From positions 2,047,010-2,111,009 of the forward strand of contig CP051235.1 in assembly GCA_017794705.1 (NCBI GenBank): 64,000 nt of DNA, read 5' to 3'. Below, piece after piece: positions 1-64,000 of the stretch. A program made the position numbers and the translations under genes. Position 1 is the first letter of the stretch. Each line of letters starts with the position of its first letter. The notes under the pieces were generated by a model that was given only the letters and a program-made list of their open reading frames with translations, did not search any database and was not told the DNA's origin. Source of the stretch: Devosia sp. Its GTDB lineage: Bacteria; Pseudomonadota; Alphaproteobacteria; Rhizobiales; Devosiaceae.

Positions 1-26
1 CGAAGAGCCACGGGAAACCTGATCTG

Positions 27-536
27 ATGCGCATGAAGTCCGGCCTGTTTTTGGGAACGGTTGCCTTGTCGCTGGCGCTTGCCGGACCGGCAATCGCGCA
101 ATCGGTGCAGGTTCTGGGCGACTACCGCGACTGGTCGGCCTACACCGCCTCGGAGAGTTCGGGGCGCTTGTGCTTTGCCATGTCGCAGCCGACCAGCACC
201 GAACCCGTGCCCGACGGGTTTGAAGAAGCCTACATGTACCTGTCGACGCGGGTCGCCGACGGGGTGCGCAATGAATTCAACCTGATCGCCGGCTATGAAT
301 TTGCGCCGGACAGTGTTGCCCAGCTTGAAGTGGGCGGACAGGTCTATGACCTGTTCACCCAGGCCGACGGTGCCTGGCTGCAGGATGCCACGCTGGGCGA
401 AAACCTTGCCGGCAGCATGCGGGCAGGAACCGTGCTTACGGTTTCAGGCACTTCGGCACGGGGCATCCGCGTGGTGCAGACCTTTTCGCTTTCCGGCGTC
501 ACCGCCGCTTCGCGGGCCGTCGACCAGGCCTGCTGA
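27..536 (+). CDS. Invasion-associated locus B (IalB) family exported protein
   Basis: The 169-residue product begins with a basic Met-Arg-Met-Lys stretch and a hydrophobic segment ending in an Ala-x-Ala signal-peptidase site near residues 22-24, so it should be periplasmic or surface-exposed. The mature part, with a Cys near residue 49 and a C-terminal Cys, matches the IalB/InvB family in length and pattern. That family is named after a Bartonella protein linked to erythrocyte entry; in free-living relatives its role is unknown. It lies just upstream of rlmN on the same strand, an arrangement I associate with Hyphomicrobiales. An in-frame ATG two codons downstream is an alternative start. Family assignment is fairly secure; no function is claimed. 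Confidence 0.8.
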   Translation: MRMKSGLFLGTVALSLALAGPAIAQSVQVLGDYRDWSAYTASESSGRLCFAMSQPTSTEPVPDGFEEAYMYLSTRVADGVRNEFNLIAGYEFAPDSVAQLEVGGQVYDLFTQADGAWLQDATLGENLAGSMRAGTVLTVSGTSARGIRVVQTFSLSGVTAASRAVDQAC

Positions 537-603
537 CGCCGCCGGAGACCTGTCGCAAAGCGCATTGGCACTTATATTGTGCCTGTGATAGGACCACGCC
601 TTC

Positions 604-1836
604 TTGACCATTGGAACCGCCCTGGACTTGCACGCCATGACGCATGCGCTTGACATCAGCCACAGACCGGCGCCGCAACCGGCCCGGCAGGATTTGATCG
701 GGCTCGACCGCGAGGAGATCGCGGCAAAGCTCATCGATCTGGGTCTGGAGGCGCGCGACGTGCGCATGCGTTCCAAACAATTGTGGAACTGGCTTTACGT
801 CAACGGCGCTTCCGATTTCGAGCGGATGAGCAATGTCTCAAAGCCGGCGCGCGCCCTGTTCGCCGAACATTTCGCGCTCAGCCGTCCGGAGATCGTCACA
901 GAACAGGTCTCGATCGACGGCACCCGCAAGTGGCTGTTCCGCTTCACCGATCCCGAACATCCGAACATGCCGCCGGTGGACGTTGAAACCGTCTACATTC
1001 CGGAAGCGGATCGCGGCACCCTGTGCATTTCCTCGCAGGTCGGGTGCACGCTGACCTGCACCTTCTGCCACACCGGCACCCAGAAACTGGTGCGCAATCT
1101 CAGCGCCGGGGAAATCCTGTCGCAGATCCTGATGGCGCGCGAGCGACTGGGGGATTTCCCGGGCGGTTCACGCCCTACCGACGGGCTGGTGCCGGCGGGC
1201 GGCACGCGGGCGATCACCAATGTGGTGCTGATGGGCATGGGCGAGCCGCTCTACAATTATGAGAACGTCAAAAAGGCGATGCTGATTGCCTCGGATGGTG
1301 ACGGCATTTCGCTTTCGAAACGCCGCATCACCCTGTCGACTTCAGGCGTCGTGCCCTTCATCGAGCCGACCGGCCGCGAGATGGGGGTGTCGCTGGCCAT
1401 CTCCCTGCATGCCGTGAATGACGAATTGCGCAACGAACTGGTGCCGATCAACAAGAAGTGGCCGCTCAAGGAACTGCTCGAGGCCTGCCGGACCTATCCG
1501 GGCCTCAACAATGCCCGCCGCATCACCTTTGAATATGTGATGCTCAAGGGCATCAATGACAGCGATGCGGATGCCCGCGAACTGGTGCGCTTGCTTGCCA
1601 AGATCCCGGCCAAGATCAACCTGATCCCGTTCAATCCCTGGCCGGGCAGTCCCCACGAATGCTCGGACTGGGCGCGCATCGAACAGTTCGCCGACATCGT
1701 CAACCGGGCCGGCTATGCCTCGCCGGTGCGCACACCGCGTGGCCGCGACATTTTCGCGGCCTGCGGCCAATTGAAGTCGGAAAGCGAACGGCTGAGCCGC
1801 AAAGAGCGCGACGCCCTGGAAGCAGCGGCGGGCTAG
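604..1836 (+). CDS. rlmN: Dual-specificity rRNA/tRNA adenine C2-methyltransferase RlmN
   Basis: This radical SAM enzyme methylates C2 of A2503 in 23S rRNA and, in characterised homologues, A37 of some tRNAs. The CxxxCxxC cluster-binding motif is at Cys148, Cys152 and Cys155. A second essential cysteine sits near residue 387 in a Phe-Ala-Ala-Cys-Gly context, where the methyl-carrying Cys of the family is expected. The GEP-type SAM motif (Met-Gly-Met-Gly-Glu-Pro) is also visible. The length, about 410 residues, is normal. The longest frame starts at TTG 604; an ATG at 637 is an equally reasonable start. The next gene begins four bases after the stop, suggesting co-transcription. Confidence 0.95.
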
Positions 1837-1839
1837 CGG

Positions 1840-3666
1840 ATGTCTGGGGCGGCAAGCAAGAAACCGGTGGCCGGCGCCGCTGCCCAAACCCGGCAGCGCG
1901 CGCTCAACAAGGCAATGGGTGACGCGCAGCGCAGCTTCAGATCCGGCGACCCGGCGCGGGCCGAAGCGATCTTGCGTCAGGTACTTGCCGCCGATCCCTT
2001 GCACCTCGATGCCATGCATCTGATGGCCGCGGTGATGATCGCCCGCCAGCAACTTGAGCCTGCCGCGCAATTGCTGCGCAAGGTGGTCAAGCTCAACCCG
2101 GCCCATGTCGCGGCCCGCACCGATCTCGGCGAAGTGCTGCGGCGGCTGAAACAGTTCAAGGATGCCGAGGGTCACCTGCTTGATGTGCTCAAGCTGAAGC
2201 CCCGCATGGAGGGGGCCTGGCTGAACCTGGGCAATGTCTATCTGTCCGACAACCGGATGCGCGATGCCGAAAAGGCCTACAAGCAGGCGCTCAAATTCGG
2301 TCCGAAGATGGCGGAAGCAGCGGGCAATCTCAGCTTTGTGCAACTGTCACTCGGCCTGCCAGTCGAGGCGGCGGCCTCGGCCCGCAAGGCGATCAGCCTG
2401 CAGCCGGGCAATGCACGGCATCATTCAAAGCTGGCGCTGGCGCTTGACCGGATGGCGGACGAACAGGGGGCGCTGGCCGCCCACAAAAAGGCTGAGGAAC
2501 TGGCGCCGGAGTCAATCCAGATCCGTATGGATCGGGCCCGCAGCCTGTCGCAGTTCGGGCATATGGACGAGGCGATTGCCGCCTATCGCAGCATTGCCGC
2601 CAACCACCCGGAACGTGTCGCCGCGCTGACCCAGATCACCCGGCTGAAGAAATTCACCGACATCAATGATCCGGACATATTGGCGCTTCGCGAAATCGCC
2701 GGGCGCGACGGGTTGAACAATGACGAGGCCCGGGCGGTCAATTTCGCCCTCGGCAAGGCCCTCGAGGACTGCAAGCAATATGAAGAGGCGTTCGGCCGCT
2801 TTCTTGCCGGCAACCAGGCGGCGCGCAAATCCATCCGCTATGCACAAGGTCCCGGCCGGGAACTGGTCGACGATATCATCAGGGCCTATGATCGCGCCGA
2901 TGCCGGGCAAGGGGGCAAGGGACCGGCGGAACGGGCGCCGATCTTCATTCTGGGGCTGCCCCGTTCGGGTACCTCGCTGACCGAACAGATCATCGGCCAG
3001 CATCCGGCTGTCTATGGCGCGGGCGAACTGGGGGCGATCACCGAGTGCGAGAGGCTTTTGCTGTCAAAGACCCGCTCAGGCACCCATGTGGAGATCATGC
3101 GCGATCTGGGCGATGAGGATTTCGAGGAGGCCGCTCAGGCCTATCTGGCGAGCACCCGTTCCCTGGCACCCGCTGGCATGCGGATTGCCGACAAGGCGCC
3201 CTCGAACTTTTCCTATATCGGCATGATCAAGCGCATGTTCCCCGAGGCGTCGATCATTCACTGCCGCCGCAACATTACGGACAATGCGCTGTCGATCTTC
3301 AAGACCAATTTCGTGGCCGGCCACATGCCGTTCAGCTTCGACCTCGACGATATCGCCGATCGGCTGGCGCAACATCAGCGGCTGATGGCGCATTGGGAGA
3401 AAGTCATGCCCGATGCGTTTTTCACCAATGATTACGAAACCATGGTCGCCGATCAGGAGGCCCAGAGCCGCAAGCTTCTCGACTGGTGCGGGCTCGACTG
3501 GCACGACGAGGTGCTGCGCTTCCATGAATCGAGCCGCCCGGTCCATACGGCCTCGATCGCCCAGGTGCGCCAGCCCATCCATTCAGGATCGGTGGGCCTG
3601 CTCGCCCGCTACGGCGAAGCTGCGCGGCCGCTGCTTGATGCGTTGAACAGGGCCGGGGTCAGCTAG
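1840..3666 (+). CDS. TPR-repeat sulfotransferase family protein (copy 1)
   Basis: The 608-residue protein has two parts. Residues of about 20-330 are tandem tetratricopeptide repeats with the usual Leu/Gly/Tyr/Ala/Pro spacing, probably a protein-binding scaffold. Residues of about 360-600 form a sulfotransferase domain: the 5'-phosphosulfate loop reads Leu-Pro-Arg-Ser-Gly-Thr-Ser near 366-385, and the 3'-phosphate element Cys-Arg-Arg-Asn...Ser-Ile-Phe-Lys-Thr is near 472-490. The expected reaction is sulfate transfer from PAPS to an unknown acceptor. There is no signal peptide, so it is probably cytosolic. It starts four bases after rlmN and is followed immediately by a paralogue. The acceptor cannot be inferred. 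Confidence 0.85.
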   Translation: MSGAASKKPVAGAAAQTRQRALNKAMGDAQRSFRSGDPARAEAILRQVLAADPLHLDAMHLMAAVMIARQQLEPAAQLLRKVVKLNPAHVAARTDLGEVLRRLKQFKDAEGHLLDVLKLKPRMEGAWLNLGNVYLSDNRMRDAEKAYKQALKFGPKMAEAAGNLSFVQLSLGLPVEAAASARKAISLQPGNARHHSKLALALDRMADEQGALAAHKKAEELAPESIQIRMDRARSLSQFGHMDEAIAAYRSIAANHPERVAALTQITRLKKFTDINDPDILALREIAGRDGLNNDEARAVNFALGKALEDCKQYEEAFGRFLAGNQAARKSIRYAQGPGRELVDDIIRAYDRADAGQGGKGPAERAPIFILGLPRSGTSLTEQIIGQHPAVYGAGELGAITECERLLLSKTRSGTHVEIMRDLGDEDFEEAAQAYLASTRSLAPAGMRIADKAPSNFSYIGMIKRMFPEASIIHCRRNITDNALSIFKTNFVAGHMPFSFDLDDIADRLAQHQRLMAHWEKVMPDAFFTNDYETMVADQEAQSRKLLDWCGLDWHDEVLRFHESSRPVHTASIAQVRQPIHSGSVGLLARYGEAARPLLDALNRAGVS

Positions 3667-3667
3667 C

Positions 3668-5458
3668 GTGGCCGAACCCGCATTTCAGGACAGGCAATTT
3701 CTTCAAGCGGTGCAACTGCTGCAATCGGGACGGCTGACCGAAGCCGAAGCGCAGATCCAGCAGGTCGCCCGCATGCACCCGAACCGGTTTGAACCGCACC
3801 ATCTCGGGGCGGTGATCGCCTACCAGTCGGGCAGGCCGGAGACCGCAATCGACAGGTTGCGAGGTGCACTCAAGATCAATCCGTCCCATGCGCAGGGGCT
3901 GAGCGACCTGGGGATGATGCTGCAGGCTGCCGGCCGCCGCGACGAGGCGGAAACGGCGCTTATGCGGGCGGTCGAGCTGGCGCCGGACATGGCGGCGGCC
4001 CATCTCAACCTCGGCAATCTTTTGTCCGAGACGGGCAAGCAGTTGCGGGCGGAAAAGCATTTTCGCGAAGCACTGCGGTTGAACCCGCGGCTCGGCGCCG
4101 CGCTGTTCAACCTGTCGCGGATCCTGTTGTCGTCCGGCAAGGCGGCGGAAGCCTTTGAACTGGCCCGCCGTCTGATCGACCTGGCGCCGAAAAACGCCCT
4201 CGGCCACAGCCGTCTTGGCGCGGCGCTCGACCGGCTGGGGCGGCTTGATGAAGCCGTTGCCGCGCATCAGACGGCGGTGGCGCTCAAGCCCGGGGACAGT
4301 GCCATCCGCCTCGACTACGCCTCGTCGCTGGCCGGGTATGGGCGCATGCAAGAGGCCATCGCCGAATTGCGGACGGTTCTGGCCAATGACCCGGACAATG
4401 TCGCAGCCCTCAATCAAATCGCCGGCCTTGTGAACGAGGATGAAGACCCGGCGCTCTATCAGCACATGGATGACTTGTGGAACCGGGCCGATCTGCCCGA
4501 GGCCACCAAGGCCCCGCTGGGGTTCGTGCTGGGCCGCGCCGCTGAAAAGCGCAAGGATTACGACGACGCGTTTACCCGTTTCGTCAGTGCCAACAAGATG
4601 ATGTACACAAGGTTGCGCCGTGATCCCGCCTCCACCGGGGCGATCGAAACGGACGCCAGGAACGCTTTCGGCGTGGAAACCTTCGCGCGACTTTCCGGCG
4701 GACATGAGGATCAAACGCCGATCTTCATTGTCGGCATGCCGCGGTCAGGCACGACGCTGACCGAGCAGATCCTCTGTGCCCATGAAGGCGTGTTCGGGGC
4801 GGGAGAGCCGGGCATCATGCGGTCTGTCGCCGATGCCGCTGCCATAAGGGTCGGCGCCAGTTCCCTGACCGAACTGATGCAGCGCGTTGATGCCGGGGAG
4901 TTGAAGCGGATCGGGCAGGATTATGCGGGCCTATTGCGCCAGTACAGCCCGGCGGCGGCGCGGATCATCGACAAGGTGCCGGCCAATTACCGCTATGTCG
5001 GGCTGATCCATCTCAGCCTGCCGAAGGCGAAAATCGTGCATTGCAGGCGGGCGGCGGCCGATACCTGCCTGTCGATCTTCAAGACGAGGTTTTCAGCCGG
5101 AAGCCAGCTCTTCTCCTATGATCTGGATGAGCTGGCGGCGACCTACGCCGCCTATCAGCGGCTGATGGCGCATTGGGACAACGTCATGCCGGGGGTGGTG
5201 CACACGGTCCAGTACGAGCAAATGGTCGCCGACCAGGAAGGCCAGTCCAAAGCGCTCTACGCACATTGCGGGCTGGACTGGACAGACGAGGCGATGCGTT
5301 TTTTCAAAACCGAGCGGCCGGTCCATACCGCCTCGATCAATCAGGTCCGCCAGCCGATTTATGATTCCTCAAAAGGGATCGCCGGGCGCTATGGCGAGGC
5401 GGCGCGGCCGTTGATCGAGGCGCTGGAACGGGCGGGTGTCGACCCGTTCGCCGTCTAA
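3668..5458 (+). CDS. TPR-repeat sulfotransferase family protein (copy 2)
   Basis: This 596-residue paralogue of the preceding gene has the same plan. TPR repeats cover about residues 5-300 and a PAPS-dependent sulfotransferase domain follows, with phosphosulfate loop Met-Pro-Arg-Ser-Gly-Thr-Thr near 351-370 and 3'-phosphate element Cys-Arg-Arg...Ser-Ile-Phe-Lys-Thr near 458-475. The C-terminal half is clearly more alike between the copies than the repeats are; both end with a His-Thr-Ala-Ser-Ile stretch and then a Tyr-Gly-Glu-Ala-Ala-Arg-Pro-Leu segment. GTG 3668 is one base past the upstream stop, so translation is probably coupled. The 3' end overlaps the convergent LysE-family gene by four bases. 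Confidence 0.85.
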   Translation: MAEPAFQDRQFLQAVQLLQSGRLTEAEAQIQQVARMHPNRFEPHHLGAVIAYQSGRPETAIDRLRGALKINPSHAQGLSDLGMMLQAAGRRDEAETALMRAVELAPDMAAAHLNLGNLLSETGKQLRAEKHFREALRLNPRLGAALFNLSRILLSSGKAAEAFELARRLIDLAPKNALGHSRLGAALDRLGRLDEAVAAHQTAVALKPGDSAIRLDYASSLAGYGRMQEAIAELRTVLANDPDNVAALNQIAGLVNEDEDPALYQHMDDLWNRADLPEATKAPLGFVLGRAAEKRKDYDDAFTRFVSANKMMYTRLRRDPASTGAIETDARNAFGVETFARLSGGHEDQTPIFIVGMPRSGTTLTEQILCAHEGVFGAGEPGIMRSVADAAAIRVGASSLTELMQRVDAGELKRIGQDYAGLLRQYSPAAARIIDKVPANYRYVGLIHLSLPKAKIVHCRRAAADTCLSIFKTRFSAGSQLFSYDLDELAATYAAYQRLMAHWDNVMPGVVHTVQYEQMVADQEGQSKALYAHCGLDWTDEAMRFFKTERPVHTASINQVRQPIYDSSKGIAGRYGEAARPLIEALERAGVDPFAV

Positions 5459-6102
5459 CGCCGACCCTCGACGGCAAGGATCGCCACGGCAAAACCGGCA
5501 AAGACGGCCGCAAAGCTCCAGTTCAGCAGGCGCTGGGCCAGTTCCGATTTGAGCAGAATGCCGGCGATCCACTCGGCGCCCAGAACGATCGCCACGACAA
5601 TCGGCAGCGACAGGACGAGGAATTCGGCACCAAGGAACAACAGCTTGCCGGAAGCGGCGGGGTCGGTGCGCGACACGAATTGCGGCAGGAAGGTCACAAA
5701 AAACAGCACCACCTTGGGGTTGGTCAGGTTGATCCCGACCCCTGTCAGGTAGGACTGGGTGACCGTCGGTGCCCGCCGTGCCTTTTCGGCGATGGTCAGC
5801 CCGCCGCTGGCGCGGATCGCCTGGATGGCGAGAAAGGCCAGGTACAGGGCGCCGGCAACCTTCAGCGCGAAAAAGGCGGCGGGGGCAGCGACCAGCAACA
5901 GCGAAATCCCGAAGGCGGCGAGGCTGATGTGAACGACCAGCCCGGAGAGGGCCCCCAGCACCGCGGCAATGCCATGGGCGCGGCCATAGTTGACGGTACG
6001 CGAGATGAACAGGGCCATGTCCGGCCCCGGCGTGATGGCGAGCACAATGGCGGCCACGGCAAAGGCCAGCATTACGGGCAGGTCAGGAACAAAGCTTGGC
6101 AT
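5455..6102 (-). CDS. LysE/RhtB family amino-acid exporter
   Basis: The frame is open further upstream, but the family N-terminus, Met-Pro-Ser-Phe-Val-Pro followed by the first membrane helix, places the start at ATG 6102, giving 215 residues. The Ile-Thr-Pro-Gly-Pro-Asp motif after the first helix and the Gly-x-x-x-Asn-Leu-Thr-Asn-Pro-Lys motif in the second half are hallmarks of LysE/RhtB translocators. These are inner-membrane proteins with about six helices that export amino acids or derivatives such as homoserine lactone or threonine. The substrate is not readable from sequence. It follows chrA on the minus strand at 14 bases, probably as one transcript. Confidence 0.88.
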   Translation of the reverse strand: MPSFVPDLPVMLAFAVAAIVLAITPGPDMALFISRTVNYGRAHGIAAVLGALSGLVVHISLAAFGISLLLVAAPAAFFALKVAGALYLAFLAIQAIRASGGLTIAEKARRAPTVTQSYLTGVGINLTNPKVVLFFVTFLPQFVSRTDPAASGKLLFLGAEFLVLSLPIVVAIVLGAEWIAGILLKSELAQRLLNWSFAAVFAGFAVAILAVEGRR

Positions 6103-6116
6103 GAGGGCCCCGAAGG

Positions 6117-7445
6117 TCAGATTGTGCCGCTCCCCGGCAGCAACAGGTCGAGCGCCACCCCGGCCAGCGCGGCGAGGGGAAGCAGTATCAACACAGACCA
6201 TCTCAGGCCAAACAAGGCAAGGCCCGCAAGAATGGCGAGCGCCGCGGTCTTTCCGTCAAGGCTTGCCGGAACGGGCAGGTCGAATCCGGCGAAGCCGAAT
6301 TCAAATCGGACGGTTTCGGCAAACAGCACGTGCAGGGCAAACCACAGGGCCAGATTAAGAATGACGCCGACCACGGCGGCAGTGATGGCCGCCAGCGCCG
6401 CCGACAGACGCCGGTTGCTTCGCAACCTTTCGATGTGCGGTGCCCCGGCGAAGACGAACAGAAAGCATGGCGCAAAGGTTACCCAGGTTGCCAGCGCCGC
6501 CCCGGCCAGCCCGCTCAACATCGGGTCGATGAAGGTTCCATCGCGAAATCCGGCGAGGAACCCGACAAAGGTCAAAACAAGCACCAGCGGCCCGGGGGTG
6601 GTTTCCGCCAGCCCCAACCCGTCCAGCATTTCGCCGGGCAACAGCCAGCCGAAATTTTCCACCGCCTGTTGGGCCACATAGGCCAGCACCGCGTAGGCGC
6701 CACCGAAGGTGACTACCGCCATCTGCGAAAAGAAGCGGGCGATGTGCCAGAAGGTGCCGGATGGGCCGGTCAAGGCCAGGATCAATCCGAATGGCGCGGC
6801 CCAGACCGCCAACCAGACGGCACTTGTCAAAAGCCAGTTGCCGCGTTCAGGTGCGGGCAGGGTGGCGGCATCGCTTTCAGCGGGCCTTGCGCTTTCCCGG
6901 TGCCAGAAGAACCCGATCAACCCGGCGCCGAGCACGGTCAGCGGGAAGGGCAGGTCAAAGACAAACAGGGCGGCAAAGGCCAGTCCGGCCAGCGCATAAT
7001 CGAGGGACGATTTCAGCGCCCGTCTGGCGATGCGGATCAGCGCGTCAATGACGATCACCAGCACCGCCGCCTTCAACCCGGTGAACAGGGCCTCGAACCA
7101 GCTGATCTCGGCAAACAGCACATAGGCAGCGCTCAGCGCCAGCACCACCAGGAAGCCGGGCAGCACGAACAGCCCGCCGGCGATCAACCCGCCGCGCCAG
7201 CCGCGCAGCAACCAGCCGGAATAGGTCGCCAGTTGCTGGGCTTCGGGGCCGGGCAGCAGCATGCAGAAACTGAGCGCGTGCAGGAAGCGGTCCTCGTCGA
7301 GCCATTTCTTCTCGTCGACCAGAACCCGATGCATCAGCGCGATCTGCCCGGCCGGCCCACCGAAACTGACGCAGCCGATGTGGAACCAGACGCGAAACAA
7401 TTCGCCGTAGCCGGGGGCCGGGATTGTGGGTTCTTGTGTGTTCAC
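6117..7445 (-). CDS. chrA: Chromate efflux transporter (ChrA/CHR family)
   Basis: The 442-residue membrane protein has the two homologous CHR halves. The N-terminal half carries Ser-Phe-Gly-Gly-Pro-Ala-Gly-Gln and Pro-Gly-Pro-Glu-Ala-Gln-Gln near residues 27-75. The C-terminal half repeats the theme with Thr-Phe-Gly-Gly-Ala-Tyr and Thr-Thr-Pro-Gly-Pro-Leu near 245-290. Characterised ChrA proteins expel chromate, giving resistance; many chromosomal homologues have no proven substrate. No chrB regulator is adjacent. Divergent from argG across about 120 bases. Confidence 0.9.
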   Translation of the reverse strand: MNTQEPTIPAPGYGELFRVWFHIGCVSFGGPAGQIALMHRVLVDEKKWLDEDRFLHALSFCMLLPGPEAQQLATYSGWLLRGWRGGLIAGGLFVLPGFLVVLALSAAYVLFAEISWFEALFTGLKAAVLVIVIDALIRIARRALKSSLDYALAGLAFAALFVFDLPFPLTVLGAGLIGFFWHRESARPAESDAATLPAPERGNWLLTSAVWLAVWAAPFGLILALTGPSGTFWHIARFFSQMAVVTFGGAYAVLAYVAQQAVENFGWLLPGEMLDGLGLAETTPGPLVLVLTFVGFLAGFRDGTFIDPMLSGLAGAALATWVTFAPCFLFVFAGAPHIERLRSNRRLSAALAAITAAVVGVILNLALWFALHVLFAETVRFEFGFAGFDLPVPASLDGKTAALAILAGLALFGLRWSVLILLPLAALAGVALDLLLPGSGTI

Positions 7446-7569
7446 CTTGCTGCCATCATGTCGCGGAACCCCATGTTCCTAGTGTGCAGCAATTGCATCC
7501 CAATGACAGCTTGAATAGTGTGCGCGCGATTTTGGCCCGGCGGGCATTTCGAAAAGCAAGACAGGCGTC

Positions 7570-8790
7570 ATGAGCAAAGACATCAACAAGGTTGTGCTGG
7601 CCTATTCGGGCGGGCTGGATACGTCGATCATCCTGAAATGGCTGCAGACCGAGTACGGCTGCGAGGTGGTCACCTTTACCGCTGATCTGGGGCAGGGTGG
7701 CGAACTGGAACCGGCGCGCCAGAAGGCCGAGATGATGGGGATCAAGGATATCCGCATCGAGGATCTGCGCGAGGAGTTCGTCCGCGATTTCGTCTTCCCC
7801 ATGTTCCGCGCCAATGCGGTTTATGAGGGCGTCTATTTGTTGGGCACGTCGATTGCCCGGCCGCTGATTTCCAAGCGGCTGATCGAGATTGCCGAGGAGA
7901 CCGGGGCCGATGCGATCTCGCATGGCGCCACCGGCAAGGGCAATGACCAGGTCCGTTTCGAACTGTCGGCCATGGCGCTCAATCCGTCGATCAAGGTGAT
8001 TGCGCCCTGGCGCGAGTGGGATTTGCAAAGTCGCACCAAGCTGCTCGAATTCGCCGAGCTCAACCAGATTCCGGTTCCGAAAGACAAGCGCGGCGAAGCG
8101 CCGTTCTCGGTTGACGCGAACCTTTTGCACACCTCGTCTGAGGGTAAGGTGCTGGAGGACCCGGGTGAGGCGGCACCGGATTATGTCTACCAGCGCACGG
8201 TTGATCCCGAACAGGCGCCCGATATGCCGGAAGTGATCACGGTCGGCTTTGAAAAAGGCGACGCGGTTTCGGTCAATGGCGAAAAGCTGTCGCCGGCCAT
8301 GTTGTTGACAAAGCTCAATGAATTGGGCGGCAAACACGGCATCGGCCGGCTCGATCTGGTCGAGAACCGGTTCGTCGGCATGAAGTCGCGCGGCGTTTAT
8401 GAAACGCCCGGTGGCACCATTCTTTTGACCGCCCACCGCGGCATTGAATCGATCACGCTCGACCGGGGTGCGGCCCATCTCAAGGACGAGTTGATGCCGC
8501 GTTACGCCGAATTGATCTACAACGGGTTCTGGTTCTCGCCGGAGCGCGAAATGCTGCAGGCCATGATCGACCAGAGCCAGGAATTCGTGTCCGGCGAAGT
8601 GACCCTGAAGCTCTACAAGGGCTCGGTGGCGCTGGTGTCGCGGACCTCGCCGTTCTCGCTTTATTCGGAGGATCTGGTGACTTTCGAAGAAGGGTCGGGT
8701 TCCTACGATCATCACGACGCCGAGGGCTTCATCCGGCTCAATGGATTGCGGTTGCGCACCTATGCAGCGCGGTCGAAAATCAGACGCTGA
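7570..8790 (+). CDS. argG: Argininosuccinate synthase
   Basis: ArgG condenses citrulline and aspartate with ATP to argininosuccinate, the penultimate step of arginine biosynthesis. The ATP-pyrophosphatase P-loop Ser-Gly-Gly-Leu-Asp-Thr-Ser is at residues 13-19, followed by the Ala-Asp-Leu-Gly-Gln segment. The family Gly-Ala-Thr-Gly-Lys-Gly-Asn-Asp stretch lies around residue 119. Length (406) is normal for type I enzymes, and the frame is intact. It is monocistronic here, between divergent chrA and a signalling gene. Confidence 0.97.
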
Positions 8791-8807
8791 ATCAAGCCCG
8801 GACGGCG

Positions 8808-8822
8808 TTAACACTTTGTTTG
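8808..8822 (+). promoter_or_regulatory. Degenerate CtrA-like half site upstream of the PAS-GGDEF-EAL gene
   Basis: TTAA at 8808-8811 is followed seven bases later by TTTG instead of TTAA, so only one half of the CtrA consensus is intact. It lies about 105 bases before the GTG start. A single half site can occur by chance; listed because a perfect site stands before the next operon. Confidence 0.2.
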
Positions 8823-8926
8823 CCGTAAGCCGAGATTGGTGTGCAATTCCAGGCCCGTTCAATGCCGGGTAAGGTGTTTTCCCGCACTATGTTTCCACCA
8901 ATTGCAGTGGGTACTTCGGGGAACGG

Positions 8927-11900
8927 GTGTCTAGCAACCAAGAGCCTTCCGGCCAGACACAGATAATCGACGACAATCTGGTGCGCGCGCTTTCGGCCAT
9001 GCCGGTGGGCGCCGTACTGATCAATGCCGCGCGCGACACGGTCGTGTGCAACGCCGATTTCCTGCGCCTGCTCAACCTGCCCGAAACGCTGGCCCGCGTG
9101 CCGATGTCGACCGACGAGTTCGGGGCGCAGCTGGCCGAACACACGTACCAGAGCAATGATGCCGGCGGCATCACCAAGCATTTGCGCGGTATTCTTGCCG
9201 GGGTGGAAGTCGGCCCGCGCCGGCATTTCGCCACATGGATCAACGGCCGCAAGACCATCATCGAAACGGTGGGCACCGACGGGCTGATCTGGATGTTCGT
9301 CAAGGAACAGCTCGACGAGGTGACCTCGAAGCGCAATGAGGCCCAGCTGGTGGCGGCGGTGGAGAACATCGGCCAGGGGCTGGTCATGCTCGACGGGCAC
9401 CGGCGGGTGGTGGTGTGCAATACCGATTTCGCCCGGCTCTACAATCTGACCGAAAACCAGATGGTCCGCGGCACGCGGTTTGCCGAGATCGAAGGCACGG
9501 AAGCCGAGCGCGGTGTGGTGATCGAGCCGGTCGAGGATTTCTTCGACCAGCCGCATCAGGTCAATCTCGGCTGCGACCCGGAGGCCGACAATTGCTTCGT
9601 CGAACGGGTCAACGGGCGGCTGATCCGCGTGTTGATCAAGACCTTGCCGGATGGCGGTTCGGTGTCCACGCATCTCGACATCACCGACCAGGTCGAGCAG
9701 AATCTCGACAAGGCGAAAAAGCAGGCCGAGATCGAACAGCAGCACATGCGGCTCGACGCCACTGTCGACGCCATTCCGCACGGGCTGGCCATGTTTGATG
9801 CCGAGCACCGGCTGGTGGTGTGCAACGATGCGTTCATCGACATCAACCGGCTCGATGCGGAACTGGCGGTCCCCGGTGCCAGGCGCGACGACCTGATTGC
9901 CAATTCCAACAAGAACGGCTTTGCCGCTACCGGCCAAAGCGAGCAGTATTTCCAGGCCCGGGCCGAAGCGATCGCCGCTGGAAAGCCGGTGATCTCGCAG
10001 GTCGAACTGACCGACGGCCGGTCGATCCTGGTCGGTCATCACCCCACCTCGGACGGGGGCTGGGTTTCGTTCCATCAGGATGTGTCGGAACTGCGTGCCA
10101 AGCAGGCGCTGGTCGAAAGGCGCTCCGAGGAACTCGAACTGCACAATCAGCGCTTCAAGGCGGCGATCAACAACATGGCCCTGGGGCTGGCCATGTTCGA
10201 CGGCGAAAAGCGCATGGTGGTGTGCAACGAGCCGTTCGGCGCGCTTTACCACCTGCCCGACCACCTGTGCCAGCCGGGCACGCATTTCCACGATATCCTG
10301 CGCCACCGCGCCTCGATCGGCATGATTGGCGACGATGCTGAAATCGAGCCCCTGATCGAGCAGCTGGACAAGGTGATCGCTGCCGGTGAGATGCGCCGCG
10401 ATACGATCCACATGAAGACCGGGCAGATTTTCGACATCCTCCATCAGTCGCTGCCGGACGGCGGCTGGGTCGCCACCCACCAGGACATCACCGAACAGAA
10501 GCGCAGCGAACAGCTGATCGCGGAAAGCAATGCCGAACTTCAGCGCCAGCACATGCGGTTCACCGCAGCGGTCGGCAACATGACGCACGGGTTGTCCATG
10601 TTTGATGCCGAGCGCAAGCTGGTGATCTGCAACGAGGCCTATGCCGAACTTTACGGTCTGCCTGTAGAACTGACCCGGCCGGGCACCAGTTTCTGGGACA
10701 TGCTCGATCATGGCGCGCAAAGCGGCATGGTTTCCATCGCCGATGCCGCCGAGCGCCGCCGGGTGCTTGAAGATGTGATCAACGAGGCCAAGCCGGTGCG
10801 CGGGCCGGTGCGCATGGTCAATGGCCGGGTCATGCAGGTACTGCATCAGCCGACAGCCGACGGCGGCTGGCTGGCCACCCATGAAGACATTACCGAAGAG
10901 CACAACAGTGCCGAACTGATCGAACACATGGCCCACCATGATCCGCTGACCGACCTGCCGAACCGGCTGTCGTTCTCCGAGCGGCTGGAGCGGGCGGAAG
11001 CGCAGATCCGGCGCGGTGACATCCTGGCTCTGGTCTGCCTCGACCTCGATCACTTCAAGGAAGTCAATGATACGCTCGGCCATAGTTACGGTGATCGCGT
11101 GCTGCAGGAAGTGGCCCGGCGCATCAATGTCACCAAGCGCGAAAGCGAATTCGCGGCGCGCATGGGCGGTGACGAATTCATGCTGCTGCTCGGCCCGCTG
11201 GAAAAACCGCAGCACGCGGCCACGGTGGCGCAACGGCTGATCGACGCGATCAGCGAACCGATCGAACTGGACGGTCATCTGATTTCGATCGGCACCTCCA
11301 TCGGCATTTCGGTGGCGCCCGAAGACGGGACCGATGGCGAAACGCTGATGCGCAACGCCGACCTGTCGCTCTACCGTGCCAAGGCGGAAGGGCGCGGCAA
11401 CTATTGTTTCTTCGAGCAGGGCATGGATGCCCAGATGCAGGAACGCCGCAAGCTCGAGAGCGGCATGCGCGATGCTCTGGCCAAGCAGGATTTCACCCTG
11501 GCCTTCCAGCCGCTCCTTGATCTCAACAGCAACCGGGTCAGCGGCTTCGAGGCGCTGTTGCGCTGGACGCATCCGGAACTGGGCGTGTTGCCGCCTTCAA
11601 AATTCATTCCGATTGCCGAGGAAACCGGGCTGATCGTGCCGCTCGGGCGCTGGGTCATGCGCACCGCCTGCGAAGTGGCCGTCAACTGGCCCGAACATGT
11701 CCACGTCGCGGTCAACCTGTCGCCGGCCCAGTTCAAGGACAAGCGGCTCGTGCAGTCCGTCGCCGACATTCTGGAGGCCACCGGGCTTGCCGCCGACCGG
11801 CTGGAACTGGAAATCACCGAAAGCCTGCTCTTGCAGAACGCCGAGGGCAATCTCAAGGTGCTGCACGAACTGCGGAAAATGGGCGTACGCATTTCCATGG

Positions 11901-12250
11901 ATGATTTCGGCACCGGCTATTCGGCGCTCAGCTACTTGCGTTCTTTCCCATTCGACAAGATCAAGATCGATCGCTCGTTCATCGGCGACATTTCCAGCCG
12001 CGACAATAATGACCTGGTCAGCGCGGTGATCGGGCTGGGCAGGAGCCTCGGCGTGATGACCACTGCCGAGGGCGTGGAAACCGAACTGCAGCTCGATATC
12101 GTGCGCGAAAATGGCTGCTCGGAAGTGCAGGGCTTTTTGTTCTCGCCGCCGCTTCCCGCTTCGGCGGCCACCGAACTGTTGCAGGTCACCGAGGCCCGCG
12201 CCGCCGAAATGGCCGGTGTGCTCAAGAAGGAAGGGTCCTCGCGCAACTAG
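8927..12250 (+). CDS. Multi-PAS diguanylate cyclase/phosphodiesterase (GGDEF-EAL)
   Basis: This 1107-residue protein probably makes and/or degrades cyclic di-GMP under control of several sensor domains. Five related PAS units span roughly residues 20-135, 142-260, 270-395, 405-530 and 535-660; the last four end with a similar Asp-Gly-Gly...Asp-Ile-Thr/Val segment (PAS_7-like). The GGDEF domain begins near 670, with an intact GGDEF at about 747. The inhibitory I-site, normally RxxD five residues upstream, reads Arg-Glu-Ser-Glu. The EAL domain has Glu-Ala-Leu at about 875, the Asp-Asp-Phe-Gly-Thr-Gly-Tyr-Ser loop and the Lys-Ile-Asp-Arg-Ser segment, so it looks catalytically complete. No membrane segment is visible. 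GTG 8927 fits the protein's N-terminus. Confidence 0.9.
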   Translation: MSSNQEPSGQTQIIDDNLVRALSAMPVGAVLINAARDTVVCNADFLRLLNLPETLARVPMSTDEFGAQLAEHTYQSNDAGGITKHLRGILAGVEVGPRRHFATWINGRKTIIETVGTDGLIWMFVKEQLDEVTSKRNEAQLVAAVENIGQGLVMLDGHRRVVVCNTDFARLYNLTENQMVRGTRFAEIEGTEAERGVVIEPVEDFFDQPHQVNLGCDPEADNCFVERVNGRLIRVLIKTLPDGGSVSTHLDITDQVEQNLDKAKKQAEIEQQHMRLDATVDAIPHGLAMFDAEHRLVVCNDAFIDINRLDAELAVPGARRDDLIANSNKNGFAATGQSEQYFQARAEAIAAGKPVISQVELTDGRSILVGHHPTSDGGWVSFHQDVSELRAKQALVERRSEELELHNQRFKAAINNMALGLAMFDGEKRMVVCNEPFGALYHLPDHLCQPGTHFHDILRHRASIGMIGDDAEIEPLIEQLDKVIAAGEMRRDTIHMKTGQIFDILHQSLPDGGWVATHQDITEQKRSEQLIAESNAELQRQHMRFTAAVGNMTHGLSMFDAERKLVICNEAYAELYGLPVELTRPGTSFWDMLDHGAQSGMVSIADAAERRRVLEDVINEAKPVRGPVRMVNGRVMQVLHQPTADGGWLATHEDITEEHNSAELIEHMAHHDPLTDLPNRLSFSERLERAEAQIRRGDILALVCLDLDHFKEVNDTLGHSYGDRVLQEVARRINVTKRESEFAARMGGDEFMLLLGPLEKPQHAATVAQRLIDAISEPIELDGHLISIGTSIGISVAPEDGTDGETLMRNADLSLYRAKAEGRGNYCFFEQGMDAQMQERRKLESGMRDALAKQDFTLAFQPLLDLNSNRVSGFEALLRWTHPELGVLPPSKFIPIAEETGLIVPLGRWVMRTACEVAVNWPEHVHVAVNLSPAQFKDKRLVQSVADILEATGLAADRLELEITESLLLQNAEGNLKVLHELRKMGVRISMDDFGTGYSALSYLRSFPFDKIKIDRSFIGDISSRDNNDLVSAVIGLGRSLGVMTTAEGVETELQLDIVRENGCSEVQGFLFSPPLPASAATELLQVTEARAAEMAGVLKKEGSSRN

Positions 12251-12336
12251 CGCCGACTCTCGCATTTCCCCCTACGCAGAATTTCTTTGCCGCATTACTT
12301 AGGTAGTGCCCACGAGAATTGCGCGACGAACTCAAT

Positions 12337-12351
12337 TTAACACCCTGTTAA
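12337..12351 (+). promoter_or_regulatory. Candidate CtrA box (TTAA-N7-TTAA)
   Basis: TTAA at 12337-12340 and TTAA at 12348-12351 are separated by exactly seven bases, a perfect match to the core motif of the alphaproteobacterial response regulator CtrA. The site is also an inverted repeat, TTAACA-CCC-TGTTAA. It lies 41 bases before the likely ATG at 12393, so it would overlap or adjoin the promoter. The match is seen directly; binding is inferred. Confidence 0.55.
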
Positions 12352-12392
12352 GCATGTTGATCCAGCCTGAGCGAAATTGTTCGGGTAACATC

Positions 12393-12875
12393 ATGCGCCA
12401 TATTGCAGTATCTTCAATAATTCCTGCCGTCTTTTACTTGTTGAGCTGCGCCGCTGCGCAGTCCCTGGATGTGGATTTTGACGGCACCGTCAGTTCGGTG
12501 TGCAGTCTCAGTCTCAGCACCAACGGCACAATGGCGCTCAGCGCCGACGGCACGGTGTTGGGGTCGGAGGAAAGCGGCGGGCTGGCCGGTGCGGTGCTGA
12601 TCCTTTCGATCGGCAGCAATACGATTGATGTCGCGGCGCCGGTTCGGGTCGGTGCCGATCCGGCGGGTTATGTCTCGACGGGAGAGGTGCTGGAAGTCAG
12701 CTACTCCGGTGCCAGCGGCCTCAGCGGGGTGTCGCAGGCCTATACGAGCGCGGACACAGATTTCGCCGCAAGCAACATACCGCTGTCGCTGCTCACGCTT
12801 CACAATCGCATCGTCAATGCCAACGGGTTTGCCGCGGGCAGTTATGCCACCCGCACGGTGGTGACATGCAGTTAA
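12393..12875 (+). CDS. Secreted beta-rich protein, cassette gene A
   Basis: I do not recognise a named family. From ATG 12393 the product is about 160 residues with a clear signal peptide (Met-Arg-His then a hydrophobic core, Ala-Ala-Ala-Gln-Ser cleavage region). The mature protein is rich in Gly, Ser, Thr and Val, has a Cys in a Val-Cys-Ser-Leu context near its N-terminus, and ends Val-Val-Thr-Cys-Ser, suggesting a disulfide tying the ends. It is paralogous to the next gene: both share Asp-Gly-Thr-Val-Leu-Gly-Ser near the front and Gly-Phe-Ala-Ala-Gly near the end. The pattern recalls pilin or spore-coat-U-like subunits, but that is inference. The frame is open from 12306; the upstream extension lacks signal-peptide character. 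Confidence 0.7.
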   Translation: MRHIAVSSIIPAVFYLLSCAAAQSLDVDFDGTVSSVCSLSLSTNGTMALSADGTVLGSEESGGLAGAVLILSIGSNTIDVAAPVRVGADPAGYVSTGEVLEVSYSGASGLSGVSQAYTSADTDFAASNIPLSLLTLHNRIVNANGFAAGSYATRTVVTCS

Positions 12876-13306
12876 ACGTTCTCCGCCTGATCCTGGTGCT
12901 ACTGGCAGGTTTGTTCCCCGCGCCCTCCCGTGCCTGCACGCTGGCGCTCGGATCGGGCGGAACCCTTGGACTTTCAATGGACGGTACGGTGTTGGGATCG
13001 CAGGAAAGTGTGGGCGCGCCCGCGTCGCTGACGCTGGTGACGGGGCTTTTCGACGAAGTGACGATCAGCGCCCCTACCCTGATCTCGGCCCCCGCCGGCT
13101 ACCAACAGGTGAGCCAGGTTCTGGAGGTCGCCTATTCCGGGCTCGGCGTGCTGTCGGGCGTTGTCCAGCCCTACACGGGATCGGTGACGCAGTTCAGCCC
13201 GGGCGTGGTTCCGCTCTCGGTGCTCAATATTCATAGCCGGATCACCAACAGCGCCGGATTCGCGGCCGGCAATTATGCCGTGCGGGTGGTGGTGACATGC
13301 AGTTGA
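12866..13306 (+). CDS. Secreted beta-rich protein, cassette gene B (paralogue of A)
   Basis: The 146-residue product has a signal peptide (Met-Gln-Leu-Asn then a Leu-rich core, cleavage before Cys-Thr-Leu). The mature chain starts with a Cys and, like gene A, ends Val-Val-Thr-Cys-Ser. Similarity to gene A runs along its length, including Asp-Gly-Thr-Val-Leu-Gly-Ser, Val-Leu-Glu-Val and Gly-Phe-Ala-Ala-Gly, so the pair arose by tandem duplication. Its ATG lies inside the last codons of gene A with a ten-base overlap, implying coupled translation. An extracellular fibre or coat subunit is a reasonable guess only. Confidence 0.7.
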   Translation: MQLNVLRLILVLLAGLFPAPSRACTLALGSGGTLGLSMDGTVLGSQESVGAPASLTLVTGLFDEVTISAPTLISAPAGYQQVSQVLEVAYSGLGVLSGVVQPYTGSVTQFSPGVVPLSVLNIHSRITNSAGFAAGNYAVRVVVTCS

Positions 13307-13716
13307 GCATCAGGTTCACCCTGTGCGTACTGGCCGGGGCAGTGCTCGGGCTGGCGCTGGGGCTGGCGACAGGCGACGCCGAGGCGCAGTCGCTGTCACC
13401 CATGCGGCATCAGGGGGTGACGCCGAGCGAGATCAAGGGCTTCCGGCTGGAGGTCGGCAATCCCTATTCAACCAGAATGAGGTTCGCACTTATTGCCATG
13501 GACCCTTCGTTCACCCGCGAAGTCGGCGACGCCAGTGTTACCCCGGCCGAACTGATCCTGGCGCCCGGCGTGCGCCGCACCATCATTCTGGCCTTCAGAA
13601 TTCCAGCATCGCAAATGGAGAGGACCATTGGCCTATGCGTCGTTCCCACCAACATCGAGGGCCCGGTTCAGCCCCGTGTTTGTGGCACTTACACTGGCAC
13701 TTTGCTCACCCGTTGA
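13297..13716 (+). CDS. Exported Ig-fold protein resembling a fimbrial chaperone domain, cassette gene C
   Basis: The 139-residue product has a signal peptide ending near Asp-Ala-Glu-Ala-Gln-Ser. The mature part has a pattern like the first domain of PapD-type periplasmic chaperones: a Val-Gly-Asn-Pro-Tyr strand, a Thr-Pro-Ala-Glu-Leu-Ile-Leu-Ala-Pro-Gly strand, an Arg-Arg-Thr-Ile strand, then Ile-Gly-Leu-Cys-Val and a second Cys. It is too short for a two-domain chaperone and no usher gene is adjacent. It overlaps gene B by ten bases at a junction almost identical to the A/B junction. The chaperone-like fold is inferred from pattern only. Confidence 0.62.
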   Translation: MQLSIRFTLCVLAGAVLGLALGLATGDAEAQSLSPMRHQGVTPSEIKGFRLEVGNPYSTRMRFALIAMDPSFTREVGDASVTPAELILAPGVRRTIILAFRIPASQMERTIGLCVVPTNIEGPVQPRVCGTYTGTLLTR

Positions 13717-14032
13717 GGCGGCTGACGGCATCCTGTTGCCGCCTGCACCGATCGGACCGGGCGGCGAGGATTCCATCACCACCTCGCAAGGAGTGAAATG
13801 CTCACAGTCGATCAACTCGAGTGCCGGCTATCTCGACGTCGGCGTCGCGGCCGGCGGCGGCCTGAACCTGGGCACCAGTTCGCTCAACGCCCAACCCACA
13901 ACCCTGGGTTACGCCCGCGTCGTCATCCCCCTCGGCACCCCACCCAATCGCCTCGACTGCTCGCGCCTCTACGAAATGGAAATCGAACGGCTGCAGCGCG
14001 AGATCGAATTGCTCACCATCGGGCTGGAGTAG
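13628..14032 (+). CDS. Exported protein with charged C-terminal helix, cassette gene D
   Basis: The product of 134 residues starts at TTG 13628, preceded by a strong GGAGAGG ribosome-binding site, and overlaps gene C by 89 bases. The N-terminus has a basic segment, a Phe-Val-Ala-Leu-Thr-Leu-Ala-Leu core and a Val-Glu-Ala-Ala cleavage region, so it is exported. The mature part has Cys in a Val-Lys-Cys-Ser context, a Tyr-Leu-Asp-Val-Gly-Val strand, a second Cys in Leu-Asp-Cys-Ser-Arg-Leu-Tyr and a terminal Glu/Arg/Leu-rich amphipathic helix that could form a coiled coil. I do not recognise the family. Last gene of the four-gene unit. Confidence 0.65.
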   Translation: MAYASFPPTSRARFSPVFVALTLALCSPVEAADGILLPPAPIGPGGEDSITTSQGVKCSQSINSSAGYLDVGVAAGGGLNLGTSSLNAQPTTLGYARVVIPLGTPPNRLDCSRLYEMEIERLQREIELLTIGLE

Positions 14033-14082
14033 GGGTTTCCTAAACCCGCTTGTGTCGCCGGTGAGAGTAGGGTCGCAGCGCC

Positions 14083-14227
14083 TTGCTCCCCTCCCCCTTG
14101 CGGGGAGGGGTTGGGGGTGGGGGTCGCGCGAAGCGCAATCAAAAATGCTCTTCCGGGTTGCCATCTTGAGTTGGCCCTTGCGGGCCACCCCCCCCCCTGA
14201 CCCTCCTCACAAGGGGAGGGAAGGCGG
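14083..14227. repeat. GC-rich palindromic (REP/BIME-like) element
   Basis: A ctccccctt-gcggggag hairpin near 14088-14107 and an inverted partner near 14206-14220 (ctcctcacaaggggagg) flank about 80 bases. The same ctcccc(tt/ca)ggggag core recurs near 30.6, 32.7 and 33.9 kb, so this is a dispersed family. Confidence 0.65.
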
Positions 14228-14445
14228 GCGCTGAAAAAACTTATCCCCGCCCTCTGAACCCGTGAGAGACTTCCCCTCAACGCCGCACCAAGAGCAAGGA
14301 TGCATACGAGCTTTCGGTGCGGGGTGGCCGGTGTGTTGGTCGGGTCGCCGATCAGCAGGGTAAAGCGGTCAGGTAGCCCTCGGCCAGGGGGCAAGTGCAA
14401 GACGCTGCGCAGCCGTCTGATATGGGTTGCGCGTGTTTCGCCGGA

Positions 14446-14490
14446 GGGTGGTCAGAAAAAGTGGGAACCGGTTTTTCGGTTCGACCACCC
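14446..14490 (+). repeat. 45-base hairpin repeat, copy 1
   Basis: Eight-base arms GGGTGGTC and GACCACCC enclose an inner stem GAAAAA/TTTTTC around the core GTGGGAACCGG. A second 45-base copy lies inverted at 30265-30309 with different but still complementary arms. Confidence 0.6.
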
Positions 14491-14880
14491 GACCACCAAG
14501 AAAGCGAAGGACATGCCCGTCTGGAAGGCCGGTCTAGAATCCGGCAACTGGACAAATCAGGGGCATGGCGCATCCGCGGGGCTCCGGAGGGCCCCGGCCT
14601 GTTCGTCATAGCTCTCAAATCCCGGTTGCGCGGGGCGTTGTGCGCCTCACTTTTTACTACTTAGGATCGAGGTGTTCACCGCCCCGCGCCTGCTCTGCCT
14701 GTGACCACTCACCCTTCGGGAGGAGATGATTTCGCATGCGCCAAATCCAAACCCCCACTGTCATCCCCGCGAAAGCGGGGAACCAGTAACCACCAGGGTC
14801 ACTTGCTCACGGCACCCAGCCAGCGCAGCGTATACTGGACCCCCGCATGCGCGGGGGTGACGCGGGAGGGTAGGCTGATG

Positions 14881-15040
14881 CAGTGCCTATCTCAACGTCA
14901 GCAAGGGACGGGACGATCCCGCGAAAGGCGGGTGAGGACCCCGCGCGACAATTCGCGCGCCCGGTCGGAGGGCCAGCGATGGACATAGGCGCGGCCTTAG
15001 CGCCGTCATGGCCAGCGCGGTGCGGCCCGTGAGACAAAAC
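14881..15040 (+). repeat. 160-base dispersed repeat, copy 1
   Basis: From cagtgcc to gagacaaaac this segment matches the reverse complement of 25462-25620 with only scattered differences. Long identical runs include the gggacgggacgatcccgcg segment and the block reading into ccagcgatggacataggcg. Internal short palindromes (gggatcgtccc-like) suggest a structured, non-coding mobile repeat. Confidence 0.75.
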
Positions 15041-15070
15041 AAGGCGCACCGTGAGACAGAACAACCCCCC

Positions 15071-15919
15071 TCAATCCAGCGGCTTTTCCATGAATGCCGC
15101 AAAGGCGGCGCTGTAGTCGGGGTGCCAGCGGCTGAGGGCGGGGCGGTTGTCGATCATGTCGCGGGCCTGCCAGAGGATGCGCTTCTTGTCCATTTCGCTG
15201 GACGTCTCGCCGTCCGGGCAGATGATGTAGAAATCTTCGTCCTGCAGGCGCTTGAACATATAGTCGGCGACCTGGTCGGGCAGCCAGGCGCCGGACTTGT
15301 GTTCATTGTCGCCGGTGGTGGTCCATCCGGGCACCAGCAGGTGGGCGGAAACGTTTCCGGCACCGGTGTTGCGCAGCTCATGGGCGAGGTTCTGGGTATA
15401 GGCGTTCACCGCCGCCTTGACCGTATTGTAGGCCGGGTTGCCCGGCGGGTTGGTCAGGCCCTGTTTGGAGCCGGTGTTGACGATGACCCCGCGGCGGCCG
15501 GACGCCAGCATGGCGGGGGCAAAGGCGGACACGCCATTGAGCACGCCAAACAGGTTGACCTCAAAGAGCTTGCGCCATTCATCGACCTCACCGACGGCGC
15601 CGACCGAGGAGCCGTGAACGAATTTTGCAGCATTGTTCATCAGGAAAGTCGGGGCTTCCCAGCGTTCGGTCACGTCTCTTGCCAGATCGTTCATGTCGGC
15701 GGCGTGTGCGACATCGCAGATCACCGGCATGACGTTCTGCCCATTGTCGCCGGCGGCGCGGATCACTTCGGATTCGGCGGCCGGCATTTTGTCGGCATTG
15801 GTGTCGACAAGAACGATCTTCATGCCTGTTCCGGCCAGTTCGGTGGCCACGGCCCGGCCAATGCCGCTGGCGGCTCCGGTGATAACGGCCACGCGGCCGG
15901 GGGCAAAGACTTCCAGCAT
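15071..15919 (-). CDS. Short-chain dehydrogenase/reductase (SDR)
   Basis: A classical SDR of 282 residues. The cofactor motif Thr-Gly-Ala-Ala-Ser-Gly-Ile-Gly is near residues 14-21, Asn-Asn-Ala-Ala near 92, and the catalytic Tyr-x-x-x-Lys at Tyr164 and Lys168 with an upstream Ser. An Asp at the end of the second strand (Leu-Val-Asp-Thr) suggests a preference for NAD, by family rule. The substrate is unknown. It is monocistronic and divergent from the sigma-factor gene; it ends beside the dispersed repeat. Confidence 0.88.
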   Translation of the reverse strand: MLEVFAPGRVAVITGAASGIGRAVATELAGTGMKIVLVDTNADKMPAAESEVIRAAGDNGQNVMPVICDVAHAADMNDLARDVTERWEAPTFLMNNAAKFVHGSSVGAVGEVDEWRKLFEVNLFGVLNGVSAFAPAMLASGRRGVIVNTGSKQGLTNPPGNPAYNTVKAAVNAYTQNLAHELRNTGAGNVSAHLLVPGWTTTGDNEHKSGAWLPDQVADYMFKRLQDEDFYIICPDGETSSEMDKKRILWQARDMIDNRPALSRWHPDYSAAFAAFMEKPLD

Positions 15920-16039
15920 CGGGTCACTCTCTCTGCTGCTGATTCAGGATTGGCGCAAACACTAGCCGACCGCGTCCGGCATGGCCATGGCCGCATGGAT
16001 TTGCTTGCCGCCCGGAAGGGGCTCTGCCAGTCTCATGTG

Positions 16040-16639
16040 ATGCGACCCCGGATCCTCAATCAGCTGCTTGCCATCGCCCGCCGGGAATGCGGGCCGCATC
16101 TGGCCGAGGATGTGGTGCAGGAGGCACTGGTCATTGCCGTGGAAGCCGGACGGCTGGACATCAGTTCGCCGGAAACCGGCCGCTGGCTGCGCGGTGTGGT
16201 GCGCAACCGGGCGCGGATGCAGTTGCGCTCGGACCGCAGGCGCAGGACGCGGGAGCAGGCATTTGGCGCCTTGCCGCCTGCCGATGCAACCGAGACCGGG
16301 GCCAGCCTCAACGAGGTCATGCAGGGACTTTCACCGGCGCTGCGTGGCTTCGCCGCCCTTGTGATGACCGGTCATTCGCGGCGGGAAATCTCTTGGCTGC
16401 TCGATCTCAGCGATACCGCGCTGCGCCAGCGGGTTTCGGCCCTCAAGCGTGCCCTGCGCGCCCGCGGGCTTGTGGCACCATCGGAACTGACCGGGCTCAG
16501 CCTTGGTCTCGACTACGGCCGAATCCGGGACGTGTTGCTGCCGGAACTGCACAGGCAAAAGGGCCATTTCGCCAGCCACGATCCGGATGGACATTTATTT
16601 GTGGTGAGACGCTCACAAATCGCAGACCGGCGGCAATAG
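16040..16639 (+). CDS. Sigma-70 family (ECF-like) RNA polymerase sigma factor
   Basis: The 199-residue product has a region-2-like segment at about residues 10-70 (Glu-Asp-Val-Val-Gln-Glu-Ala and a Trp-Leu...Val-Arg-Asn-Arg-Ala-Arg stretch) and a region-4 helix-turn-helix at about 95-145. There is a C-terminal extension of about 50 residues that I cannot assign. ATG 16040 is chosen; GTG 16037 and ATG 15995 are possible in-frame starts. A VOC-domain gene follows after about 30 bases, probably in the same transcript. No anti-sigma gene is adjacent. Confidence 0.72.
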   Translation: MRPRILNQLLAIARRECGPHLAEDVVQEALVIAVEAGRLDISSPETGRWLRGVVRNRARMQLRSDRRRRTREQAFGALPPADATETGASLNEVMQGLSPALRGFAALVMTGHSRREISWLLDLSDTALRQRVSALKRALRARGLVAPSELTGLSLGLDYGRIRDVLLPELHRQKGHFASHDPDGHLFVVRRSQIADRRQ

Positions 16640-16669
16640 GATGGTGTCGACAAGATGGAGGGCTCACAG

Positions 16670-17053
16670 ATGAGCTTCAAACCCAAGAATGCCAGCATCG
16701 TTTATTATGTCTCCGACATCGCCCGCACGGAGCGGTTTTACCGGGACACGATCGGTCTCAGCGTCGAACGCATGGAGGGCGCCGAGCCGTTCTGGCTACA
16801 GGCCAGTCTCGAAAGCGGGCTGGACCTGATTTTCTTCGAGATGGAGGGCGAGCGCGGCAATACGCCGGCCGTCATCTTCACCGTCGAGGAGGGCGGGATC
16901 GACGATGTGGTGGCGGAACTGGCCGCCAACGGAGTGACCATCGTCACCCCTGTTTCTGAAGCTCCGGGTGGATGGAGCGCCGACTTTCTGGATCCGGATG
17001 GCTTTGGTCTGGGGCTCTGGCAGTCCGAAGACCTGCCGCGATCGCTGAAGTGA
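16670..17053 (+). CDS. VOC (glyoxalase/bleomycin-resistance fold) family protein
   Basis: ATG 16670 is preceded by GGAGGG at seven to eight bases, better than the in-frame ATG at 16655. The 127-residue product shows the beta-alpha-beta-beta-beta pattern of a VOC domain: [12 protein letters not shown] near the start, a central Phe-Glu-Met-Glu strand, and an Asp-Phe-Leu-Asp-Pro-Asp-Gly-Phe turn near the end. Members range from metal-dependent lyases to binding proteins; no substrate is inferred. The upstream sigma-factor gene and 30-base spacing suggest a shared transcript. Confidence 0.75.
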
Positions 17054-17192
17054 ATCTGCGGCGCGGGGTGCCCCACTCCGCGCCAGCCATGCGCCGCCGT
17101 GAGAGGCGCCATGCGGCGAAGTGGCTTGTGAAATCGGCACTTCTCGGATAGGACGCGCGCAACTCGACATCCCGACATGACCGGAACGCACT

Positions 17193-19010
17193 ATGAAGTT
17201 GCGCAATATTGCGATCATCGCACACGTTGACCATGGCAAAACCACGCTGATCGACGTGCTGCTCAAACAGTCCGGCCTGTTCCGCGACAACCAGAAGGTT
17301 GACGAACGGGCAATGGATTCCAACGATCTGGAGCGCGAGCGCGGCATCACCATTCTGGCCAAGGTGACCTCGCTGCAGTGGCATGACACGCGCATCAATA
17401 TCGTCGACACGCCGGGACACGCCGATTTCGGCGGTGAAGTCGAGCGTATTCTGTCGATGGTCGATGGCGTGGTGCTGCTGGTCGACGCTGCTGAAGGCCC
17501 GATGCCGCAGACCAAGTTCGTGCTCTCCAAGGCGCTGGCGCTTGGGCTTCGTCCCATTGTGGCGATCAACAAGATCGACAAGCCGGACGAGCGGCACGAG
17601 GAAGTGCTCAACGAAGTGTTCGACCTGTTCGTGGCGCTTGATGCCCACGAGGATCAGCTGGATTTCCCGGTGCTTTACGGGTCGGCCAAGAATGGCTGGA
17701 TGGCCACGGAACCGACCGGCCCCAAGGAATCTGTGGGTCCGCTGCTTGATCTGGTCGTCGATTATGTCGCGCCGCCGAAGGTGGAGCCGGGCAAGTTCCG
17801 CATGCTGGCCACCACCATCCAGCGTGACCCGTTCCTTGGCCGGTTGCTGACTGGCCGGGTGTTTTCCGGCTCGATCAAGCCGACCGATCCGGTCAAGGTT
17901 CTGTCGCGCGATGGCAAGGTTGTCGAGAATGGCCGCGCCACCAAGGTGCTGGCGTTCCGCGGACTGGAGCGCGCACCGGTCGATATCGCCGAAGCCGGCG
18001 ATATCATTTCCATTGCCGGGCTCGCAGAAGCCAACGTCGCCGACACGCTCTGCGATCCGTCGGTGACCGAGGCGATTGAAGCCCAGCCGATCGATCCGCC
18101 CACCCTGTCGATGACCTTCCGCATCAACGACGGCCCGTTTGCGGGCCGCGATGGCGACAAGGTGCAGTCGCGGGTGATCCGCGAACGGCTGCTGCGCGAG
18201 GCCGAGGGCAATGTGGCCATCCACGTCACCGTCGGCACAGACAGCGACAGTTTCGAAGTCGCTGGCCGGGGCGAATTGCAGCTGGCCGTGCTGATCGAGA
18301 CGATGCGACGCGAAGGCTTTGAACTGACCGTTGGGCGTCCCCGGGTGCTGATGCGTGAGGAAAACGGGCAGACCGTCGAGCCGATCGAAGAAGTTACCAT
18401 TGACGTCGATGACGAGTATACCGGCGCGGTTGTACAAAAGCTCACCGAACGGCGCGGCGAATTGATCGAGATGCGTCCGTCGGGTGTCGGACGCTCCCGG
18501 GTCAAGCTTCTGGTGCCGACGCGCGGTCTCATCGGCTATCAGCCGGAGCTGCTGAGCGATACGCGCGGCACAGCGATCTTCAACCGGGTGTTTCATTCCT
18601 ATGCGCCGCACAAGGGTCCGCTGCCGGGCCGCCGCACCGGGGTTCTGATCTCGAACGGGACCGGCCAGGCCGTGCCGTTCGCGTTGTTCAATCTCGAGGA
18701 GCGCGGTGCGATGCTGATCGAGCCGGGTGTCCAGGTCTATGAAGGCATGATCATCGGCGAGCACAACAAGGGCAATGACCTTGAGGTCAATCCGCTCAAG
18801 GGCAAGCAGCTGACAAACATCCGCGCCGCCGGCAAGGATGAAGCCGTCCGTCTGACGACGCCGAAAAGACTGAGCCTCGAGCAGGCGCTCGGCTATGTCA
18901 CCGACGATGAATATGTCGAGGTGACGCCGAACCACATTCGGCTGCGCAAGGTGTTTCTCGATCCGCATGACCGCAAGCGGGCCATGCGGGCCGAAAAGGC
19001 GGCCAGTTAA
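17193..19010 (+). CDS. typA: Ribosome-associated translational GTPase TypA/BipA
   Basis: TypA/BipA is a ribosome-binding GTPase implicated in 50S assembly and stress adaptation. The G1 motif Ala-His-Val-Asp-His-Gly-Lys-Thr-Thr is at residues of about 9-17, G3 Asp-Thr-Pro-Gly-His near 72 and G4 Asn-Lys-Ile-Asp near 126. Elongation-factor domains III and V and the TypA-specific C-terminus follow. The length of 605 residues is normal. ATG 17193 gives the conserved Leu-Arg-Asn-Ile-Ala-Ile-Ile-Ala start. The 3' end overlaps a convergent hydrolase gene by four bases. Confidence 0.96.
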
Positions 19011-19954
19011 GCGACTGCCGATCTGGTGGCGGCCTGTTTGAGAATCCAGGCCGCCGCAACCTGCTGGATGCCCTCGTCCATGGGCTGCTTGAGCAGCTTC
19101 TTGTAGGACTCGAACGTGTGGTGGTCAGGGTCGCGCCGCAGGATATGGGTGAGATCGTCGACCATGTGCACGGTGGCGCGATCGCCGAGGATTTCCGCGA
19201 TACGGGCGCTATCGGCCGGATTGCACTGCAGGTCCTTGCCGCCGCCGATGAGCAGAGTGGGTGCATTCACGCTTGAATAGATTTCCGGCGGGTTCGCGGC
19301 GAAAAGCTCGCGCAGCCATCTGGCGCCGAGCTTTTGCAGACCCACCCGAATTGTCGGGTCGTTGGTGGATTTGACCTTGTCGATGATACGGTCCTGCTGT
19401 TGTGAAGGCCGGCCGGTCAGTCTGGTGATGAAGCGGACCAGCTTGCCTTGAAAGCCGGACATCCGGTCGATCATCTCGTCGCCCTTTCGGGCCTGATCGC
19501 GCAGGATTTTTTCCATGTCCTCGACAAATGGCGCGAGTTGGACGAGCCCGTCCACGGGTTGGCGGAGGGCAATTTCGGCTGCAATCAAAGTGCCCTCGGA
19601 ATGACCGAGCAGATAAATGCCGTTCGCGCGATCCGCGAAGTTTTCCCGCAGATGGGCCAGGCAGGCCTCGGCGTCGGCAACAAGGTCCAGGTAACCGGCT
19701 TCGATGAACTTGCCCAAGGATTTGCCGCAGCCGCGCTTGTCGTAGCGGAACGAGGCAATGCCATTCTCAACAAAGGTCTTTGCCAGTGCGTTGAAGATGT
19801 TCAACTTCTGGATCGGAATGTTTTCATCGCGGTCGAGCGGGCCCGAACCATGGATCATCAACACCAGCGGCACGTGCGCCGACCCGTCAGGCCAGGTCAG
19901 CGTCCCGGCGAGACTGATGTCGCCGGAGGAGACTACAAGGTCTTGTTCGGTCAC
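19007..19954 (-). CDS. Alpha/beta hydrolase (dienelactone-hydrolase-like/S9 type)
   Basis: The 315-residue protein has the alpha/beta hydrolase core. His-Gly-Ser-Gly-Pro near residue 34 forms the oxyanion region, Gly-His-Ser-Glu-Gly carries the nucleophile Ser119, and an Asp and late His (Asp-Leu-Thr-His) complete a probable triad. The early Arg-Tyr-Asp-Lys-Arg-Gly-Cys-Gly-Lys-Ser segment is typical of the serine aminopeptidase S33 group. Substrate unknown. It is the last of three minus-strand genes, 23 bases after the nucleosidase. Confidence 0.82.
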   Translation of the reverse strand: MTEQDLVVSSGDISLAGTLTWPDGSAHVPLVLMIHGSGPLDRDENIPIQKLNIFNALAKTFVENGIASFRYDKRGCGKSLGKFIEAGYLDLVADAEACLAHLRENFADRANGIYLLGHSEGTLIAAEIALRQPVDGLVQLAPFVEDMEKILRDQARKGDEMIDRMSGFQGKLVRFITRLTGRPSQQQDRIIDKVKSTNDPTIRVGLQKLGARWLRELFAANPPEIYSSVNAPTLLIGGGKDLQCNPADSARIAEILGDRATVHMVDDLTHILRRDPDHHTFESYKKLLKQPMDEGIQQVAAAWILKQAATRSAVA

Positions 19955-19977
19955 GGGTTTCGCCTGTTCTGCTCAGT

Positions 19978-20622
19978 TCAGCCGGTCAAATGGTCATTGA
20001 GGACGGCATTTTCCAGCCGATCGACTGCTTCGGCGAGATTTTCATCGACCAGATGCAGATATTGCGTCCAGTCGGACAGTTGGCGCAGTTCGGCGGCGCC
20101 GTCGGATATGCCGCGCAGGGCGACGAGCGGCAGGTTGAACTGCTGGCAGGCGCGGAGAACCGCATAGGTTTCCATGTCGACCATGTCGGCGTCGATCAGG
20201 TCATAGGCCGGGCCGGAGATGATGTTGGCGCCCGTCGAGAGGCTGGCGGCGGGGATGCCGGGCACCTGAAGCGGCAGGTCCAGTACGGCGGGCAGGTTGA
20301 GAAACGGCGTTTCGCCCCTTGCAAATCCCAGTGCCGAGGCGTCCATGTCGCGATAGGCGACAGTTGAGGCCTGAAAGACTTCGGCCTGGGGCAACGTGCG
20401 TGAACCGGCCGACCCCAGTGACACGATGAGGTCGGGCAGTTGGGCGGCTGAATCGAGACTGGAGAGCGTGCGGGTCAGGCTCACCGCCGCTTCGACAGGT
20501 CCCACCCCCGTGAACAGCGGGGTGAAGCGGGTCTGAAGGTGTTGGCCATATTCATTGTCGACCGCCATCACATAGAGAATGGAGTGGCGGCCCACGGGTT
20601 TGGGCGCGAAGATCTGGTTCAT
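19978..20622 (-). CDS. mtnN: 5'-methylthioadenosine/S-adenosylhomocysteine nucleosidase
   Basis: The product of about 214 residues fits the nucleoside phosphorylase fold of MTA/SAH nucleosidases, which cleave adenine from methylthioadenosine and S-adenosylhomocysteine. Visible features are a Val-Ser-Leu-Gly-Ser-Ala-Gly glycine loop, the Val-Asp-Met-Glu-Thr-Tyr segment with the ribose-binding Glu, and Gly-Ile-Ser-Asp-Gly with the catalytic Asp. The frame runs to 20688, but ATG 20622 forms a TGATG coupling with the upstream stop. The symbol rests on the family; related nucleosidases with other substrates are possible. Confidence 0.78.
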   Translation of the reverse strand: MNQIFAPKPVGRHSILYVMAVDNEYGQHLQTRFTPLFTGVGPVEAAVSLTRTLSSLDSAAQLPDLIVSLGSAGSRTLPQAEVFQASTVAYRDMDASALGFARGETPFLNLPAVLDLPLQVPGIPAASLSTGANIISGPAYDLIDADMVDMETYAVLRACQQFNLPLVALRGISDGAAELRQLSDWTQYLHLVDENLAEAVDRLENAVLNDHLTG

Positions 20623-21170
20623 CAACTGGGAATCAGGTGGACTTCGTCCGTTTCGCAATCGAATTCGGGTGCGGTGGTGTCGGCCCACTGCCGGGCGATG
20701 GCATTGGCGTCGCTGATCAGGCTGGTATCGATATAGGCGACGTGGCAGGTGTTGCCCGGCTCGATCTTGGTGACGACGAGGATTTCGTTGTCATATTCAT
20801 CATCGGACACGTCGATGATCCACCTGAGAATGGTGGCGAAGGGTCTGTAATCGCCGCTTTCATTTGTCAGGCGCCACTCCAGCGTGTCGTTGACATAGTT
20901 GAACTGGGGCAGGGTCTGACGGGCGGCCTTCTCGTCCGGAGCGTTCCAGCCATATGAGACAAAAAAGCGAAGATCACCCTCGGCGACGTAGAGCGGATAA
21001 CCGCGATAGCCGGGGCAGGCAAAACTGGCGCCGAAATCATCGGCCTGCATGATCATGCATTCATCAAGATTGATGGTGGTGTAGGCGGACTGGATATCTG
21101 CGGCGGCGGCCGGCAGGACCAGGGCCGAGAACCCGGCAATCGCGGCGGCGGCCTTCAGTTTTGAGAACAT
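20622..21170 (-). CDS. Hypothetical exported protein
   Basis: I do not recognise a family. From ATG 21170 the 182-residue product has a signal peptide with an Ala-rich core ending Ala-Ala-Ala-Ala-Asp. Four cysteines in the mature chain (Asp-Glu-Cys-Met, Phe-Ala-Cys-Pro, Asn-Thr-Cys-His and Phe-Asp-Cys-Glu) suggest disulfides in the periplasm. It is first in a three-gene minus-strand unit and its stop overlaps the nucleosidase start by one base. Confidence 0.65.
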   Translation of the reverse strand: MFSKLKAAAAIAGFSALVLPAAAADIQSAYTTINLDECMIMQADDFGASFACPGYRGYPLYVAEGDLRFFVSYGWNAPDEKAARQTLPQFNYVNDTLEWRLTNESGDYRPFATILRWIIDVSDDEYDNEILVVTKIEPGNTCHVAYIDTSLISDANAIARQWADTTAPEFDCETDEVHLIPS

Positions 21171-21277
21171 GGTGCGTCCTTTTTGCCGCGCACGGGCGGG
21201 CCAATTGAGTTGCAAATGCACCGCATCATAGGCATGAAGGCGGCAAAATCGAGCCTCCCCGAAGGAATGACCCCGAA

Positions 21278-21811
21278 ATGAGAATTGACGCCATCAGCAT
21301 TGGCGACAACCCGCCCGAAGACATCAATGTCATTATCGAAGTGCCAATCGGCGGCGAGCCGATCAAGTACGAGATGGACAAGGCCAGCGGCGCGCTGTTC
21401 GTCGACCGGTTTCTTTACACCCCGATGCGCTATCCGGGGAACTACGGGTTCGTGCCGCACACGCTGTGTGGCGATGGCGATCCGCTGGACGTGATCGTGC
21501 TCAATACCCGGCCGGTGGTGCCGGGGGCGGTGATCAAGTGCCGGCCGGTGGGTGTGCTGCACATGGAAGATGATGGCGGGCGTGACGAAAAGGTGCTGGC
21601 ACTGCCGGTGCACAAGCTGACCCGCAACTATGATCACATTCAGGACGTGACAGATTTGCCGGACATCCAGATGGAGCGGGTGAAGCACTTCTTCACACAC
21701 TACAAGGATCTGGAGCCCAACAAGTGGGCCAAGATCGAGCGGATCGGCGATGTTGCAGATGCGCGGCAGGTGATCGTCGATTCCATCACAAGGGCCAAGG
21801 GCACCGAATAG
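21278..21811 (+). CDS. ppa: Inorganic pyrophosphatase (family I, soluble)
   Basis: This enzyme hydrolyses pyrophosphate to two phosphates in the cytosol, pulling biosynthetic reactions forward. The 177-residue protein has the family I signature Asp-Gly-Asp-Pro-Leu-Asp-Val near residues 66-72, the Ile-Glu-Val-Pro start strand, and conserved Tyr-Pro-Gly-Asn-Tyr-Gly near 48-53. The frame is intact and of usual length. A membrane proton-pumping pyrophosphatase is also encoded in this window, so the cell has both forms. Confidence 0.96.
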
Positions 21812-21861
21812 GCCGGGTTGAAGTCTTGACCCGGGGATTGCGGGCGGGCTGAAGTCAGCCG

Positions 21862-22764
21862 ATGTCGAACCACCTCGCTGTTCCTTTTTCGGGTACCACG
21901 CAACCGTTCCGTATCGGCTTGAAACCGCTCGATCTCGCGGACTGGATCGAGGTGGATGAGCGGCTGGATTTCTATCTGGCCGAAAAGCATCGCCTGGCCG
22001 CGCTGCATTTTGACGGGGTGTTCGTCGCGGAAAAGGACACAGACACGGCGCAGGCTGAACTCCTGTCACTCCTGACTTCCCATCTCAACGAACGCCACTC
22101 CGCCACCCACCGGCTATCCGGTGATGTCATGGAGATCATACCGGCCAACCGGCGCGTGAGGATAAGTTCAAACAGAGAGCCACCCCTGTGGACGGCGGCG
22201 CAACTTGTTGAGGACGACCTGATCCTTATGCGCCGGAGCGAGACCGGCTGGCGGCTGGTGGCCGGGTCGCTTTGCTTTCCCTCATCCTGGTCGCTCAGGG
22301 AGAAATTCGGCTTGCCGATGCATGAGGTGCATGCCCCGGTGCCGGGGTTTGGCGCCGGAACGCGGCACGCGGAACTGATCAGCCGGATGTTCGACAATCT
22401 CAGGCCCGACAGCCCGATGATCCGGTGGAACTGGTCGATCTACGGAGACGCTGACCTGCATCATCCCGAAAGCGCCAACCCGTCGCGACGTCGGTTTGGG
22501 GACGGGGCGCGGGCCGACAGTGCCTTTTTGAGGGTGGAGCGCCAGACCTTACGCAAATTGCCTGTGAGCGGCGATATCGTTTTCACGATCGGCATCCACG
22601 TCGATCCTTTTGCAGCGCTTGCGGCGCATGACGACGGGCCGCGGATTGCCGCGACACTGGCCCAACAGGTGGCGGGGCTGGATGCGGATCAGTTGGCCTA
22701 CAAGGGGCTGCTGGCGGAGCGGGAGCAGTTGCTGGCGACGCTTGCGGACATTGTCGACGGCTAG
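21862..22764 (+). CDS. DUF3445 family protein (heme-dependent oxidative N-demethylase-like)
   Basis: The 300-residue protein matches the DUF3445/HODM family by its Leu-Met-Arg-Arg segment, the Ala-Gly-Ser-Leu-Cys-Phe-Pro-Ser-Ser-Trp stretch and the Trp-Asn-Trp-Ser-Ile-Tyr segment near residue 195. A characterised Pseudomonas member is the heme-binding subunit of an oxidative N-demethylase acting on dimethylamine. None of the partner flavin or ferredoxin-type subunits is adjacent, so the reaction here is uncertain. ATG 21862 gives the conserved N-terminus. The 3' end overlaps the convergent kinase-like gene by four bases. Confidence 0.8.
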   Translation: MSNHLAVPFSGTTQPFRIGLKPLDLADWIEVDERLDFYLAEKHRLAALHFDGVFVAEKDTDTAQAELLSLLTSHLNERHSATHRLSGDVMEIIPANRRVRISSNREPPLWTAAQLVEDDLILMRRSETGWRLVAGSLCFPSSWSLREKFGLPMHEVHAPVPGFGAGTRHAELISRMFDNLRPDSPMIRWNWSIYGDADLHHPESANPSRRRFGDGARADSAFLRVERQTLRKLPVSGDIVFTIGIHVDPFAALAAHDDGPRIAATLAQQVAGLDADQLAYKGLLAEREQLLATLADIVDG

Positions 22765-23507
22765 ATCTCCTCAGCCATCTGCAAGAGCCTTTGCTGATCC
22801 GGCGTGTTCTCGCGCAGGCGGGCGGCGGCGATGACCGGGCGCCAGGCGAGTATTTCGGATTCGGGCATGCCGGACAGGGCGGCATATTTGGAGACATAGG
22901 CCGCGGCGAGGTCGTCACTGACGGTGGAAAGGATCACTGCCGAGCGGCAGACGTCGGCGGCGGCGGGGCCAGAGGTGGTGTCGAGCCAATCGATGATCAT
23001 CAACTGGCCGGGCGGGCCGATCAGGTTGAACGGGTGGAAATCGCCATGGCAGATGGCCCGGCCATCAGGCAGGGCGGCGAGCCGCTCGGCCAGGCGGGCT
23101 TTCAGGTCCTTGCCGAGCAGTGCTGTGGCGTCGATGGCGGCGGCGAGCTTTGGCTTGAGCGGGCGCAGACGGGGTTCGGCCGCACCGTGCAGGCGCATGT
23201 GAAGGCGGGCCATTGCCTCAAGGCTTTCGTCGAGTGAGTCCGGCACCTCGCGGACACGGTCGGCCAGCGGTTCGCCCTCGACCCTTTCCATGACCAGTCC
23301 CCAGCGCCCGACATATTGCCCGACCGCATGCACGGCGGGGACCGGCAGGCCATGGGCTGCGGCGAGGACGAGATTTTGCGCCTCGATGAACGCGGGAGCC
23401 TTTTTGGCCGGATCGAGAAAAAGTTTCAAAACGTGTTGGCCGAACGCAAAGACCTCGGCGTCCGCGCCCTTGCCGATCAGGGGGCCGATCTCAAAAGTGG
23501 CGGACAC
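22761..23507 (-). CDS. Aminoglycoside phosphotransferase (APH)-fold kinase-like protein
   Basis: A 248-residue protein with the APH/choline-kinase fold. The catalytic loop reads Cys-His-Gly-Asp-Phe-His-Pro-Phe-Asn, and the metal-binding Asp follows in Ile-Ile-Asp-Trp. The N-terminal Gly-Lys-Gly-Ala-Asp-Ala-Glu-Val-Phe is the nucleotide-loop region, with a Lys in the next strand. Such proteins phosphorylate small hydroxylated molecules or act in resistance; nothing here sets the substrate. It starts three bases after the antiporter stop, so the two are probably co-transcribed. Confidence 0.78.
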   Translation of the reverse strand: MSATFEIGPLIGKGADAEVFAFGQHVLKLFLDPAKKAPAFIEAQNLVLAAAHGLPVPAVHAVGQYVGRWGLVMERVEGEPLADRVREVPDSLDESLEAMARLHMRLHGAAEPRLRPLKPKLAAAIDATALLGKDLKARLAERLAALPDGRAICHGDFHPFNLIGPPGQLMIIDWLDTTSGPAAADVCRSAVILSTVSDDLAAAYVSKYAALSGMPESEILAWRPVIAAARLRENTPDQQRLLQMAEEI

Positions 23508-23510
23508 GGT

Positions 23511-25385
23511 CTAGCTGTCCTTGCCCCCGGTGGCCGCCATCATCTCGCGCATGCGGCCCAGAAGCTGCTCGCCGCGTTCCTCGTTGAGCTCGCGGACACG
23601 CTTAACATAGGGCTCGTTCTCGGTGGCGGGGATATCGTCGCGATAAAGCTCGGCCATTTCGATCATGCTGGCACGGTCCATTTCCTCGAAGGCGGCCGCC
23701 ATCTTGTCGGCGGCTTCGCGGGTGGCCCCCATGGCCTCAAAGGCGGAGCGGCCCATGCGGATGGAACTGTCATAGGTCTCGCGGATGATGTCGCGGCAAC
23801 CGGCTGCCCAGAGCTGGTAGACATCGTGCCGGGCGCGGGCCCGGGCGATGATGTGGACATGCGGATAGTTTCGGGTGACGTGGCGCACGATCTCAAGGGT
23901 CTGTTCGTGATTGTCGAGGGCGACCACCAGCAGCCTGGCGCGTTCGATGCCAGCGGCATGCAGCATGTCAGGGCGTGAGGCATCGCCGAAATAGGCGTGG
24001 ATGCCAAAAGTGCGCAGCATGTCGAGCTGGGCGGAAGAATAGTCGATCACTGTCGTGGTGAACCCGGCGGCGCGCAACATGCGGTTGACGATGCCGCCGA
24101 CGCGGCCGTGCCCGGCGATGATGGCTTCGCCCTGCTGGTCTATGGCGTCGCCTTCGCGCTCTTCGGCGAGGGCATAGCGGGAGGCGATCAGCCGGTCATA
24201 GATGATGAACAGCAGCGGGGTGAGCAGCATGGAGAGCGCGACGACCAGCAGCAGCTGGTCGGCAAGGGCGGCAGGGATGACCGAGTTGGCGACGGTGAAG
24301 CTGAGCAGCACGAAGCCGAACTCGCCGGCCTGGGCCAGGGACAGGGCAAACAGCCAGCGGTCTGACCCTTCGATGCGGAAGATGGTGCCGAGGACATAGA
24401 GCACGGCGACCTTGAGGAGCATCAGGCCGACGGCCAGCCCGACGATGACGGCGAAATTGTCGAACAGCAGGGTGAAATTGATGCCGGCGCCGACGGTGAT
24501 GAAGAACAGGCCGAGCAGCAGACCCTTGAACGGATCAATGTCGGATTCAAGCTCATGGCGGTATTCGGAATTGGCCAGCACCACCCCGGCAAGGAAGGCG
24601 CCGAGGGCCGGGCTGAGGCCGACAAGGACCATCAGCAAGGCAATGCCGATGACCATCATCAGGGCAGCGCCGGTGAACAGTTCGCGCAAGCCGGCCTTTG
24701 AAACGAAGCGGAACAGCGGGCGGGTGAGATAGCCGCCCCCGAGGATCACCGCGCCGATGGCGGCGACATTGACCAGCGCCACCTGCCAGCCTTCGAGGCC
24801 CTCGACGAGGCTGATGGAGATGCCGTGGTCACCGGTTTCGGCAGCGTGGCCGGTAACCGCATGCAGCAGCTCGGGCATGGCGAGCAGCGGGATCAGCGCC
24901 AGCATGGGGATGACGGCAATGTCCTGAAACAGCAGGACTGAGAAGCTGGACTGGCCGCCGTCCGATTTCATCAACCCCTTTTCCTGCAGGGTCTGCAACA
25001 CGATGGCCGTTGAAGACAGGGCCAGCACCAGCCCGACCGTCAGCGCCACTGACCAGGGCTGGCCGAACAGCATGGCGACGCCCATGACGAGGGCAGCGGT
25101 GCCGCCAACCTGCAGCCCGCCGAGGCCGAGCAGGCGGCCGCGCATCTGCCAGAGGCGGCGCGGTTCGAGCTCCAGTCCGACGAGGAACAGCATCATGACG
25201 ACGCCGAATTCGGCGAAATGCTGGATGGAGACAATGTCGACATGCAGCGCCACCAGCAGCGGCGAAATGACGATGCCGGCGATGAGATAACCAAGGACCG
25301 AACCCAGGCCGAGCCAGGCCGCGATGGGGACAGAGGCGATGCCGGCGACAAGGAAGATGAACGACAGGAGCAGGAATTCGGTCAC
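23511..25385 (-). CDS. CPA2-family cation/proton antiporter with TrkA-N domain (KefB/YbaL type)
   Basis: The 624-residue inner-membrane protein has about twelve hydrophobic segments in residues 1-390, the Na+/H+ exchanger-like core of CPA2 antiporters. A Rossmann-type TrkA-N domain follows at about 410-530, with Gly-His-Gly-Arg-Val-Gly and a later Gly-Asp-Ala-Ser-Arg. Family members exchange K+ or Na+ for H+, often gated by nucleotide or glutathione adducts. No KefF/KefG ancillary gene is adjacent. The last 90 residues are charged and possibly helical. Ion specificity cannot be read. Confidence 0.88.
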   Translation of the reverse strand: MTEFLLLSFIFLVAGIASVPIAAWLGLGSVLGYLIAGIVISPLLVALHVDIVSIQHFAEFGVVMMLFLVGLELEPRRLWQMRGRLLGLGGLQVGGTAALVMGVAMLFGQPWSVALTVGLVLALSSTAIVLQTLQEKGLMKSDGGQSSFSVLLFQDIAVIPMLALIPLLAMPELLHAVTGHAAETGDHGISISLVEGLEGWQVALVNVAAIGAVILGGGYLTRPLFRFVSKAGLRELFTGAALMMVIGIALLMVLVGLSPALGAFLAGVVLANSEYRHELESDIDPFKGLLLGLFFITVGAGINFTLLFDNFAVIVGLAVGLMLLKVAVLYVLGTIFRIEGSDRWLFALSLAQAGEFGFVLLSFTVANSVIPAALADQLLLVVALSMLLTPLLFIIYDRLIASRYALAEEREGDAIDQQGEAIIAGHGRVGGIVNRMLRAAGFTTTVIDYSSAQLDMLRTFGIHAYFGDASRPDMLHAAGIERARLLVVALDNHEQTLEIVRHVTRNYPHVHIIARARARHDVYQLWAAGCRDIIRETYDSSIRMGRSAFEAMGATREAADKMAAAFEEMDRASMIEMAELYRDDIPATENEPYVKRVRELNEERGEQLLGRMREMMAATGGKDS

Positions 25386-25461
25386 GGCACGTCCCCCGGA
25401 TCAATGGTGCGTCATGTTCACCATTGGGGGCGGGGAAGTCCAGATGATTGGGGAGCTCTTC

Positions 25462-25620
25462 TTCTGTCTCACGGGCCGCACCGCGCTGGCCATGACGGCG
25501 CTAAGACCGCGCCTATGTCCATCGCTGGCCCTGCGACGGCGCGCGCGAATTGTCGCGCGGGGTCCTCACCCGCTTTTCGCGGGATCGTCCCGTCCCTTTC
25601 GGGCGCTGAATGGGGCACTG
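25462..25620 (-). repeat. 160-base dispersed repeat, copy 2 (inverted)
   Basis: The reverse complement matches 14881-15040 almost throughout, with scattered substitutions and no large indel. Both copies lie in gene-free patches and carry the same internal small palindromes. Confidence 0.75.
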
Positions 25621-25832
25621 TGTCGCCCCTTTCTCCCGCATCAAGTGCGGGGCAGACGTGAGATGAAAATTTCGCCCACCCCGAAATGCCCGGCAGAGAA
25701 CCTCTCCGGGGTTTGCTTCAGTCTTTTGCCTCCCGATCAGGGGAAGCGGCGCGGCGGGACTTCGTCCCGATGCGGTAGTCCGCGATAAAAGGTGGGACGC
25801 CATTCGGCCATAGGCCTCAAGGCCTCGTTGCT

Positions 25833-25857
25833 CAAATCAGTCCACTGGACTGATTTG
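25833..25857. repeat. 25-base palindrome, copy 1
   Basis: CAAATCAGTCCA and TGGACTGATTTG form perfect 12-base arms around a single central C. A near-identical palindrome lies at 37443-37467 with one arm mismatch. Confidence 0.6.
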
Positions 25858-26111
25858 CCCGCGCTTCGCGCGGTCGCTGCCGAGTCCCGCCGGCGCGAAC
25901 GCGTTTTTATTCCGGGGCCTCTGAGCAAAGGTGATCCCGAAACCTGAAAGCGGGCGGCCCCGCCTCCAAACGAACCCCCTCCGCGACGCTCCGTTCCGCC
26001 TCGCTCCGGAGAGGTGAGGGGAGTATGGCAGACGGGGTGGGGGCGGGGATAAGTTTTGGGGGTGCGGACCCGACAAAAAACATATGCCCTTGTTCTCAAG
26101 AGCGATTACAC

Positions 26112-26136
26112 TTATTTCATTTATTGCGTTTATTTC
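26112..26136 (+). promoter_or_regulatory. Three 9-bp-spaced TTATTkC direct repeats before the TA operon
   Basis: TTATTTC at 26112, TTATTGC at 26121 and TTATTTC at 26130 recur every nine bases, 43 bases before the antitoxin start. Spacing and position suit an autoregulatory operator, but the tract is AT-rich and may be coincidental. Confidence 0.35.
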
Positions 26137-26178
26137 GAATATGGCTTAGCAGGTGCGAATCAGAGAGTAGGAGAAAAA

Positions 26179-26637
26179 ATGACTGTTCCAGCAAGCGCCC
26201 AGAACCTCGGCGGAAGGCTGCCTTCCGAGCTGGAAAAGGCGACTGCCAATCAGCTTCGAACTTTATTGGCTTCACAAAAATCCTCGGAGTCCAGGTTCCA
26301 GATCACCGATAGGGTAACTCACAAGTCTGCGGATATCGTTCTGACGCCCGGCATATCTGACCTCTTGATGGAATTGCTTCGCCACATTGGGCGTGGCGAC
26401 GCAGTCACATTAGTGCCAGTGGGTAAAATGCTCACAACGCAACAAGCTGCAGACATCTTGAATGTTTCTCGGCCTTTTCTTATTGGCCTGCTTGAAAACG
26501 GCGTTCTTCCATTTGAAAGCGTTGGGCGACATCGCAGAATACGAGCCGAAGACCTATTCGCCTACAAAGCCACGAGAAACGCAAAGCGGAGCAACGCTCT
26601 TTCCAGCCTTGCTCAAGATGACGCGGAGCTCTTGTAG
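26179..26637 (+). CDS. Helix-turn-helix (excisionase/MerR-like) antitoxin
   Basis: ATG 26179 follows an AGGAGAAAA ribosome-binding site; the open frame extends to 26056 but that part looks non-coding. The 152-residue product has a poorly defined N-terminal half and an excisionase-type helix-turn-helix at about residues 85-135: Leu-Thr-Thr-Gln-Gln-Ala-Ala-Asp-Ile-Leu, then Ser-Arg-Pro-Phe, then Gly-Arg-His-Arg-Arg. It precedes a PIN-domain gene by three bases, the classic antitoxin-first order. It probably neutralises the toxin and represses the operon. Its GC content is visibly below that of neighbours, suggesting recent acquisition. Confidence 0.75.
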   Translation: MTVPASAQNLGGRLPSELEKATANQLRTLLASQKSSESRFQITDRVTHKSADIVLTPGISDLLMELLRHIGRGDAVTLVPVGKMLTTQQAADILNVSRPFLIGLLENGVLPFESVGRHRRIRAEDLFAYKATRNAKRSNALSSLAQDDAELL

Positions 26638-26640
26638 AAT

Positions 26641-27231
26641 TTGTTTGCCAACCGCTACACAGCTCTGGTTGACGCGTGTTCGCTTGCGGGTGTGCTCAAA
26701 CGAAATCTACTGCTTTCATTAGCGGAGGCTGAATTCTTTCGGGTTCGATGGTCCAAAGAGATATTGGATGAAACGCAAGTCGCAATTGAACGGATGCTCG
26801 CCAGTCGTGGACTGGTTGACTCGAGGAAAAGAGCGCAAAAATCTCGTCAAGCGATGGAAGCGGCATTCGAAGATGCAATGGTCGCGGAATATGACACCTA
26901 TGTGGAGGTGTGTTCCGCTTTGCCCGACCCTACAGATCGCCACGTGCTCGCTGCTGCCTTGAAGACCAGAGCGGACACGCTAGTCACGGAAAACGTCAAG
27001 CACTTTCCCGTAGAAGTCGTCAGCAGTTTTGGCATCGAAATCCGAACGGCTGACAGCTTCATCGCTGATACAATTGAACTCGACGCGGCTCGAGCGGCGG
27101 CTGCGATCAAAAGAATGCGTGAGCGCTTCAAAAAGCCGGAAGTGACTCCAAACTCATTGATCACGTCGATGGATGCACAGGGGCTGACTCTATCGGTGGA
27201 CGCCTTGCGGGGGTTCACCGAACTCTTATAG
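26641..27231 (+). CDS. PIN-domain ribonuclease toxin
   Basis: The product of 196 residues starts at TTG 26641, with GGAG 12 bases upstream. It shows PIN-domain landmarks: a first acidic residue in Ala-Leu-Val-Asp-Ala-Cys-Ser, a middle Glu in Lys-Glu-Ile-Leu-Asp-Glu, and Asp-Pro-Thr-Asp-Arg-His with acidic residues for metal binding, then Leu-Val-Thr-Glu-Asn. PIN toxins cleave RNA, often tRNA or mRNA. A tail of about 50 residues exceeds the VapC minimum. It ends 20 bases before a strong terminator and shares the low-GC character of its antitoxin. Confidence 0.8.
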   Translation: MFANRYTALVDACSLAGVLKRNLLLSLAEAEFFRVRWSKEILDETQVAIERMLASRGLVDSRKRAQKSRQAMEAAFEDAMVAEYDTYVEVCSALPDPTDRHVLAAALKTRADTLVTENVKHFPVEVVSSFGIEIRTADSFIADTIELDAARAAAAIKRMRERFKKPEVTPNSLITSMDAQGLTLSVDALRGFTELL

Positions 27232-27250
27232 ACTGCAGGTTCATCGTAAG

Positions 27251-27284
27251 AAAAGGCCCGGGATTGCTCCCGGGCCTTTTCGTT
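27251..27284. terminator. Strong bidirectional intrinsic terminator
   Basis: AAAAGGCCCGGG-attgct-CCCGGGCCTTTT forms a 12-base perfect stem with A-run and T-run flanks, so it can end the toxin transcript (+) and that of hppA (-). Confidence 0.92.
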
Positions 27285-27348
27285 TCCTTATCCCCCCGCC
27301 CTTCGACAGGCTCAGGATGAGGGGTGCGGTGGTTGCCGCTGGCGCTGA

Positions 27349-29457
27349 CTAGTGCGCCAATATCGCCAGCAGCAGGAGCGCCATGATGTTGGTGATCTTG
27401 ATCATGGGGTTCACGGCCGGGCCGGCGGTGTCTTTGTAGGGGTCGCCGACGGTGTCGCCGGTGACGGAGGCCTTGTGGGCCTCGCCGCCCTTTTCGTGTT
27501 TGACACCCTGGCTGTCGGTGAAGCCGTCCTCGAAGCTCTTCTTGGCGTTATCCCATGCGCCGCCGCCGGCGGTCATGGAGATGGCCACGAAGAGGCCGGT
27601 GACGATCACGCCCATGAGCATGGCCCCAAGCGCCGAGAAGGCGGCGGCCTGACCGGCGATCCAGTTGATCACGAAATAGATCACGATGGGCGAGAGGACC
27701 GGCAGCAGCGAGGGCACGATCATTTCGCGGATCGCCGCCTTAGTCAGCATGTCGACCGCCTTGGCATAGTCGGGCTTGGATGTGCCCTTCATGATGCCGG
27801 GATCGGCCTTGAACTGACGCCGGACCTCGACCACCACGGACTGGGCGGCACGGCCCACCGCGGTCATCGAAATGCCGCCGAACAGGAACGGCAACAGGCC
27901 ACCCAGCAACAGGCCGGCCACCACATAGGGGCTCGACAGGTCGAAGGTCACCGTGATGTCGGTGAAGTAGGCCCGAAGATCCTCGGTATAGGCGGCGAAC
28001 AGCACCAGCGCACCGAGACCGGCGGAACCAATGGCATAGCCCTTGGTCACGGCCTTGGTGGTGTTGCCGACGGCGTCGAGTGCGTCGGTGTTGGCGCGGA
28101 CCTCGTCGGGCAGGCCGGCCATTTCAGCGATGCCACCGGCATTGTCCGTAACCGGGCCGAAGGCGTCGAGCGCAACGACCATACCGGCGAGGGCCAGCAT
28201 GGTGGTCACCGACACGGCGATGCCGAACAGGCCCGCCAGATTGTAGGTGACGATGATGCCGGCGACGATGACGATGGCCGGCAGGGCGGTCGATTCAAGC
28301 GAGACGGCCAGACCCTGGATGACGTTGGTGCCATGGCCGGTGATCGAGGCTTCGGCAATCGAGTTGACCGGGCGCTTGTTGGTGCCGGTGTAATATTCGG
28401 TGATGACGATGATCAGGCCGGTGATGACCAGACCGGTAACGCCGCACCAGAACAGGGCCATGGGGGTGAACGTGCGTTCGCCCACGGTGATGGCCACGTC
28501 CATGCCGCCGAAGATGTAGGAGATCACCGGGAACAGGGCGATCAGCGACAGAACGCCGGTGGCGATGATGCCCTTGTAAAGGGCGCCCATGATGTTGTTG
28601 TCCGAACCCAGACGCACGAAGAAGGCGCCGATGATCGAGGTCAACACGCAGGCGCCGCCAATGGCCAGCGGCAGGACCATGCCGGCATATTTGATCGCCT
28701 CGGGCAGGATGATGGAGGCCAGCACCATGGTGGCAACAGCGGTCACCACATAGGTTTCGAACAGGTCGGCGGCCATGCCGGCACAGTCGCCGACATTGTC
28801 ACCGACGTTGTCGGCGATGGTGGCCGGGTTGCGCGGATCATCCTCGGGGATGCCGGCTTCGACCTTGCCGACCATGTCGCCGCCGACGTCCGCACCCTTG
28901 GTGAAGATGCCGCCGCCGAGACGGGCAAAGATCGAGATCAGCGAAGCGCCGAAGCTGAGAGCCACGAGCGCGTTGATGACTTCACGGCTGGTGGCCTCAA
29001 AGCCGCCGACGGAGGTCATGTAGATGAAATAGAGGGTGACGCCCAAAAGGCCGAGACCGGCAACCAGCAGGCCGGTGACCGCACCGGACTTGAAGGCCAG
29101 ATCGAGCCCCCTGGCCAGCGATGTGGTGGCGGCCTGGGCCACGCGCACGTTGGCGCGCACCGAGACATTCATGCCGATGAAGCCGGCGGCACCGGAAAGC
29201 ACGGCACCGATGACAAAGCCGATGGCGGCATAAATGCCCAGGAGCCACCAGGCCAGAACCGTGATGACCACGCCGACAATGGCGATGGTGGTATATTGAC
29301 GTTTGAGATAGGCCTGCGCGCCCTCGCGGACGGCGGCCGAGATTTCCTGCATACGTTCATTGCCGGCATCGGCAGCGAGCAGGGCCCGCGTGGTGACGAC
29401 ACCGTAAACGATAGACAGCGCCCCGCAGATGACAATCAGCCAGAGTGCTAAGCTCAT
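27349..29457 (-). CDS. hppA: Membrane proton-pumping pyrophosphatase (K+-insensitive type)
   Basis: This inner-membrane pump couples pyrophosphate hydrolysis to proton export. It has about 16 hydrophobic segments in 702 residues. The catalytic region has [11 protein letters not shown] and [10 protein letters not shown] near residues 195-235. The Thr-Thr-Lys-Ala-Val-Thr-Lys-Gly stretch near 465 has Lys where K+-dependent enzymes have Ala, indicating the K+-insensitive class. ATG 29457 is preceded by GAGGG at six bases and is preferred to TTG 29463. It ends at the bidirectional terminator. Confidence 0.95.
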
Positions 29458-29631
29458 ATTCAACCCTCTATTTTGGTTCCAATCTCCCCCAAGAGATACC
29501 GGAATCCGGCGCGCAAAAACCCGCCCCCCGGCCTCTCCCCCCTGGGAATGGCGCGGAGCCTAGGGCCAAAATGTCGCATGAGCAAATGTTTTGCGCCCGA
29601 AACCCCAAGGGACTGGGGATTTCGGTGCCGG

Positions 29632-29949
29632 TCAGAGCCGGTTCAGTTGCTTGACGAGGGTCTCGGGATCGCCGGCCAGGTGCAGGCGCTTCTGGCGGGA
29701 GGTAGTGCCCGCGGCGAGGGTGACCGAGGAGGCGGGCAGGCCGAAGGCCCTGGCGACAAGGGTGCAAACGGCCTTGTTGGCCGCGCCCTTGTCGGGCACG
29801 GCACGGACTCTCAGCGCCAGATGCCGGCTACCGTCATCGCGGGCAATGATGCCGTCGATCCGGTCAGCGGCAGCGCCGGGCGTAACCCGGACGCTCAGCA
29901 ACAGGCCATCAGATTGCTTGTGGTGGAGGGGCGGCGCCCGATCAGCCAA
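29632..29949 (-). CDS. DUF167 (YggU) family protein
   Basis: The 105-residue protein matches the DUF167/YggU family: a Val-Arg-Val-Thr-Pro-Gly-Ala strand, an Ala-Leu-Arg-Val-Arg-Ala-Val-Pro-Asp-Lys-Gly-Ala-Ala-Asn segment and a final Gly-x-x-Ser-Arg-x-Lys motif. The fold is known, the role is not. It overlaps the yggT gene by eight bases; yggT-yggU pairing is common in proteobacteria. Confidence 0.88.
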   Translation of the reverse strand: MADRAPPLHHKQSDGLLLSVRVTPGAAADRIDGIIARDDGSRHLALRVRAVPDKGAANKAVCTLVARAFGLPASSVTLAAGTTSRQKRLHLAGDPETLVKQLNRL

Positions 29950-30241
29950 AGCGGATGGAATTCATCAGCGGATAGAGAATCACCAGCCGGATGAAATAGA
30001 TGGCGAGGAACAGAACGATCGGGGAAATGTCGAGCCCGCCGAACGAGGGAATGACGCGGCGCAACGGTCCCAGCACCGGTTCGGTGATCTGGTAGAGCGC
30101 ATTGGCGATGGTCGCGACGAACCGGTTCGACATGTTCAGGATGTTGAAGGCCAGAAGCCAGCTGACGATCACCTGGGCAATGATGATCCAGATGACCAGC
30201 GACAGGACCAGGTCAATGAATTGCAGGAGGCCGAAGAGCAT
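29942..30241 (-). CDS. YggT family membrane protein
   Basis: About 99 residues with two long hydrophobic segments, near 5-35 and 68-92, and the YggT signature Val-Ser-Trp-Leu-Leu between them. The Thr-Glu-Pro-Val-Leu-Gly-Pro-Leu-Arg-Arg-Val-Ile-Pro loop is typical. Members are implicated in osmotic tolerance or in cell-division and SepF-linked loci in other phyla; the role here is unknown. ATG 30241 is preferred to the upstream in-frame start. A 45-base hairpin repeat stands 24 bases upstream. Confidence 0.85.
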   Translation of the reverse strand: MLFGLLQFIDLVLSLVIWIIIAQVIVSWLLAFNILNMSNRFVATIANALYQITEPVLGPLRRVIPSFGGLDISPIVLFLAIYFIRLVILYPLMNSIRFG

Positions 30242-30264
30242 GGGGCGGGCTTTCTTTTGCATTC

Positions 30265-30309
30265 GGGCTGCCGAACCGCGAAACCGGTTCCCACTTTCGC
30301 TGGCAGCCC
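30265..30309 (-). repeat. 45-base hairpin repeat, copy 2 (inverted)
   Basis: Arms GGGCTGCC and GGCAGCCC enclose an inverted copy of the GTGGGAACCGGTTT core. Relative to 14446-14490 both outer arms and the inner stem differ in ways that keep pairing. It lies in the probable 5' leader of yggT. Confidence 0.6.
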
Positions 30310-30393
30310 TTGTTTATGTGCTGGCTTTATCTAGGGGCTTGGTGGGCGCGGGGCAAGATCATGCCGCAAAAGGTGGTGGAGGAGCCGTAAAGT

Positions 30394-30430
30394 AAAAGGC
30401 CCGCTCCAAAAACGCGGAGGCGGACCTTTT
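30394..30430. terminator. Intrinsic terminator, probably for the TerB-like gene
   Basis: AAAAGG-c-CCGC-TCC pairs with GGA-g-GCGG-a-CCTTTT around a short A-rich loop, with a T-run at either end. It lies downstream of the minus-strand TerB-like gene and could act on both strands. Confidence 0.7.
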
Positions 30431-30629
30431 GAACATGTCCGGTACGCAAAACCTGATCCGGACGAATTGAGGATTGCAACCGGCGTGCCAGTTTTGCGTG
30501 CGGGGCGGGAGAGCCGGATTTGCTGGGGTTTTTGGGGGGGGCAGGAGCAGGTGTTAAGCGGAGGTTGCCTCAGGCTGCGTTGCAGAATGCGAGGCGCGTT
30601 GCATTTTGCATTTTGAATGCCCTCCGGGC

Positions 30630-30732
30630 GACCCCCACCCTCATTCCCTCCCCACAAGGGGGAGGGATGCCTTTGCGGCAAACTCGGAGTGCTCCCCTCC
30701 CCTTGATGGGGAGGGCCAGGGTGGGGTGGGGC
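30630..30732. repeat. GC-rich palindromic (REP/BIME-like) element
   Basis: Two ctccc-gggag hairpins (near 30645-30666 and 30696-30712), flanked by complementary cccaccctc and gggtggggtggg arms, form the same mosaic layout as other elements of the window. Confidence 0.7.
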
Positions 30733-30757
30733 AACTCACTCAGAGCGGGTTCGCTGA

Positions 30758-31192
30758 TCAGCTGCGCTTCATCTGGGAGCGGAGGATGGTGCGGTCTCTG
30801 GTGGAGACGCCGATGAGTTCGGCGACGCGCCAGACCATATTGTCTTCCATCTCGTGGTTGGTCTTGTCGGCGAAGACGACGGCCCACATCATGCGGATGA
30901 TTTCGAGGCGCTGGTCCATTTCCAGCTGGGTGATGCCCGAGGTGAAGGCGTAGAAGTCGACGGCTTCGGCGTCCTTCTTGTGGGCCTTTTCCATCAGGGC
31001 TTTCACTTCCGAAGTGCTCAGATCGAAATGATCCTGCAGCACGCCCTTGACCGCCTCGCGCTCACTCTCCTCGACCTCGCCATCGACTCCGATCAGATGG
31101 ACCAGCAGGGCGGCGACCGCCAGCTTGGTGTCGATGGCGTCTTCGATTTCAGCTTCGGGTTTTGCGAACAGGCGGGAGATGGCGTCGAACAT
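30758..31192 (-). CDS. TerB/DjlA-N-like family protein
   Basis: About 144 residues from ATG 31192 (Met-Phe-Asp-Ala-Ile). The sequence is all-helical with the acidic Val-Asp-Gly-Glu-Val-Glu-Glu-Ser-Glu segment near residue 38 and a matching Ala-Asp-Lys-Thr-Asn-His-Glu-Met-Glu-Asp segment near 110, the repeated metal-site pattern of the TerB fold. Family names refer to tellurite resistance, but lone TerB proteins like this have no known role. It is divergent from the SOS cassette. Confidence 0.75.
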   Translation of the reverse strand: MFDAISRLFAKPEAEIEDAIDTKLAVAALLVHLIGVDGEVEESEREAVKGVLQDHFDLSTSEVKALMEKAHKKDAEAVDFYAFTSGITQLEMDQRLEIIRMMWAVVFADKTNHEMEDNMVWRVAELIGVSTRDRTILRSQMKRS

Positions 31193-31340
31193 GAAGGGAT
31201 TTTTCCGGCGGAGCGTTGTTTGCCGCCAACCTAGAGACGCATCGGGCCGGGTCAAGTGGTTTGCACAGGGTCGTGACAGGCGCAGCCCTTGGGAGGAAGG
31301 GTCGCGCGACTCTGTTCTTGACTCCTGACGCGATTCTGAT

Positions 31341-31355
31341 GTTCACTTTTTGTTC
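31341..31355 (+). promoter_or_regulatory. LexA (SOS) box
   Basis: GTTC-N7-GTTC, the alphaproteobacterial LexA operator, is matched exactly at 31341-31344 and 31352-31355. A TTGACT at 31318-31323 lies about 20 bases upstream as a possible -35. The box directly precedes imuA, as in characterised SOS mutagenesis cassettes of this class. Confidence 0.85.
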
Positions 31356-31399
31356 TAATGACAGAACAGGCTGCCGGAACGGCAGGGAGCGACGGGATC

Positions 31400-32281
31400 A
31401 TGGCCCAATCCGTGGTGAAACCGGGAAAAAGGATCAGCGGCGAATCGGGTTCGTCTACATCGGCGCGCAAGCTGGCGCTGGTGACGAAACTGCGGGACCA
31501 GATTGCCGCGATCGAGAAGCGGCACGGGCAGGCGGAGCGAGCCGGAGACGGGCAGGCGGCGGAAGGGGCGGCGGGGTTCCGGACGGCACCGGCCGGGATT
31601 TTGCACGAGGTCTGGACCGATCAGGATCGCAATGCCGGGGCAGCACTGGGCTTTGCGCTGGGTCAGGCGAGGGCGCTTCTGGACCGGCAGCGGCCGGCGA
31701 TCCTGTGGGTGCAGCTTGCCCATGAGGGGCAGGAGACCGGGCTGCCTTATGGACCCGGGCTGCGCCGGTTCGGGCTTGATCCCGAGGCGCTGGTGATCTG
31801 CCGGGTGCAGAACGTCACCGAATTTTTGTGGGCGGTCGAAGAGGCGGCGGGCTGCCAGGCGGTGGCGGCGGTGATCGGCGATGTGGTGCAGCCGGGCAAG
31901 GCGCTCGATTTCACCGCGTCGCGGCGGTTCAGCATGCGGGCGGAAGCGGCGGGCATTTCGATTTTCATGGTGCGCTACGGCACCGGCCGCGAGGCGAGCG
32001 CGGCGGGATTGCGCTGGCGGGTGATGCCGCACCTCAGCGGGGCGGCGCCGTTCGATGCGCGGGCGCCGGGAGTGCCGCGGTTCGAGGTGGCGCTGGAAAA
32101 GGGCGAGGCGCTGATGGGCCTCAAACAGGGGAGCGGGAACTGGATTTTAGACTGGACTGACCATGGTTTTGAACGCGACACAGATGGAAAGCTTGACGGC
32201 CAGCCGGGCGAAGGCCGGGCGGCGGCGCTTTCTGGCGCTGCATTTGCCGCGCTGGGCTACCGATTGTCTGAAACGGCATGA
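31400..32281 (+). CDS. imuA: SOS mutagenesis accessory protein ImuA
   Basis: ImuA is a RecA-like helper in the LexA-controlled ImuA-ImuB-DnaE2 mutasome for translesion synthesis. The product shows the family stretch from Glu-Val-Trp near residue 70 through Leu-Gln...Trp-Val-Gln and Asp-Pro-Glu-Ala-Leu-Val to the final Trp-Ile-Leu-Asp-Trp. The frame is open from ATG 31358, but that codon is only two bases past the LexA box; ATG 31400 leaves a leader and is preferred. The 3' end overlaps imuB by 119 bases, more than usual, and the last 40 residues look like read-through of the imuB start region. Confidence 0.85.
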   Translation: MAQSVVKPGKRISGESGSSTSARKLALVTKLRDQIAAIEKRHGQAERAGDGQAAEGAAGFRTAPAGILHEVWTDQDRNAGAALGFALGQARALLDRQRPAILWVQLAHEGQETGLPYGPGLRRFGLDPEALVICRVQNVTEFLWAVEEAAGCQAVAAVIGDVVQPGKALDFTASRRFSMRAEAAGISIFMVRYGTGREASAAGLRWRVMPHLSGAAPFDARAPGVPRFEVALEKGEALMGLKQGSGNWILDWTDHGFERDTDGKLDGQPGEGRAAALSGAAFAALGYRLSETA

Positions 32282-33914
32282 CGGGGACCTGGCCGAGCAA
32301 CTGATCGCGGTCCGGGCGCCGCTGGTGCTTTACGCGCCGGAGCGTGGGGCCATGCGGCTGAAGGCGGTTGATGCACGGGCTACGGAGTTGGGGCTTTTCG
32401 AAGGCCAGAGCCTGTCGGATGCGCGGGCGCTTTGCCCGCAACTGGTGGCGCGCCAGATCGACGAGATGGGGCTGACCCAATTGTTTGGCCAGTTTGCCGA
32501 CTGGCATTCCTATGCCTCCCCGATCGTCGAAGTGCATGATGACATGGCGCCCTATGGTGATCTGATGATCGATGTGACCGGGGTTTCTCACCTGTTCGGC
32601 GGCGAGGAAAAAATGCTCGCCCATGTCACCGGGCGGCTGACCCGGCTGGGATTTGCCGTGCAGGCGGGGCTGGCCGGGACGGTGGGCGCCGCCTGGGCCC
32701 TCAGCCATTATGCCCCGGGGGTGATTATTGCGGACGAAGGCTCACCTCTCCCCTGGGGGAGAGGTCGACGCGAAGCGGCGGGTGAGGGGGCCTTTGGTTC
32801 CGAACCTGACGCAAGGCCCCCTCACCCCAACCCTCTCCCCCAGGGGAGAGGGGGTGTGGATGCTGTGCCTGACCGCCAGTCTCTTGCCGATATTCTCGCG
32901 CCCCTGCCGGTGGAGGCGCTGAGGCTGGACCCGATGCGGGTGAGCGGGCTCAGGCAGATGGGGCTGAAACGTGTCGGGCAGGTGCTGGGGCGGGACCGCA
33001 AGCCGCTGCAGGCGCGCTTCGGCGATGTGCTGATGGCGCGGCTCGACCAGATATTGGGGCTGAGGACGGAAAAACTGGTGGCGCGGCTGCCGCTGCCCGA
33101 GCGGCAGGTGGAGCGGCGCTTTGCCGATCCGATCGGGCTTCTGGACGATGTGATGGCCAGTGTCAGCGACCTGTCTGTGCAGATGCAGGCGCTTCTGGAA
33201 AGCGAGGGGTTGGGCGCGCAGACCTTTCACCTGTTCCTGTACCGGGTCGATCATCAGCTGATGCATCTGCCGGTCAATGGTGCCCGGGCGATGCGTGATG
33301 CGAAACACCTGACACGCCTGTTCGCCAACCGGATGGAGCGGCTGAGCGGGGAATTCGATGCCGGGTTCGGGATCGAGGCGGTGCGGCTGGCGGTGACTTC
33401 GGTGTCGCGACTCGATGCCGAACAGGCCGGGGTGTTTGAGGCGGGCGACGGGACGGCGGATCTCGACCGGCTTTATGACCGGATGGCCAGCCGGCTGGGG
33501 CCGCAGGCGGTGCAGCGGACGAAATATTTCAATTCGCATGTGCCCGAACGGGCGGTGCAACTGGAACCGGTGATTGCCCGGACGCTCGATGATGCGCTGG
33601 CGCTTGATTTGTCCGGCGTGCCGGAACGGCCGGAGCGGTTGCTGCCGGTGCCCGAGGAAATCCAGGTGATGGCCGAGGTGCCGGACGGACCGCCGCTCAG
33701 AATGGTGTGGCGCAAACTGACCTACCGGATCGCCAGGGCGGCGGGGCCGGAGCGGATCGGGGTGGAATGGTGGCAGCCGGGCGAAGGCGGGCTGACGCGG
33801 GACTATTACAAGGTCGAGGACGGCGACGGGCGGCGCTTCTGGCTTTATCGCGAGGGGCTTTATGAAAGCGAGACGGCGGTGCCGCGCTGGTTTTTGCACG
33901 GGCTGTTTTCGTGA
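32163..33914 (+). CDS. imuB: Y-family polymerase-like mutasome protein ImuB
   Basis: ImuB is a catalytically inactive Y-family polymerase homologue that links ImuA, DnaE2 and the sliding clamp. The N-terminus has Phe-Leu-Ala-Leu-His-Leu-Pro-Arg-Trp where active enzymes have catalytic Asp, and Ile-Asp-Val-Thr-Gly-Val-Ser-His-Leu-Phe-Gly-Gly near residue 140. Residues of about 194-232 are encoded by a three-hairpin GC-rich repeat and read as low-complexity Pro/Gly/Arg sequence between two normal ImuB segments. The frame is kept. ATG 32184 is an alternative start. Length 583, longer than usual because of the insert. Confidence 0.92.
   Translation: MVLNATQMESLTASRAKAGRRRFLALHLPRWATDCLKRHDGDLAEQLIAVRAPLVLYAPERGAMRLKAVDARATELGLFEGQSLSDARALCPQLVARQIDEMGLTQLFGQFADWHSYASPIVEVHDDMAPYGDLMIDVTGVSHLFGGEEKMLAHVTGRLTRLGFAVQAGLAGTVGAAWALSHYAPGVIIADEGSPLPWGRGRREAAGEGAFGSEPDARPPHPNPLPQGRGGVDAVPDRQSLADILAPLPVEALRLDPMRVSGLRQMGLKRVGQVLGRDRKPLQARFGDVLMARLDQILGLRTEKLVARLPLPERQVERRFADPIGLLDDVMASVSDLSVQMQALLESEGLGAQTFHLFLYRVDHQLMHLPVNGARAMRDAKHLTRLFANRMERLSGEFDAGFGIEAVRLAVTSVSRLDAEQAGVFEAGDGTADLDRLYDRMASRLGPQAVQRTKYFNSHVPERAVQLEPVIARTLDDALALDLSGVPERPERLLPVPEEIQVMAEVPDGPPLRMVWRKLTYRIARAAGPERIGVEWWQPGEGGLTRDYYKVEDGDGRRFWLYREGLYESETAVPRWFLHGLFS
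32741..32856 (+). repeat. GC-rich three-hairpin repeat inside imuB
   Basis: ACCTCTCCCC-tg-GGGGAGAGGT (32744-32765), a gap-spanning pair ggtgagggggcct/aggccccctcacc (32781-32826) and CCCTCTCCCC-ca-GGGGAGAGGG (32831-32852) make three stems. It belongs to the palindromic family seen in the intergenic gaps. Confidence 0.85.
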
Positions 33915-33941
33915 TGAGCATATTCATGTGTGGAACAAGCG

Positions 33942-34060
33942 GCCCCACCCCACCCCGACCCTCCCCATCAAGGGGAGGGTGGAAGCGGTGCTTGTGGTGC
34001 AGCAGTGCGGCCCATTCTGACCGCACCTCCCCCTTGATGGGGGAGGCCGGGAGGGGGTGG
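33942..34060. repeat. GC-rich palindromic element between imuB and dnaE2
   Basis: ccctccccatcaaggggaggg (33959-33979) and cctcccccttgatgggggagg (34026-34046), with outer accccacccc/gggggtgg arms, repeat the mosaic layout. Its right edge supplies the GGAG before the dnaE2 ATG. Confidence 0.75.
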
Positions 34061-34067
34061 AGCGGCG

Positions 34068-37000
34068 ATGACTTACGCTGAACCCCACTATGCCGAGCTG
34101 ATCGCAACCTCGAACTTCTCGTTCCTGCGCGGTGGGTCGCATCCGGAGGAGTTGGTGGAGGTGGCGGCGGCGCTGGGGCTGACGGGGCTGGGGCTTTGTG
34201 ACCGGAACTCGTTTGCCGGGGTGGTCCGGGCGCATGTGGCCATGCGGGAGGTGGGCAAGGCCTATCCGGATTTCCGCTATGTGGTCGGCGTGCGGCTGGA
34301 GTTTTCGGACGGGACGCCGGACGTGGTGGCCTACCCCACCGACCGTGACGCCTATGGGCGGTTGTGTGCCTTGCTCACTGTCGGCAACCGGCGGGCGGAG
34401 AAGGGCGACTGCATTCTTCGTTTCGCCGATCTGCCCGAATTTGCTGAAGGGCAATTGTTCATTCTGGTGCCGGACCGGGCCGATGTGACCGGCATGAAAG
34501 CGCCACTCGAAGCGTTGCGTGATCTGGCGCCGGGACATGTGTGGGTGGCGGGATGCTGCACCTATCAGGGCCGGGACCGGGCACATCTGAATGAAGTGGC
34601 GGGGTTGTCGGAGGCAACACAGGTGCCGATGCTGGCCAGCAATGATGTGCTTTATCATGCGCCGGAGCGGCGGCCCCTGCAGGATGTGCTGAGCTGTATC
34701 CGCGGGCATTTCACCCTCAGCGAAGCCGGGCGGCGGCTGGAGCAGAATGCCGAGCGGCACATCAAGAGCCCGAAGGAAATGGCGCGCATCCAGCGCGATC
34801 ATCCCGAGGGGATTGAAGAGACGCAAAGGTTTCTGGAGCGAATCAAATTCAGCCTTGATGACCTTCGCTACAATTACCCTGAAGAGACGGTGGGCAATGG
34901 CGAAACGGCGCAGGAAACGCTGGTGCGGCTGACCTGGGAGGGGGCGAAGAAACGCTATCCAGGCGGGGTGCCGTTCAAGGTGCGGCGCGGGGTTCTGACC
35001 GAACTCAGGCTGATCGAGGAAAAGCGCTACGCGCCCTATTTCCTGACCGTGCATGACATGGTGCGCTTTGCCCGCGAGGAGCGGGGGATATTGTGCCAAG
35101 GGCGCGGGTCGGCGGCCAACTCGACCGTGTGTTTCTGTCTCGGGGTGACCGAGGTCGACCCGATGGTGGGCAATCTGGTGTTCGGGCGGTTCCTGTCGAC
35201 CGAGCGCGATGAGCCGCCGGACATCGACCTCGATTTCGAGCACGAGCGGCGCGAAGAAGTGATGCAATATCTTTACGCCAAATACGGGCGGCACCGGGCG
35301 GCGTTGACGGCAACGGTGGTGACCTATCGCACGCGCGGGGCGGTGCGCGAGGTTTCCAAGGTGTTCGGGCTTTCCGACGACATGATCACGGCGCTCAACG
35401 GGCTTGACTGGGGCTGGCATTCATCGGGGCTGAAGGAAGAGCGGGTGAAGGAAGCGGGGATCGACCCGGCCGATCCGACAATCGCCATGGTGCTGGCTCT
35501 GGTCCGGGAACTGATCGGATTTCCGCGACACCTCAGCCAGCATTCGGGTGGGTTTGTTCTGACCGGGGACCGGCTTGATCACTCGATCCCGATCATGAAT
35601 GCGGCAATGGAAGACCGGACGACGGTTGAATGGGACAAGAATGATCTTGATGCGCTGGGCATATTGAAAGTCGATGTGCTGGCGCTGGGGATGCTGAGCT
35701 GCATCCGGCGCGCCTTTGACCTGATGCACCAGCATTATCATGTGGACCTGACGCTTGCCGGGGTAATGCGTGATCAGGATGACCGGGTCTATGCGATGAC
35801 GCGGCGGGCCGACACGGTGGGCGTGTTCCAGATCGAAAGCCGGGCGCAGATGTCGATGCTGCCGCGGCTGAAGCCGAAGGAATTTTATGACCTGGTGATC
35901 GAGGTGGCGATTGTCCGGCCCGGGCCGATCCAGGGCGGGATGGTGCATCCCTATCTGAAGCGGCGCAGCGAAGGGGTGCCGCCCGAGGAACGGGTGCGGC
36001 CCGAACTCTACGCGGTGCTGGAGCGGACACTGGGCATTCCGCTGTTCCAGGAACAGGCGATGCAGATCGCCATTGTCGCCGGCGGGTTCACGCCGGGCGA
36101 GGCGGACCAGTTGCGGCGGGCGATGGCGACGTTCAGGCGGGCAGGGACGATCGGCACATTCCGCGACAAGCTGATCCGGGGCATGCTGCAGCGCGGCTAT
36201 GCGCAGGATTTCGCCGAACGCTGTTTCAAGCAGATCGAGGGGTTTGCCGATTATGGATTCCCCGAGAGCCATGCGGCCTCGTTTGCGCTGCTGGTCTATG
36301 TCTCATGCTGGCTGAAATGCCATTATCCGGATGTGTTCGCGGTGGCGCTTTTGAACGCGCAGCCGATGGGGTTTTACGCTCCGGCCCAGATCGTGCGCGA
36401 TGCGCGGGAGCATGGGGTGGAGGTCAGGGTGGCGGACGTCAATTTCTCCGACATGGAGAATGCGCTGGAACCCGGGGAACGGGCCGCCGAACATATCTGG
36501 GACCGGCACAGGGAGATGGAAAAGGACATCTATTCCACCCATGCGGTGCGGCTCGGGCTGAGCCAGATCAAGGGGCTGAAAGCTGACGATGCGGCGCTGA
36601 TCGTGGCGCGGCGGGGCGCCGGTTATGACAGCGTGCGCGATGTGTGGTTGAGGACCGGGCTGGGCGTGCCCGTGCTCGAGATTTTGGCGGAGGCGGATGC
36701 CTTTTCATCGCTGGGGCTCGACCGGCGGGCGGCGCTGTGGGCGGTGCGCGGGCTGAAAGGCGTGCACGGGGCGGAAACGCTGCCGCTGTTTGCCGCCTCG
36801 GGACCGCTCAATGCGGCGGAAGAGGAGGAGGCCAACCTGCCGCCAATGCCGCTCGGGGAACAGGTGGTGCATGATTATCAAAGCCTCAGCCTGTCGCTGA
36901 AGGCGCACCCCATGTCGTTTTTGCGGGACTCTTTGAAACGGGGCGGGGTGATGTCGAGTGAGGACCTGTTCGAGGCGAAGCACAATACGCGCGGCGAGGT

Positions 37001-37421
37001 GGCGGGGCTGGTGCTGGTGCGGCAGCGGCCGGGCACGGCGAGCGGGGTGATTTTCGTGACGCTGGAGGATGAGACGGGAGCGGCCAATGTGATCATCTGG
37101 CCGAAAGTGTTCGAGAAATTCCGGCGCAAGGTGCTGGGATCACGGCTGATCAGCGTCAAGGGACAGGTGCAGCGCGAGGGGATGGTGGTGCATCTGATCG
37201 CGCAGGAAGTTTTCGATCTGACCCCGGCACTGGTCGATCTGGCTGACGGGCTGGACATCGGTGATGGCGGCCTGGCCAATGCCGACGAGGTGCGGCGGCC
37301 GGGCATGGACCAGCGGCAGGCCGGACGCGGCAAGAACATCCTCAAGGCCAAGAAGATGGCCAAGGCCGGCTTTCATCATCCGCGCTCGATGGGCTGGCCG
37401 AAGAGCCGGGACTTTCACTGA
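34068..37421 (+). CDS. dnaE2: Error-prone DNA polymerase DnaE2
   Basis: DnaE2 is the C-family polymerase that performs SOS-induced translesion synthesis with ImuA and ImuB. The 1117-residue protein begins with a PHP domain (Tyr-Ala-Glu-Leu...Ser-Asn-Phe-Ser-Phe-Leu-Arg-Gly). The catalytic Pro-Asp-Ile-Asp-Leu-Asp-Phe motif is near residue 384 and a further Asp lies in Lys-Val-Asp-Val-Leu-Ala-Leu-Gly-Met near 535. An OB-fold domain is near 985-1055. The C-terminus is short, as in DnaE2 rather than DnaE1. GGAG lies five bases before ATG 34068, within the edge of a palindromic repeat. Confidence 0.95.
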   Translation: MTYAEPHYAELIATSNFSFLRGGSHPEELVEVAAALGLTGLGLCDRNSFAGVVRAHVAMREVGKAYPDFRYVVGVRLEFSDGTPDVVAYPTDRDAYGRLCALLTVGNRRAEKGDCILRFADLPEFAEGQLFILVPDRADVTGMKAPLEALRDLAPGHVWVAGCCTYQGRDRAHLNEVAGLSEATQVPMLASNDVLYHAPERRPLQDVLSCIRGHFTLSEAGRRLEQNAERHIKSPKEMARIQRDHPEGIEETQRFLERIKFSLDDLRYNYPEETVGNGETAQETLVRLTWEGAKKRYPGGVPFKVRRGVLTELRLIEEKRYAPYFLTVHDMVRFAREERGILCQGRGSAANSTVCFCLGVTEVDPMVGNLVFGRFLSTERDEPPDIDLDFEHERREEVMQYLYAKYGRHRAALTATVVTYRTRGAVREVSKVFGLSDDMITALNGLDWGWHSSGLKEERVKEAGIDPADPTIAMVLALVRELIGFPRHLSQHSGGFVLTGDRLDHSIPIMNAAMEDRTTVEWDKNDLDALGILKVDVLALGMLSCIRRAFDLMHQHYHVDLTLAGVMRDQDDRVYAMTRRADTVGVFQIESRAQMSMLPRLKPKEFYDLVIEVAIVRPGPIQGGMVHPYLKRRSEGVPPEERVRPELYAVLERTLGIPLFQEQAMQIAIVAGGFTPGEADQLRRAMATFRRAGTIGTFRDKLIRGMLQRGYAQDFAERCFKQIEGFADYGFPESHAASFALLVYVSCWLKCHYPDVFAVALLNAQPMGFYAPAQIVRDAREHGVEVRVADVNFSDMENALEPGERAAEHIWDRHREMEKDIYSTHAVRLGLSQIKGLKADDAALIVARRGAGYDSVRDVWLRTGLGVPVLEILAEADAFSSLGLDRRAALWAVRGLKGVHGAETLPLFAASGPLNAAEEEEANLPPMPLGEQVVHDYQSLSLSLKAHPMSFLRDSLKRGGVMSSEDLFEAKHNTRGEVAGLVLVRQRPGTASGVIFVTLEDETGAANVIIWPKVFEKFRRKVLGSRLISVKGQVQREGMVVHLIAQEVFDLTPALVDLADGLDIGDGGLANADEVRRPGMDQRQAGRGKNILKAKKMAKAGFHHPRSMGWPKSRDFH

Positions 37422-37442
37422 GTGAGCCGTGGCCCGCAGGGA

Positions 37443-37467
37443 CAAATCAGTCCAGTGGATTGATTTG
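37443..37467. repeat. 25-base palindrome, copy 2
   Basis: Same palindrome as 25833-25857 with a central G and one arm mismatch (TGGATTGATTTG). It lies just after dnaE2, in a gap of about 168 bases with fragments of GC-rich palindromes near 37537-37575. Confidence 0.55.
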
Positions 37468-37589
37468 AACGGCGAACACCCTGAGAGTTCCGCTCGAAGG
37501 GTCACGATGGCGATTGGCCGGGGCACGAACAACGAGGCCCCCTCACACCACCCACTCCCCGACGGGGACAGGGAGTGCTGGCGCAGTAC

Positions 37590-37880
37590 CTACCCCAACA
37601 ACCCGTCGATCTTTTGCGCCAGGTCCACATCCTTCTGCGTCAGTCCGCCGGCGTCGTGGGTGGACAGGGTGATGGTGACCTTGTTGTAGACGTTGGACCA
37701 TTCGGGATGATGGTCGGCCTTTTCGGCCAACAGCGCGACGCGGGACATGAAGCCGAAGGCTTCGCTGAAATTCCTGAACTTCAGTTCGCGGGTGATGGCG
37801 TCGGCTGACGCATCGAAAGTCCAGCCCGGCAGGCCGGCGAGTGCGGTATCGCGGTCGGATGGTGACAGTTTATCGGCCAT
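37590..37880 (-). CDS. 4a-hydroxytetrahydrobiopterin (pterin-4a-carbinolamine) dehydratase
   Basis: The 96-residue protein has the family signature: Leu-Pro-Gly-Trp near the start, [11 protein letters not shown], then [11 protein letters not shown] and the final Thr-His-Asp-Ala-Gly-Gly-Leu-Thr. It dehydrates pterin carbinolamine, usually for phenylalanine hydroxylase; no hydroxylase gene is nearby. ATG 37880 is preferred to the longer frame start at 37913. Confidence 0.93.
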
Positions 37881-37950
37881 GGCGGATCCCCCTTTTGGTG
37901 AGGTGAAGCACAACAGGTGAATGGGGCGAGCCTGTGGTCGCCTTGCCAGC

Positions 37951-38967
37951 CTATTGCGCGACGGTGCTCTGGCGGACGACCAGTTTCGGGTCGATCAGGG
38001 TCTGTTCGGGCTTGGGCAGGGTTTCGCCGGCGCGGATCAGGGTCATCAGCCGTTCGATGGCTTTTTCGGCGACAGTGTCGGCCTCATAGGCGACCGAGGA
38101 CAGCGGGATGGCGGAGAACTCGGCAAACTCGATATCGTCAAAACCGATGATGGCGACATCGCCGGGCACATTGATATCACGCTCCATGGCCCATTTCAGC
38201 GCCCCGAAGGCCAGCGTGTCGGTGGAGGCAAAGACGGCGGTGGGCGGATTGGAGGCCTGCATCAGCCTATCCATGGCGCGGTAGCCGTCGTGCGAAGTGG
38301 GGCCGACGGGATCGGCGCAAAGCGCCGGATCGAACTTCAGCCGGTGTTTTTCGAGCGCCTCGCGATAGCCGTTCTGCTTGTCGCGGTTACGGTTGGGGTC
38401 GGCGCCATCAAGGATACCGATGCGGCTGTGGCCGAGGGAAATGAGGTGGGCTGTGGCCTTTTCGGCGCCCAGCCGGTCGTCCATGGAAACCGAATCGATG
38501 GTGCCGGCGGGATCGTTGATCAAAAGGACCACCGGATAGTTGGCCTCGCGCAGGGGCCGGATGTGCTCGATGTGCTGCGGGCTGGTCGGGTAGATCAGCA
38601 TGCCGTCGACCTGGCGCGAGCGGAACAGTTCAAGGACGCGGATCTCGTCCTCGAGCGTGTTGTTGGACGTGGCCAAAAGCGTGCCGTAACCGAGTTTGCC
38701 GAGTGCCAGTTCCAGCGCCTGGGCAGTTTCGGTGAGCGCCGGGTTGGTGATCTGGGTGAGCACCAGCCCGATGGTCATGGTCTGGCGGGAGACCAGCGAC
38801 TTGGCGATGGCGTTGGGCAGATAGTTGAGTTTGCGGGCGGCTTTCTGGATGGTTTCGCGGGTGGTTTCGGGGATGCGCGGCGAGTTGCGCAGGGCCAGCG
38901 ACACGGTGTTGGTCGAAAAGCCCGTCGCGTCCGCGATATCCTTTAAACGAACGATCGCCTTGCCCAT
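37951..38967 (-). CDS. LacI family transcriptional regulator
   Basis: From ATG 38967 the product is about 338 residues. A LacI-type helix-turn-helix is at residues of about 7-27 ([11 protein letters not shown], then Val-Ser-Leu-Ala-Leu-Arg), followed by a hinge and a periplasmic-binding-protein-like effector domain. It lies near the sugar ABC operon and two aldo/keto reductases. Two promoters here share an operator-like sequence with the central CG typical of LacI sites, and this is the only LacI-type gene in the window. The effector is probably a sugar or its metabolite. The link to those promoters is inferred. Confidence 0.9.
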
Positions 38968-39069
38968 GAATTTCCCCAGAACCCCCGTTTCAAGCGCTGC
39001 ACTAAACCCAAATTGACACAAAATGCCACTCATTTCGGCACTTCGACCACGCGGTTACGGCTCGTGCAG

Positions 39070-39897
39070 CTAGTCCCACTTTTCCGACCAGGCCGGGTTG
39101 ATGATGCGCATGCCGCGCTCCAGCGCGTCGATTTTGGCTTTGTCCTCTTCGGTCAGCCGGACATTGAGCGCCGCGAAATTCTGGCGCAGGCGATCCGTGT
39201 TGGCGGAAGAGGGGATCACCGGCATGTCCTGGTCCATCAGGTAGGCGAGCGACACCTGTTCGGAGGTGGCACCATGCTGCTTTGCGATTGCCTGCATGGT
39301 CGGATCAGCGCCGATGCGGCCCTGCGCCAGCGGCATGTAGCAGGTGATGCCGACGCCTTTCGCCCGGCAGTGGCTGACCAGTTTGCGGTTCTGCAAATAG
39401 GGGTGCACCTCAACCTGGTTGGTGACGAGCGGTCGGCCGTCGAGCATCTCCAGCGTCCTGTCGATGAGATCGATGGTGAAGTTGGAGACGCCGATATGTT
39501 TGGCCAGGCCCTTGTCAAAGGCTTCGGCGATCTGGGTGATGTAGGTTTCAAGCGGAACCTCGCCGCGCGGCGAGGGCCAGTGGATGAGCAACAGATCAAT
39601 CTGGTCAACGCCGAGCGTCTTGAGACTGTGTTCGACGGAGGGTATCAGCTTGCCGGCGCCGAGATTGCCGGTGGCAACCTTGGTGGTGACGAAGAACTCG
39701 CTGCGCGGCAGGCCGGAAGCCTTCATGGCGGCGCCAACGGAATCCTCGGTATTGTAGTCCTGCGCGGTGTCGAGATGGCGATATCCGATCTCAATAGCGC
39801 TTTCGATCGCCGCCTGGCCCTCCTTGCCGCGCCGACCATAGGTGCCAAGGCCCATCAGGGGCATTATGCCGTCGGCGGTGTTCGGGCTTGTTGTCAT
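39070..39897 (-). CDS. Aldo/keto reductase (AKR, 2,5-diketogluconate-reductase-like)
   Basis: The 275-residue TIM-barrel oxidoreductase shows the AKR landmarks: Asp-Thr-Ala-Gln-Asp-Tyr with the catalytic Asp and Tyr near residue 46, a Thr-Thr-Lys with the catalytic Lys near 75, and Leu-Ile-His-Trp-Pro-Ser-Pro with the His near 107. Ile-Gly-Val-Ser-Asn-Phe and the late Ile-Pro-Ser-Ser-Ala cofactor segment are also present. NADPH-dependent carbonyl reduction is expected. A homologue is encoded at 49482-50303. It sits between the LacI regulator and the ABC operon. Confidence 0.9.
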   Translation of the reverse strand: MTTSPNTADGIMPLMGLGTYGRRGKEGQAAIESAIEIGYRHLDTAQDYNTEDSVGAAMKASGLPRSEFFVTTKVATGNLGAGKLIPSVEHSLKTLGVDQIDLLLIHWPSPRGEVPLETYITQIAEAFDKGLAKHIGVSNFTIDLIDRTLEMLDGRPLVTNQVEVHPYLQNRKLVSHCRAKGVGITCYMPLAQGRIGADPTMQAIAKQHGATSEQVSLAYLMDQDMPVIPSSANTDRLRQNFAALNVRLTEEDKAKIDALERGMRIINPAWSEKWD

Positions 39898-39939
39898 GAC
39901 TGCAATTTCCTCCGAGGTCCGGCTGACAGAATGATTGGC

Positions 39940-40296
39940 TCAGCCTTCAAGTTCTTTTCGAGACGCCCTGGCAAGTGATGTAACCAAGGCGTCGGGAATG
40001 GGCTTTTTCGGGGTGAAGGTCACCCCGGTCTTTGTGGGTTTGAGGCCGGCGGCAGCGAGTTGGTCCGCATGGGCTTCGATTGCGCCCTTGCTGACGTAAA
40101 GACCGCACTGTTTGCTGAAGGCCGCGTAGCTGGCGATGATGTCCTTGCCGATTCGAAAGCCCGGCATGTCGTACATGATGATTTCCTCCGCGTCCGGGAG
40201 GGCGGTGGCGAGCAGGGCGCGCAGGTGCCTCAACAGCGGCTGGTGCGCGTCGGGCGCTGCTGCGATGTAGCTTTCATGGTCAGCGAATTTGCTCAT
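39940..40296 (-). CDS. DUF1801 domain protein
   Basis: About 118 residues from ATG 40296 (Met-Ser-Lys-Phe-Ala-Asp). The Leu-Pro-Asp-Ala-Glu-Glu-Ile-Ile-Met-Tyr-Asp-Met-Pro-Gly-Phe segment and a central Gly-Leu-Tyr-Val-Ser match DUF1801/YdhG-type proteins. Their role is unknown, although the fold is related to iron-chaperone frataxin-like proteins. It ends 42 bases before the aldo/keto reductase on the same strand, possibly in one operon. Confidence 0.82.
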   Translation of the reverse strand: MSKFADHESYIAAAPDAHQPLLRHLRALLATALPDAEEIIMYDMPGFRIGKDIIASYAAFSKQCGLYVSKGAIEAHADQLAAAGLKPTKTGVTFTPKKPIPDALVTSLARASRKELEG

Positions 40297-40425
40297 ATCG
40301 CACCTTCCTGCAGCGGGTGAACTTTGATGTGCCACCCGATTGAGTGGTGGGGGTTCATGCTGATTTCGTCACCGGTAAAAGCCACCCTGTTTTGCGCGCC
40401 AAGTAAACAGGCCCATAAATTTTTG

Positions 40426-40455
40426 TTGACGGCCCGGCGATTATGCGCCTAGATT
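40426..40455 (+). promoter_or_regulatory. Candidate sigma-70 promoter of the sugar ABC operon
   Basis: TTGACG (40426-40431) and TAGATT (40450-40455) are separated by 18 bases, about 65 bases before the first permease start. The -10 overlaps the shared operator. Confidence 0.6.
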
Positions 40456-40463
40456 AACGATAA
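40451..40463 (+). promoter_or_regulatory. LacI-type operator candidate, ABC operon copy
   Basis: AGATTAACGATAA contains TTAaCGaTAA, an imperfect palindrome with central CG. The identical 13-mer occurs inverted at 50375-50387, again over a -10 hexamer. Confidence 0.6.
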
Positions 40464-40520
40464 TACAACCGGCAAGATCGCGAAACGGCGGCAAGGTTGT
40501 CTGACTGGGGAGGAACGCAC

Positions 40521-41417
40521 GTGCAGGTGCGCTGGAGCAAATGGTCTCCGAGAATCGCATTGATTCCGGCAGTGGTGATCACGGCAGTGGCCTTTGTGGG
40601 CGCGATCTGCTGGACGATCTACATTTCCTTCACCCGGTCGCGGCGCTTCCCTGAATATGAAATCGATTTTTCCGAATGGGGCCGGCAGTACGAGCGCCTG
40701 TTCAATGACGGCGCCTGGGAAACCTCGCTGCAGAACCTGCTGGTGCTGGGCATCGGCAGCGCACTGGCGATTGTTCTGGGGTTCATCCTTGCCGCGATGA
40801 TCGAGCGCGAAAAACGCGGTGAAGGGTTCTTCCGCACGATTTTCCTCTACCCGCTGGCGGTGAGCCTGATCGTGACCGGCATTGTCTGGCGCTGGCTGTT
40901 CAATCCTGATCTGGGGATCGAGAATTTCCTGCAGCAGCTGGGTTTCGAGAATGCCAGCTTCAACTGGCTGGCGGCGCCCGACACGGCCATGTACGGGATC
41001 ATCCTCGCCTCGATCTGGCATGGCTCGGGCTTTTACATGGCGCTGATGCTGGCGGGCCTCAAGGGGATCAACACCGAGATCTGGAGTGCGGCCAAGCTCG
41101 ACGGGGTCAGCTTCTGGCGCTTCTATATCGAAATCGTCATTCCAATGATGAAGTTCACCTTTTTGACCTGCGCGATCCTTTTGTCGCTGGGGGTGGTGAA
41201 GGCCTATGACATCATCGTCGCCATGACCAATGGCGGGCCGGGTTCGTCGACCTGGATGCCGGCCTTTTTCACCATCAATGCCTATGCCGGCCGTTCCAAC
41301 ATTGCCTATGCCTCGGCGGCGGCGGTGATCATGCTGTTGATCACGGCGGCCATCTTCATTCCGCTGGTACTGGTCACGGCCTGGCAAACGCGGCGGCGTG
41401 AGGCCCAGCAGGTATGA
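40521..41417 (+). CDS. Sugar ABC transporter permease 1 (MalF/UgpA type)
   Basis: This is the first membrane subunit of a CUT1-type carbohydrate importer. GTG 40521 follows GGGGAGGA at about six bases and is preferred to TTG 40497; the product is about 298 residues with six predicted helices. The EAA loop that contacts the ATPase is seen as Glu-Ile-Trp-Ser-Ala-Ala-Lys-Leu-Asp-Gly near residue 190. Its stop overlaps the next gene's ATG by four bases. Substrate unknown; the best family resemblance is to glucose/glucoside-type systems. Confidence 0.92.
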   Translation: MQVRWSKWSPRIALIPAVVITAVAFVGAICWTIYISFTRSRRFPEYEIDFSEWGRQYERLFNDGAWETSLQNLLVLGIGSALAIVLGFILAAMIEREKRGEGFFRTIFLYPLAVSLIVTGIVWRWLFNPDLGIENFLQQLGFENASFNWLAAPDTAMYGIILASIWHGSGFYMALMLAGLKGINTEIWSAAKLDGVSFWRFYIEIVIPMMKFTFLTCAILLSLGVVKAYDIIVAMTNGGPGSSTWMPAFFTINAYAGRSNIAYASAAAVIMLLITAAIFIPLVLVTAWQTRRREAQQV

Positions 41418-42328
41418 CCGAGATCGTCGCCAGCAACCCGGAAGTCCGGGAGTTCAAATCCTACCCGCCCAAGCCGCGGAAGCTGACGGGGTCATCGATC
41501 GCCATTCTGGTGTTTTTGACCATGTGCGCGGCCTTTGTGGCCATCCCGCTTTACGTGATCATTGTCACGTCGCTTAAGGATATGGCGCAGATCCGGTTCG
41601 GCGACATTTTCTCGCTGCCCGAGGTGTGGACGCTGGAGCCGTGGCGGGTGGCCTGGGACGAGGTGTGTTCCGGGGTGACCTGCGAGGGCGTCAAGATCGG
41701 GTTTTTCAACTCGATCATGATCCTCATCCCCTCGCTCATTCTTTCCATCGGACTGAGCGCGGTGACCGGCTATGCGCTGGCGCTGTGGAACGTGAAATGG
41801 GCGGGGACCTTCCTGTTCATCCTGTTCACGGCAGCCTTCGTACCGTTCCAGATCATCATGATCCCGCTCATCATCATGTCGGGCATCATCAAGGTCTATG
41901 GCACCGTGTGGGGCGTGGCGATCGTGCATGCGGTTCTGGCCATGCCGCTGCTGACGCTGATTTTCCGCAATTACTACAAGGACATTCCGTCCGAGATCAT
42001 GAATGCCGCGATCATGGATTCAGGCTCGTTCTGGAAGATTTTCGGCGAGATCATCCTGCCCATGTCAGGCAACATCATGATTGTCGTATTGATCCTGCAG
42101 ATCACCTCGATCTGGAACGATTTTCTGATCGGGCTGACCTTTGGCGGTATCGGCACTAAGCCGATGACGGTGATCCTGGCCAATTCGGTGATCACCTCGC
42201 GCGGCGAGGTCACCTATAATGTGGACATGGCGGCGGCACTTCTGACCGCCATTCCCCCGCTTCTCATCTATTTCGTGCTCGGCAAGTTCTTCGTTCAGGG
42301 GATCACTGCCGGGGCCATCAAGGGTTAG
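41414..42328 (+). CDS. Sugar ABC transporter permease 2 (MalG/UgpE type)
   Basis: The second permease, 304 residues, has six predicted helices. Its N-terminal 30 residues are Pro/Lys-rich and cytosolic. The EAA loop is Ser-Glu-Ile-Met-Asn-Ala-Ala-Ile-Met-Asp-Ser-Gly near residue 195. ATGA overlap with permease 1 indicates coupled translation, and the ATPase gene follows after three bases. Confidence 0.93.
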   Translation: MTEIVASNPEVREFKSYPPKPRKLTGSSIAILVFLTMCAAFVAIPLYVIIVTSLKDMAQIRFGDIFSLPEVWTLEPWRVAWDEVCSGVTCEGVKIGFFNSIMILIPSLILSIGLSAVTGYALALWNVKWAGTFLFILFTAAFVPFQIIMIPLIIMSGIIKVYGTVWGVAIVHAVLAMPLLTLIFRNYYKDIPSEIMNAAIMDSGSFWKIFGEIILPMSGNIMIVVLILQITSIWNDFLIGLTFGGIGTKPMTVILANSVITSRGEVTYNVDMAAALLTAIPPLLIYFVLGKFFVQGITAGAIKG

Positions 42329-42331
42329 ACC

Positions 42332-43438
42332 ATGCCGTGCGTCGAATTTCGCAACATCGCCAAACAATATGGACGGGTCACGGTTCTCGATGAACTCGAC
42401 CTGACGGTGGAGGACGGTGAATTCCTGGTGCTGCTCGGCCCGTCAGGTTGCGGCAAGACGACTTTGCTGAACCTGTTGGCGGGCCTGATCGAAACCACCG
42501 CCGGCACCATCACCATCGACGGGCGCGACGTGACCGAGGCCGACCCCAAGGATCGCGGGCTGGCGATGGTGTTCCAAAGCTATGCGCTTTATCCCACCAA
42601 GACGGTGCGCGGAAACCTCAGGTTCGGCCTGTCATCGCAAAAGCTGGACAAGGCGGAGGTCGACCGGCGGGTGGCCTGGGCGGCAAAGCTTTTGCAGATC
42701 GAACCGCTGCTTGACCGCAAGCCGGGGCAATTGTCCGGCGGGCAGCGGCAGCGCGTCGCCATCGGGCGGGCGCTTGTGAAGAATGTCGGCGTGTTCCTGT
42801 TCGACGAACCGCTGTCGAACCTTGATGCCAAGCTCCGCACCGAAATGCGGCTGGAGATCAAGCGGCTGCACAATGAACTGCACCAGACCATCGTTTACGT
42901 GACGCACGATCAGATCGAGGCCATGACCATGGCTACCCGCATCGCGGTAATGGACGGCGGGGTGATCCAGCAGATCGGCACGCCGGACGAGATTTACGAG
43001 ACGCCGGCCAACCTGTTCGTGGCGCAGTTCATCGGCGCGCCGGCGATGAACATGTTGAAGGGCACGCTGAAAGTGGCGGGTGACCGGGTGACGGCGCAAC
43101 TCGACGAGGTAGGTGCGGAGCTTGACCTGTCCGGCCATGCCTTCGCAAGCGCGCCGGAGAACGGGGCGCCGATCGTCGCCGGGCTGCGGCCGGAACATTT
43201 CAGCGTTGGTCAGACAGCAGAGAGCGAAGCCACGAGTTTTGCGCTGCCGGTGCGCTACACGGAAAAGACCGGGGGCGATGCCACGGCCTTTTTGAACACC
43301 AAAAGCGACAATGGACTTCTTGCGGTTCGGGTGGACCCGGCCCTGGTAGCGGCGCTCGAAAGCGGCGGCGACCTGGCGGTGAGTTTTCCGGCCAGCAGGA
43401 TCAATCTTTTCGATGCCCGGTCCGGGCAACGGATGTAG
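42332..43438 (+). CDS. Sugar ABC transporter ATP-binding protein (UgpC/MsmK type)
   Basis: The 368-residue ATPase powers the importer. Walker A (Gly-Pro-Ser-Gly-Cys-Gly-Lys-Thr-Thr) is near residue 37, the signature Leu-Ser-Gly-Gly-Gln-Arg-Gln-Arg near 133, and Walker B with Asp-Glu-Pro-Leu-Ser near 153. The switch His is in Val-Thr-His-Asp-Gln. A C-terminal regulatory OB/TOBE domain starts near 235, as in CUT1 ATPases. It lies within the permease-permease-ATPase-binding-protein operon. Confidence 0.95.
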   Translation: MPCVEFRNIAKQYGRVTVLDELDLTVEDGEFLVLLGPSGCGKTTLLNLLAGLIETTAGTITIDGRDVTEADPKDRGLAMVFQSYALYPTKTVRGNLRFGLSSQKLDKAEVDRRVAWAAKLLQIEPLLDRKPGQLSGGQRQRVAIGRALVKNVGVFLFDEPLSNLDAKLRTEMRLEIKRLHNELHQTIVYVTHDQIEAMTMATRIAVMDGGVIQQIGTPDEIYETPANLFVAQFIGAPAMNMLKGTLKVAGDRVTAQLDEVGAELDLSGHAFASAPENGAPIVAGLRPEHFSVGQTAESEATSFALPVRYTEKTGGDATAFLNTKSDNGLLAVRVDPALVAALESGGDLAVSFPASRINLFDARSGQRM

Positions 43439-43464
43439 GGCCCTGGCCCAAAGGAGGAGGGAAA

Positions 43465-44712
43465 GTGATGAATAAACATGTGTTGGCGGGAATCAGCACC
43501 GCCGTTCTGATGGCGGCAACGCCGCTTTCTGCCCAGTCGGCAGAAATTTTTGCCTACCATTCCTGGTCGGCAGACAGCGAGATCAACGCGCTGAACGTTC
43601 TGATCTCGGCACTCGAGGAAAAAGGCCACACCTGGTCTGAAATCGCCATTCCGCATGAATCGGAAAGCAATATAGGGCTGATCAACCTGATCACCGGAGG
43701 CAATCCGCCCAACGTGTTCATTGAATCAAGCCCCGGCCTTTACCGCGACCTCGAGCGGATGGGCATGGCACAGCCGGTGACCGATTATTTTAGTGAAAAC
43801 GGTATTACCGATAATCTGCCGGAAGCCGTCCTGCAGTCGATCACCATCGACGGCGAAATCATGAAAGTGCCGACGGCGCTGCATATCGACGGCATGATCT
43901 ACTACAACATGGACGTCGCAGAAGCCGCGGGCGTCGATCCGGCCTCGTGGACCTCGCTTGAGGACATGTGGGCCGACCAGCAAAAGGTCGAGGACGCCGG
44001 CTATACGTTCATGGCCATGGGCGGCAACACGTTCCAGGCCGGATACCTGTTCCATGCGCTGGTCGCGGCGATGGCCGGGCCGGACATCTACTACCGCATG
44101 TATGGCGAAGAGCCGGATCCGACCGTGTTCGACGAGCCGGCCCTGACCGAGGTCATCGAGATGCACCGCCGCATCACCTCGCAGGCCGGCGACGGGTCGA
44201 TCAACCGCTCCTGGGCGGATACCACCAACACCGTGATCACCGGCGAGGCGCTGATGCACCTGCATGGTGACTGGATGAAGGGCCAGTGGCGTGCGGCCGG
44301 CAAGGTGCCGGGCGAGGATTTCGGCTGCATCAATATCCCGGGCACGCAGGCGCTGTCGGTGACCGTCGACAGTTTCGGCATCCTGGGCGGTGTCAGTGAC
44401 GAGATGCTGCAGGCCGAACTGGACTTCGCCGGCATCGTGGTCGATCCGGAAATTAACGCCGCCTTTGCCGCACAGAAGGGTTCCTCGCCGGTCCGCTCCG
44501 ATGCGCCGACCGATGCGATGGACCAGTGCAACACTGTGGTGCTGAACGGCCTTGAGACCATCGGTGGCGTGCAGAACCCGTTCAATATCTCTGACGGTGA
44601 CTGGCACATGTCGATCTGGAATGCGCTGTTCGAATACCAGAGCGATCCGTCGATGGAGTCTTCCGAAGTCATCGACATGCTGCGCGACGAGTATGATGCG
44701 ATATTTGGCTGA
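43465..44712 (+). CDS. Sugar ABC transporter substrate-binding protein
   Basis: The 415-residue product has a signal peptide (Met-Met-Asn-Lys-His, hydrophobic core, Ala-Gln-Ser-Ala-Glu cleavage) and the two-lobe pattern of family 1 solute-binding proteins. Ile-Thr-Gly-Gly-Asn-Pro-Pro-Asn-Val-Phe and Val-Pro-Thr-Ala-Leu-His lie near residues 75-135, and a Gly-Asp-Trp-Met-Lys-Gly-Gln-Trp segment near 270. It captures the sugar in the periplasm. A strong GGAGGAGGG site precedes the ATG. The binding protein is last of the four transporter genes, which is less common than first. Confidence 0.93.
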   Translation: MMNKHVLAGISTAVLMAATPLSAQSAEIFAYHSWSADSEINALNVLISALEEKGHTWSEIAIPHESESNIGLINLITGGNPPNVFIESSPGLYRDLERMGMAQPVTDYFSENGITDNLPEAVLQSITIDGEIMKVPTALHIDGMIYYNMDVAEAAGVDPASWTSLEDMWADQQKVEDAGYTFMAMGGNTFQAGYLFHALVAAMAGPDIYYRMYGEEPDPTVFDEPALTEVIEMHRRITSQAGDGSINRSWADTTNTVITGEALMHLHGDWMKGQWRAAGKVPGEDFGCINIPGTQALSVTVDSFGILGGVSDEMLQAELDFAGIVVDPEINAAFAAQKGSSPVRSDAPTDAMDQCNTVVLNGLETIGGVQNPFNISDGDWHMSIWNALFEYQSDPSMESSEVIDMLRDEYDAIFG

Positions 44713-44743
44713 TCGCGAAACGAACTGCCGCTAGGTGCGGCGG

Positions 44744-44762
44744 CCGGGGTTCTGCGCCCCGG
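44744..44762 (+). other. Stem-loop after the substrate-binding protein gene
   Basis: CCGGGG-ttctgcg-CCCCGG, about 30 bases after the stop, has no T-run. Such hairpins often protect the abundant binding-protein message; this role is inferred. Confidence 0.45.
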
Positions 44763-44829
44763 ACTCCCAAGGACGGCTCCGGTCTGGTGCAAGCCATTCC
44801 GGGGCCGGCTTTTTGACTGACAGAGGAAA

Positions 44830-45315
44830 ATGCGAATGGACGAGAGATTGCTGGACGAAGATGCGGTGATGCAGATCTGTTTTGTTACCGACGATGTGGA
44901 CAAGTCGGCGCAATGGTTTGCGGACCTGACGGGCAAGCCGATGCCTGGGCTGGGCCGGGCGGCGGAGCCGGACGAAGCGCAAGCGATCTACAAGGGCGAA
45001 CCGGCGGAGGTGAGCTGCAGGATCCGCATGTTCAAGTTCGGCAATATTGACGTTGAGTTTCTGGAGCCGGGCCCGGAAAAAAGCGCCTGGCGTGACCTGC
45101 TGGAGGAGAAAGGGCCGGGGTGCCACCATATTGCCTTCAAGACCCGCAACATGAAAAAGCGTGGCGCCTATCTCGAACAGAAGGGGCACAAGCTGCTACA
45201 GCGCGGTGAATTCGATGGCGGGCACGGGCGCTATGCCTATTATGACAGCGTCGCAGCGCTCGGCGTGATGGTCGAACTGCTCGAATTCAATGCGGACATG
45301 GAGCCGCAGGAGTGA
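44830..45315 (+). CDS. VOC family protein in the sugar operon
   Basis: A 161-residue VOC-fold protein, with AGAGGAAA just before ATG 44830. It has Ile-Cys-Phe-Val-Thr-Asp-Asp-Val-Asp-Lys-Ser near the start, Val-Glu-Phe-Leu-Glu-Pro in the middle, Gly-Cys-His-His-Ile-Ala-Phe with a likely metal-binding His, and Val-Glu-Leu-Leu-Glu at the end. The layout resembles methylmalonyl-CoA epimerase and glyoxalase members. Position between transporter and isomerase suggests a role in metabolising the imported compound; the reaction is unknown. Confidence 0.78.
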   Translation: MRMDERLLDEDAVMQICFVTDDVDKSAQWFADLTGKPMPGLGRAAEPDEAQAIYKGEPAEVSCRIRMFKFGNIDVEFLEPGPEKSAWRDLLEEKGPGCHHIAFKTRNMKKRGAYLEQKGHKLLQRGEFDGGHGRYAYYDSVAALGVMVELLEFNADMEPQE

Positions 45316-45357
45316 ACACTGGCGGGCTTGCCGCCGCAACCGAAAGACGGATTTGTT

Positions 45358-46119
45358 ATGGCCTTCAAATATTCCTTCCAGCTCTATACGTCCCGGTTCT
45401 TCCCGCCGCTCAGTGCGCAGCTGCCGGTACTCAAGGAACTGGGCTATGAGGCGGTCGAACCGTTCATGCCGCTTCTGGACGAGCCGGAGGAATTCCGCCG
45501 CGAGATCGATGGTGCGGAACTGAAGTGTTCGAGTTTTCATGCGCATTATCATGACCTTGTGGCCGACCCTCAGCGCTTTGTGGATCTCGCCGACGTGCTG
45601 GGCACGGACCTGATCATTCCGCCCTGGCTGGCGCCGCAGGACCGTCCGCGAACGGCGGATGGATGGAAAAGGATCGGCGAGAAGCTGGCCGGTGCGGCTG
45701 ATGCGATTTCGGGCAGCGGCAAGCGGATTGCCTGGCACAATCATGATTTCGAGTTCGTGCCGCTCGATGACGGCTCCATGCCGCTGACCCATATGTTTGG
45801 GGCGGTAGGCGATGCGGTGGGGCTGGAACTGGATCTGGCCTGGGTGGCGCGTGCCGGGGCCGATCCGGCACAGGCGCTGAAGGACCATCAGGACCGGATC
45901 TGGGCGCTGCAGCCCAAGGATACGGCGCCGCTTGGGACCCGGGAAGAAGAAGGCTGGACGGCACCGGGCAAGGGCATTCTGGACTGGCCCGCCTTGTGGC
46001 CGCTGATGCGGGCGACGGGCGTCGAATATCTGGTGGTCGAGCATGACAATCCGGCCGACTGGGTGCAGCTGGCGCGCGATGCGATCACCTATTTAAGAAA
46101 ATTGGACGAAACCGCTTAG
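45358..46119 (+). CDS. Sugar phosphate isomerase/epimerase (xylose-isomerase-like TIM barrel)
   Basis: From ATG 45358 the product is 253 residues. It has AP-endonuclease-2/IolE-type features: Glu-Ala-Val-Glu-Pro near residue 33, Ser-Phe-His-Ala-His near 60, Trp-His-Asn-His-Asp-Phe-Glu-Phe near 130, Leu-Glu-Leu-Asp-Leu-Ala near 158 and Val-Val-Glu-His-Asp-Asn near 230. These carry the expected metal-binding Glu, His and Asp residues. It probably isomerises or epimerises a sugar derivative brought in by the adjacent importer. The longer frame start at TTG 45328 is less likely. Confidence 0.85.
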   Translation: MAFKYSFQLYTSRFFPPLSAQLPVLKELGYEAVEPFMPLLDEPEEFRREIDGAELKCSSFHAHYHDLVADPQRFVDLADVLGTDLIIPPWLAPQDRPRTADGWKRIGEKLAGAADAISGSGKRIAWHNHDFEFVPLDDGSMPLTHMFGAVGDAVGLELDLAWVARAGADPAQALKDHQDRIWALQPKDTAPLGTREEEGWTAPGKGILDWPALWPLMRATGVEYLVVEHDNPADWVQLARDAITYLRKLDETA

Positions 46120-46218
46120 GGGCTGGTTTACCGTTCGGGCCGAATCCGGGGCGCCGAAAGGTCAATTTAACCCGCCTCGGGCGAAAAGTGACGCTGGTTC
46201 CATTGGTTACTGGCGCAT

Positions 46219-48513
46219 ATGTTTCATTCTGCCCGTCGAAGAATGCCGGCCATCGACTATGTGTCGATCGTCCGCTCCGTCTACAAGGACAGGACCGCGA
46301 TGCTGTTGGGCACCGTGGCGACGGCCGTTGCGGCGTCGGCGGCGGGGCTGCGCGCCGGGTCATTCATTCTTTTCGTGCATGCGCTGATCTTCTTGCTGCT
46401 GGCGCTGGTGCGCTATCGGGAATCGGTGGCGTTCGAGCGGGCCAGGATCGGCCCGGAGGATGCCGATGCAGCCGAGCGCTGGGAATTCCGGGCGATGGTG
46501 GCCGGCGGCGTCGTGGCGATCAACTATGGCATGTGGTGCTTTTCATCGCTGGTTCTGGTCGACGACAGTTTCGCCGAACTGAGCTCGGTCAGCGTGACCA
46601 TAGCCGCAACCGTGGGCATTGCGGCGCGCAATTTCGGGCTGGACCGGCTGGTGACGCTGCAATCGCTGCTTCTGGGTGTGCCCATGTGTGCCGGGCTGAT
46701 GCTCGAGGGCGATGCCTATCATGTGTTGCTGGCGCTATTGTTCGCGCCGACGTTGATGAGCTTCCGCGCCGTGGCGGGTGATGTGCGCCGGGTGCTGCTG
46801 GCGGCAGTGCATGACCGGGTCAAGGCGACGCGGCTGGCCGAGGAACTCGACACGGCGGTGACGACCATGTCGCACGGGCTGTGCCTGCTCGACGCGGATC
46901 TCAGAGTGGCGGTTTCCAACCCGCGGGCCAGCGAAATGCTGCTCGGCCACTCGAACGGATTCGTGGGGCAGGGATTTGTCGATGTCATTGCCAAGGCCGA
47001 ACGACAGGGCAAACTGACCAAACTGTCGGCCGAACGGCTGCAGACGGCGCTGGCTGACAAGGACCAGTGCAAGCTGGTTCTGCAATTGAGCGACGGGACG
47101 CAGTCGGAGGTTTCGATCAGTTCGGGCGGCAACCAGATCGCCCTGGTGTTCGAGGACATTACCAACCGGGTGGCGACGGAAAACCGCATCAAATACCTGG
47201 CGCGCTACGATGATCTGACCGGTCTGCCGAACCGGCGCTATTTTGGCGACCAGCTGGCCGGACGGCTGGAAAAGCTGCGCGAGGAAGAAACGGATCAGCC
47301 GGTCATGCTGATGATGATCGACTTCGACGATTTCAAGCATATCAACGATTCCCTCGGCCATCCGGTTGGCGATGCGGTGCTGAAGTCCGTTGCAGGCCGC
47401 ATCCGGCATTGCCTTGACGGGCATGTGCTGGTCGGGCGGTTCGGCGGCGATGAATATATCGTGTTCGATGACCGGCACGTGTCGCGCCAGCGCTGCGAGG
47501 CGACGGCGGCGCGGCTGTTGACGACGCTGCGTCAGCCGCTGGAAGTGGATGGAGAGCGGATCGAGATGCATGCCTCGATCGGCTATGTGCTGGCATCGGG
47601 GCGTGAAAGTGATTTCGACACGCTGCTGAAGCGATCGGACCTGGCGCTTTATTCGGCCAAGGCCGCGGGCAAGAATCAGTGGGCGCAATTCCATGGTCGC
47701 ATGGACAAGGAATATTCGGACCGGCAGCTGCTCAAGTCCGCGTTGCGCGAGGCGCTTCGGCAGGGGCAATTGTCGCTGGCCTACCAGCCCGTGGTCGATG
47801 TGCGAAGCCGCAGGATCGTGGGTTGCGAGGCCCTGGCGCGCTGGCACCACCCCGAATTCGGCACCATTCCGCCGAGCATTTTCATTCCCATCGCCGAGGA
47901 GATCGGCGCCATCTCGGAATTGACCGACTGGGTGCTGAAAACGGCGACGCGCGAGTGCGCCAACTGGCCGGACGATATCCGCGTGGCGGTGAACATTTCC
48001 GCGCGTGACTTCCGCGACGGGGCGGTGCAGCGCATGGTGTCGGGCGCGCTACAGGGTTCGGGCCTGCCGGCCGAACGGCTTGAAATCGAAGTGACCGAGA
48101 CCGTGTTCATGCAGGAACTGGAGGCCGCGGCGAAGGCGCTCGAGGAGTTGCGGGGCCTCGGCGTTGGCATTGCCCTTGATGATTTCGGCACCGGATATTC
48201 TTCGCTTGCCTATGTGCACGACATGCCGTTTTCCAAGCTCAAGATCGACCGGACCTTTGCCCTTAATGTCCCCGAGGACAAACGGGCCTTGAAATTGCTC
48301 AGAAATATTGCCCAAATGAGCAAGGAAATGGATATGGAGGTGACCGTCGAGGGCATCGAAACCGATGCGCAACTGAGCACTATCGCCGGTCTGGGGCTGA
48401 TCGACCAGGTTCAGGGATACCTGTTCGGGGTTCCCGTCCCGCAGAGGGAAATCGGTGAATTGCTGCGCTCAAGCAGTGGTGAAAGCCTGCTCCTTGAAGG
48501 TCAAACCGCCTGA
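46219..48513 (+). CDS. Membrane-anchored GGDEF-EAL protein
   Basis: The 764-residue protein has about six hydrophobic segments in residues 25-190, a membrane sensor region I cannot name. A PAS-like segment spans about 205-320, then a GGDEF domain with Gly-Gly-Asp-Glu-Tyr at about 409 and no RxxD I-site. The EAL domain has Glu-Ala-Leu at about 537, Asp-Asp-Phe-Gly-Thr-Gly-Tyr-Ser and Lys-Ile-Asp-Arg-Thr, so phosphodiesterase activity is plausible. The Tyr in place of Phe in the first motif is often tolerated. It precedes the FeeM-like gene by about 120 bases. Confidence 0.9.
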   Translation: MFHSARRRMPAIDYVSIVRSVYKDRTAMLLGTVATAVAASAAGLRAGSFILFVHALIFLLLALVRYRESVAFERARIGPEDADAAERWEFRAMVAGGVVAINYGMWCFSSLVLVDDSFAELSSVSVTIAATVGIAARNFGLDRLVTLQSLLLGVPMCAGLMLEGDAYHVLLALLFAPTLMSFRAVAGDVRRVLLAAVHDRVKATRLAEELDTAVTTMSHGLCLLDADLRVAVSNPRASEMLLGHSNGFVGQGFVDVIAKAERQGKLTKLSAERLQTALADKDQCKLVLQLSDGTQSEVSISSGGNQIALVFEDITNRVATENRIKYLARYDDLTGLPNRRYFGDQLAGRLEKLREEETDQPVMLMMIDFDDFKHINDSLGHPVGDAVLKSVAGRIRHCLDGHVLVGRFGGDEYIVFDDRHVSRQRCEATAARLLTTLRQPLEVDGERIEMHASIGYVLASGRESDFDTLLKRSDLALYSAKAAGKNQWAQFHGRMDKEYSDRQLLKSALREALRQGQLSLAYQPVVDVRSRRIVGCEALARWHHPEFGTIPPSIFIPIAEEIGAISELTDWVLKTATRECANWPDDIRVAVNISARDFRDGAVQRMVSGALQGSGLPAERLEIEVTETVFMQELEAAAKALEELRGLGVGIALDDFGTGYSSLAYVHDMPFSKLKIDRTFALNVPEDKRALKLLRNIAQMSKEMDMEVTVEGIETDAQLSTIAGLGLIDQVQGYLFGVPVPQREIGELLRSSSGESLLLEGQTA

Positions 48514-48526
48514 CCGACAGAATATT

Positions 48527-48544
48527 GGCCGCGCATGCGCGGCC
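48527..48544. other. 18-base perfect palindrome between the GGDEF-EAL and FeeM-like genes
   Basis: GGCCGCGCATGCGCGGCC is self-complementary. There is no T-run, so a terminator is uncertain. Confidence 0.4.
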
Positions 48545-48631
48545 CGGACATGATACTTAAAGGTGCGGTGGCGCGGGGCCATCGGACATAATTGGGCGTT
48601 TGGACGCGCGCCGCGTTTTTTGAGGTTTGGG

Positions 48632-49369
48632 GTGGCGGCAACCCGATTTTCGACGACTTTGCTGGACGTGCTGGACGAGGTGGAGTACCGGCGCGTTCCG
48701 TTCAGGGACCAGTTCGACCCGGTCTACCGGCTGCGCTATGAGGCCTACCGGCGTGAAGGGTTCATCGCGCCCAATGCCAGTTCGACCGTTTACGACGAGC
48801 ACGACCAGGCGCCGAACGTTTACTGCTATGGCGTCTATATCAGCGGGCAACTGGCCAGTTCCATCCGCTTTCATCATGTAACGCCCGAGCAGCGGGTTTC
48901 GCCGAGCCGGGTGGTGTTTCCCGAAACGCTGGGGCGGATGCTGGATGAGGGGACAACCTATATCGACCCCAGCCGGTTCACGGCCGACCACGAAATGACG
49001 CTGGCCTATCCGGCGCTGCCCTTCCTGACCCTCAGGATCGTGGCGATGGCCTCCGAGCATTTTGGGGTGGACTATTGCGTCTCGTCGGTGCGCACCGAGC
49101 ATGCCGCCTTTTACAGAAGGGTGTTCAACTCGGAACGGCTGCCCGGGGTGGGCTATTATCCGGGGATCGATTTCCCCATGCACCTTTATGCCGCCAAGCT
49201 GAGCGAGATGCGCGACTACGTGGCGACGCGCTTTCCCTTCTTCATGTCGACTGCCGAAGAGCGCCAAACGATGTTCATCGATGCGCCCGAGGGCGTGAAG
49301 CTGGGTACCGTACGGCCCACGGCGCGGGCCGCACAGGAGGATGAGAGCGAATTGCCCAAGGTGACGTGA
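48632..49369 (+). CDS. FeeM-like N-acyltransferase (GNAT fold, N-acyl amino acid synthase family)
   Basis: About 245 residues from GTG 48632, which follows TGAGG at seven bases; the frame is open to 48563. It matches the FeeM/autoinducer-synthase-like GNAT group: Tyr-Arg-Leu-Arg-Tyr-Glu-Ala-Tyr near residue 32, a Gly-Gln-Leu-Ala-Ser-Ser-Ile-Arg strand near 70, Tyr-Ile-Asp-Pro-Ser-Arg-Phe near 108 and Val-Arg-Thr-Glu-His-Ala-Ala-Phe-Tyr-Arg-Arg near 150. Characterised FeeM makes long-chain N-acyl tyrosines from acyl-ACP. The product here is unknown. It ends before a strong terminator. Confidence 0.78.
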   Translation: MAATRFSTTLLDVLDEVEYRRVPFRDQFDPVYRLRYEAYRREGFIAPNASSTVYDEHDQAPNVYCYGVYISGQLASSIRFHHVTPEQRVSPSRVVFPETLGRMLDEGTTYIDPSRFTADHEMTLAYPALPFLTLRIVAMASEHFGVDYCVSSVRTEHAAFYRRVFNSERLPGVGYYPGIDFPMHLYAAKLSEMRDYVATRFPFFMSTAEERQTMFIDAPEGVKLGTVRPTARAAQEDESELPKVT

Positions 49370-49374
49370 GGCAC

Positions 49375-49421
49375 GAGCTCATGATTTGAAAGAATCAAAT
49401 CATGAGCTCTGAGTCTTTTTT
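49375..49421. terminator. Intrinsic terminator with 15-base perfect stem
   Basis: GAGCTCATGATTTGA and TCAAATCATGAGCTC flank a five-base loop and are followed by TGAGTCTTTTTT. It ends the FeeM-like transcript; the opposite strand lacks an equal T-run. Confidence 0.88.
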
Positions 49422-49481
49422 GGCGCGCTTCCAAACCTAATAAGTGGTGCCCCACCTATTTTGAAAACGCTCTAGCGCCGA

Positions 49482-50303
49482 TCACGTGTCCCAGACCGGG
49501 ACCCAGGCGCCGTTGACGAGGCGCTGGCCGCGCTCGAGACCGCGCAGGCGACCCATTTCTTCCTCGGAGAGCGTAATGTTGCGGGCCTCGAAGTTTTCGA
49601 TAATCCGCTCTTTCTTTGAAGACGAGGGGATGGTGATGTGTCCTTCCGCCATCAGGAACGCCAGGGCAATCTGGGCCTCGGTCGCATTGTGGGCAGCGCC
49701 GATCTCCAGGAGGGTGGGATCATCCTTGATCGCGCCTCGGGCGAGCGGGCAATAGGCGGTCATCGGCATGCCGATGGATCGGCAATAATCGACGATCGGC
49801 CGGTTCTGCATGAAGACGTGGATTTCGCACTGGTTTGTGGTGATCGGGCGGTCGCCGAGCAGCTTCTTGGTTTCTTTCAACAGCGGGATGGTGAAGTTCG
49901 ACACGCCGATCATTTTCGCCAACCCTTGATCAAAGACTTCGGCGAACTGGCTGATGTAGCTTTCCAGCGGATATTCATTGTGCGGCGAGGGCCAGTGCAA
50001 CAACAAAAGGTCGACCTGATCGACGCCGAGGTCTTCAAGGCTCTGCTTTGAACTTTCCATGACCCGGCCGAGGCCGTAGTTCTCAGGTGCGATTTTGGTG
50101 GTGATGTGAATGTCGGATCGCGGCACGCCACCGTCCCGGATGGCGCGGCCGACTTCCAGTTCGTTGCGATAGCCCTGGGCGGTGTCGATGTGCCGGCAGC
50201 CGGCTTCGAGCGCCCATATCACGCCATTGTAGGCCTCGTCGCCCTCGTGGTTCCAGGTGCCGTAACCCATTTGCGGAATGGTGCCGATCAGCTTCTCAGC
50301 CAT
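49482..50303 (-). CDS. Aldo/keto reductase, second copy
   Basis: From ATG 50303, preceded by AGGAG, the product is 273 residues; the frame extends to 50417 but that part covers the promoter. AKR landmarks are Asp-Thr-Ala-Gln-Gly-Tyr near residue 43, Thr-Thr-Lys near 73, Leu-Leu-His-Trp-Pro near 105, Gly-Val-Ser-Asn-Phe and Ile-Pro-Ser-Ser-Ser. It is a paralogue of the enzyme at 39070-39897. Its promoter carries the same 13-base operator as the sugar importer operon, so it may act on the same imported compound. Confidence 0.9.
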   Translation of the reverse strand: MAEKLIGTIPQMGYGTWNHEGDEAYNGVIWALEAGCRHIDTAQGYRNELEVGRAIRDGGVPRSDIHITTKIAPENYGLGRVMESSKQSLEDLGVDQVDLLLLHWPSPHNEYPLESYISQFAEVFDQGLAKMIGVSNFTIPLLKETKKLLGDRPITTNQCEIHVFMQNRPIVDYCRSIGMPMTAYCPLARGAIKDDPTLLEIGAAHNATEAQIALAFLMAEGHITIPSSSKKERIIENFEARNITLSEEEMGRLRGLERGQRLVNGAWVPVWDT

Positions 50304-50374
50304 GAATTCTCCTCCGGTTTGCGGGTGATCCTGCATGGATGCGGCACGAGTGCCAAGGGCAGGAACGAGACGTG

Positions 50375-50387
50375 TTATCGTTAATCT
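50375..50387 (-). promoter_or_regulatory. LacI-type operator candidate, aldo/keto reductase copy
   Basis: The minus strand reads AGATTAACGATAA, identical to 40451-40463, and begins inside the -10 hexamer of the promoter for the second aldo/keto reductase. Confidence 0.6.
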
Positions 50388-50412
50388 TACCGGGAAAGGC
50401 ACAAGGTGACAA
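50384..50412 (-). promoter_or_regulatory. Candidate promoter of the second aldo/keto reductase gene
   Basis: On the minus strand TTGTCA (50412-50407) and TAAGAT (50389-50384) are 17 bases apart, a good sigma-70 match, about 80 bases before the ATG. Confidence 0.65.
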
Positions 50413-50442
50413 CTCAAGCGTCATTCTTTGGGCAGAAGGAAG

Positions 50443-50518
50443 TGGTGCCGCTTACGTGACTCGAACACGTGACCCCATCATTACGAATGATGTGCTCTAC
50501 CAACTGAGCTAAAGCGGC
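50443..50518 (-). tRNA. tRNA-Thr (anticodon CGT)
   Basis: The minus strand folds as a 76-base tRNA with encoded CCA. The acceptor stem is GCCGCTT/AAGCGGC, the D-arm GCTCAGTTGGTAGAGC, the anticodon loop TTCGTAA in a TCATT-proximal stem, and the T-arm contains GTTCGAGTC. Anticodon CGT reads ACG (Thr). It lies upstream of the second aldo/keto reductase on the same strand. Confidence 0.96.
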
Positions 50519-50593
50519 ACTGCCGGGGCGGATCGGGGGGCGGGTTGAACCGCAACGATACGCCCGCGAGGGTCTGGCCCTCAGGGGGCGCTT

Positions 50594-51997
50594 TTACTGG
50601 CGGGTGGCGGGTTGTGCAAGTAGAGATTGCGCAGGCTTTTCGGCGGCGGTAGGCGGTTGCTGTGGGACGTCGCGGGGCGGCAGTTCGGTGCTTTCCGCCG
50701 GTGAGACAATCTGGCCGTTGGCGACTGGCGGGCGCCATTCGAAAGCGTCGAAGCGGCCGGTGACCGGCGACACGGGCGCCCATTCGGGAGCGGTGACGCC
50801 GTCGGCGGTCCAGGTGGGATCGAGCGGGGCATGGGCGGCGCGGCTCAGCCACTGGCGGGCGCGGCCGAAATCGGCGTCCTGGCCCTCCTCGATCTCGGCC
50901 ATCAACAGGCAGATATTGCGGGTCGGGTGACCGGGCGCGAAATTGGCGAGGGTGTTGCGGGCGCGGACCCAGTCGCGGGCATCAATGGCCAGCCGCGCGA
51001 CCACTGCGGCATTCTGCGCGTCGGGAGGCGGGGTGGGCACCAGTTCACCCAGCCGTTTCAACCGGGTTTCGGGCGAGGCGCCGGGCTGGGCATTGGCATA
51101 GAGCAGTGCCAGATCAGGATGGCTGGTCTCGCGCCAGACGCGTTTGAGCAGTGAGGTGGCGCGGCGCACTTCGCCCCGATTGGCGTAGATGCGGGCGGCA
51201 ACCAGCGCCGGGGGCACGAAATCGGGTTCGAGCTTCAGGGCGGCGTTGGCGGCATCAAGCGCGGTACCGGGATCGGTGGATTCGGCGTCGACCGCGATGG
51301 CGGCATGCAGCACCGCCTGCTTGCGGGTCTTTGCGGCACGATCCTCGGTCTGGCGGGCCGGTTCGGCCTCGACCATGGAGAGCGCACCGGGCCAATCGCG
51401 CTGATTGACCAGATCATTGAAGACAGCGGTGCTGGCCCAACCGAGCGCCGGGGAGATGGCAAAGGCCTTGTGGGCAAAGGTCAACGCGGCGTCGGGCCGG
51501 TGTTGCGCCATGGCCTGCTCGTAGAGCCCGGACAGGGCGGCGAGCGAGGTTTTGGGATTGTCGATGAGGGCGCGGTACTCCTCGCGGGCGCTGCCCCATT
51601 CGCCGAGCGCCAGATCGGCGCGGGCCTCGAGCAACAGGGCCGCATCATTGCCCGGCAGCCGGGTCTGGGCCTCGCGGGCGAGGCGGCGGGCCTTTGCCGC
51701 GTCGCCGGCCTGCAGGGCAATGAACCCGTCGCTCAGCGCCTCGACTCCGCGCCGTTCGCCACGCCGGGCAGCACCCTTGGCGAGGGCACGCGGGGCGTTG
51801 AACAGGCGGCTGATCAGCGACCAGACAATCGAGGTCAGGAACACCAGAATGACGAGGGCAACGGCGGCGCTGCCGATGCCCGGCTGCAGGCGCCAGCCGC
51901 CGAGATCGACGGTGACCGAGCCGTCGAGCCCCATCAGCCAGGCCAGACCCGCGACAACCGCGAGGCTGAAAAGGATATAGAGCGCGAGGCGGATCAC
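50594..51997 (-). CDS. hemY: HemY-like inner-membrane TPR protein
   Basis: The 467-residue protein has the HemY N-terminal pattern: two membrane segments at about residues 3-22 and 43-63 with a Gly-Ser-Val-Thr-Val strand between, then helical TPR-like repeats to about 390 and a Pro-rich tail. HemY proteins of this type cluster with heme genes; their role is unclear and they are unrelated to protoporphyrinogen oxidase HemY of Gram-positives. It overlaps the Mic60-like gene by four bases and is last of the hemC-hemD cluster. Confidence 0.85.
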   Translation of the reverse strand: MIRLALYILFSLAVVAGLAWLMGLDGSVTVDLGGWRLQPGIGSAAVALVILVFLTSIVWSLISRLFNAPRALAKGAARRGERRGVEALSDGFIALQAGDAAKARRLAREAQTRLPGNDAALLLEARADLALGEWGSAREEYRALIDNPKTSLAALSGLYEQAMAQHRPDAALTFAHKAFAISPALGWASTAVFNDLVNQRDWPGALSMVEAEPARQTEDRAAKTRKQAVLHAAIAVDAESTDPGTALDAANAALKLEPDFVPPALVAARIYANRGEVRRATSLLKRVWRETSHPDLALLYANAQPGASPETRLKRLGELVPTPPPDAQNAAVVARLAIDARDWVRARNTLANFAPGHPTRNICLLMAEIEEGQDADFGRARQWLSRAAHAPLDPTWTADGVTAPEWAPVSPVTGRFDAFEWRPPVANGQIVSPAESTELPPRDVPQQPPTAAEKPAQSLLAQPATRQ

Positions 51998-53382
51998 TCG
52001 GCGGCCTCTTCAGTTGCGGGGTCTGGTGATGTGGCGCTGGCGGCCAGCACCGAGGCGCGGGCCGAGGACAGGAGCTGTTCGGCTTCGGCCATCAGCGCGA
52101 TCTGGTTGCCGGTGTCACCGGCCGCTTGCTGCATGGGGGTCGGCAATTCGGCAAGCGCATCAGCGGCGGGACCGAACTGGCGGTTGGCAACGGCCTGTTC
52201 GGCGCGGGCCAGGGTATCAATGACGGGATCTTCACCGGTTTCGCCGGTGGGGCGGATGGCCAGGAGCGCCCGGGCGCGGGACCAGAGATTGTCCCACATG
52301 CCGGCGTCAGGGTCAGCCGGCCGCGCCGCCATGATGACCGGCACGGCGCGCGAGAAATCGGTGACGATCCGGCCGGGTGCGGGCAGGCCGGTTTCGGCGG
52401 CAGCCAACAATTCATCAGAGGCGTTGAGGTCCGGCACCAGCGTGAGCAGGCTCTGCAATTCGGCGCTGAACGGACGCGCGGCTTCGAGGGCTGTCTCGAG
52501 ACCAGACAGGGCCAGGGGCAGGCGCAACAATTGCGTGTCGGACGAGGGCAGGGACGGTTCGGCCTGCATTTCGGCGATCTGGGCCTGCAATGACGTGATC
52601 ACTTCGCCTTCGGACAGAAGCCCTTCGCTGGTGACCTGCAGGTTAGTGTCAATGTCTCCGACGCGGGTATCCAATACGGTGACCTGCTGGCTGAGCGCCG
52701 TCAGTTCGGAGCGCAGGTCCGAAAGTTCGGTGGAGAGGGTTTCGGCCTGTTCCGAAGAGGCGCCGGACTGCAAGGCGGCGATGCGACTGTCGAGCTGATC
52801 GATGCGCGCTTCGATGCCGCTGAGATCGACGTCGGCGGCTTCGGCGGGGGCGGGCAGGTCGGCGATGGCGGTTTCCAACTCGTCCTGCCGGGTGGTGATC
52901 AGGTCATCATTATTGTCGGAGCGGGTGACGGCGTTGTCGAGCCGGGATTGCAGATCGGTGACCTGACGGTTGAGCGCGTTGAAGCCGACGAGTGCTTCCG
53001 ACACCTGTTCCTCGGCGAAGGTGAGGCGTTCGGCCTGATTGCCGGCCTGCTCGGGCATCAGGGCGGTCAGCATGCCGCTGGTTGCAAGGCCCAGCACCGC
53101 GAGAATGGCGACCACGGCGCCCACGGCTGCGCTGAGCGCGGCCGGGATCAGCGGGAAGGCCGGGCTGGCCGGATGGCTGGCGGCCGGATGCGGGCGCGCC
53201 GCGGATTGTGCAGAGGAACTTGAAGCGCTGCCGCCTGACGCGGCGCTTGCCGACGACGAGCTTGCGGTTTCGCTGCCCGACCTGGGCGCGTCAGCGGATT
53301 TGCTGGGGGTGCGCGGCGAGGTGCGGCGCGCCTGCATGTCAAGCGTGGGAGGTTTGACCGGACCGGACTGTTTTTCTGCCAT
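51994..53382 (-). CDS. Mic60/mitofilin-like inner-membrane protein (COG4223)
   Basis: The 462-residue protein has a Ser/Ala/Pro-rich cytosolic N-terminus of about 80 residues, one membrane segment near 80-105 and a long helical coiled-coil region with regular Leu/Ile spacing near 120-290. A C-terminal helical domain follows near 330-445. This is the layout of the alphaproteobacterial Mic60 homologues, which shape inner-membrane curvature and typically lie with heme-synthesis genes, as here between hemD and hemY. Function is inferred from family and context. Confidence 0.82.
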   Translation of the reverse strand: MAEKQSGPVKPPTLDMQARRTSPRTPSKSADAPRSGSETASSSSASAASGGSASSSSAQSAARPHPAASHPASPAFPLIPAALSAAVGAVVAILAVLGLATSGMLTALMPEQAGNQAERLTFAEEQVSEALVGFNALNRQVTDLQSRLDNAVTRSDNNDDLITTRQDELETAIADLPAPAEAADVDLSGIEARIDQLDSRIAALQSGASSEQAETLSTELSDLRSELTALSQQVTVLDTRVGDIDTNLQVTSEGLLSEGEVITSLQAQIAEMQAEPSLPSSDTQLLRLPLALSGLETALEAARPFSAELQSLLTLVPDLNASDELLAAAETGLPAPGRIVTDFSRAVPVIMAARPADPDAGMWDNLWSRARALLAIRPTGETGEDPVIDTLARAEQAVANRQFGPAADALAELPTPMQQAAGDTGNQIALMAEAEQLLSSARASVLAASATSPDPATEEAAE

Positions 53383-53420
53383 GGGGCCATCCTTTCATGT
53401 CCGGCAGCAAATTTCCACGT

Positions 53421-54119
53421 TCAGTCTGATTTGCGGTCATCCGATCCGAATGACAAGAGGGCATCCATCATTGCGTCTTCATTGGGGGCGCCGGCGATGT
53501 GAATGGGGCCGAGGCCGGCGTCACGAAGAGGCCGTGCGACGTTCTCGGAAAGACAGAGGCAAGCCCTGATTTCGGGCCGGTTGGGCAGGCTTGCAAAGAC
53601 TTCGGCGGTGCGGCGAGAGTAAAAAAACGCGACGTGGGCGTCCTGCGATACTGTTTCGGAGATGCGGGCAGGTTTCATTTCGTAGACCTCAATGGTCTCG
53701 GCACGCTGGCCGCCGCGTTCGAGCAGCAATTCAAGGTCACCGGCGCGGTGGCGGGCGGCGGGGTACAGAAGTTCGCCGTTGATCCTGGCGGCGAGGATCG
53801 TGTCGGCAAGCGAGCCGACGGTGCCCTCGGCGTCGGTGACATTGGCAAAACCGGCGGAGCGGGCGGCGGCGGCGGTCTTGGTGCCCACGGTGAAGGCGGG
53901 CAGGCGGGTGAGCGCTTCGATTTCGCCCCGCTGTTCGATGGCCTTGATGGCATTGGTGCTGGTGAAGGCGATGGCGGAAAAGCGCGCCGGGTCGGGGAGT
54001 GAGGGGCCGAACAGGGCAAACTCAAGCAGCGGCAGTCTGACCGGATCGTGACCGAGGCTGATGAGACGTTCGGCGGTTTCAGAACAGCCCGGCTCCGGGC
54101 GCGTCACCAACACCCGCAT
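53421..54119 (-). CDS. hemD: Uroporphyrinogen-III synthase
   Basis: HemD closes hydroxymethylbilane to uroporphyrinogen III. The 232-residue protein starts [10 protein letters not shown], has Ala-Phe-Thr-Ser-Thr-Asn-Ala near residue 50 and a Tyr-Glu-Met-Lys-Pro segment near 145, the usual two-domain layout. HemD is poorly conserved, but its place directly after hemC supports the call: the hemC TAA overlaps its ATG by one base. Confidence 0.9.
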   Translation of the reverse strand: MRVLVTRPEPGCSETAERLISLGHDPVRLPLLEFALFGPSLPDPARFSAIAFTSTNAIKAIEQRGEIEALTRLPAFTVGTKTAAAARSAGFANVTDAEGTVGSLADTILAARINGELLYPAARHRAGDLELLLERGGQRAETIEVYEMKPARISETVSQDAHVAFFYSRRTAEVFASLPNRPEIRACLCLSENVARPLRDAGLGPIHIAGAPNEDAMMDALLSFGSDDRKSD

Positions 54120-55099
54120 TACATGGCTGCCTGCTGGCGGAGGGCAGCAAAGAAAGGCTCTCCGGCCTGGCTGATCAGGCTCTCGCCAAGTTGCCGGCCC
54201 AGAGCCTCGGCATTTTCTGCGGGGCCGATAACGGTGCCGGTGAAACTTTGGTCTCCGTCCGGGCTGAGTACCTGGCCGTTAAGGGTCAGTTGGCCGTTGC
54301 TTGTTGTTGTCAGCACACCGATGGGCGTGCGGCAGGAGCCGTCGAGGGTGCGCAACATGGCCCGTTCAGCACTGATCGCGGTGTGGGTGAGGGCGTGGTT
54401 GAGCGGGGCGATTTTTTCCGCGGTGGCGTGATCGGATTCGCGGTATTCCAGCCCGATGGCGCCCTGGGCCGGGGCCGGGGGGAACAGGACCGGATCGAGG
54501 ATGGCGGTTGCGGCGTCAGCCATGCCCAGCCGGTTCAATCCGGCCAGCGCCAGAAGGGTGGCATCGGCCACGCCGTCCGTCAGCTTTCTGAGGCGGGTGG
54601 CGACATTGCCGCGGAATTCGAGCACGTGAAGGTCGGGCCGCTGATGGCGCATCTGCGCGGCCCGGCGCAGAGATGATGTGCCGATGCGGGCGCCCCTTGG
54701 CAGATCGTCAAGGCTTGGCGCGTTGAGGCAGATGAAGGCGTCGCGAACATCCTCGCGTTCGAGGTAGACCGGCATCACCAGCCCGTCTGGCAGCACTGTG
54801 GCCATGTCCTTGGCGCTGTGGACGCCGACATCGATGCGGCCGGAGAGCAGCGCATCCTCGATCTGACGCGAGAACAGACCCTTGCCGCCAATATCCTTGA
54901 GCGACAGATTTTCGGCCTGGGTCCGGTCGCCCTCGGTGCGGATCACCTCAATGTGGATGCGGTCGGCGGCCACCTGATGATGTTCAGCGAGAAGGCGGCG
55001 GACATGGGTGGCCTGTTCCAGCGCCAGCGGCGAACCACGCGTGCCAAGGGTCAGGAACGGGGCGGGCGATTGCAATTGGGGACCATCCTGATTAGGCAC
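54119..55099 (-). CDS. hemC: Porphobilinogen deaminase (hydroxymethylbilane synthase)
   Basis: HemC polymerises four porphobilinogen molecules. The family start [11 protein letters not shown] and the Val-His-Ser-Ala-Lys-Asp segment are clear. The cofactor-binding Cys lies in [10 protein letters not shown] near residue 260. The frame is open to 55528, but that region is antisense to tsaD; GTG 55099 gives a normal 326 residues and leaves 30 bases to the divergent tsaD start. No strong ribosome-binding site is visible. Confidence 0.93.
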
Positions 55100-55129
55100 T
55101 TGAATAACAAAGCCCGCTTGCGGGCAGGC

Positions 55130-56227
55130 ATGATGGGCATAGACCAGTTGACTGCAATCGAGCAAGCACCGCTTCGGATCCTTGGCATCGAGACCAGCTG
55201 CGATGAGACCGCGGCGGCGGTAGTGCTGCGGGACACGGCAGGACAGGGCCAAATCCTGTCCAATGTCATCCGTTCGCAGGTTGATGAGCACCGGCCCTAT
55301 GGCGGTGTGGTGCCGGAACTGGCGGCGCGGGCACATGTGGTGCATCTGGACCGGATCATCGCCGAGGCGTTGGCGCAGGCGGGAACGCGTCTTGAAGACC
55401 TGGACGGGATTGCCGCAACAGCGGGACCGGGATTGATCGGCGGTGTGCTGGTGGGGCTTACCACCGCCAAGGCGCTGGCGGCGGCGACGGGCAAGCCGCT
55501 GATTGCGGTCAATCATCTGGAAGCCCATGCGCTGACGGCGCGGCTTACCGACGGGATCGAATTTCCCTATCTGTTGCTGCTGGTGTCAGGTGGGCACAGC
55601 CAGTTCGTTCTGGTGCGCGGTGTGGGGGATTATCAGCGCTGGGGCTCGACCATTGATGATGCGCTGGGAGAGGCGTTTGACAAGGTCGCCAAGCTTTTAG
55701 GCCTGGGCTATCCGGGTGGACCGGAGGTGGAGAGGCTGGCGGCGAAGGGAGATGCATCGCGATTTGACCTGCCGCGCCCGCTGCTCAATCAGGACCGGCT
55801 GGACTTTTCGTTCTCCGGGCTGAAGACGGCGGTGCGACTGGCGGCGGAAAAAGTGGCGCCGGTCACAGACCAGGACGCGGCAGATATCTGCGCAGCGTTC
55901 CAGCAGGCGGTGACCGACATTGTCGAGGTGCGGGCCGGGGCGGCGCTGCAGCGGCTGGCGTCGGAAACCGAAGGTCTGTTGCGGCTGGTGGTGGCCGGGG
56001 GCGTTGCGGCCAACAAAGCGATCGGGGCGGCGCTGAAGCGGGCGGCAGATGCGGCGGGAGCCGAACTGATCGTGCCGCCACCGACGCTTTGTACGGACAA
56101 TGGGGCGATGGTGGCGTGGGCCGGGGCAGAGCGGCTGGCGCTTGGACAGGTTGACGGGTTTGATGCGGTGGCAAAGCCACGCTGGCCTCTGGATGAGGCA
56201 GGCATGCGCATCGGGGGTGCGGCATGA
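55130..56227 (+). CDS. tsaD: tRNA N6-threonylcarbamoyladenosine synthase subunit TsaD
   Basis: TsaD transfers the threonylcarbamoyl group to A37 of tRNAs with TsaB and TsaE. The N-terminus has Ile-Glu-Thr-Ser-Cys-Asp-Glu-Thr near residue 20; the metal-binding His-Leu-Glu-Ala-His is near 130, and Leu-Val-Ser-Gly-Gly-His near 155. The frame starts far upstream, but ATG 55130 (or the adjacent ATG 55133) is the natural start, about 365 residues. It is divergent from hemC and overlaps gpsA by four bases. Confidence 0.94.
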
Positions 56228-57222
56228 GCGGGCGGCGTGTGATGGTGATCGGGGCCGGGGCCTGGGGCACTGCGCTGGCGCAGGCGGCTGCCGCGGCCGG
56301 CAATGACGCGGTGCTGATCGGGCGCGATCAGGTGGTCGTCGACCAGATCAACGATCAGCACATGAACCGGGGCTACCTTGGGGAGATCGGGCTGTCGCCG
56401 AGGCTTTCAGCGACAACTCGATTTGAGGTGCTGGCTGCCGCCGATCTGGTGCTTTCGGCGGTGCCGGCGCAGACGACCCGCGGGGTGCTGGACGGCATCG
56501 AAGCGGATCTCAAGCGGCAAGTGCCCGTGACCGCCACCGCCAAGGGATTCGAGACAAAGACGCTGGCGCTGCAGAGCGAGATCATTGCCGCCTGCTGGCC
56601 GGACGCGCTGCCGATGGTGCTGTCGGGCCCGAGCTTTGCCGTCGATGTCGCGGCGGGGCGGCCGACGGCTGTGACGCTGGCGGGCGCCAATGAATCGAGG
56701 GTGCGGGAGGTTGCCGAGACCCTGGCGAGCGGGACTTTCCGGCCTTACGTTTCGACAGACCTGACTGGGGTGGAACTGGCGGGCGGGCTGAAGAATGTTT
56801 ATGCGCTGGCCTGCGGCGCGGTCGAAGGGGCAGGGCTTGGGCTCTCGGCGCGTTCGGCCCTGATGGCGCGGGCGCATGCGGAATTGACGCGGCTGGTGTT
56901 GGCGCGGGGCGGGCAGGCAGCAACCACGGTGGGGCTGGCAGGTCTCGGGGATCTGGCGCTCAGCTGCACCTCGCCACAATCGCGCAATTACAGGTTCGGC
57001 ATCGAGCTGGGGCGCGGCAAGAGTGTGGCCGAGGTCGAGGCCGAGGGTTTGGGGCTCGCCGAAGGGGTGGCCACCAGCCCGGTGGCGATGGCGCTTGCGC
57101 GGCAGTCGGGCGTTGACGCTCCGCTTGTCGAAGCTGTGAATCTGTTGCTGGGGGGGCGTATGAAGATCGCCGATCTGGTACATATGCTGATGACCCGCCC
57201 GCTGAAAAAGGAAGATGAGTGA
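56224..57222 (+). CDS. gpsA: NAD(P)H-dependent glycerol-3-phosphate dehydrogenase
   Basis: GpsA reduces dihydroxyacetone phosphate to sn-glycerol-3-phosphate for phospholipids. The 332-residue protein begins with Gly-Ala-Gly-Ala-Trp-Gly-Thr-Ala, the dinucleotide motif, and has Ser-Gly-Pro-Ser-Phe-Ala near residue 140. The catalytic Lys lies in Ala-Gly-Gly-Leu-Lys-Asn-Val near 192 and Gly-Leu-Gly-Asp-Leu near 240. ATGA overlaps with tsaD and a one-base overlap with the YciI gene indicate an operon. Confidence 0.96.
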
Positions 57223-57512
57223 TGCATTTCGCCCTGATCTGTAACGACAAGCCCGGCGCGCTGCCCATCCGGCAGGAAACCCGTCCGGCGCATCTGGAGT
57301 TTCTGAAAGGGCTGGGCGACCGGCTGGCGTTCGCCGGACCTTTCACCGACGATGCGGGGCACCCCAATGGCTCGCTTGTAGTGATCGTCGCTGATGATCT
57401 TCAAGGCGCCGAAGCGGTCGCCGCAGAAGACCCTTATGCGAAGGCGGGTCTGTTCGAAAAGGTTGAAATCCGCCCCTGGGTCTGGGCGCTGAATAATCCG
57501 GAAGGGGCATGA
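57222..57512 (+). CDS. YciI family protein
   Basis: About 96 residues from ATG 57222, overlapping the gpsA stop by one base with AAGGA upstream; GTG 57219 is possible. Arg-Pro-Ala-His-Leu-Glu-Phe-Leu near residue 22 has the conserved His, and Asp-Pro-Tyr-Ala-Lys-Ala-Gly-Leu near 70 matches the YciI fold, a ferredoxin-like domain seen alone or in dye-decolouring and sigma-factor contexts. Function unknown. Confidence 0.88.
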   Translation: MHFALICNDKPGALPIRQETRPAHLEFLKGLGDRLAFAGPFTDDAGHPNGSLVVIVADDLQGAEAVAAEDPYAKAGLFEKVEIRPWVWALNNPEGA

Positions 57513-57931
57513 GCATGGCCTACTGGCTGTTCAAATCCGAACCCAACACCTGGGGCTGGGACCATCAGGTGAAAAAAGGGGCCCCGCAGGAATGGGACGG
57601 GGTGCGCAATTATGCGGCGCGCAATTTCATGCGCGACATGAAGGTCGGCGATCTGGGGTTCTTTTATCACTCGGTCGATGAAAAGCGCATCGTGGGGATC
57701 GTGCGGGTGGCGGCGGAAGCGCACCGGGATTCGACCACTGATGACGAGCGCTGGGAATGCGTGGACATCGAGGCGGTCAAGCCGGTGCCGCGGCCGGTCA
57801 CGCTAGACGAAATCAAGGCGACACCGGCGCTCAAGGACATGATCCTTGTCAATAATTCGCGGCTGAGCGTGCAGCCGGTGACCGACAAGGAATGGAAGCT
57901 GATCTGCAAGATGGGCGAGGTTGTGGACTAG
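57509..57931 (+). CDS. EVE domain-containing protein
   Basis: The 140-residue product begins Met-Ala-Tyr-Trp-Leu-Phe-Lys-Ser-Glu-Pro (after an extra Met-Ser) and has Trp-Asp-Gly-Val-Arg-Asn-Tyr-Ala-Ala-Arg-Asn and Gly-Phe-Phe-Tyr-His-Ser, all typical of EVE (thymocyte nuclear protein 1-like) domains that bind modified bases. The tsaD-gpsA-YciI-EVE order is common in alphaproteobacteria. It overlaps YciI by four bases. Confidence 0.92.
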   Translation: MSMAYWLFKSEPNTWGWDHQVKKGAPQEWDGVRNYAARNFMRDMKVGDLGFFYHSVDEKRIVGIVRVAAEAHRDSTTDDERWECVDIEAVKPVPRPVTLDEIKATPALKDMILVNNSRLSVQPVTDKEWKLICKMGEVVD

Positions 57932-57978
57932 ACTGACTTGCCGCCGGTGTGGCGGCGGAATCGCGAGGGGGATTTTCG

Positions 57979-58389
57979 ATGTCGCATTTTGATGTGAACT
58001 GGATCGCAGTGGTTCTGGCCGCCGTGGCGTCCATGGCGCTGGGCATGGGCTGGTACATGGGCCTGGCCAAGCCGTGGGTGGCTGCGACAGGCAAAAAAGC
58101 TGAGGATCTCATGGGTTCGGGCGGCAGCACCGCGCCGTTCGCCTTCGCCGCGGTCTGCCAGCTGATCATGGCCTATTTCATTGCCATGCTGACGCCGGCG
58201 CTAATGGAAGAAACCACCGCGATGAGCGCGATCATCGTGGGCGTGCACATGTGGTTCGGTTTCATCCTGACCTCAATGGTGCTCAATCACCGCTACCAGA
58301 ACATGAGTTGGAACCTGACGCTGATCGATGGCGGCTATCTGCTCGGCGTGGTGGTTGTGCAGGGGCTGGTGATCGGGCTGTTCGGGTAA
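57979..58389 (+). CDS. DUF1761 family membrane protein
   Basis: From ATG 57979, preceded by GAGGGGGA, the product is 136 residues with four hydrophobic segments. Met-Ala-Leu-Gly-Met-Gly-Trp-Tyr near residue 20 is the family hallmark. Function unknown. It is probably the end of the tsaD operon, about 50 bases after the EVE gene. Confidence 0.85.
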   Translation: MSHFDVNWIAVVLAAVASMALGMGWYMGLAKPWVAATGKKAEDLMGSGGSTAPFAFAAVCQLIMAYFIAMLTPALMEETTAMSAIIVGVHMWFGFILTSMVLNHRYQNMSWNLTLIDGGYLLGVVVVQGLVIGLFG

Positions 58390-58400
58390 GGCCCACCGCC

Positions 58401-58580
58401 TCAGAAATCGCTGGCGATACCCTTGTTTTCCCAGTCGCCATAACGGGCGGGGTCGGGGCCATTTCGGCCGCCTTTTTCAACCGGCGTGGGCTTTTTTTCT
58501 GCCTCGGCGGCCCTGCGACGGGCCTCGGCTTCCTTCAGCGCCTGCTCGGCATTGTGCTTTTGCTTGTCAGCGGCGGTCAT
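58401..58580 (-). CDS. DUF1674 protein (succinate dehydrogenase assembly factor 4-like)
   Basis: This 59-residue protein starts at ATG 58580. The N-terminal half is a charged helix (Ala-Glu-Ala-Arg-Arg-Arg-Ala-Ala-Glu-Ala-Glu); the C-terminus Gly-Pro-Asp-Pro-Ala-Arg-Tyr-Gly-Asp-Trp-Glu-Asn-Lys-Gly is the strongly conserved DUF1674/SDHAF4 motif. The eukaryotic relative helps insert FAD into succinate dehydrogenase. It is convergent with the DUF1761 gene and divergent from htpX. Confidence 0.9.
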   Translation of the reverse strand: MTAADKQKHNAEQALKEAEARRRAAEAEKKPTPVEKGGRNGPDPARYGDWENKGIASDF

Positions 58581-58675
58581 GGCCCTATCCGGTCTTGCGG
58601 CAAGTTGAATTGACTCCGGTCCTGCCCGTTCCCATTTATTGACCACACAGTTTGAAGTCAAAACGGGAAAAGCGA

Positions 58676-59662
58676 ATGGTCAATTTCGTGCGGACCTCGG
58701 TCCTTCTGGCGGCGATGACCGGCCTGTTCATGGCCGTCGGCCTTGTCGTGGGCGGCGTCAATGGCATGCTGATTGCCTTTGGCATTGCCGTGGTCACCAA
58801 TGCCATCGGGTTCTGGAACTCAGACAAGATGGTTCTTGGCCTGCAGGGTGCCAAACGGATCGAGCGGCAGCAGGCGCCTGAACTGTTTGACATGGTGTCC
58901 GATCTGTCCGATCGGGCCGGGCTGCCCATGCCCAAGCTTTACGTGATCGAGGCCGAACAGCCGAATGCCTTTGCCACCGGGCGCAGCCCGGACCATGCGG
59001 CTGTGGCCGTGTCTTCGGGGCTGGTGCGCATGCTCGACCGGCGCGAACTGGCGGGGGTGATTGCTCACGAACTCGCCCATATCCGCTCGCGCGATACGCT
59101 GCTGATGGTTTTGACGGCGACCATGGCCGGCGCCATCTCCATGCTGGCGCAGTTCGGCCTGTTCTTCGGCGGCCGCTCGAACAACAGTCCCCTGGGGCCG
59201 TTGGGCGCAATCGTTGCCATCATCGTGGCGCCGCTGGCTGCCATGCTTGTGCAGATGGCGGTGAGCCGCACGCGGGAATATGAAGCGGACCGTGACGGTG
59301 CCGAAATCAGCGGTGATCCCCTGGCCCTGGCTTCGGCGCTGCGCAAGATTTCGCGGGCGGCTGAGCAGATCCCCAATGTGGCGGCGCAGCGGACGCCGGG
59401 CATGGCGCATATGTTCATTATCAACCCGCTGGGGCACCGGCCGGGCGACAATCTGTTTGCCACCCACCCCGCCGTTGACAATCGGGTGCTGGAACTCGAA
59501 AAGCTGGCCGGAGAAATGGGTGGCGATCTGCGCACGCCTGTGACGCGGTCGCGGCGGCCGATGGAGCGGCGGGTGACCAATGGTTCGACAAGGGGCGCCG
59601 GCTGGCGTATTCCGCCCACGGGCGGCGGTGCGGATCAGGGCAGGCGCGGCCCCTGGGGCTAG
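58676..59662 (+). CDS. htpX: Membrane zinc metalloprotease HtpX
   Basis: HtpX is an inner-membrane M48 protease for quality control of membrane proteins. From ATG 58676 the 328-residue product has two N-terminal helices, the His131-Glu-x-x-His135 zinc motif, two further helices near 142-160 and 172-195, and the downstream Glu-Ala-Asp-Arg zinc ligand region near 203. The longer frame start at 58652 is less likely. The C-terminus is Gly/Arg-rich. Confidence 0.95.
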   Translation: MVNFVRTSVLLAAMTGLFMAVGLVVGGVNGMLIAFGIAVVTNAIGFWNSDKMVLGLQGAKRIERQQAPELFDMVSDLSDRAGLPMPKLYVIEAEQPNAFATGRSPDHAAVAVSSGLVRMLDRRELAGVIAHELAHIRSRDTLLMVLTATMAGAISMLAQFGLFFGGRSNNSPLGPLGAIVAIIVAPLAAMLVQMAVSRTREYEADRDGAEISGDPLALASALRKISRAAEQIPNVAAQRTPGMAHMFIINPLGHRPGDNLFATHPAVDNRVLELEKLAGEMGGDLRTPVTRSRRPMERRVTNGSTRGAGWRIPPTGGGADQGRRGPWG

Positions 59663-59673
59663 AAAGACGTTTC

Positions 59674-60984
59674 ATGACAGGTTCCACATCTGACGGGCGC
59701 GCAGCGAAACCGGGTTTGGCAGCGCGGCGGATGGCAGCGCTTGTTTTGAAGGATGTGCTTGGCGGCCAGAGCTTTCAGCCGGTCAGCGCCGATGCGTTCG
59801 ACGATCCGCGCGATGTGGCGCTGTGCAATCGGCTGATCACCGTGGCGCTAAGGCGGCACGGACATCTCAATCAGATCATTGATGCGTTGCTGCAAAAAGG
59901 CGTGCCGCCGCGTTCCGGTCTGTTCGAACCGCTCTTGCGCATCGGGCTCAGCGAATTGCTGTTCATGGAGGGCCAGGCCGCGCACAGTGCGCTCAACCTC
60001 GCCGTCGAGATATTGAAACGCGACAGGCGGGGCGGCCGGTTTGACCGCTTGTTGAACGGGGCGCTCCGGCAGGCGCAGCGGGATGCCGGCCGGTTCGAGT
60101 CGCTCGATCCTTCCCTGCTCATTCCGGAATGGTTGCAGACCGGTTGGACGAATTCGTTTGGTCCGGACGTGGTGCCGGCGGCGGCGGAAGCGCTGCTTGA
60201 GGGTCCGGCGCTCGATTTGACCCTGAAACGGAAGGATGCGGCCTTGATCGTCGCGCTCGGCGGTGAACAGGTTCTGGGCAACAGCGTCCGCATTGCTGAC
60301 CGCGATCGCCCGGTCAGTGATTTGCCGGGATATGCGAGCGGCGACTGGTGGGTGCAGGACGCCGCAGCGGCGGTGCCGGCGCGGCTGATTTCCTGCGAAA
60401 AGGGCGCGCGGGTGCTCGACATGTGTGCGGCGCCTGGCGGCAAGACCGCGCAGCTTTGCGCGGCCGGCTACCAGGTGACGGCGCTCGACAAGGACGGCAA
60501 GCGGCTCAAGCGGGTGGGCGAGAATCTGCAGCGGCTGGGCCTTGCGGCAGACCTGATCGAAGGCGATGCCCGCAGCTTCGATCCCGGTCATAAGTTTGAC
60601 GCCGTACTGATTGACGCGCCCTGTACCGCGACGGGCACTTTGCGGCGCCATCCGGAAGTCATCTGGCATCGGACGCTCAAGGATGTGGCACAGCTTGTCG
60701 CGCTGCAGCGGCAGATGATCGGTCAGGCGGTCTCGCTTCTGGCTGAGGGCGGTCAGCTGGTTTTCTGCACATGTTCGCTGCAGGCCGAGGAGGGCGAGCA
60801 ACAAGCCGAATGGATCGCTGCGCAATTCAGCGAGTTGCAGCCGGTGCCGGTGCGGCCGGAGCAGGTCGACAATTGGGCCGACTCAATCTCGCCACAGGGC
60901 TGGTTCAGGACGCATCCGGGTCTGGCGCTGCCAAAGGGCGGGAAAACTGACGGATTCTTCGCTGCCAGCTTCCGGCGGGGATGA
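59674..60984 (+). CDS. rsmB: 16S rRNA m5C967 methyltransferase RsmB-like
   Basis: The 436-residue protein has an N-terminal NusB-like helical domain (about residues 15-140) and a SAM-dependent Rossmann domain. Cys-Ala-Ala-Pro-Gly-Gly-Lys-Thr near 250 binds SAM; Asp-Ala-Pro-Cys carries the release Cys near 315 and Cys-Thr-Cys-Ser the nucleophile Cys367. It methylates C967 in 16S rRNA by family. It starts 11 bases after htpX and probably shares its transcript. Confidence 0.9.
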   Translation: MTGSTSDGRAAKPGLAARRMAALVLKDVLGGQSFQPVSADAFDDPRDVALCNRLITVALRRHGHLNQIIDALLQKGVPPRSGLFEPLLRIGLSELLFMEGQAAHSALNLAVEILKRDRRGGRFDRLLNGALRQAQRDAGRFESLDPSLLIPEWLQTGWTNSFGPDVVPAAAEALLEGPALDLTLKRKDAALIVALGGEQVLGNSVRIADRDRPVSDLPGYASGDWWVQDAAAAVPARLISCEKGARVLDMCAAPGGKTAQLCAAGYQVTALDKDGKRLKRVGENLQRLGLAADLIEGDARSFDPGHKFDAVLIDAPCTATGTLRRHPEVIWHRTLKDVAQLVALQRQMIGQAVSLLAEGGQLVFCTCSLQAEEGEQQAEWIAAQFSELQPVPVRPEQVDNWADSISPQGWFRTHPGLALPKGGKTDGFFAASFRRG

Positions 60985-61087
60985 CCGGTCAGAGAATTGC
61001 TGGCAGATTGAGCTGACAAAAAGCGGGTAGCGCGCGGATCTCGTGCGTTCATGGAAGCACCGGTTCCGCGGGCGGGCAGGCTGACCG

Positions 61088-62743
61088 GTGGTGTGGGGTA
61101 TTCGAGTGGCACAGCCTTCGCGGGCAAGACATTGGCATTCCAGCCGCAGTCTGGCGGACCGGGTGATCACATCGCCCATGGTGCGCTGGACGTGGCTTGG
61201 GCTGTCGCAGGATGTCTATTCGCCGGCGCTCAATGAGTTCCGCCCGATGGATCGCGACACCGTGCGCGAGATGATGAGCGGGCGCTATCTGCTGGCTTCG
61301 AAGCTGGTGGATACGGATGGCGGTTCGCCGTTCGCCGTCGATGTCGATCATCGCGACTGGCATGACGAGTTGCATGGTTTTTCCTGGCTGAGACATTTCC
61401 GCGATGCCCGCAACACCGACGAGCGCTATTTCGCGCGGACGCTGGTGATGGACTGGGTCAGCCGGTTTGCCGAGTTCGACCCCGACACGTGGTCGCTGAC
61501 GTTGACGTCCCAGCGGCTGATGAACTGGCTGAGGCATTTCAACCTTTTGTCGGAAGGAGCGAGCGCCGAGCAGGTCAAAGCAATTTCGCGCTCCATCGGC
61601 ATGCAGGCGCAGTCGGTGCGGTTGCGTGGTGGACTGGCGACCGATCCGCTGGATGAATTGATGGCCGCCATTTTGCCGGTTGCCGTTTCGCTCTGCGACG
61701 CCAGCGATGACCGGCATGTGGCGCAGGCCGTCGAACGGCTGGTGGGCTTGCTGAAAAAGCATGTCGACGACAGCGGGCTTTATCGCGGGCGCAGCGCCCG
61801 CCAGCAATTGATCCTTCTGACCGAACTGGTGACCGTCCGGCAAGCGCTGTCGCAACGCTCGGTGGAGCTGGTGCGCGAGATCGGGCCGCTGGTGGAAAAA
61901 ATGCACCTGGCTCTCGACAGTATCACGCTGTCCAGCGGGGAGCCGGGTTATTTCAACGGCACTGGACAATTGCCGGTCGAGATCATCTTTGCGGTGCAAA
62001 CGCAAGGTTCGGGCCGGCGGCAGGGCAATGCGCTGGTGGGTGGCTACGGGGTAATCGCTGATGGGCAAAGCCTGGCCATCATGGATTCCGGGCGGGTGCC
62101 GGCTGCCGCTTATTCCGGTGAGGCGCATGCCAGCGCACTGGCGCTGGAATTCAGCCATGGCAAGGAGCTGGTGTTCGGCAATTGCGGACCGGCGCCGGCG
62201 GAACTGGAAGAGAATCGGCAACTGTTCCGAATCGGGTCCACCCATTCCGGCCCGACCATCGATGACCAGTCGAGCGCCCGGTTCGGACGCGCCGGTGCGC
62301 TGCTCAATTATGGCGACAAGCCCTATATCGAGGTTGATCGTGACGAGGCCTCGATGCTGGCACGCACCTCGGGTTTCCGCTCGCGGTTCGGCGTGCAGAT
62401 CGAGCGGCGTGTGACGCTGATGAGCTCGGGCGAAACACTGGTCGGCCAGGACAAGCTGATCAGCCCCGGCGGCCGCCGAAACCTCAAGGGCGAACTGACC
62501 ATCAGGTTCCATCTGGCGCCGGGGGCGCGGGCGAGCCGGGCGGAAGGCGGCGAGATGATCCTCATTCAACTGGGATCGGGTGCGCGCTGGAGCTTTTTAT
62601 GGGAGGCGGCGACGGCGCATATCGAGGATAGCGTGCGTCAGTCGAGCCATATCGGGTTTTACCGGACGCAGCAGATCGTTTTGACCGCGGCAGTGGCGGC
62701 GGATGCGGAAGTCGCCTGGATTTTCACAAAGCAGACGGGATAA
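61088..62743 (+). CDS. Heparinase II/III family protein
   Basis: The 551-residue product has the helical N-terminal half seen in bacterial heparinase II/III-like proteins (Trp-Leu...His-Phe-Arg-Asp-Ala; Trp-Val-Ser-Arg-Phe) and a C-terminal beta-sandwich with Ala-His-Ala-Ser-Ala-Leu-Ala-Leu-Glu near 345 and Phe-Gly...Glu-Arg-Arg-Val near 435. The rsmB-heparinase-purH order is conserved in many alphaproteobacteria, suggesting a housekeeping or envelope role rather than heparin degradation. Start at GTG 61088 is uncertain. Confidence 0.85.
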   Translation: MVWGIRVAQPSRARHWHSSRSLADRVITSPMVRWTWLGLSQDVYSPALNEFRPMDRDTVREMMSGRYLLASKLVDTDGGSPFAVDVDHRDWHDELHGFSWLRHFRDARNTDERYFARTLVMDWVSRFAEFDPDTWSLTLTSQRLMNWLRHFNLLSEGASAEQVKAISRSIGMQAQSVRLRGGLATDPLDELMAAILPVAVSLCDASDDRHVAQAVERLVGLLKKHVDDSGLYRGRSARQQLILLTELVTVRQALSQRSVELVREIGPLVEKMHLALDSITLSSGEPGYFNGTGQLPVEIIFAVQTQGSGRRQGNALVGGYGVIADGQSLAIMDSGRVPAAAYSGEAHASALALEFSHGKELVFGNCGPAPAELEENRQLFRIGSTHSGPTIDDQSSARFGRAGALLNYGDKPYIEVDRDEASMLARTSGFRSRFGVQIERRVTLMSSGETLVGQDKLISPGGRRNLKGELTIRFHLAPGARASRAEGGEMILIQLGSGARWSFLWEAATAHIEDSVRQSSHIGFYRTQQIVLTAAVAADAEVAWIFTKQTG

Positions 62744-62818
62744 AGCGGGCCGGGCTGTTTCCACTGCGGTCCGCAGGTGCTATCGCGCTTGCAACACAGG
62801 TAGCTGGAGCCTCACCAG

Positions 62819-64000
62819 ATGAGCCAAGCCGATGGCCGGACAAAAGTCCGCCGCGCCCTTTTGTCGGTATCCGACAAGGCGGGCATCGAAGAATTTGCCC
62901 GGGCGCTTTCCGGACTGGGCGTGGAACTGGTCTCCACCGGCGGCACCCGCAAGAAGCTGGAAGAAGCCAATATCCCGGTCATCGACATTTCCGAACTGAC
63001 CGGGTTTCCCGAGATGATGGACGGGCGGGTGAAGACGCTTCATCCAAAGGTGCATGGCGGGATCCTCGCCGTACGTGACAAGGATGCGCACCGCTCCTCG
63101 ATGCGCATTCACCAGATCCCGTGGATCGACCTGGTGGTGGTCAATCTCTATCCTTTCGAGGATACGGTTGCGAAAGGCGCCGACTACGACACCGCCATCG
63201 AGAACATCGATATCGGTGGACCGGCGATGATCCGCTCGGCGGCCAAGAACCACGCCTCGGTGACCGTGGTGGTCGACCCGTCGGACTATGAAGCGGTAGT
63301 CGAAACGCTTTCCGATGATGGCGAAGTGCCGTTTGCATTGCGTCAGAAACTGGCGGCCAAGGCCTATGCGCGCACTGCCAATTATGACGCGGCGATTTCC
63401 AACTGGTTCGCTAGGACACTCGAATATGATGACATGCCATGGCGGTCAGCCTCGGGCAAGCTGGCCGAGGTAATGCGCTATGGCGAGAACCCGCACCAGT
63501 GGGCGGGGTTCTATGTCGACGGTAGCGCGGCGGCGGGCGTCGCAACAGCAAAGCAGTTGCAGGGCAAGGAACTGAGCTACAACAATATCAATGACACGGA
63601 CGCCGCCTTCGAACTGGTGTCCGAGTTCGACCCGGCGGACGGGGCAGCCGTGGCGATCATCAAGCATGCCAATCCCTGCGGGGTGGGCCTCGGCCCGGAC
63701 GCGGTAACCGCCTATCAACGCGCCCTGAAATGCGACCCGCAAAGTGCTTTCGGGGGGATCGTGGCGGTCAATGTGGAAGTCACCAAGTCGCTGGCCGAAG
63801 AGATCGTCAACCTGTTCACCGAGGTGGTGATCGCCCCGGCGATTTCGGCAGGTGCGCTCGGCGTGTTCGCGACGAAGAAGAACCTGCGCGTGCTCGAAAC
63901 CGGGGCGCTGGGCGATGTTAAGCGCGACGGGATCATGGTCAAGTCGGTGGCTGGTGGGCTGTTGATGCAGTCGCGCGACAACAAGAATGTCGATGATTGC
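62819..64000 (+). CDS. purH: Bifunctional AICAR transformylase/IMP cyclohydrolase PurH (3' end beyond window)
   Basis: PurH catalyses the last two steps of IMP synthesis. ATG 62819 is preceded by TGGAG. The first 394 codons are present and uninterrupted; the gene runs off the window. The start Arg-Ala-Leu-Leu-Ser-Val-Ser-Asp-Lys and Ser-Thr-Gly-Gly-Thr, followed by Asp-Gly-Arg-Val-Lys-Thr-Leu-His-Pro, belong to the cyclohydrolase domain; Leu-Arg-Tyr-like Met-Arg-Tyr-Gly-Glu-Asn-Pro-His-Gln and Lys-His-Ala-Asn-Pro-Cys-Gly to the transformylase. Incomplete only because of the window edge. Confidence 0.96.

Follow-up and report, generated by a model that had tools for sequence, protein, structure and literature searches.

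Introduction

Chaperone-usher pili, exemplified by the CsuA/B–CsuC–CsuD, Fim, and Pap systems, are produced from operons of exported proteins that include a PapD-type chaperone domain. Their subunits carry an N-terminal strand with an alternating hydrophobic pattern, and the C-terminus of each subunit coincides with its last strand. In alphaproteobacterial DUF4402 pilin loci, a PapD-type chaperone likewise accompanies a small, exported protein resembling pilins, and a large divergent usher-like protein is encoded as well. In the loci L114–L118 and L145–L148, which are of this type, the PapD-type chaperone is accompanied by an usher-like protein of approximately 930–1110 aa that the PF00577 profile overlooks. 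Donor-strand fibers assembled without an usher are also known, namely TasA/TapA of Bacillus (PMC10151520), archaeal threads (PMC9715654), and bundling pili. The TasA/TapA fibers and the archaeal threads are made by cells that possess no outer membrane. TapA, which acts as a chaperone-like starter (PMC10151520), is a V-set immunoglobulin (Ig) protein and provides the donor strand from its own N-terminus.

Here, we analyzed a 64,000-nucleotide stretch of a Devosia sp. genome (hereafter, the window), which contains a cassette of four genes, denoted as A–D. The cassette shares with chaperone-usher systems the PapD-type domain, the operon of exported proteins, and subunits with the N-terminal and C-terminal traits described above. 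In contrast to those systems, no usher was found, the chaperone consists of one domain instead of two, and A and B show no detectable profile match to the SCPU or fimbrial families. The Cys residues near both mature ends of A and B and the extra protein D further distinguish the cassette. It differs from the DUF4402 loci, in which the chaperone is larger and the large usher-like protein is present, and A has no profile match to DUF4402. No sequence relation to TasA/TapA or the archaeal threads was found, and C is PapD-like, unlike TapA. D belongs to a family known from phages; unlike those phage proteins, bacterial D sits in a chromosomal cassette preceded by a CtrA-type box. Since an usher and a two-domain chaperone were searched for and not found, we do not claim membership in the chaperone-usher pathway. 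Instead, we propose with moderate confidence that A–D make up an assembly system of their own, which is chaperone-assisted, relies on donor strands, and dispenses with an usher.

Organization of the cassette

The original prediction described a perfect TTAA-N7-TTAA motif 41 bases before four overlapping genes, each encoding a signal peptide. The coordinates and overlaps were confirmed (Table 1), and signal peptides are plausible on A, B, C, and D according to a crude rule. The A/B, B/C, and C/D overlaps amount to 10, 10, and 89 nt, respectively. Between the end of the box and the likely start codon of gene A, the ATG at 12393, there are 41 nt. A second ATG in the same frame, at 12354, is also possible but is an unlikely start on a box-driven transcript, because it is only 3 nt away from the box. 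At the A/B and B/C junctions alike, the sequence reads ..GTGGTGACATGCAGTT(A/G)A, and this likeness is consistent with B being a tandem copy of A. The overlapping stop-start sequence GTGGTGACATGCAGTTRA is common to positions 12860–12880 and 13291–13311 of the window.

Table 1. Positions of the cassette and its neighboring gene in the window
Feature	Position	Strand	Remarks
CtrA-type box TTAACACCCTGTTAA	12337–12351	+	motif match; conserved before A in related loci
Gene A: pilin-like subunit, predicted to be exported, whose N-terminal extension resembles a donor strand	12393–12875	+	start uncertain
Predicted donor strand of mature A, QSLDVDFDGTVSSVC	12459–12503	+	alternating hydrophobic pattern
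Gene B: A paralogue lacking the N-terminal extension; Cys is the first residue of the mature chain	12866–13306	+	
Gene C: half chaperone, predicted to be exported; one PapD-type N-terminal (Ig) domain	13297–13716	+	
Gene D: small protein of the phrog_37374 family, predicted to be exported; TTG start at 13628	13628–14032	+	
c-di-GMP enzyme, PAS_7 (5 stretches)-GGDEF-EAL; neighbor, probably outside the cassette	8927–12250	+	

Neither A–D singly nor all members of their alignments matched a family in Pfam or NCBIfam, apart from stray hits. A PDB sequence search with the cassette proteins returned nothing meaningful, and a search of a literature collection found no account of the A–D cassette. No match to a described pilus or coat family turned up.

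Distribution and genomic context

The cassette, arranged as A–B–C–D or A–C–D, is present in 11 of 136 genomes of the same family, including that of the window. Scanning named bacterial genomes with the D alignment yielded 128 relatives, 80 of which were fetched. These loci derive from Devosia, Cucumibacter, many Mesorhizobium, Nitratireductor, Aminobacter, Chelativorans, Aurantimonadaceae, and sphingomonads. The A–C–D order holds in all 80 loci, which were fetched through D as the bait. The position of B varies: in Devosiaceae it separates A from C, in Phyllobacteriaceae it follows D, and Cucumibacter and the sphingomonads have no B. In nearly all loci, C overlaps D in a different reading frame, the overlap commonly measuring 31 to 95 nt. 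The compactness attributed to the cassette recurs, and both the gene order and, in Hyphomicrobiales-type loci, the CtrA box are retained in relatives. Since the order, overlaps, cysteines, and box all recur, the cassette is more than a chance arrangement. A class-wide survey with the D profile gave a match in only 2 of 385 genomes, indicating that the cassette is patchy at the class level, and D was found on none of the plasmids searched. Gene A or C looks frameshifted in two Mesorhizobium loci (L070 and L094), reflecting either sequencing error or decay.

Clustering of the neighboring genes revealed no further gene that travels with the cassette across groups; the other widely common clusters are reverse-strand frames of the cassette itself. 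In Devosiaceae, the cassette occupies a common chromosomal neighborhood extending from argininosuccinate synthase to TypA. The gene preceding the box in the window indeed encodes a c-di-GMP enzyme, as had been noted from its sequence (Table 1). This PAS_7-GGDEF-EAL gene lies upstream of the cassette in the window and downstream of D in some Devosia; the downstream position occurs in L031, L032, L036, and L040, the last assigned by sequence likeness only. It was not seen as a common neighbor in the Mesorhizobium or sphingomonad loci examined. We rejected the enzyme as a general part of the system, given that its adjacency is confined to Devosiaceae, where the side differs.

CtrA box upstream of gene A

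Across the alphaproteobacteria, the TTAA-N7-TTAA motif is known to function as a CtrA site (PMC9437464, PMC11264516). TTAACACCCTGTTAA is its sole exact occurrence in the window, where 0.02 would be expected. The 3.3-Mb genome contains 26 exact sites, compared with 36 for a reversed control pattern. As the motif is not enriched genome-wide, the meaning of the box rests on its conservation and not on its rarity. Among 55 non-redundant loci of the Hyphomicrobiales type, an exact box was located upstream of A in 26 (0.5% in shuffles), a box with at most one mismatch in 46 (9.5% in shuffles), and the TTAACCA half-site in 41 (1.7% in shuffles). The Hyphomicrobiales box often takes the form TTAA-N7-TTAACCAT. 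The spacing of 7 stands out upstream of A, while other spacings are close to zero except for 12, which stems from loci sharing a third TTAA. The box is absent upstream of A in 8 non-redundant loci of the sphingomonad type or other types. The genome also carries a ctrA orthologue, whose product is 83% identical to a Caulobacter CtrA query. The conservation of the box at the exact spacing in Hyphomicrobiales, together with the presence of ctrA, supports the CtrA-type control proposed originally. CtrA probably activates the cassette; its predicted binding and the putative cell-cycle timing are suggested by the conserved site and the ctrA gene.

Pilin-like proteins A and B

A and B were described as paralogues with cysteines at both ends of the mature chain, and the present comparison agrees: they are 49% identical, with one Cys near the mature N-terminus and another located 1–3 residues from the C-terminus. 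Both chains end right after this last Cys. Mature A begins with VxFxGxV-x3-C, a pilin-like donor-strand pattern, and the motif of classical pilins is closely similar. An N-terminal pattern alternating in this way is also seen in archaic pilins, which use it to polymerize (PMC4654587). The mature A chain usually has 12–16 residues ahead of the first Cys. In 35 non-redundant A proteins, the residues at positions −10, −8, and −4 relative to this Cys are hydrophobic in 97, 100, and 100%, respectively, and position −6 is Gly in 77%. Ahead of the Cys of B there are usually 0–5 residues and hence no donor strand. Because A carries a donor-strand-like extension and B does not, these sequence patterns suggest that A could be the polymer-forming subunit and B the cap.

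The model of A (pLDDT 96.2) leaves residues 1–13 without regular structure. Its best PDB matches are chaperone-usher pilin domains, although the similarity is weak (best E 0.016, TM 0.45). The A profile showed no significant match to the SCPU pilin profile or to the DUF4402 pilins (profile-profile E 0.3), and a PF14352 search of the A and B members matched 1 of 39 (E 0.0037). In a viral fold library, a single match for A fell below E 0.001, and it corresponds to an unnamed viral protein. The lack of a significant SCPU or DUF4402 profile match, combined with fold matches that are weak only, argues against a donor-strand assembly of the pilus type.

Half chaperone C and small protein D

C had been characterized as Ig-like and chaperone-like, and both traits are borne out by its AlphaFold2 model (pLDDT 95.6), which adopts one PapD-type N-terminal domain. 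The best PDB matches of the model are PapD, FaeE, Caf1M, DraB, and CsuC, with query TM values mostly of 0.68–0.75. The C profile also matched real two-domain chaperones of other alphaproteobacteria with 95.5% probability and an E of 1.6e-8. This match covers the chaperone N-terminal domain only, and C stops where that domain stops. The mature protein is a single domain of approximately 109 residues, and chaperone domain 2 is missing. Two invariant Cys residues are placed in the last two strands, and FGL chaperones have a disulfide at the matching place. Arg79 of C is similar to Arg89 of CsuC, but we do not claim the two as counterparts, because they are offset by one residue in the profile alignment. 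Known chaperones use their inter-domain cleft, which the half chaperone C does not possess, and this also counts against the main reading.

The C-terminal amphipathic helix ascribed to D was recovered as a conserved heptad-like helix, and the protein contains two invariant Cys residues. All 27 D proteins tested match phrog_37374 (best E 1.7e-14), a family of phage proteins without assigned function. The comparisons revealed no relation of D to chaperones, pilins, or the viral proteins V1 and V6 described below. D, the bait of the search, is present wherever the A–C core was found, and it is therefore a speculative candidate for an outlet or anchor.

Phage copies of the A–C–D core

Scanning IMG/VR with D yielded 86 relatives, 80 of which were kept, and located A–C–D on marine viral contigs. 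Clustering of these 80 loci (L149–L228) assigned D to 79, C to 75, and A to 71. The viral gene order is V1–V2–A–C–D–V6, in which V1, V2, and V6 are viral-only. These three are exported or membrane proteins without assigned function and occur in about 66–68 of the 80 viral loci; relatives of V1 are found in pelagiphages, roseophages, and Achromobacter phages. Comparison of viral with bacterial profiles gave agreement for A (E 4e-9), C (E 7e-12), and D (E 6e-28), and the donor-strand motif is present in 24 of 27 non-redundant viral A proteins, compared with 1.3% in shuffles. In the T5-like Vibrio phage Thalassa, gp150–151–152 correspond to A–C–D (E 4e-14, 2e-5, and 2e-20, respectively) and are annotated merely as hypothetical. 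In the region 79132–107455 of Thalassa (L229), gp150–152 adjoin two proteins of approximately 820 aa, a spanin, a holin, and an endolysin. A D tree, built from few columns and with long branches, separates most viral rows from the bacterial ones, and its bacterial lineages follow the bacterial groups.

These copies raise the alternative that the cassette is a phage-derived module that alters the envelope of the infected cell, for example in superinfection exclusion or as a lysis aid, and that bacteria have domesticated it, for example for blocking phage adsorption. The A–C–D core on the 80 viral loci, the closeness of gp150–152 to the holin and endolysin in Thalassa, and the assignment of D to phrog_37374 would all fit such an origin. 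However, the Devosiaceae copies lie between argininosuccinate synthase and TypA in a common chromosomal neighborhood, the bacterial lineages follow bacterial groups and lie largely apart from the viral ones, and the bacterial copies carry the CtrA box. We consider this alternative quite unlikely. A further point against the main reading is that the phage copies may have a different purpose. A prophage origin of the window copy was rejected: its neighbors are housekeeping genes common with Devosia, and the viral partners V1, V2, and V6 occur in none of the bacterial loci.

Search for an usher

Ushers were excluded by sequence profiles only, namely PF00577 and a profile of DUF4402-type ushers. 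PF00577 matched nothing in the genome of the window or in 13 of the 14 other cassette genomes; the remaining one (G337) has a match. Because PF00577 misses the ushers beside DUF4402 pilins, four of those were aligned and used as the second search profile. This profile gave full matches in its four source genomes and no match in all 15 cassette genomes. No usher or other outer-membrane channel was recognized in or beside the cassette, in line with the original description of a cassette lacking an usher. An ordinary chaperone-usher system, with an usher encoded elsewhere in the genome and too divergent to recognize, would explain the PapD-like C and the pilin-like A, and PF00577 does miss divergent ushers such as those adjoining DUF4402 pilins. 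Nevertheless, with both profiles negative in the genome of the window, a PF00577 match limited to G337 among the other cassette genomes, known ushers being co-encoded with their systems, and C lacking the second chaperone domain, we regard this explanation as very improbable.

The same negative result bears on another alternative, in which A, B, C, and D form a periplasmic or envelope oligomer between the outer membrane and the cell wall that is never surface-exposed; C would then be no chaperone but a permanent Ig domain with a structural role. Besides the lack of a recognized channel, all four proteins look Sec-exported only, C has no domain 2, and the phage core sits among exported and membrane proteins. 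In contrast, the donor-strand pattern of A and the absence of the N-terminal extension from B are traits expected of an open-ended, capped polymer, and a purely periplasmic oligomer appears unlikely to us.

Proposed mechanism and implications

For the usher-independent donor-strand assembly that we favor, the following sequence of events can be envisaged. Phosphorylated CtrA (CtrA~P) would bind the box and switch the operon on at a given stage of the cell cycle, as suggested by the site and the ctrA gene. The Sec pathway would then export A–D into the periplasm by means of their predicted signal peptides. There, C, whose single PapD-type domain is known from the modeled fold, may hold A and B. 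The A subunits would join head to tail, each inserting its VxFxGxV N-terminal strand into the next subunit, and B, as a strand acceptor but not a donor, would cap one end. D, a putative disulfide and helical-zipper protein, might speculatively serve as an anchor or outlet in the usher's stead. The product would most likely be a short fiber or a mesh, located within the cell envelope or on its surface, and its surface display is less certain than the donor-strand assembly. The original prediction of a surface fiber, coat, or adhesin is supported in part, namely in its CtrA-type control, compactness, chaperone-like C, and lack of an usher, whereas the exported surface product is putative.

It is conceivable, though we advance the idea only tentatively, that the cassette represents a new class of usherless Gram-negative donor-strand fiber, in which A is the pilin, B a cap with no donor strand, C a half chaperone, and D an outlet or anchor of oligomeric nature. 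These four proteins would be enough for building and positioning the fiber. Its core would have passed between tailed phages and the chromosomes of alphaproteobacteria, coming under CtrA control in the latter. If this is true, pilus-type assembly would need neither an usher nor a second chaperone domain, and donor-strand assembly, along with export, could be dissected in a minimal system of four (or three) genes. The phage gene trio labeled hypothetical would gain a testable function, and a cell-cycle-timed envelope structure would be named in Mesorhizobium, Devosia, and their relatives.
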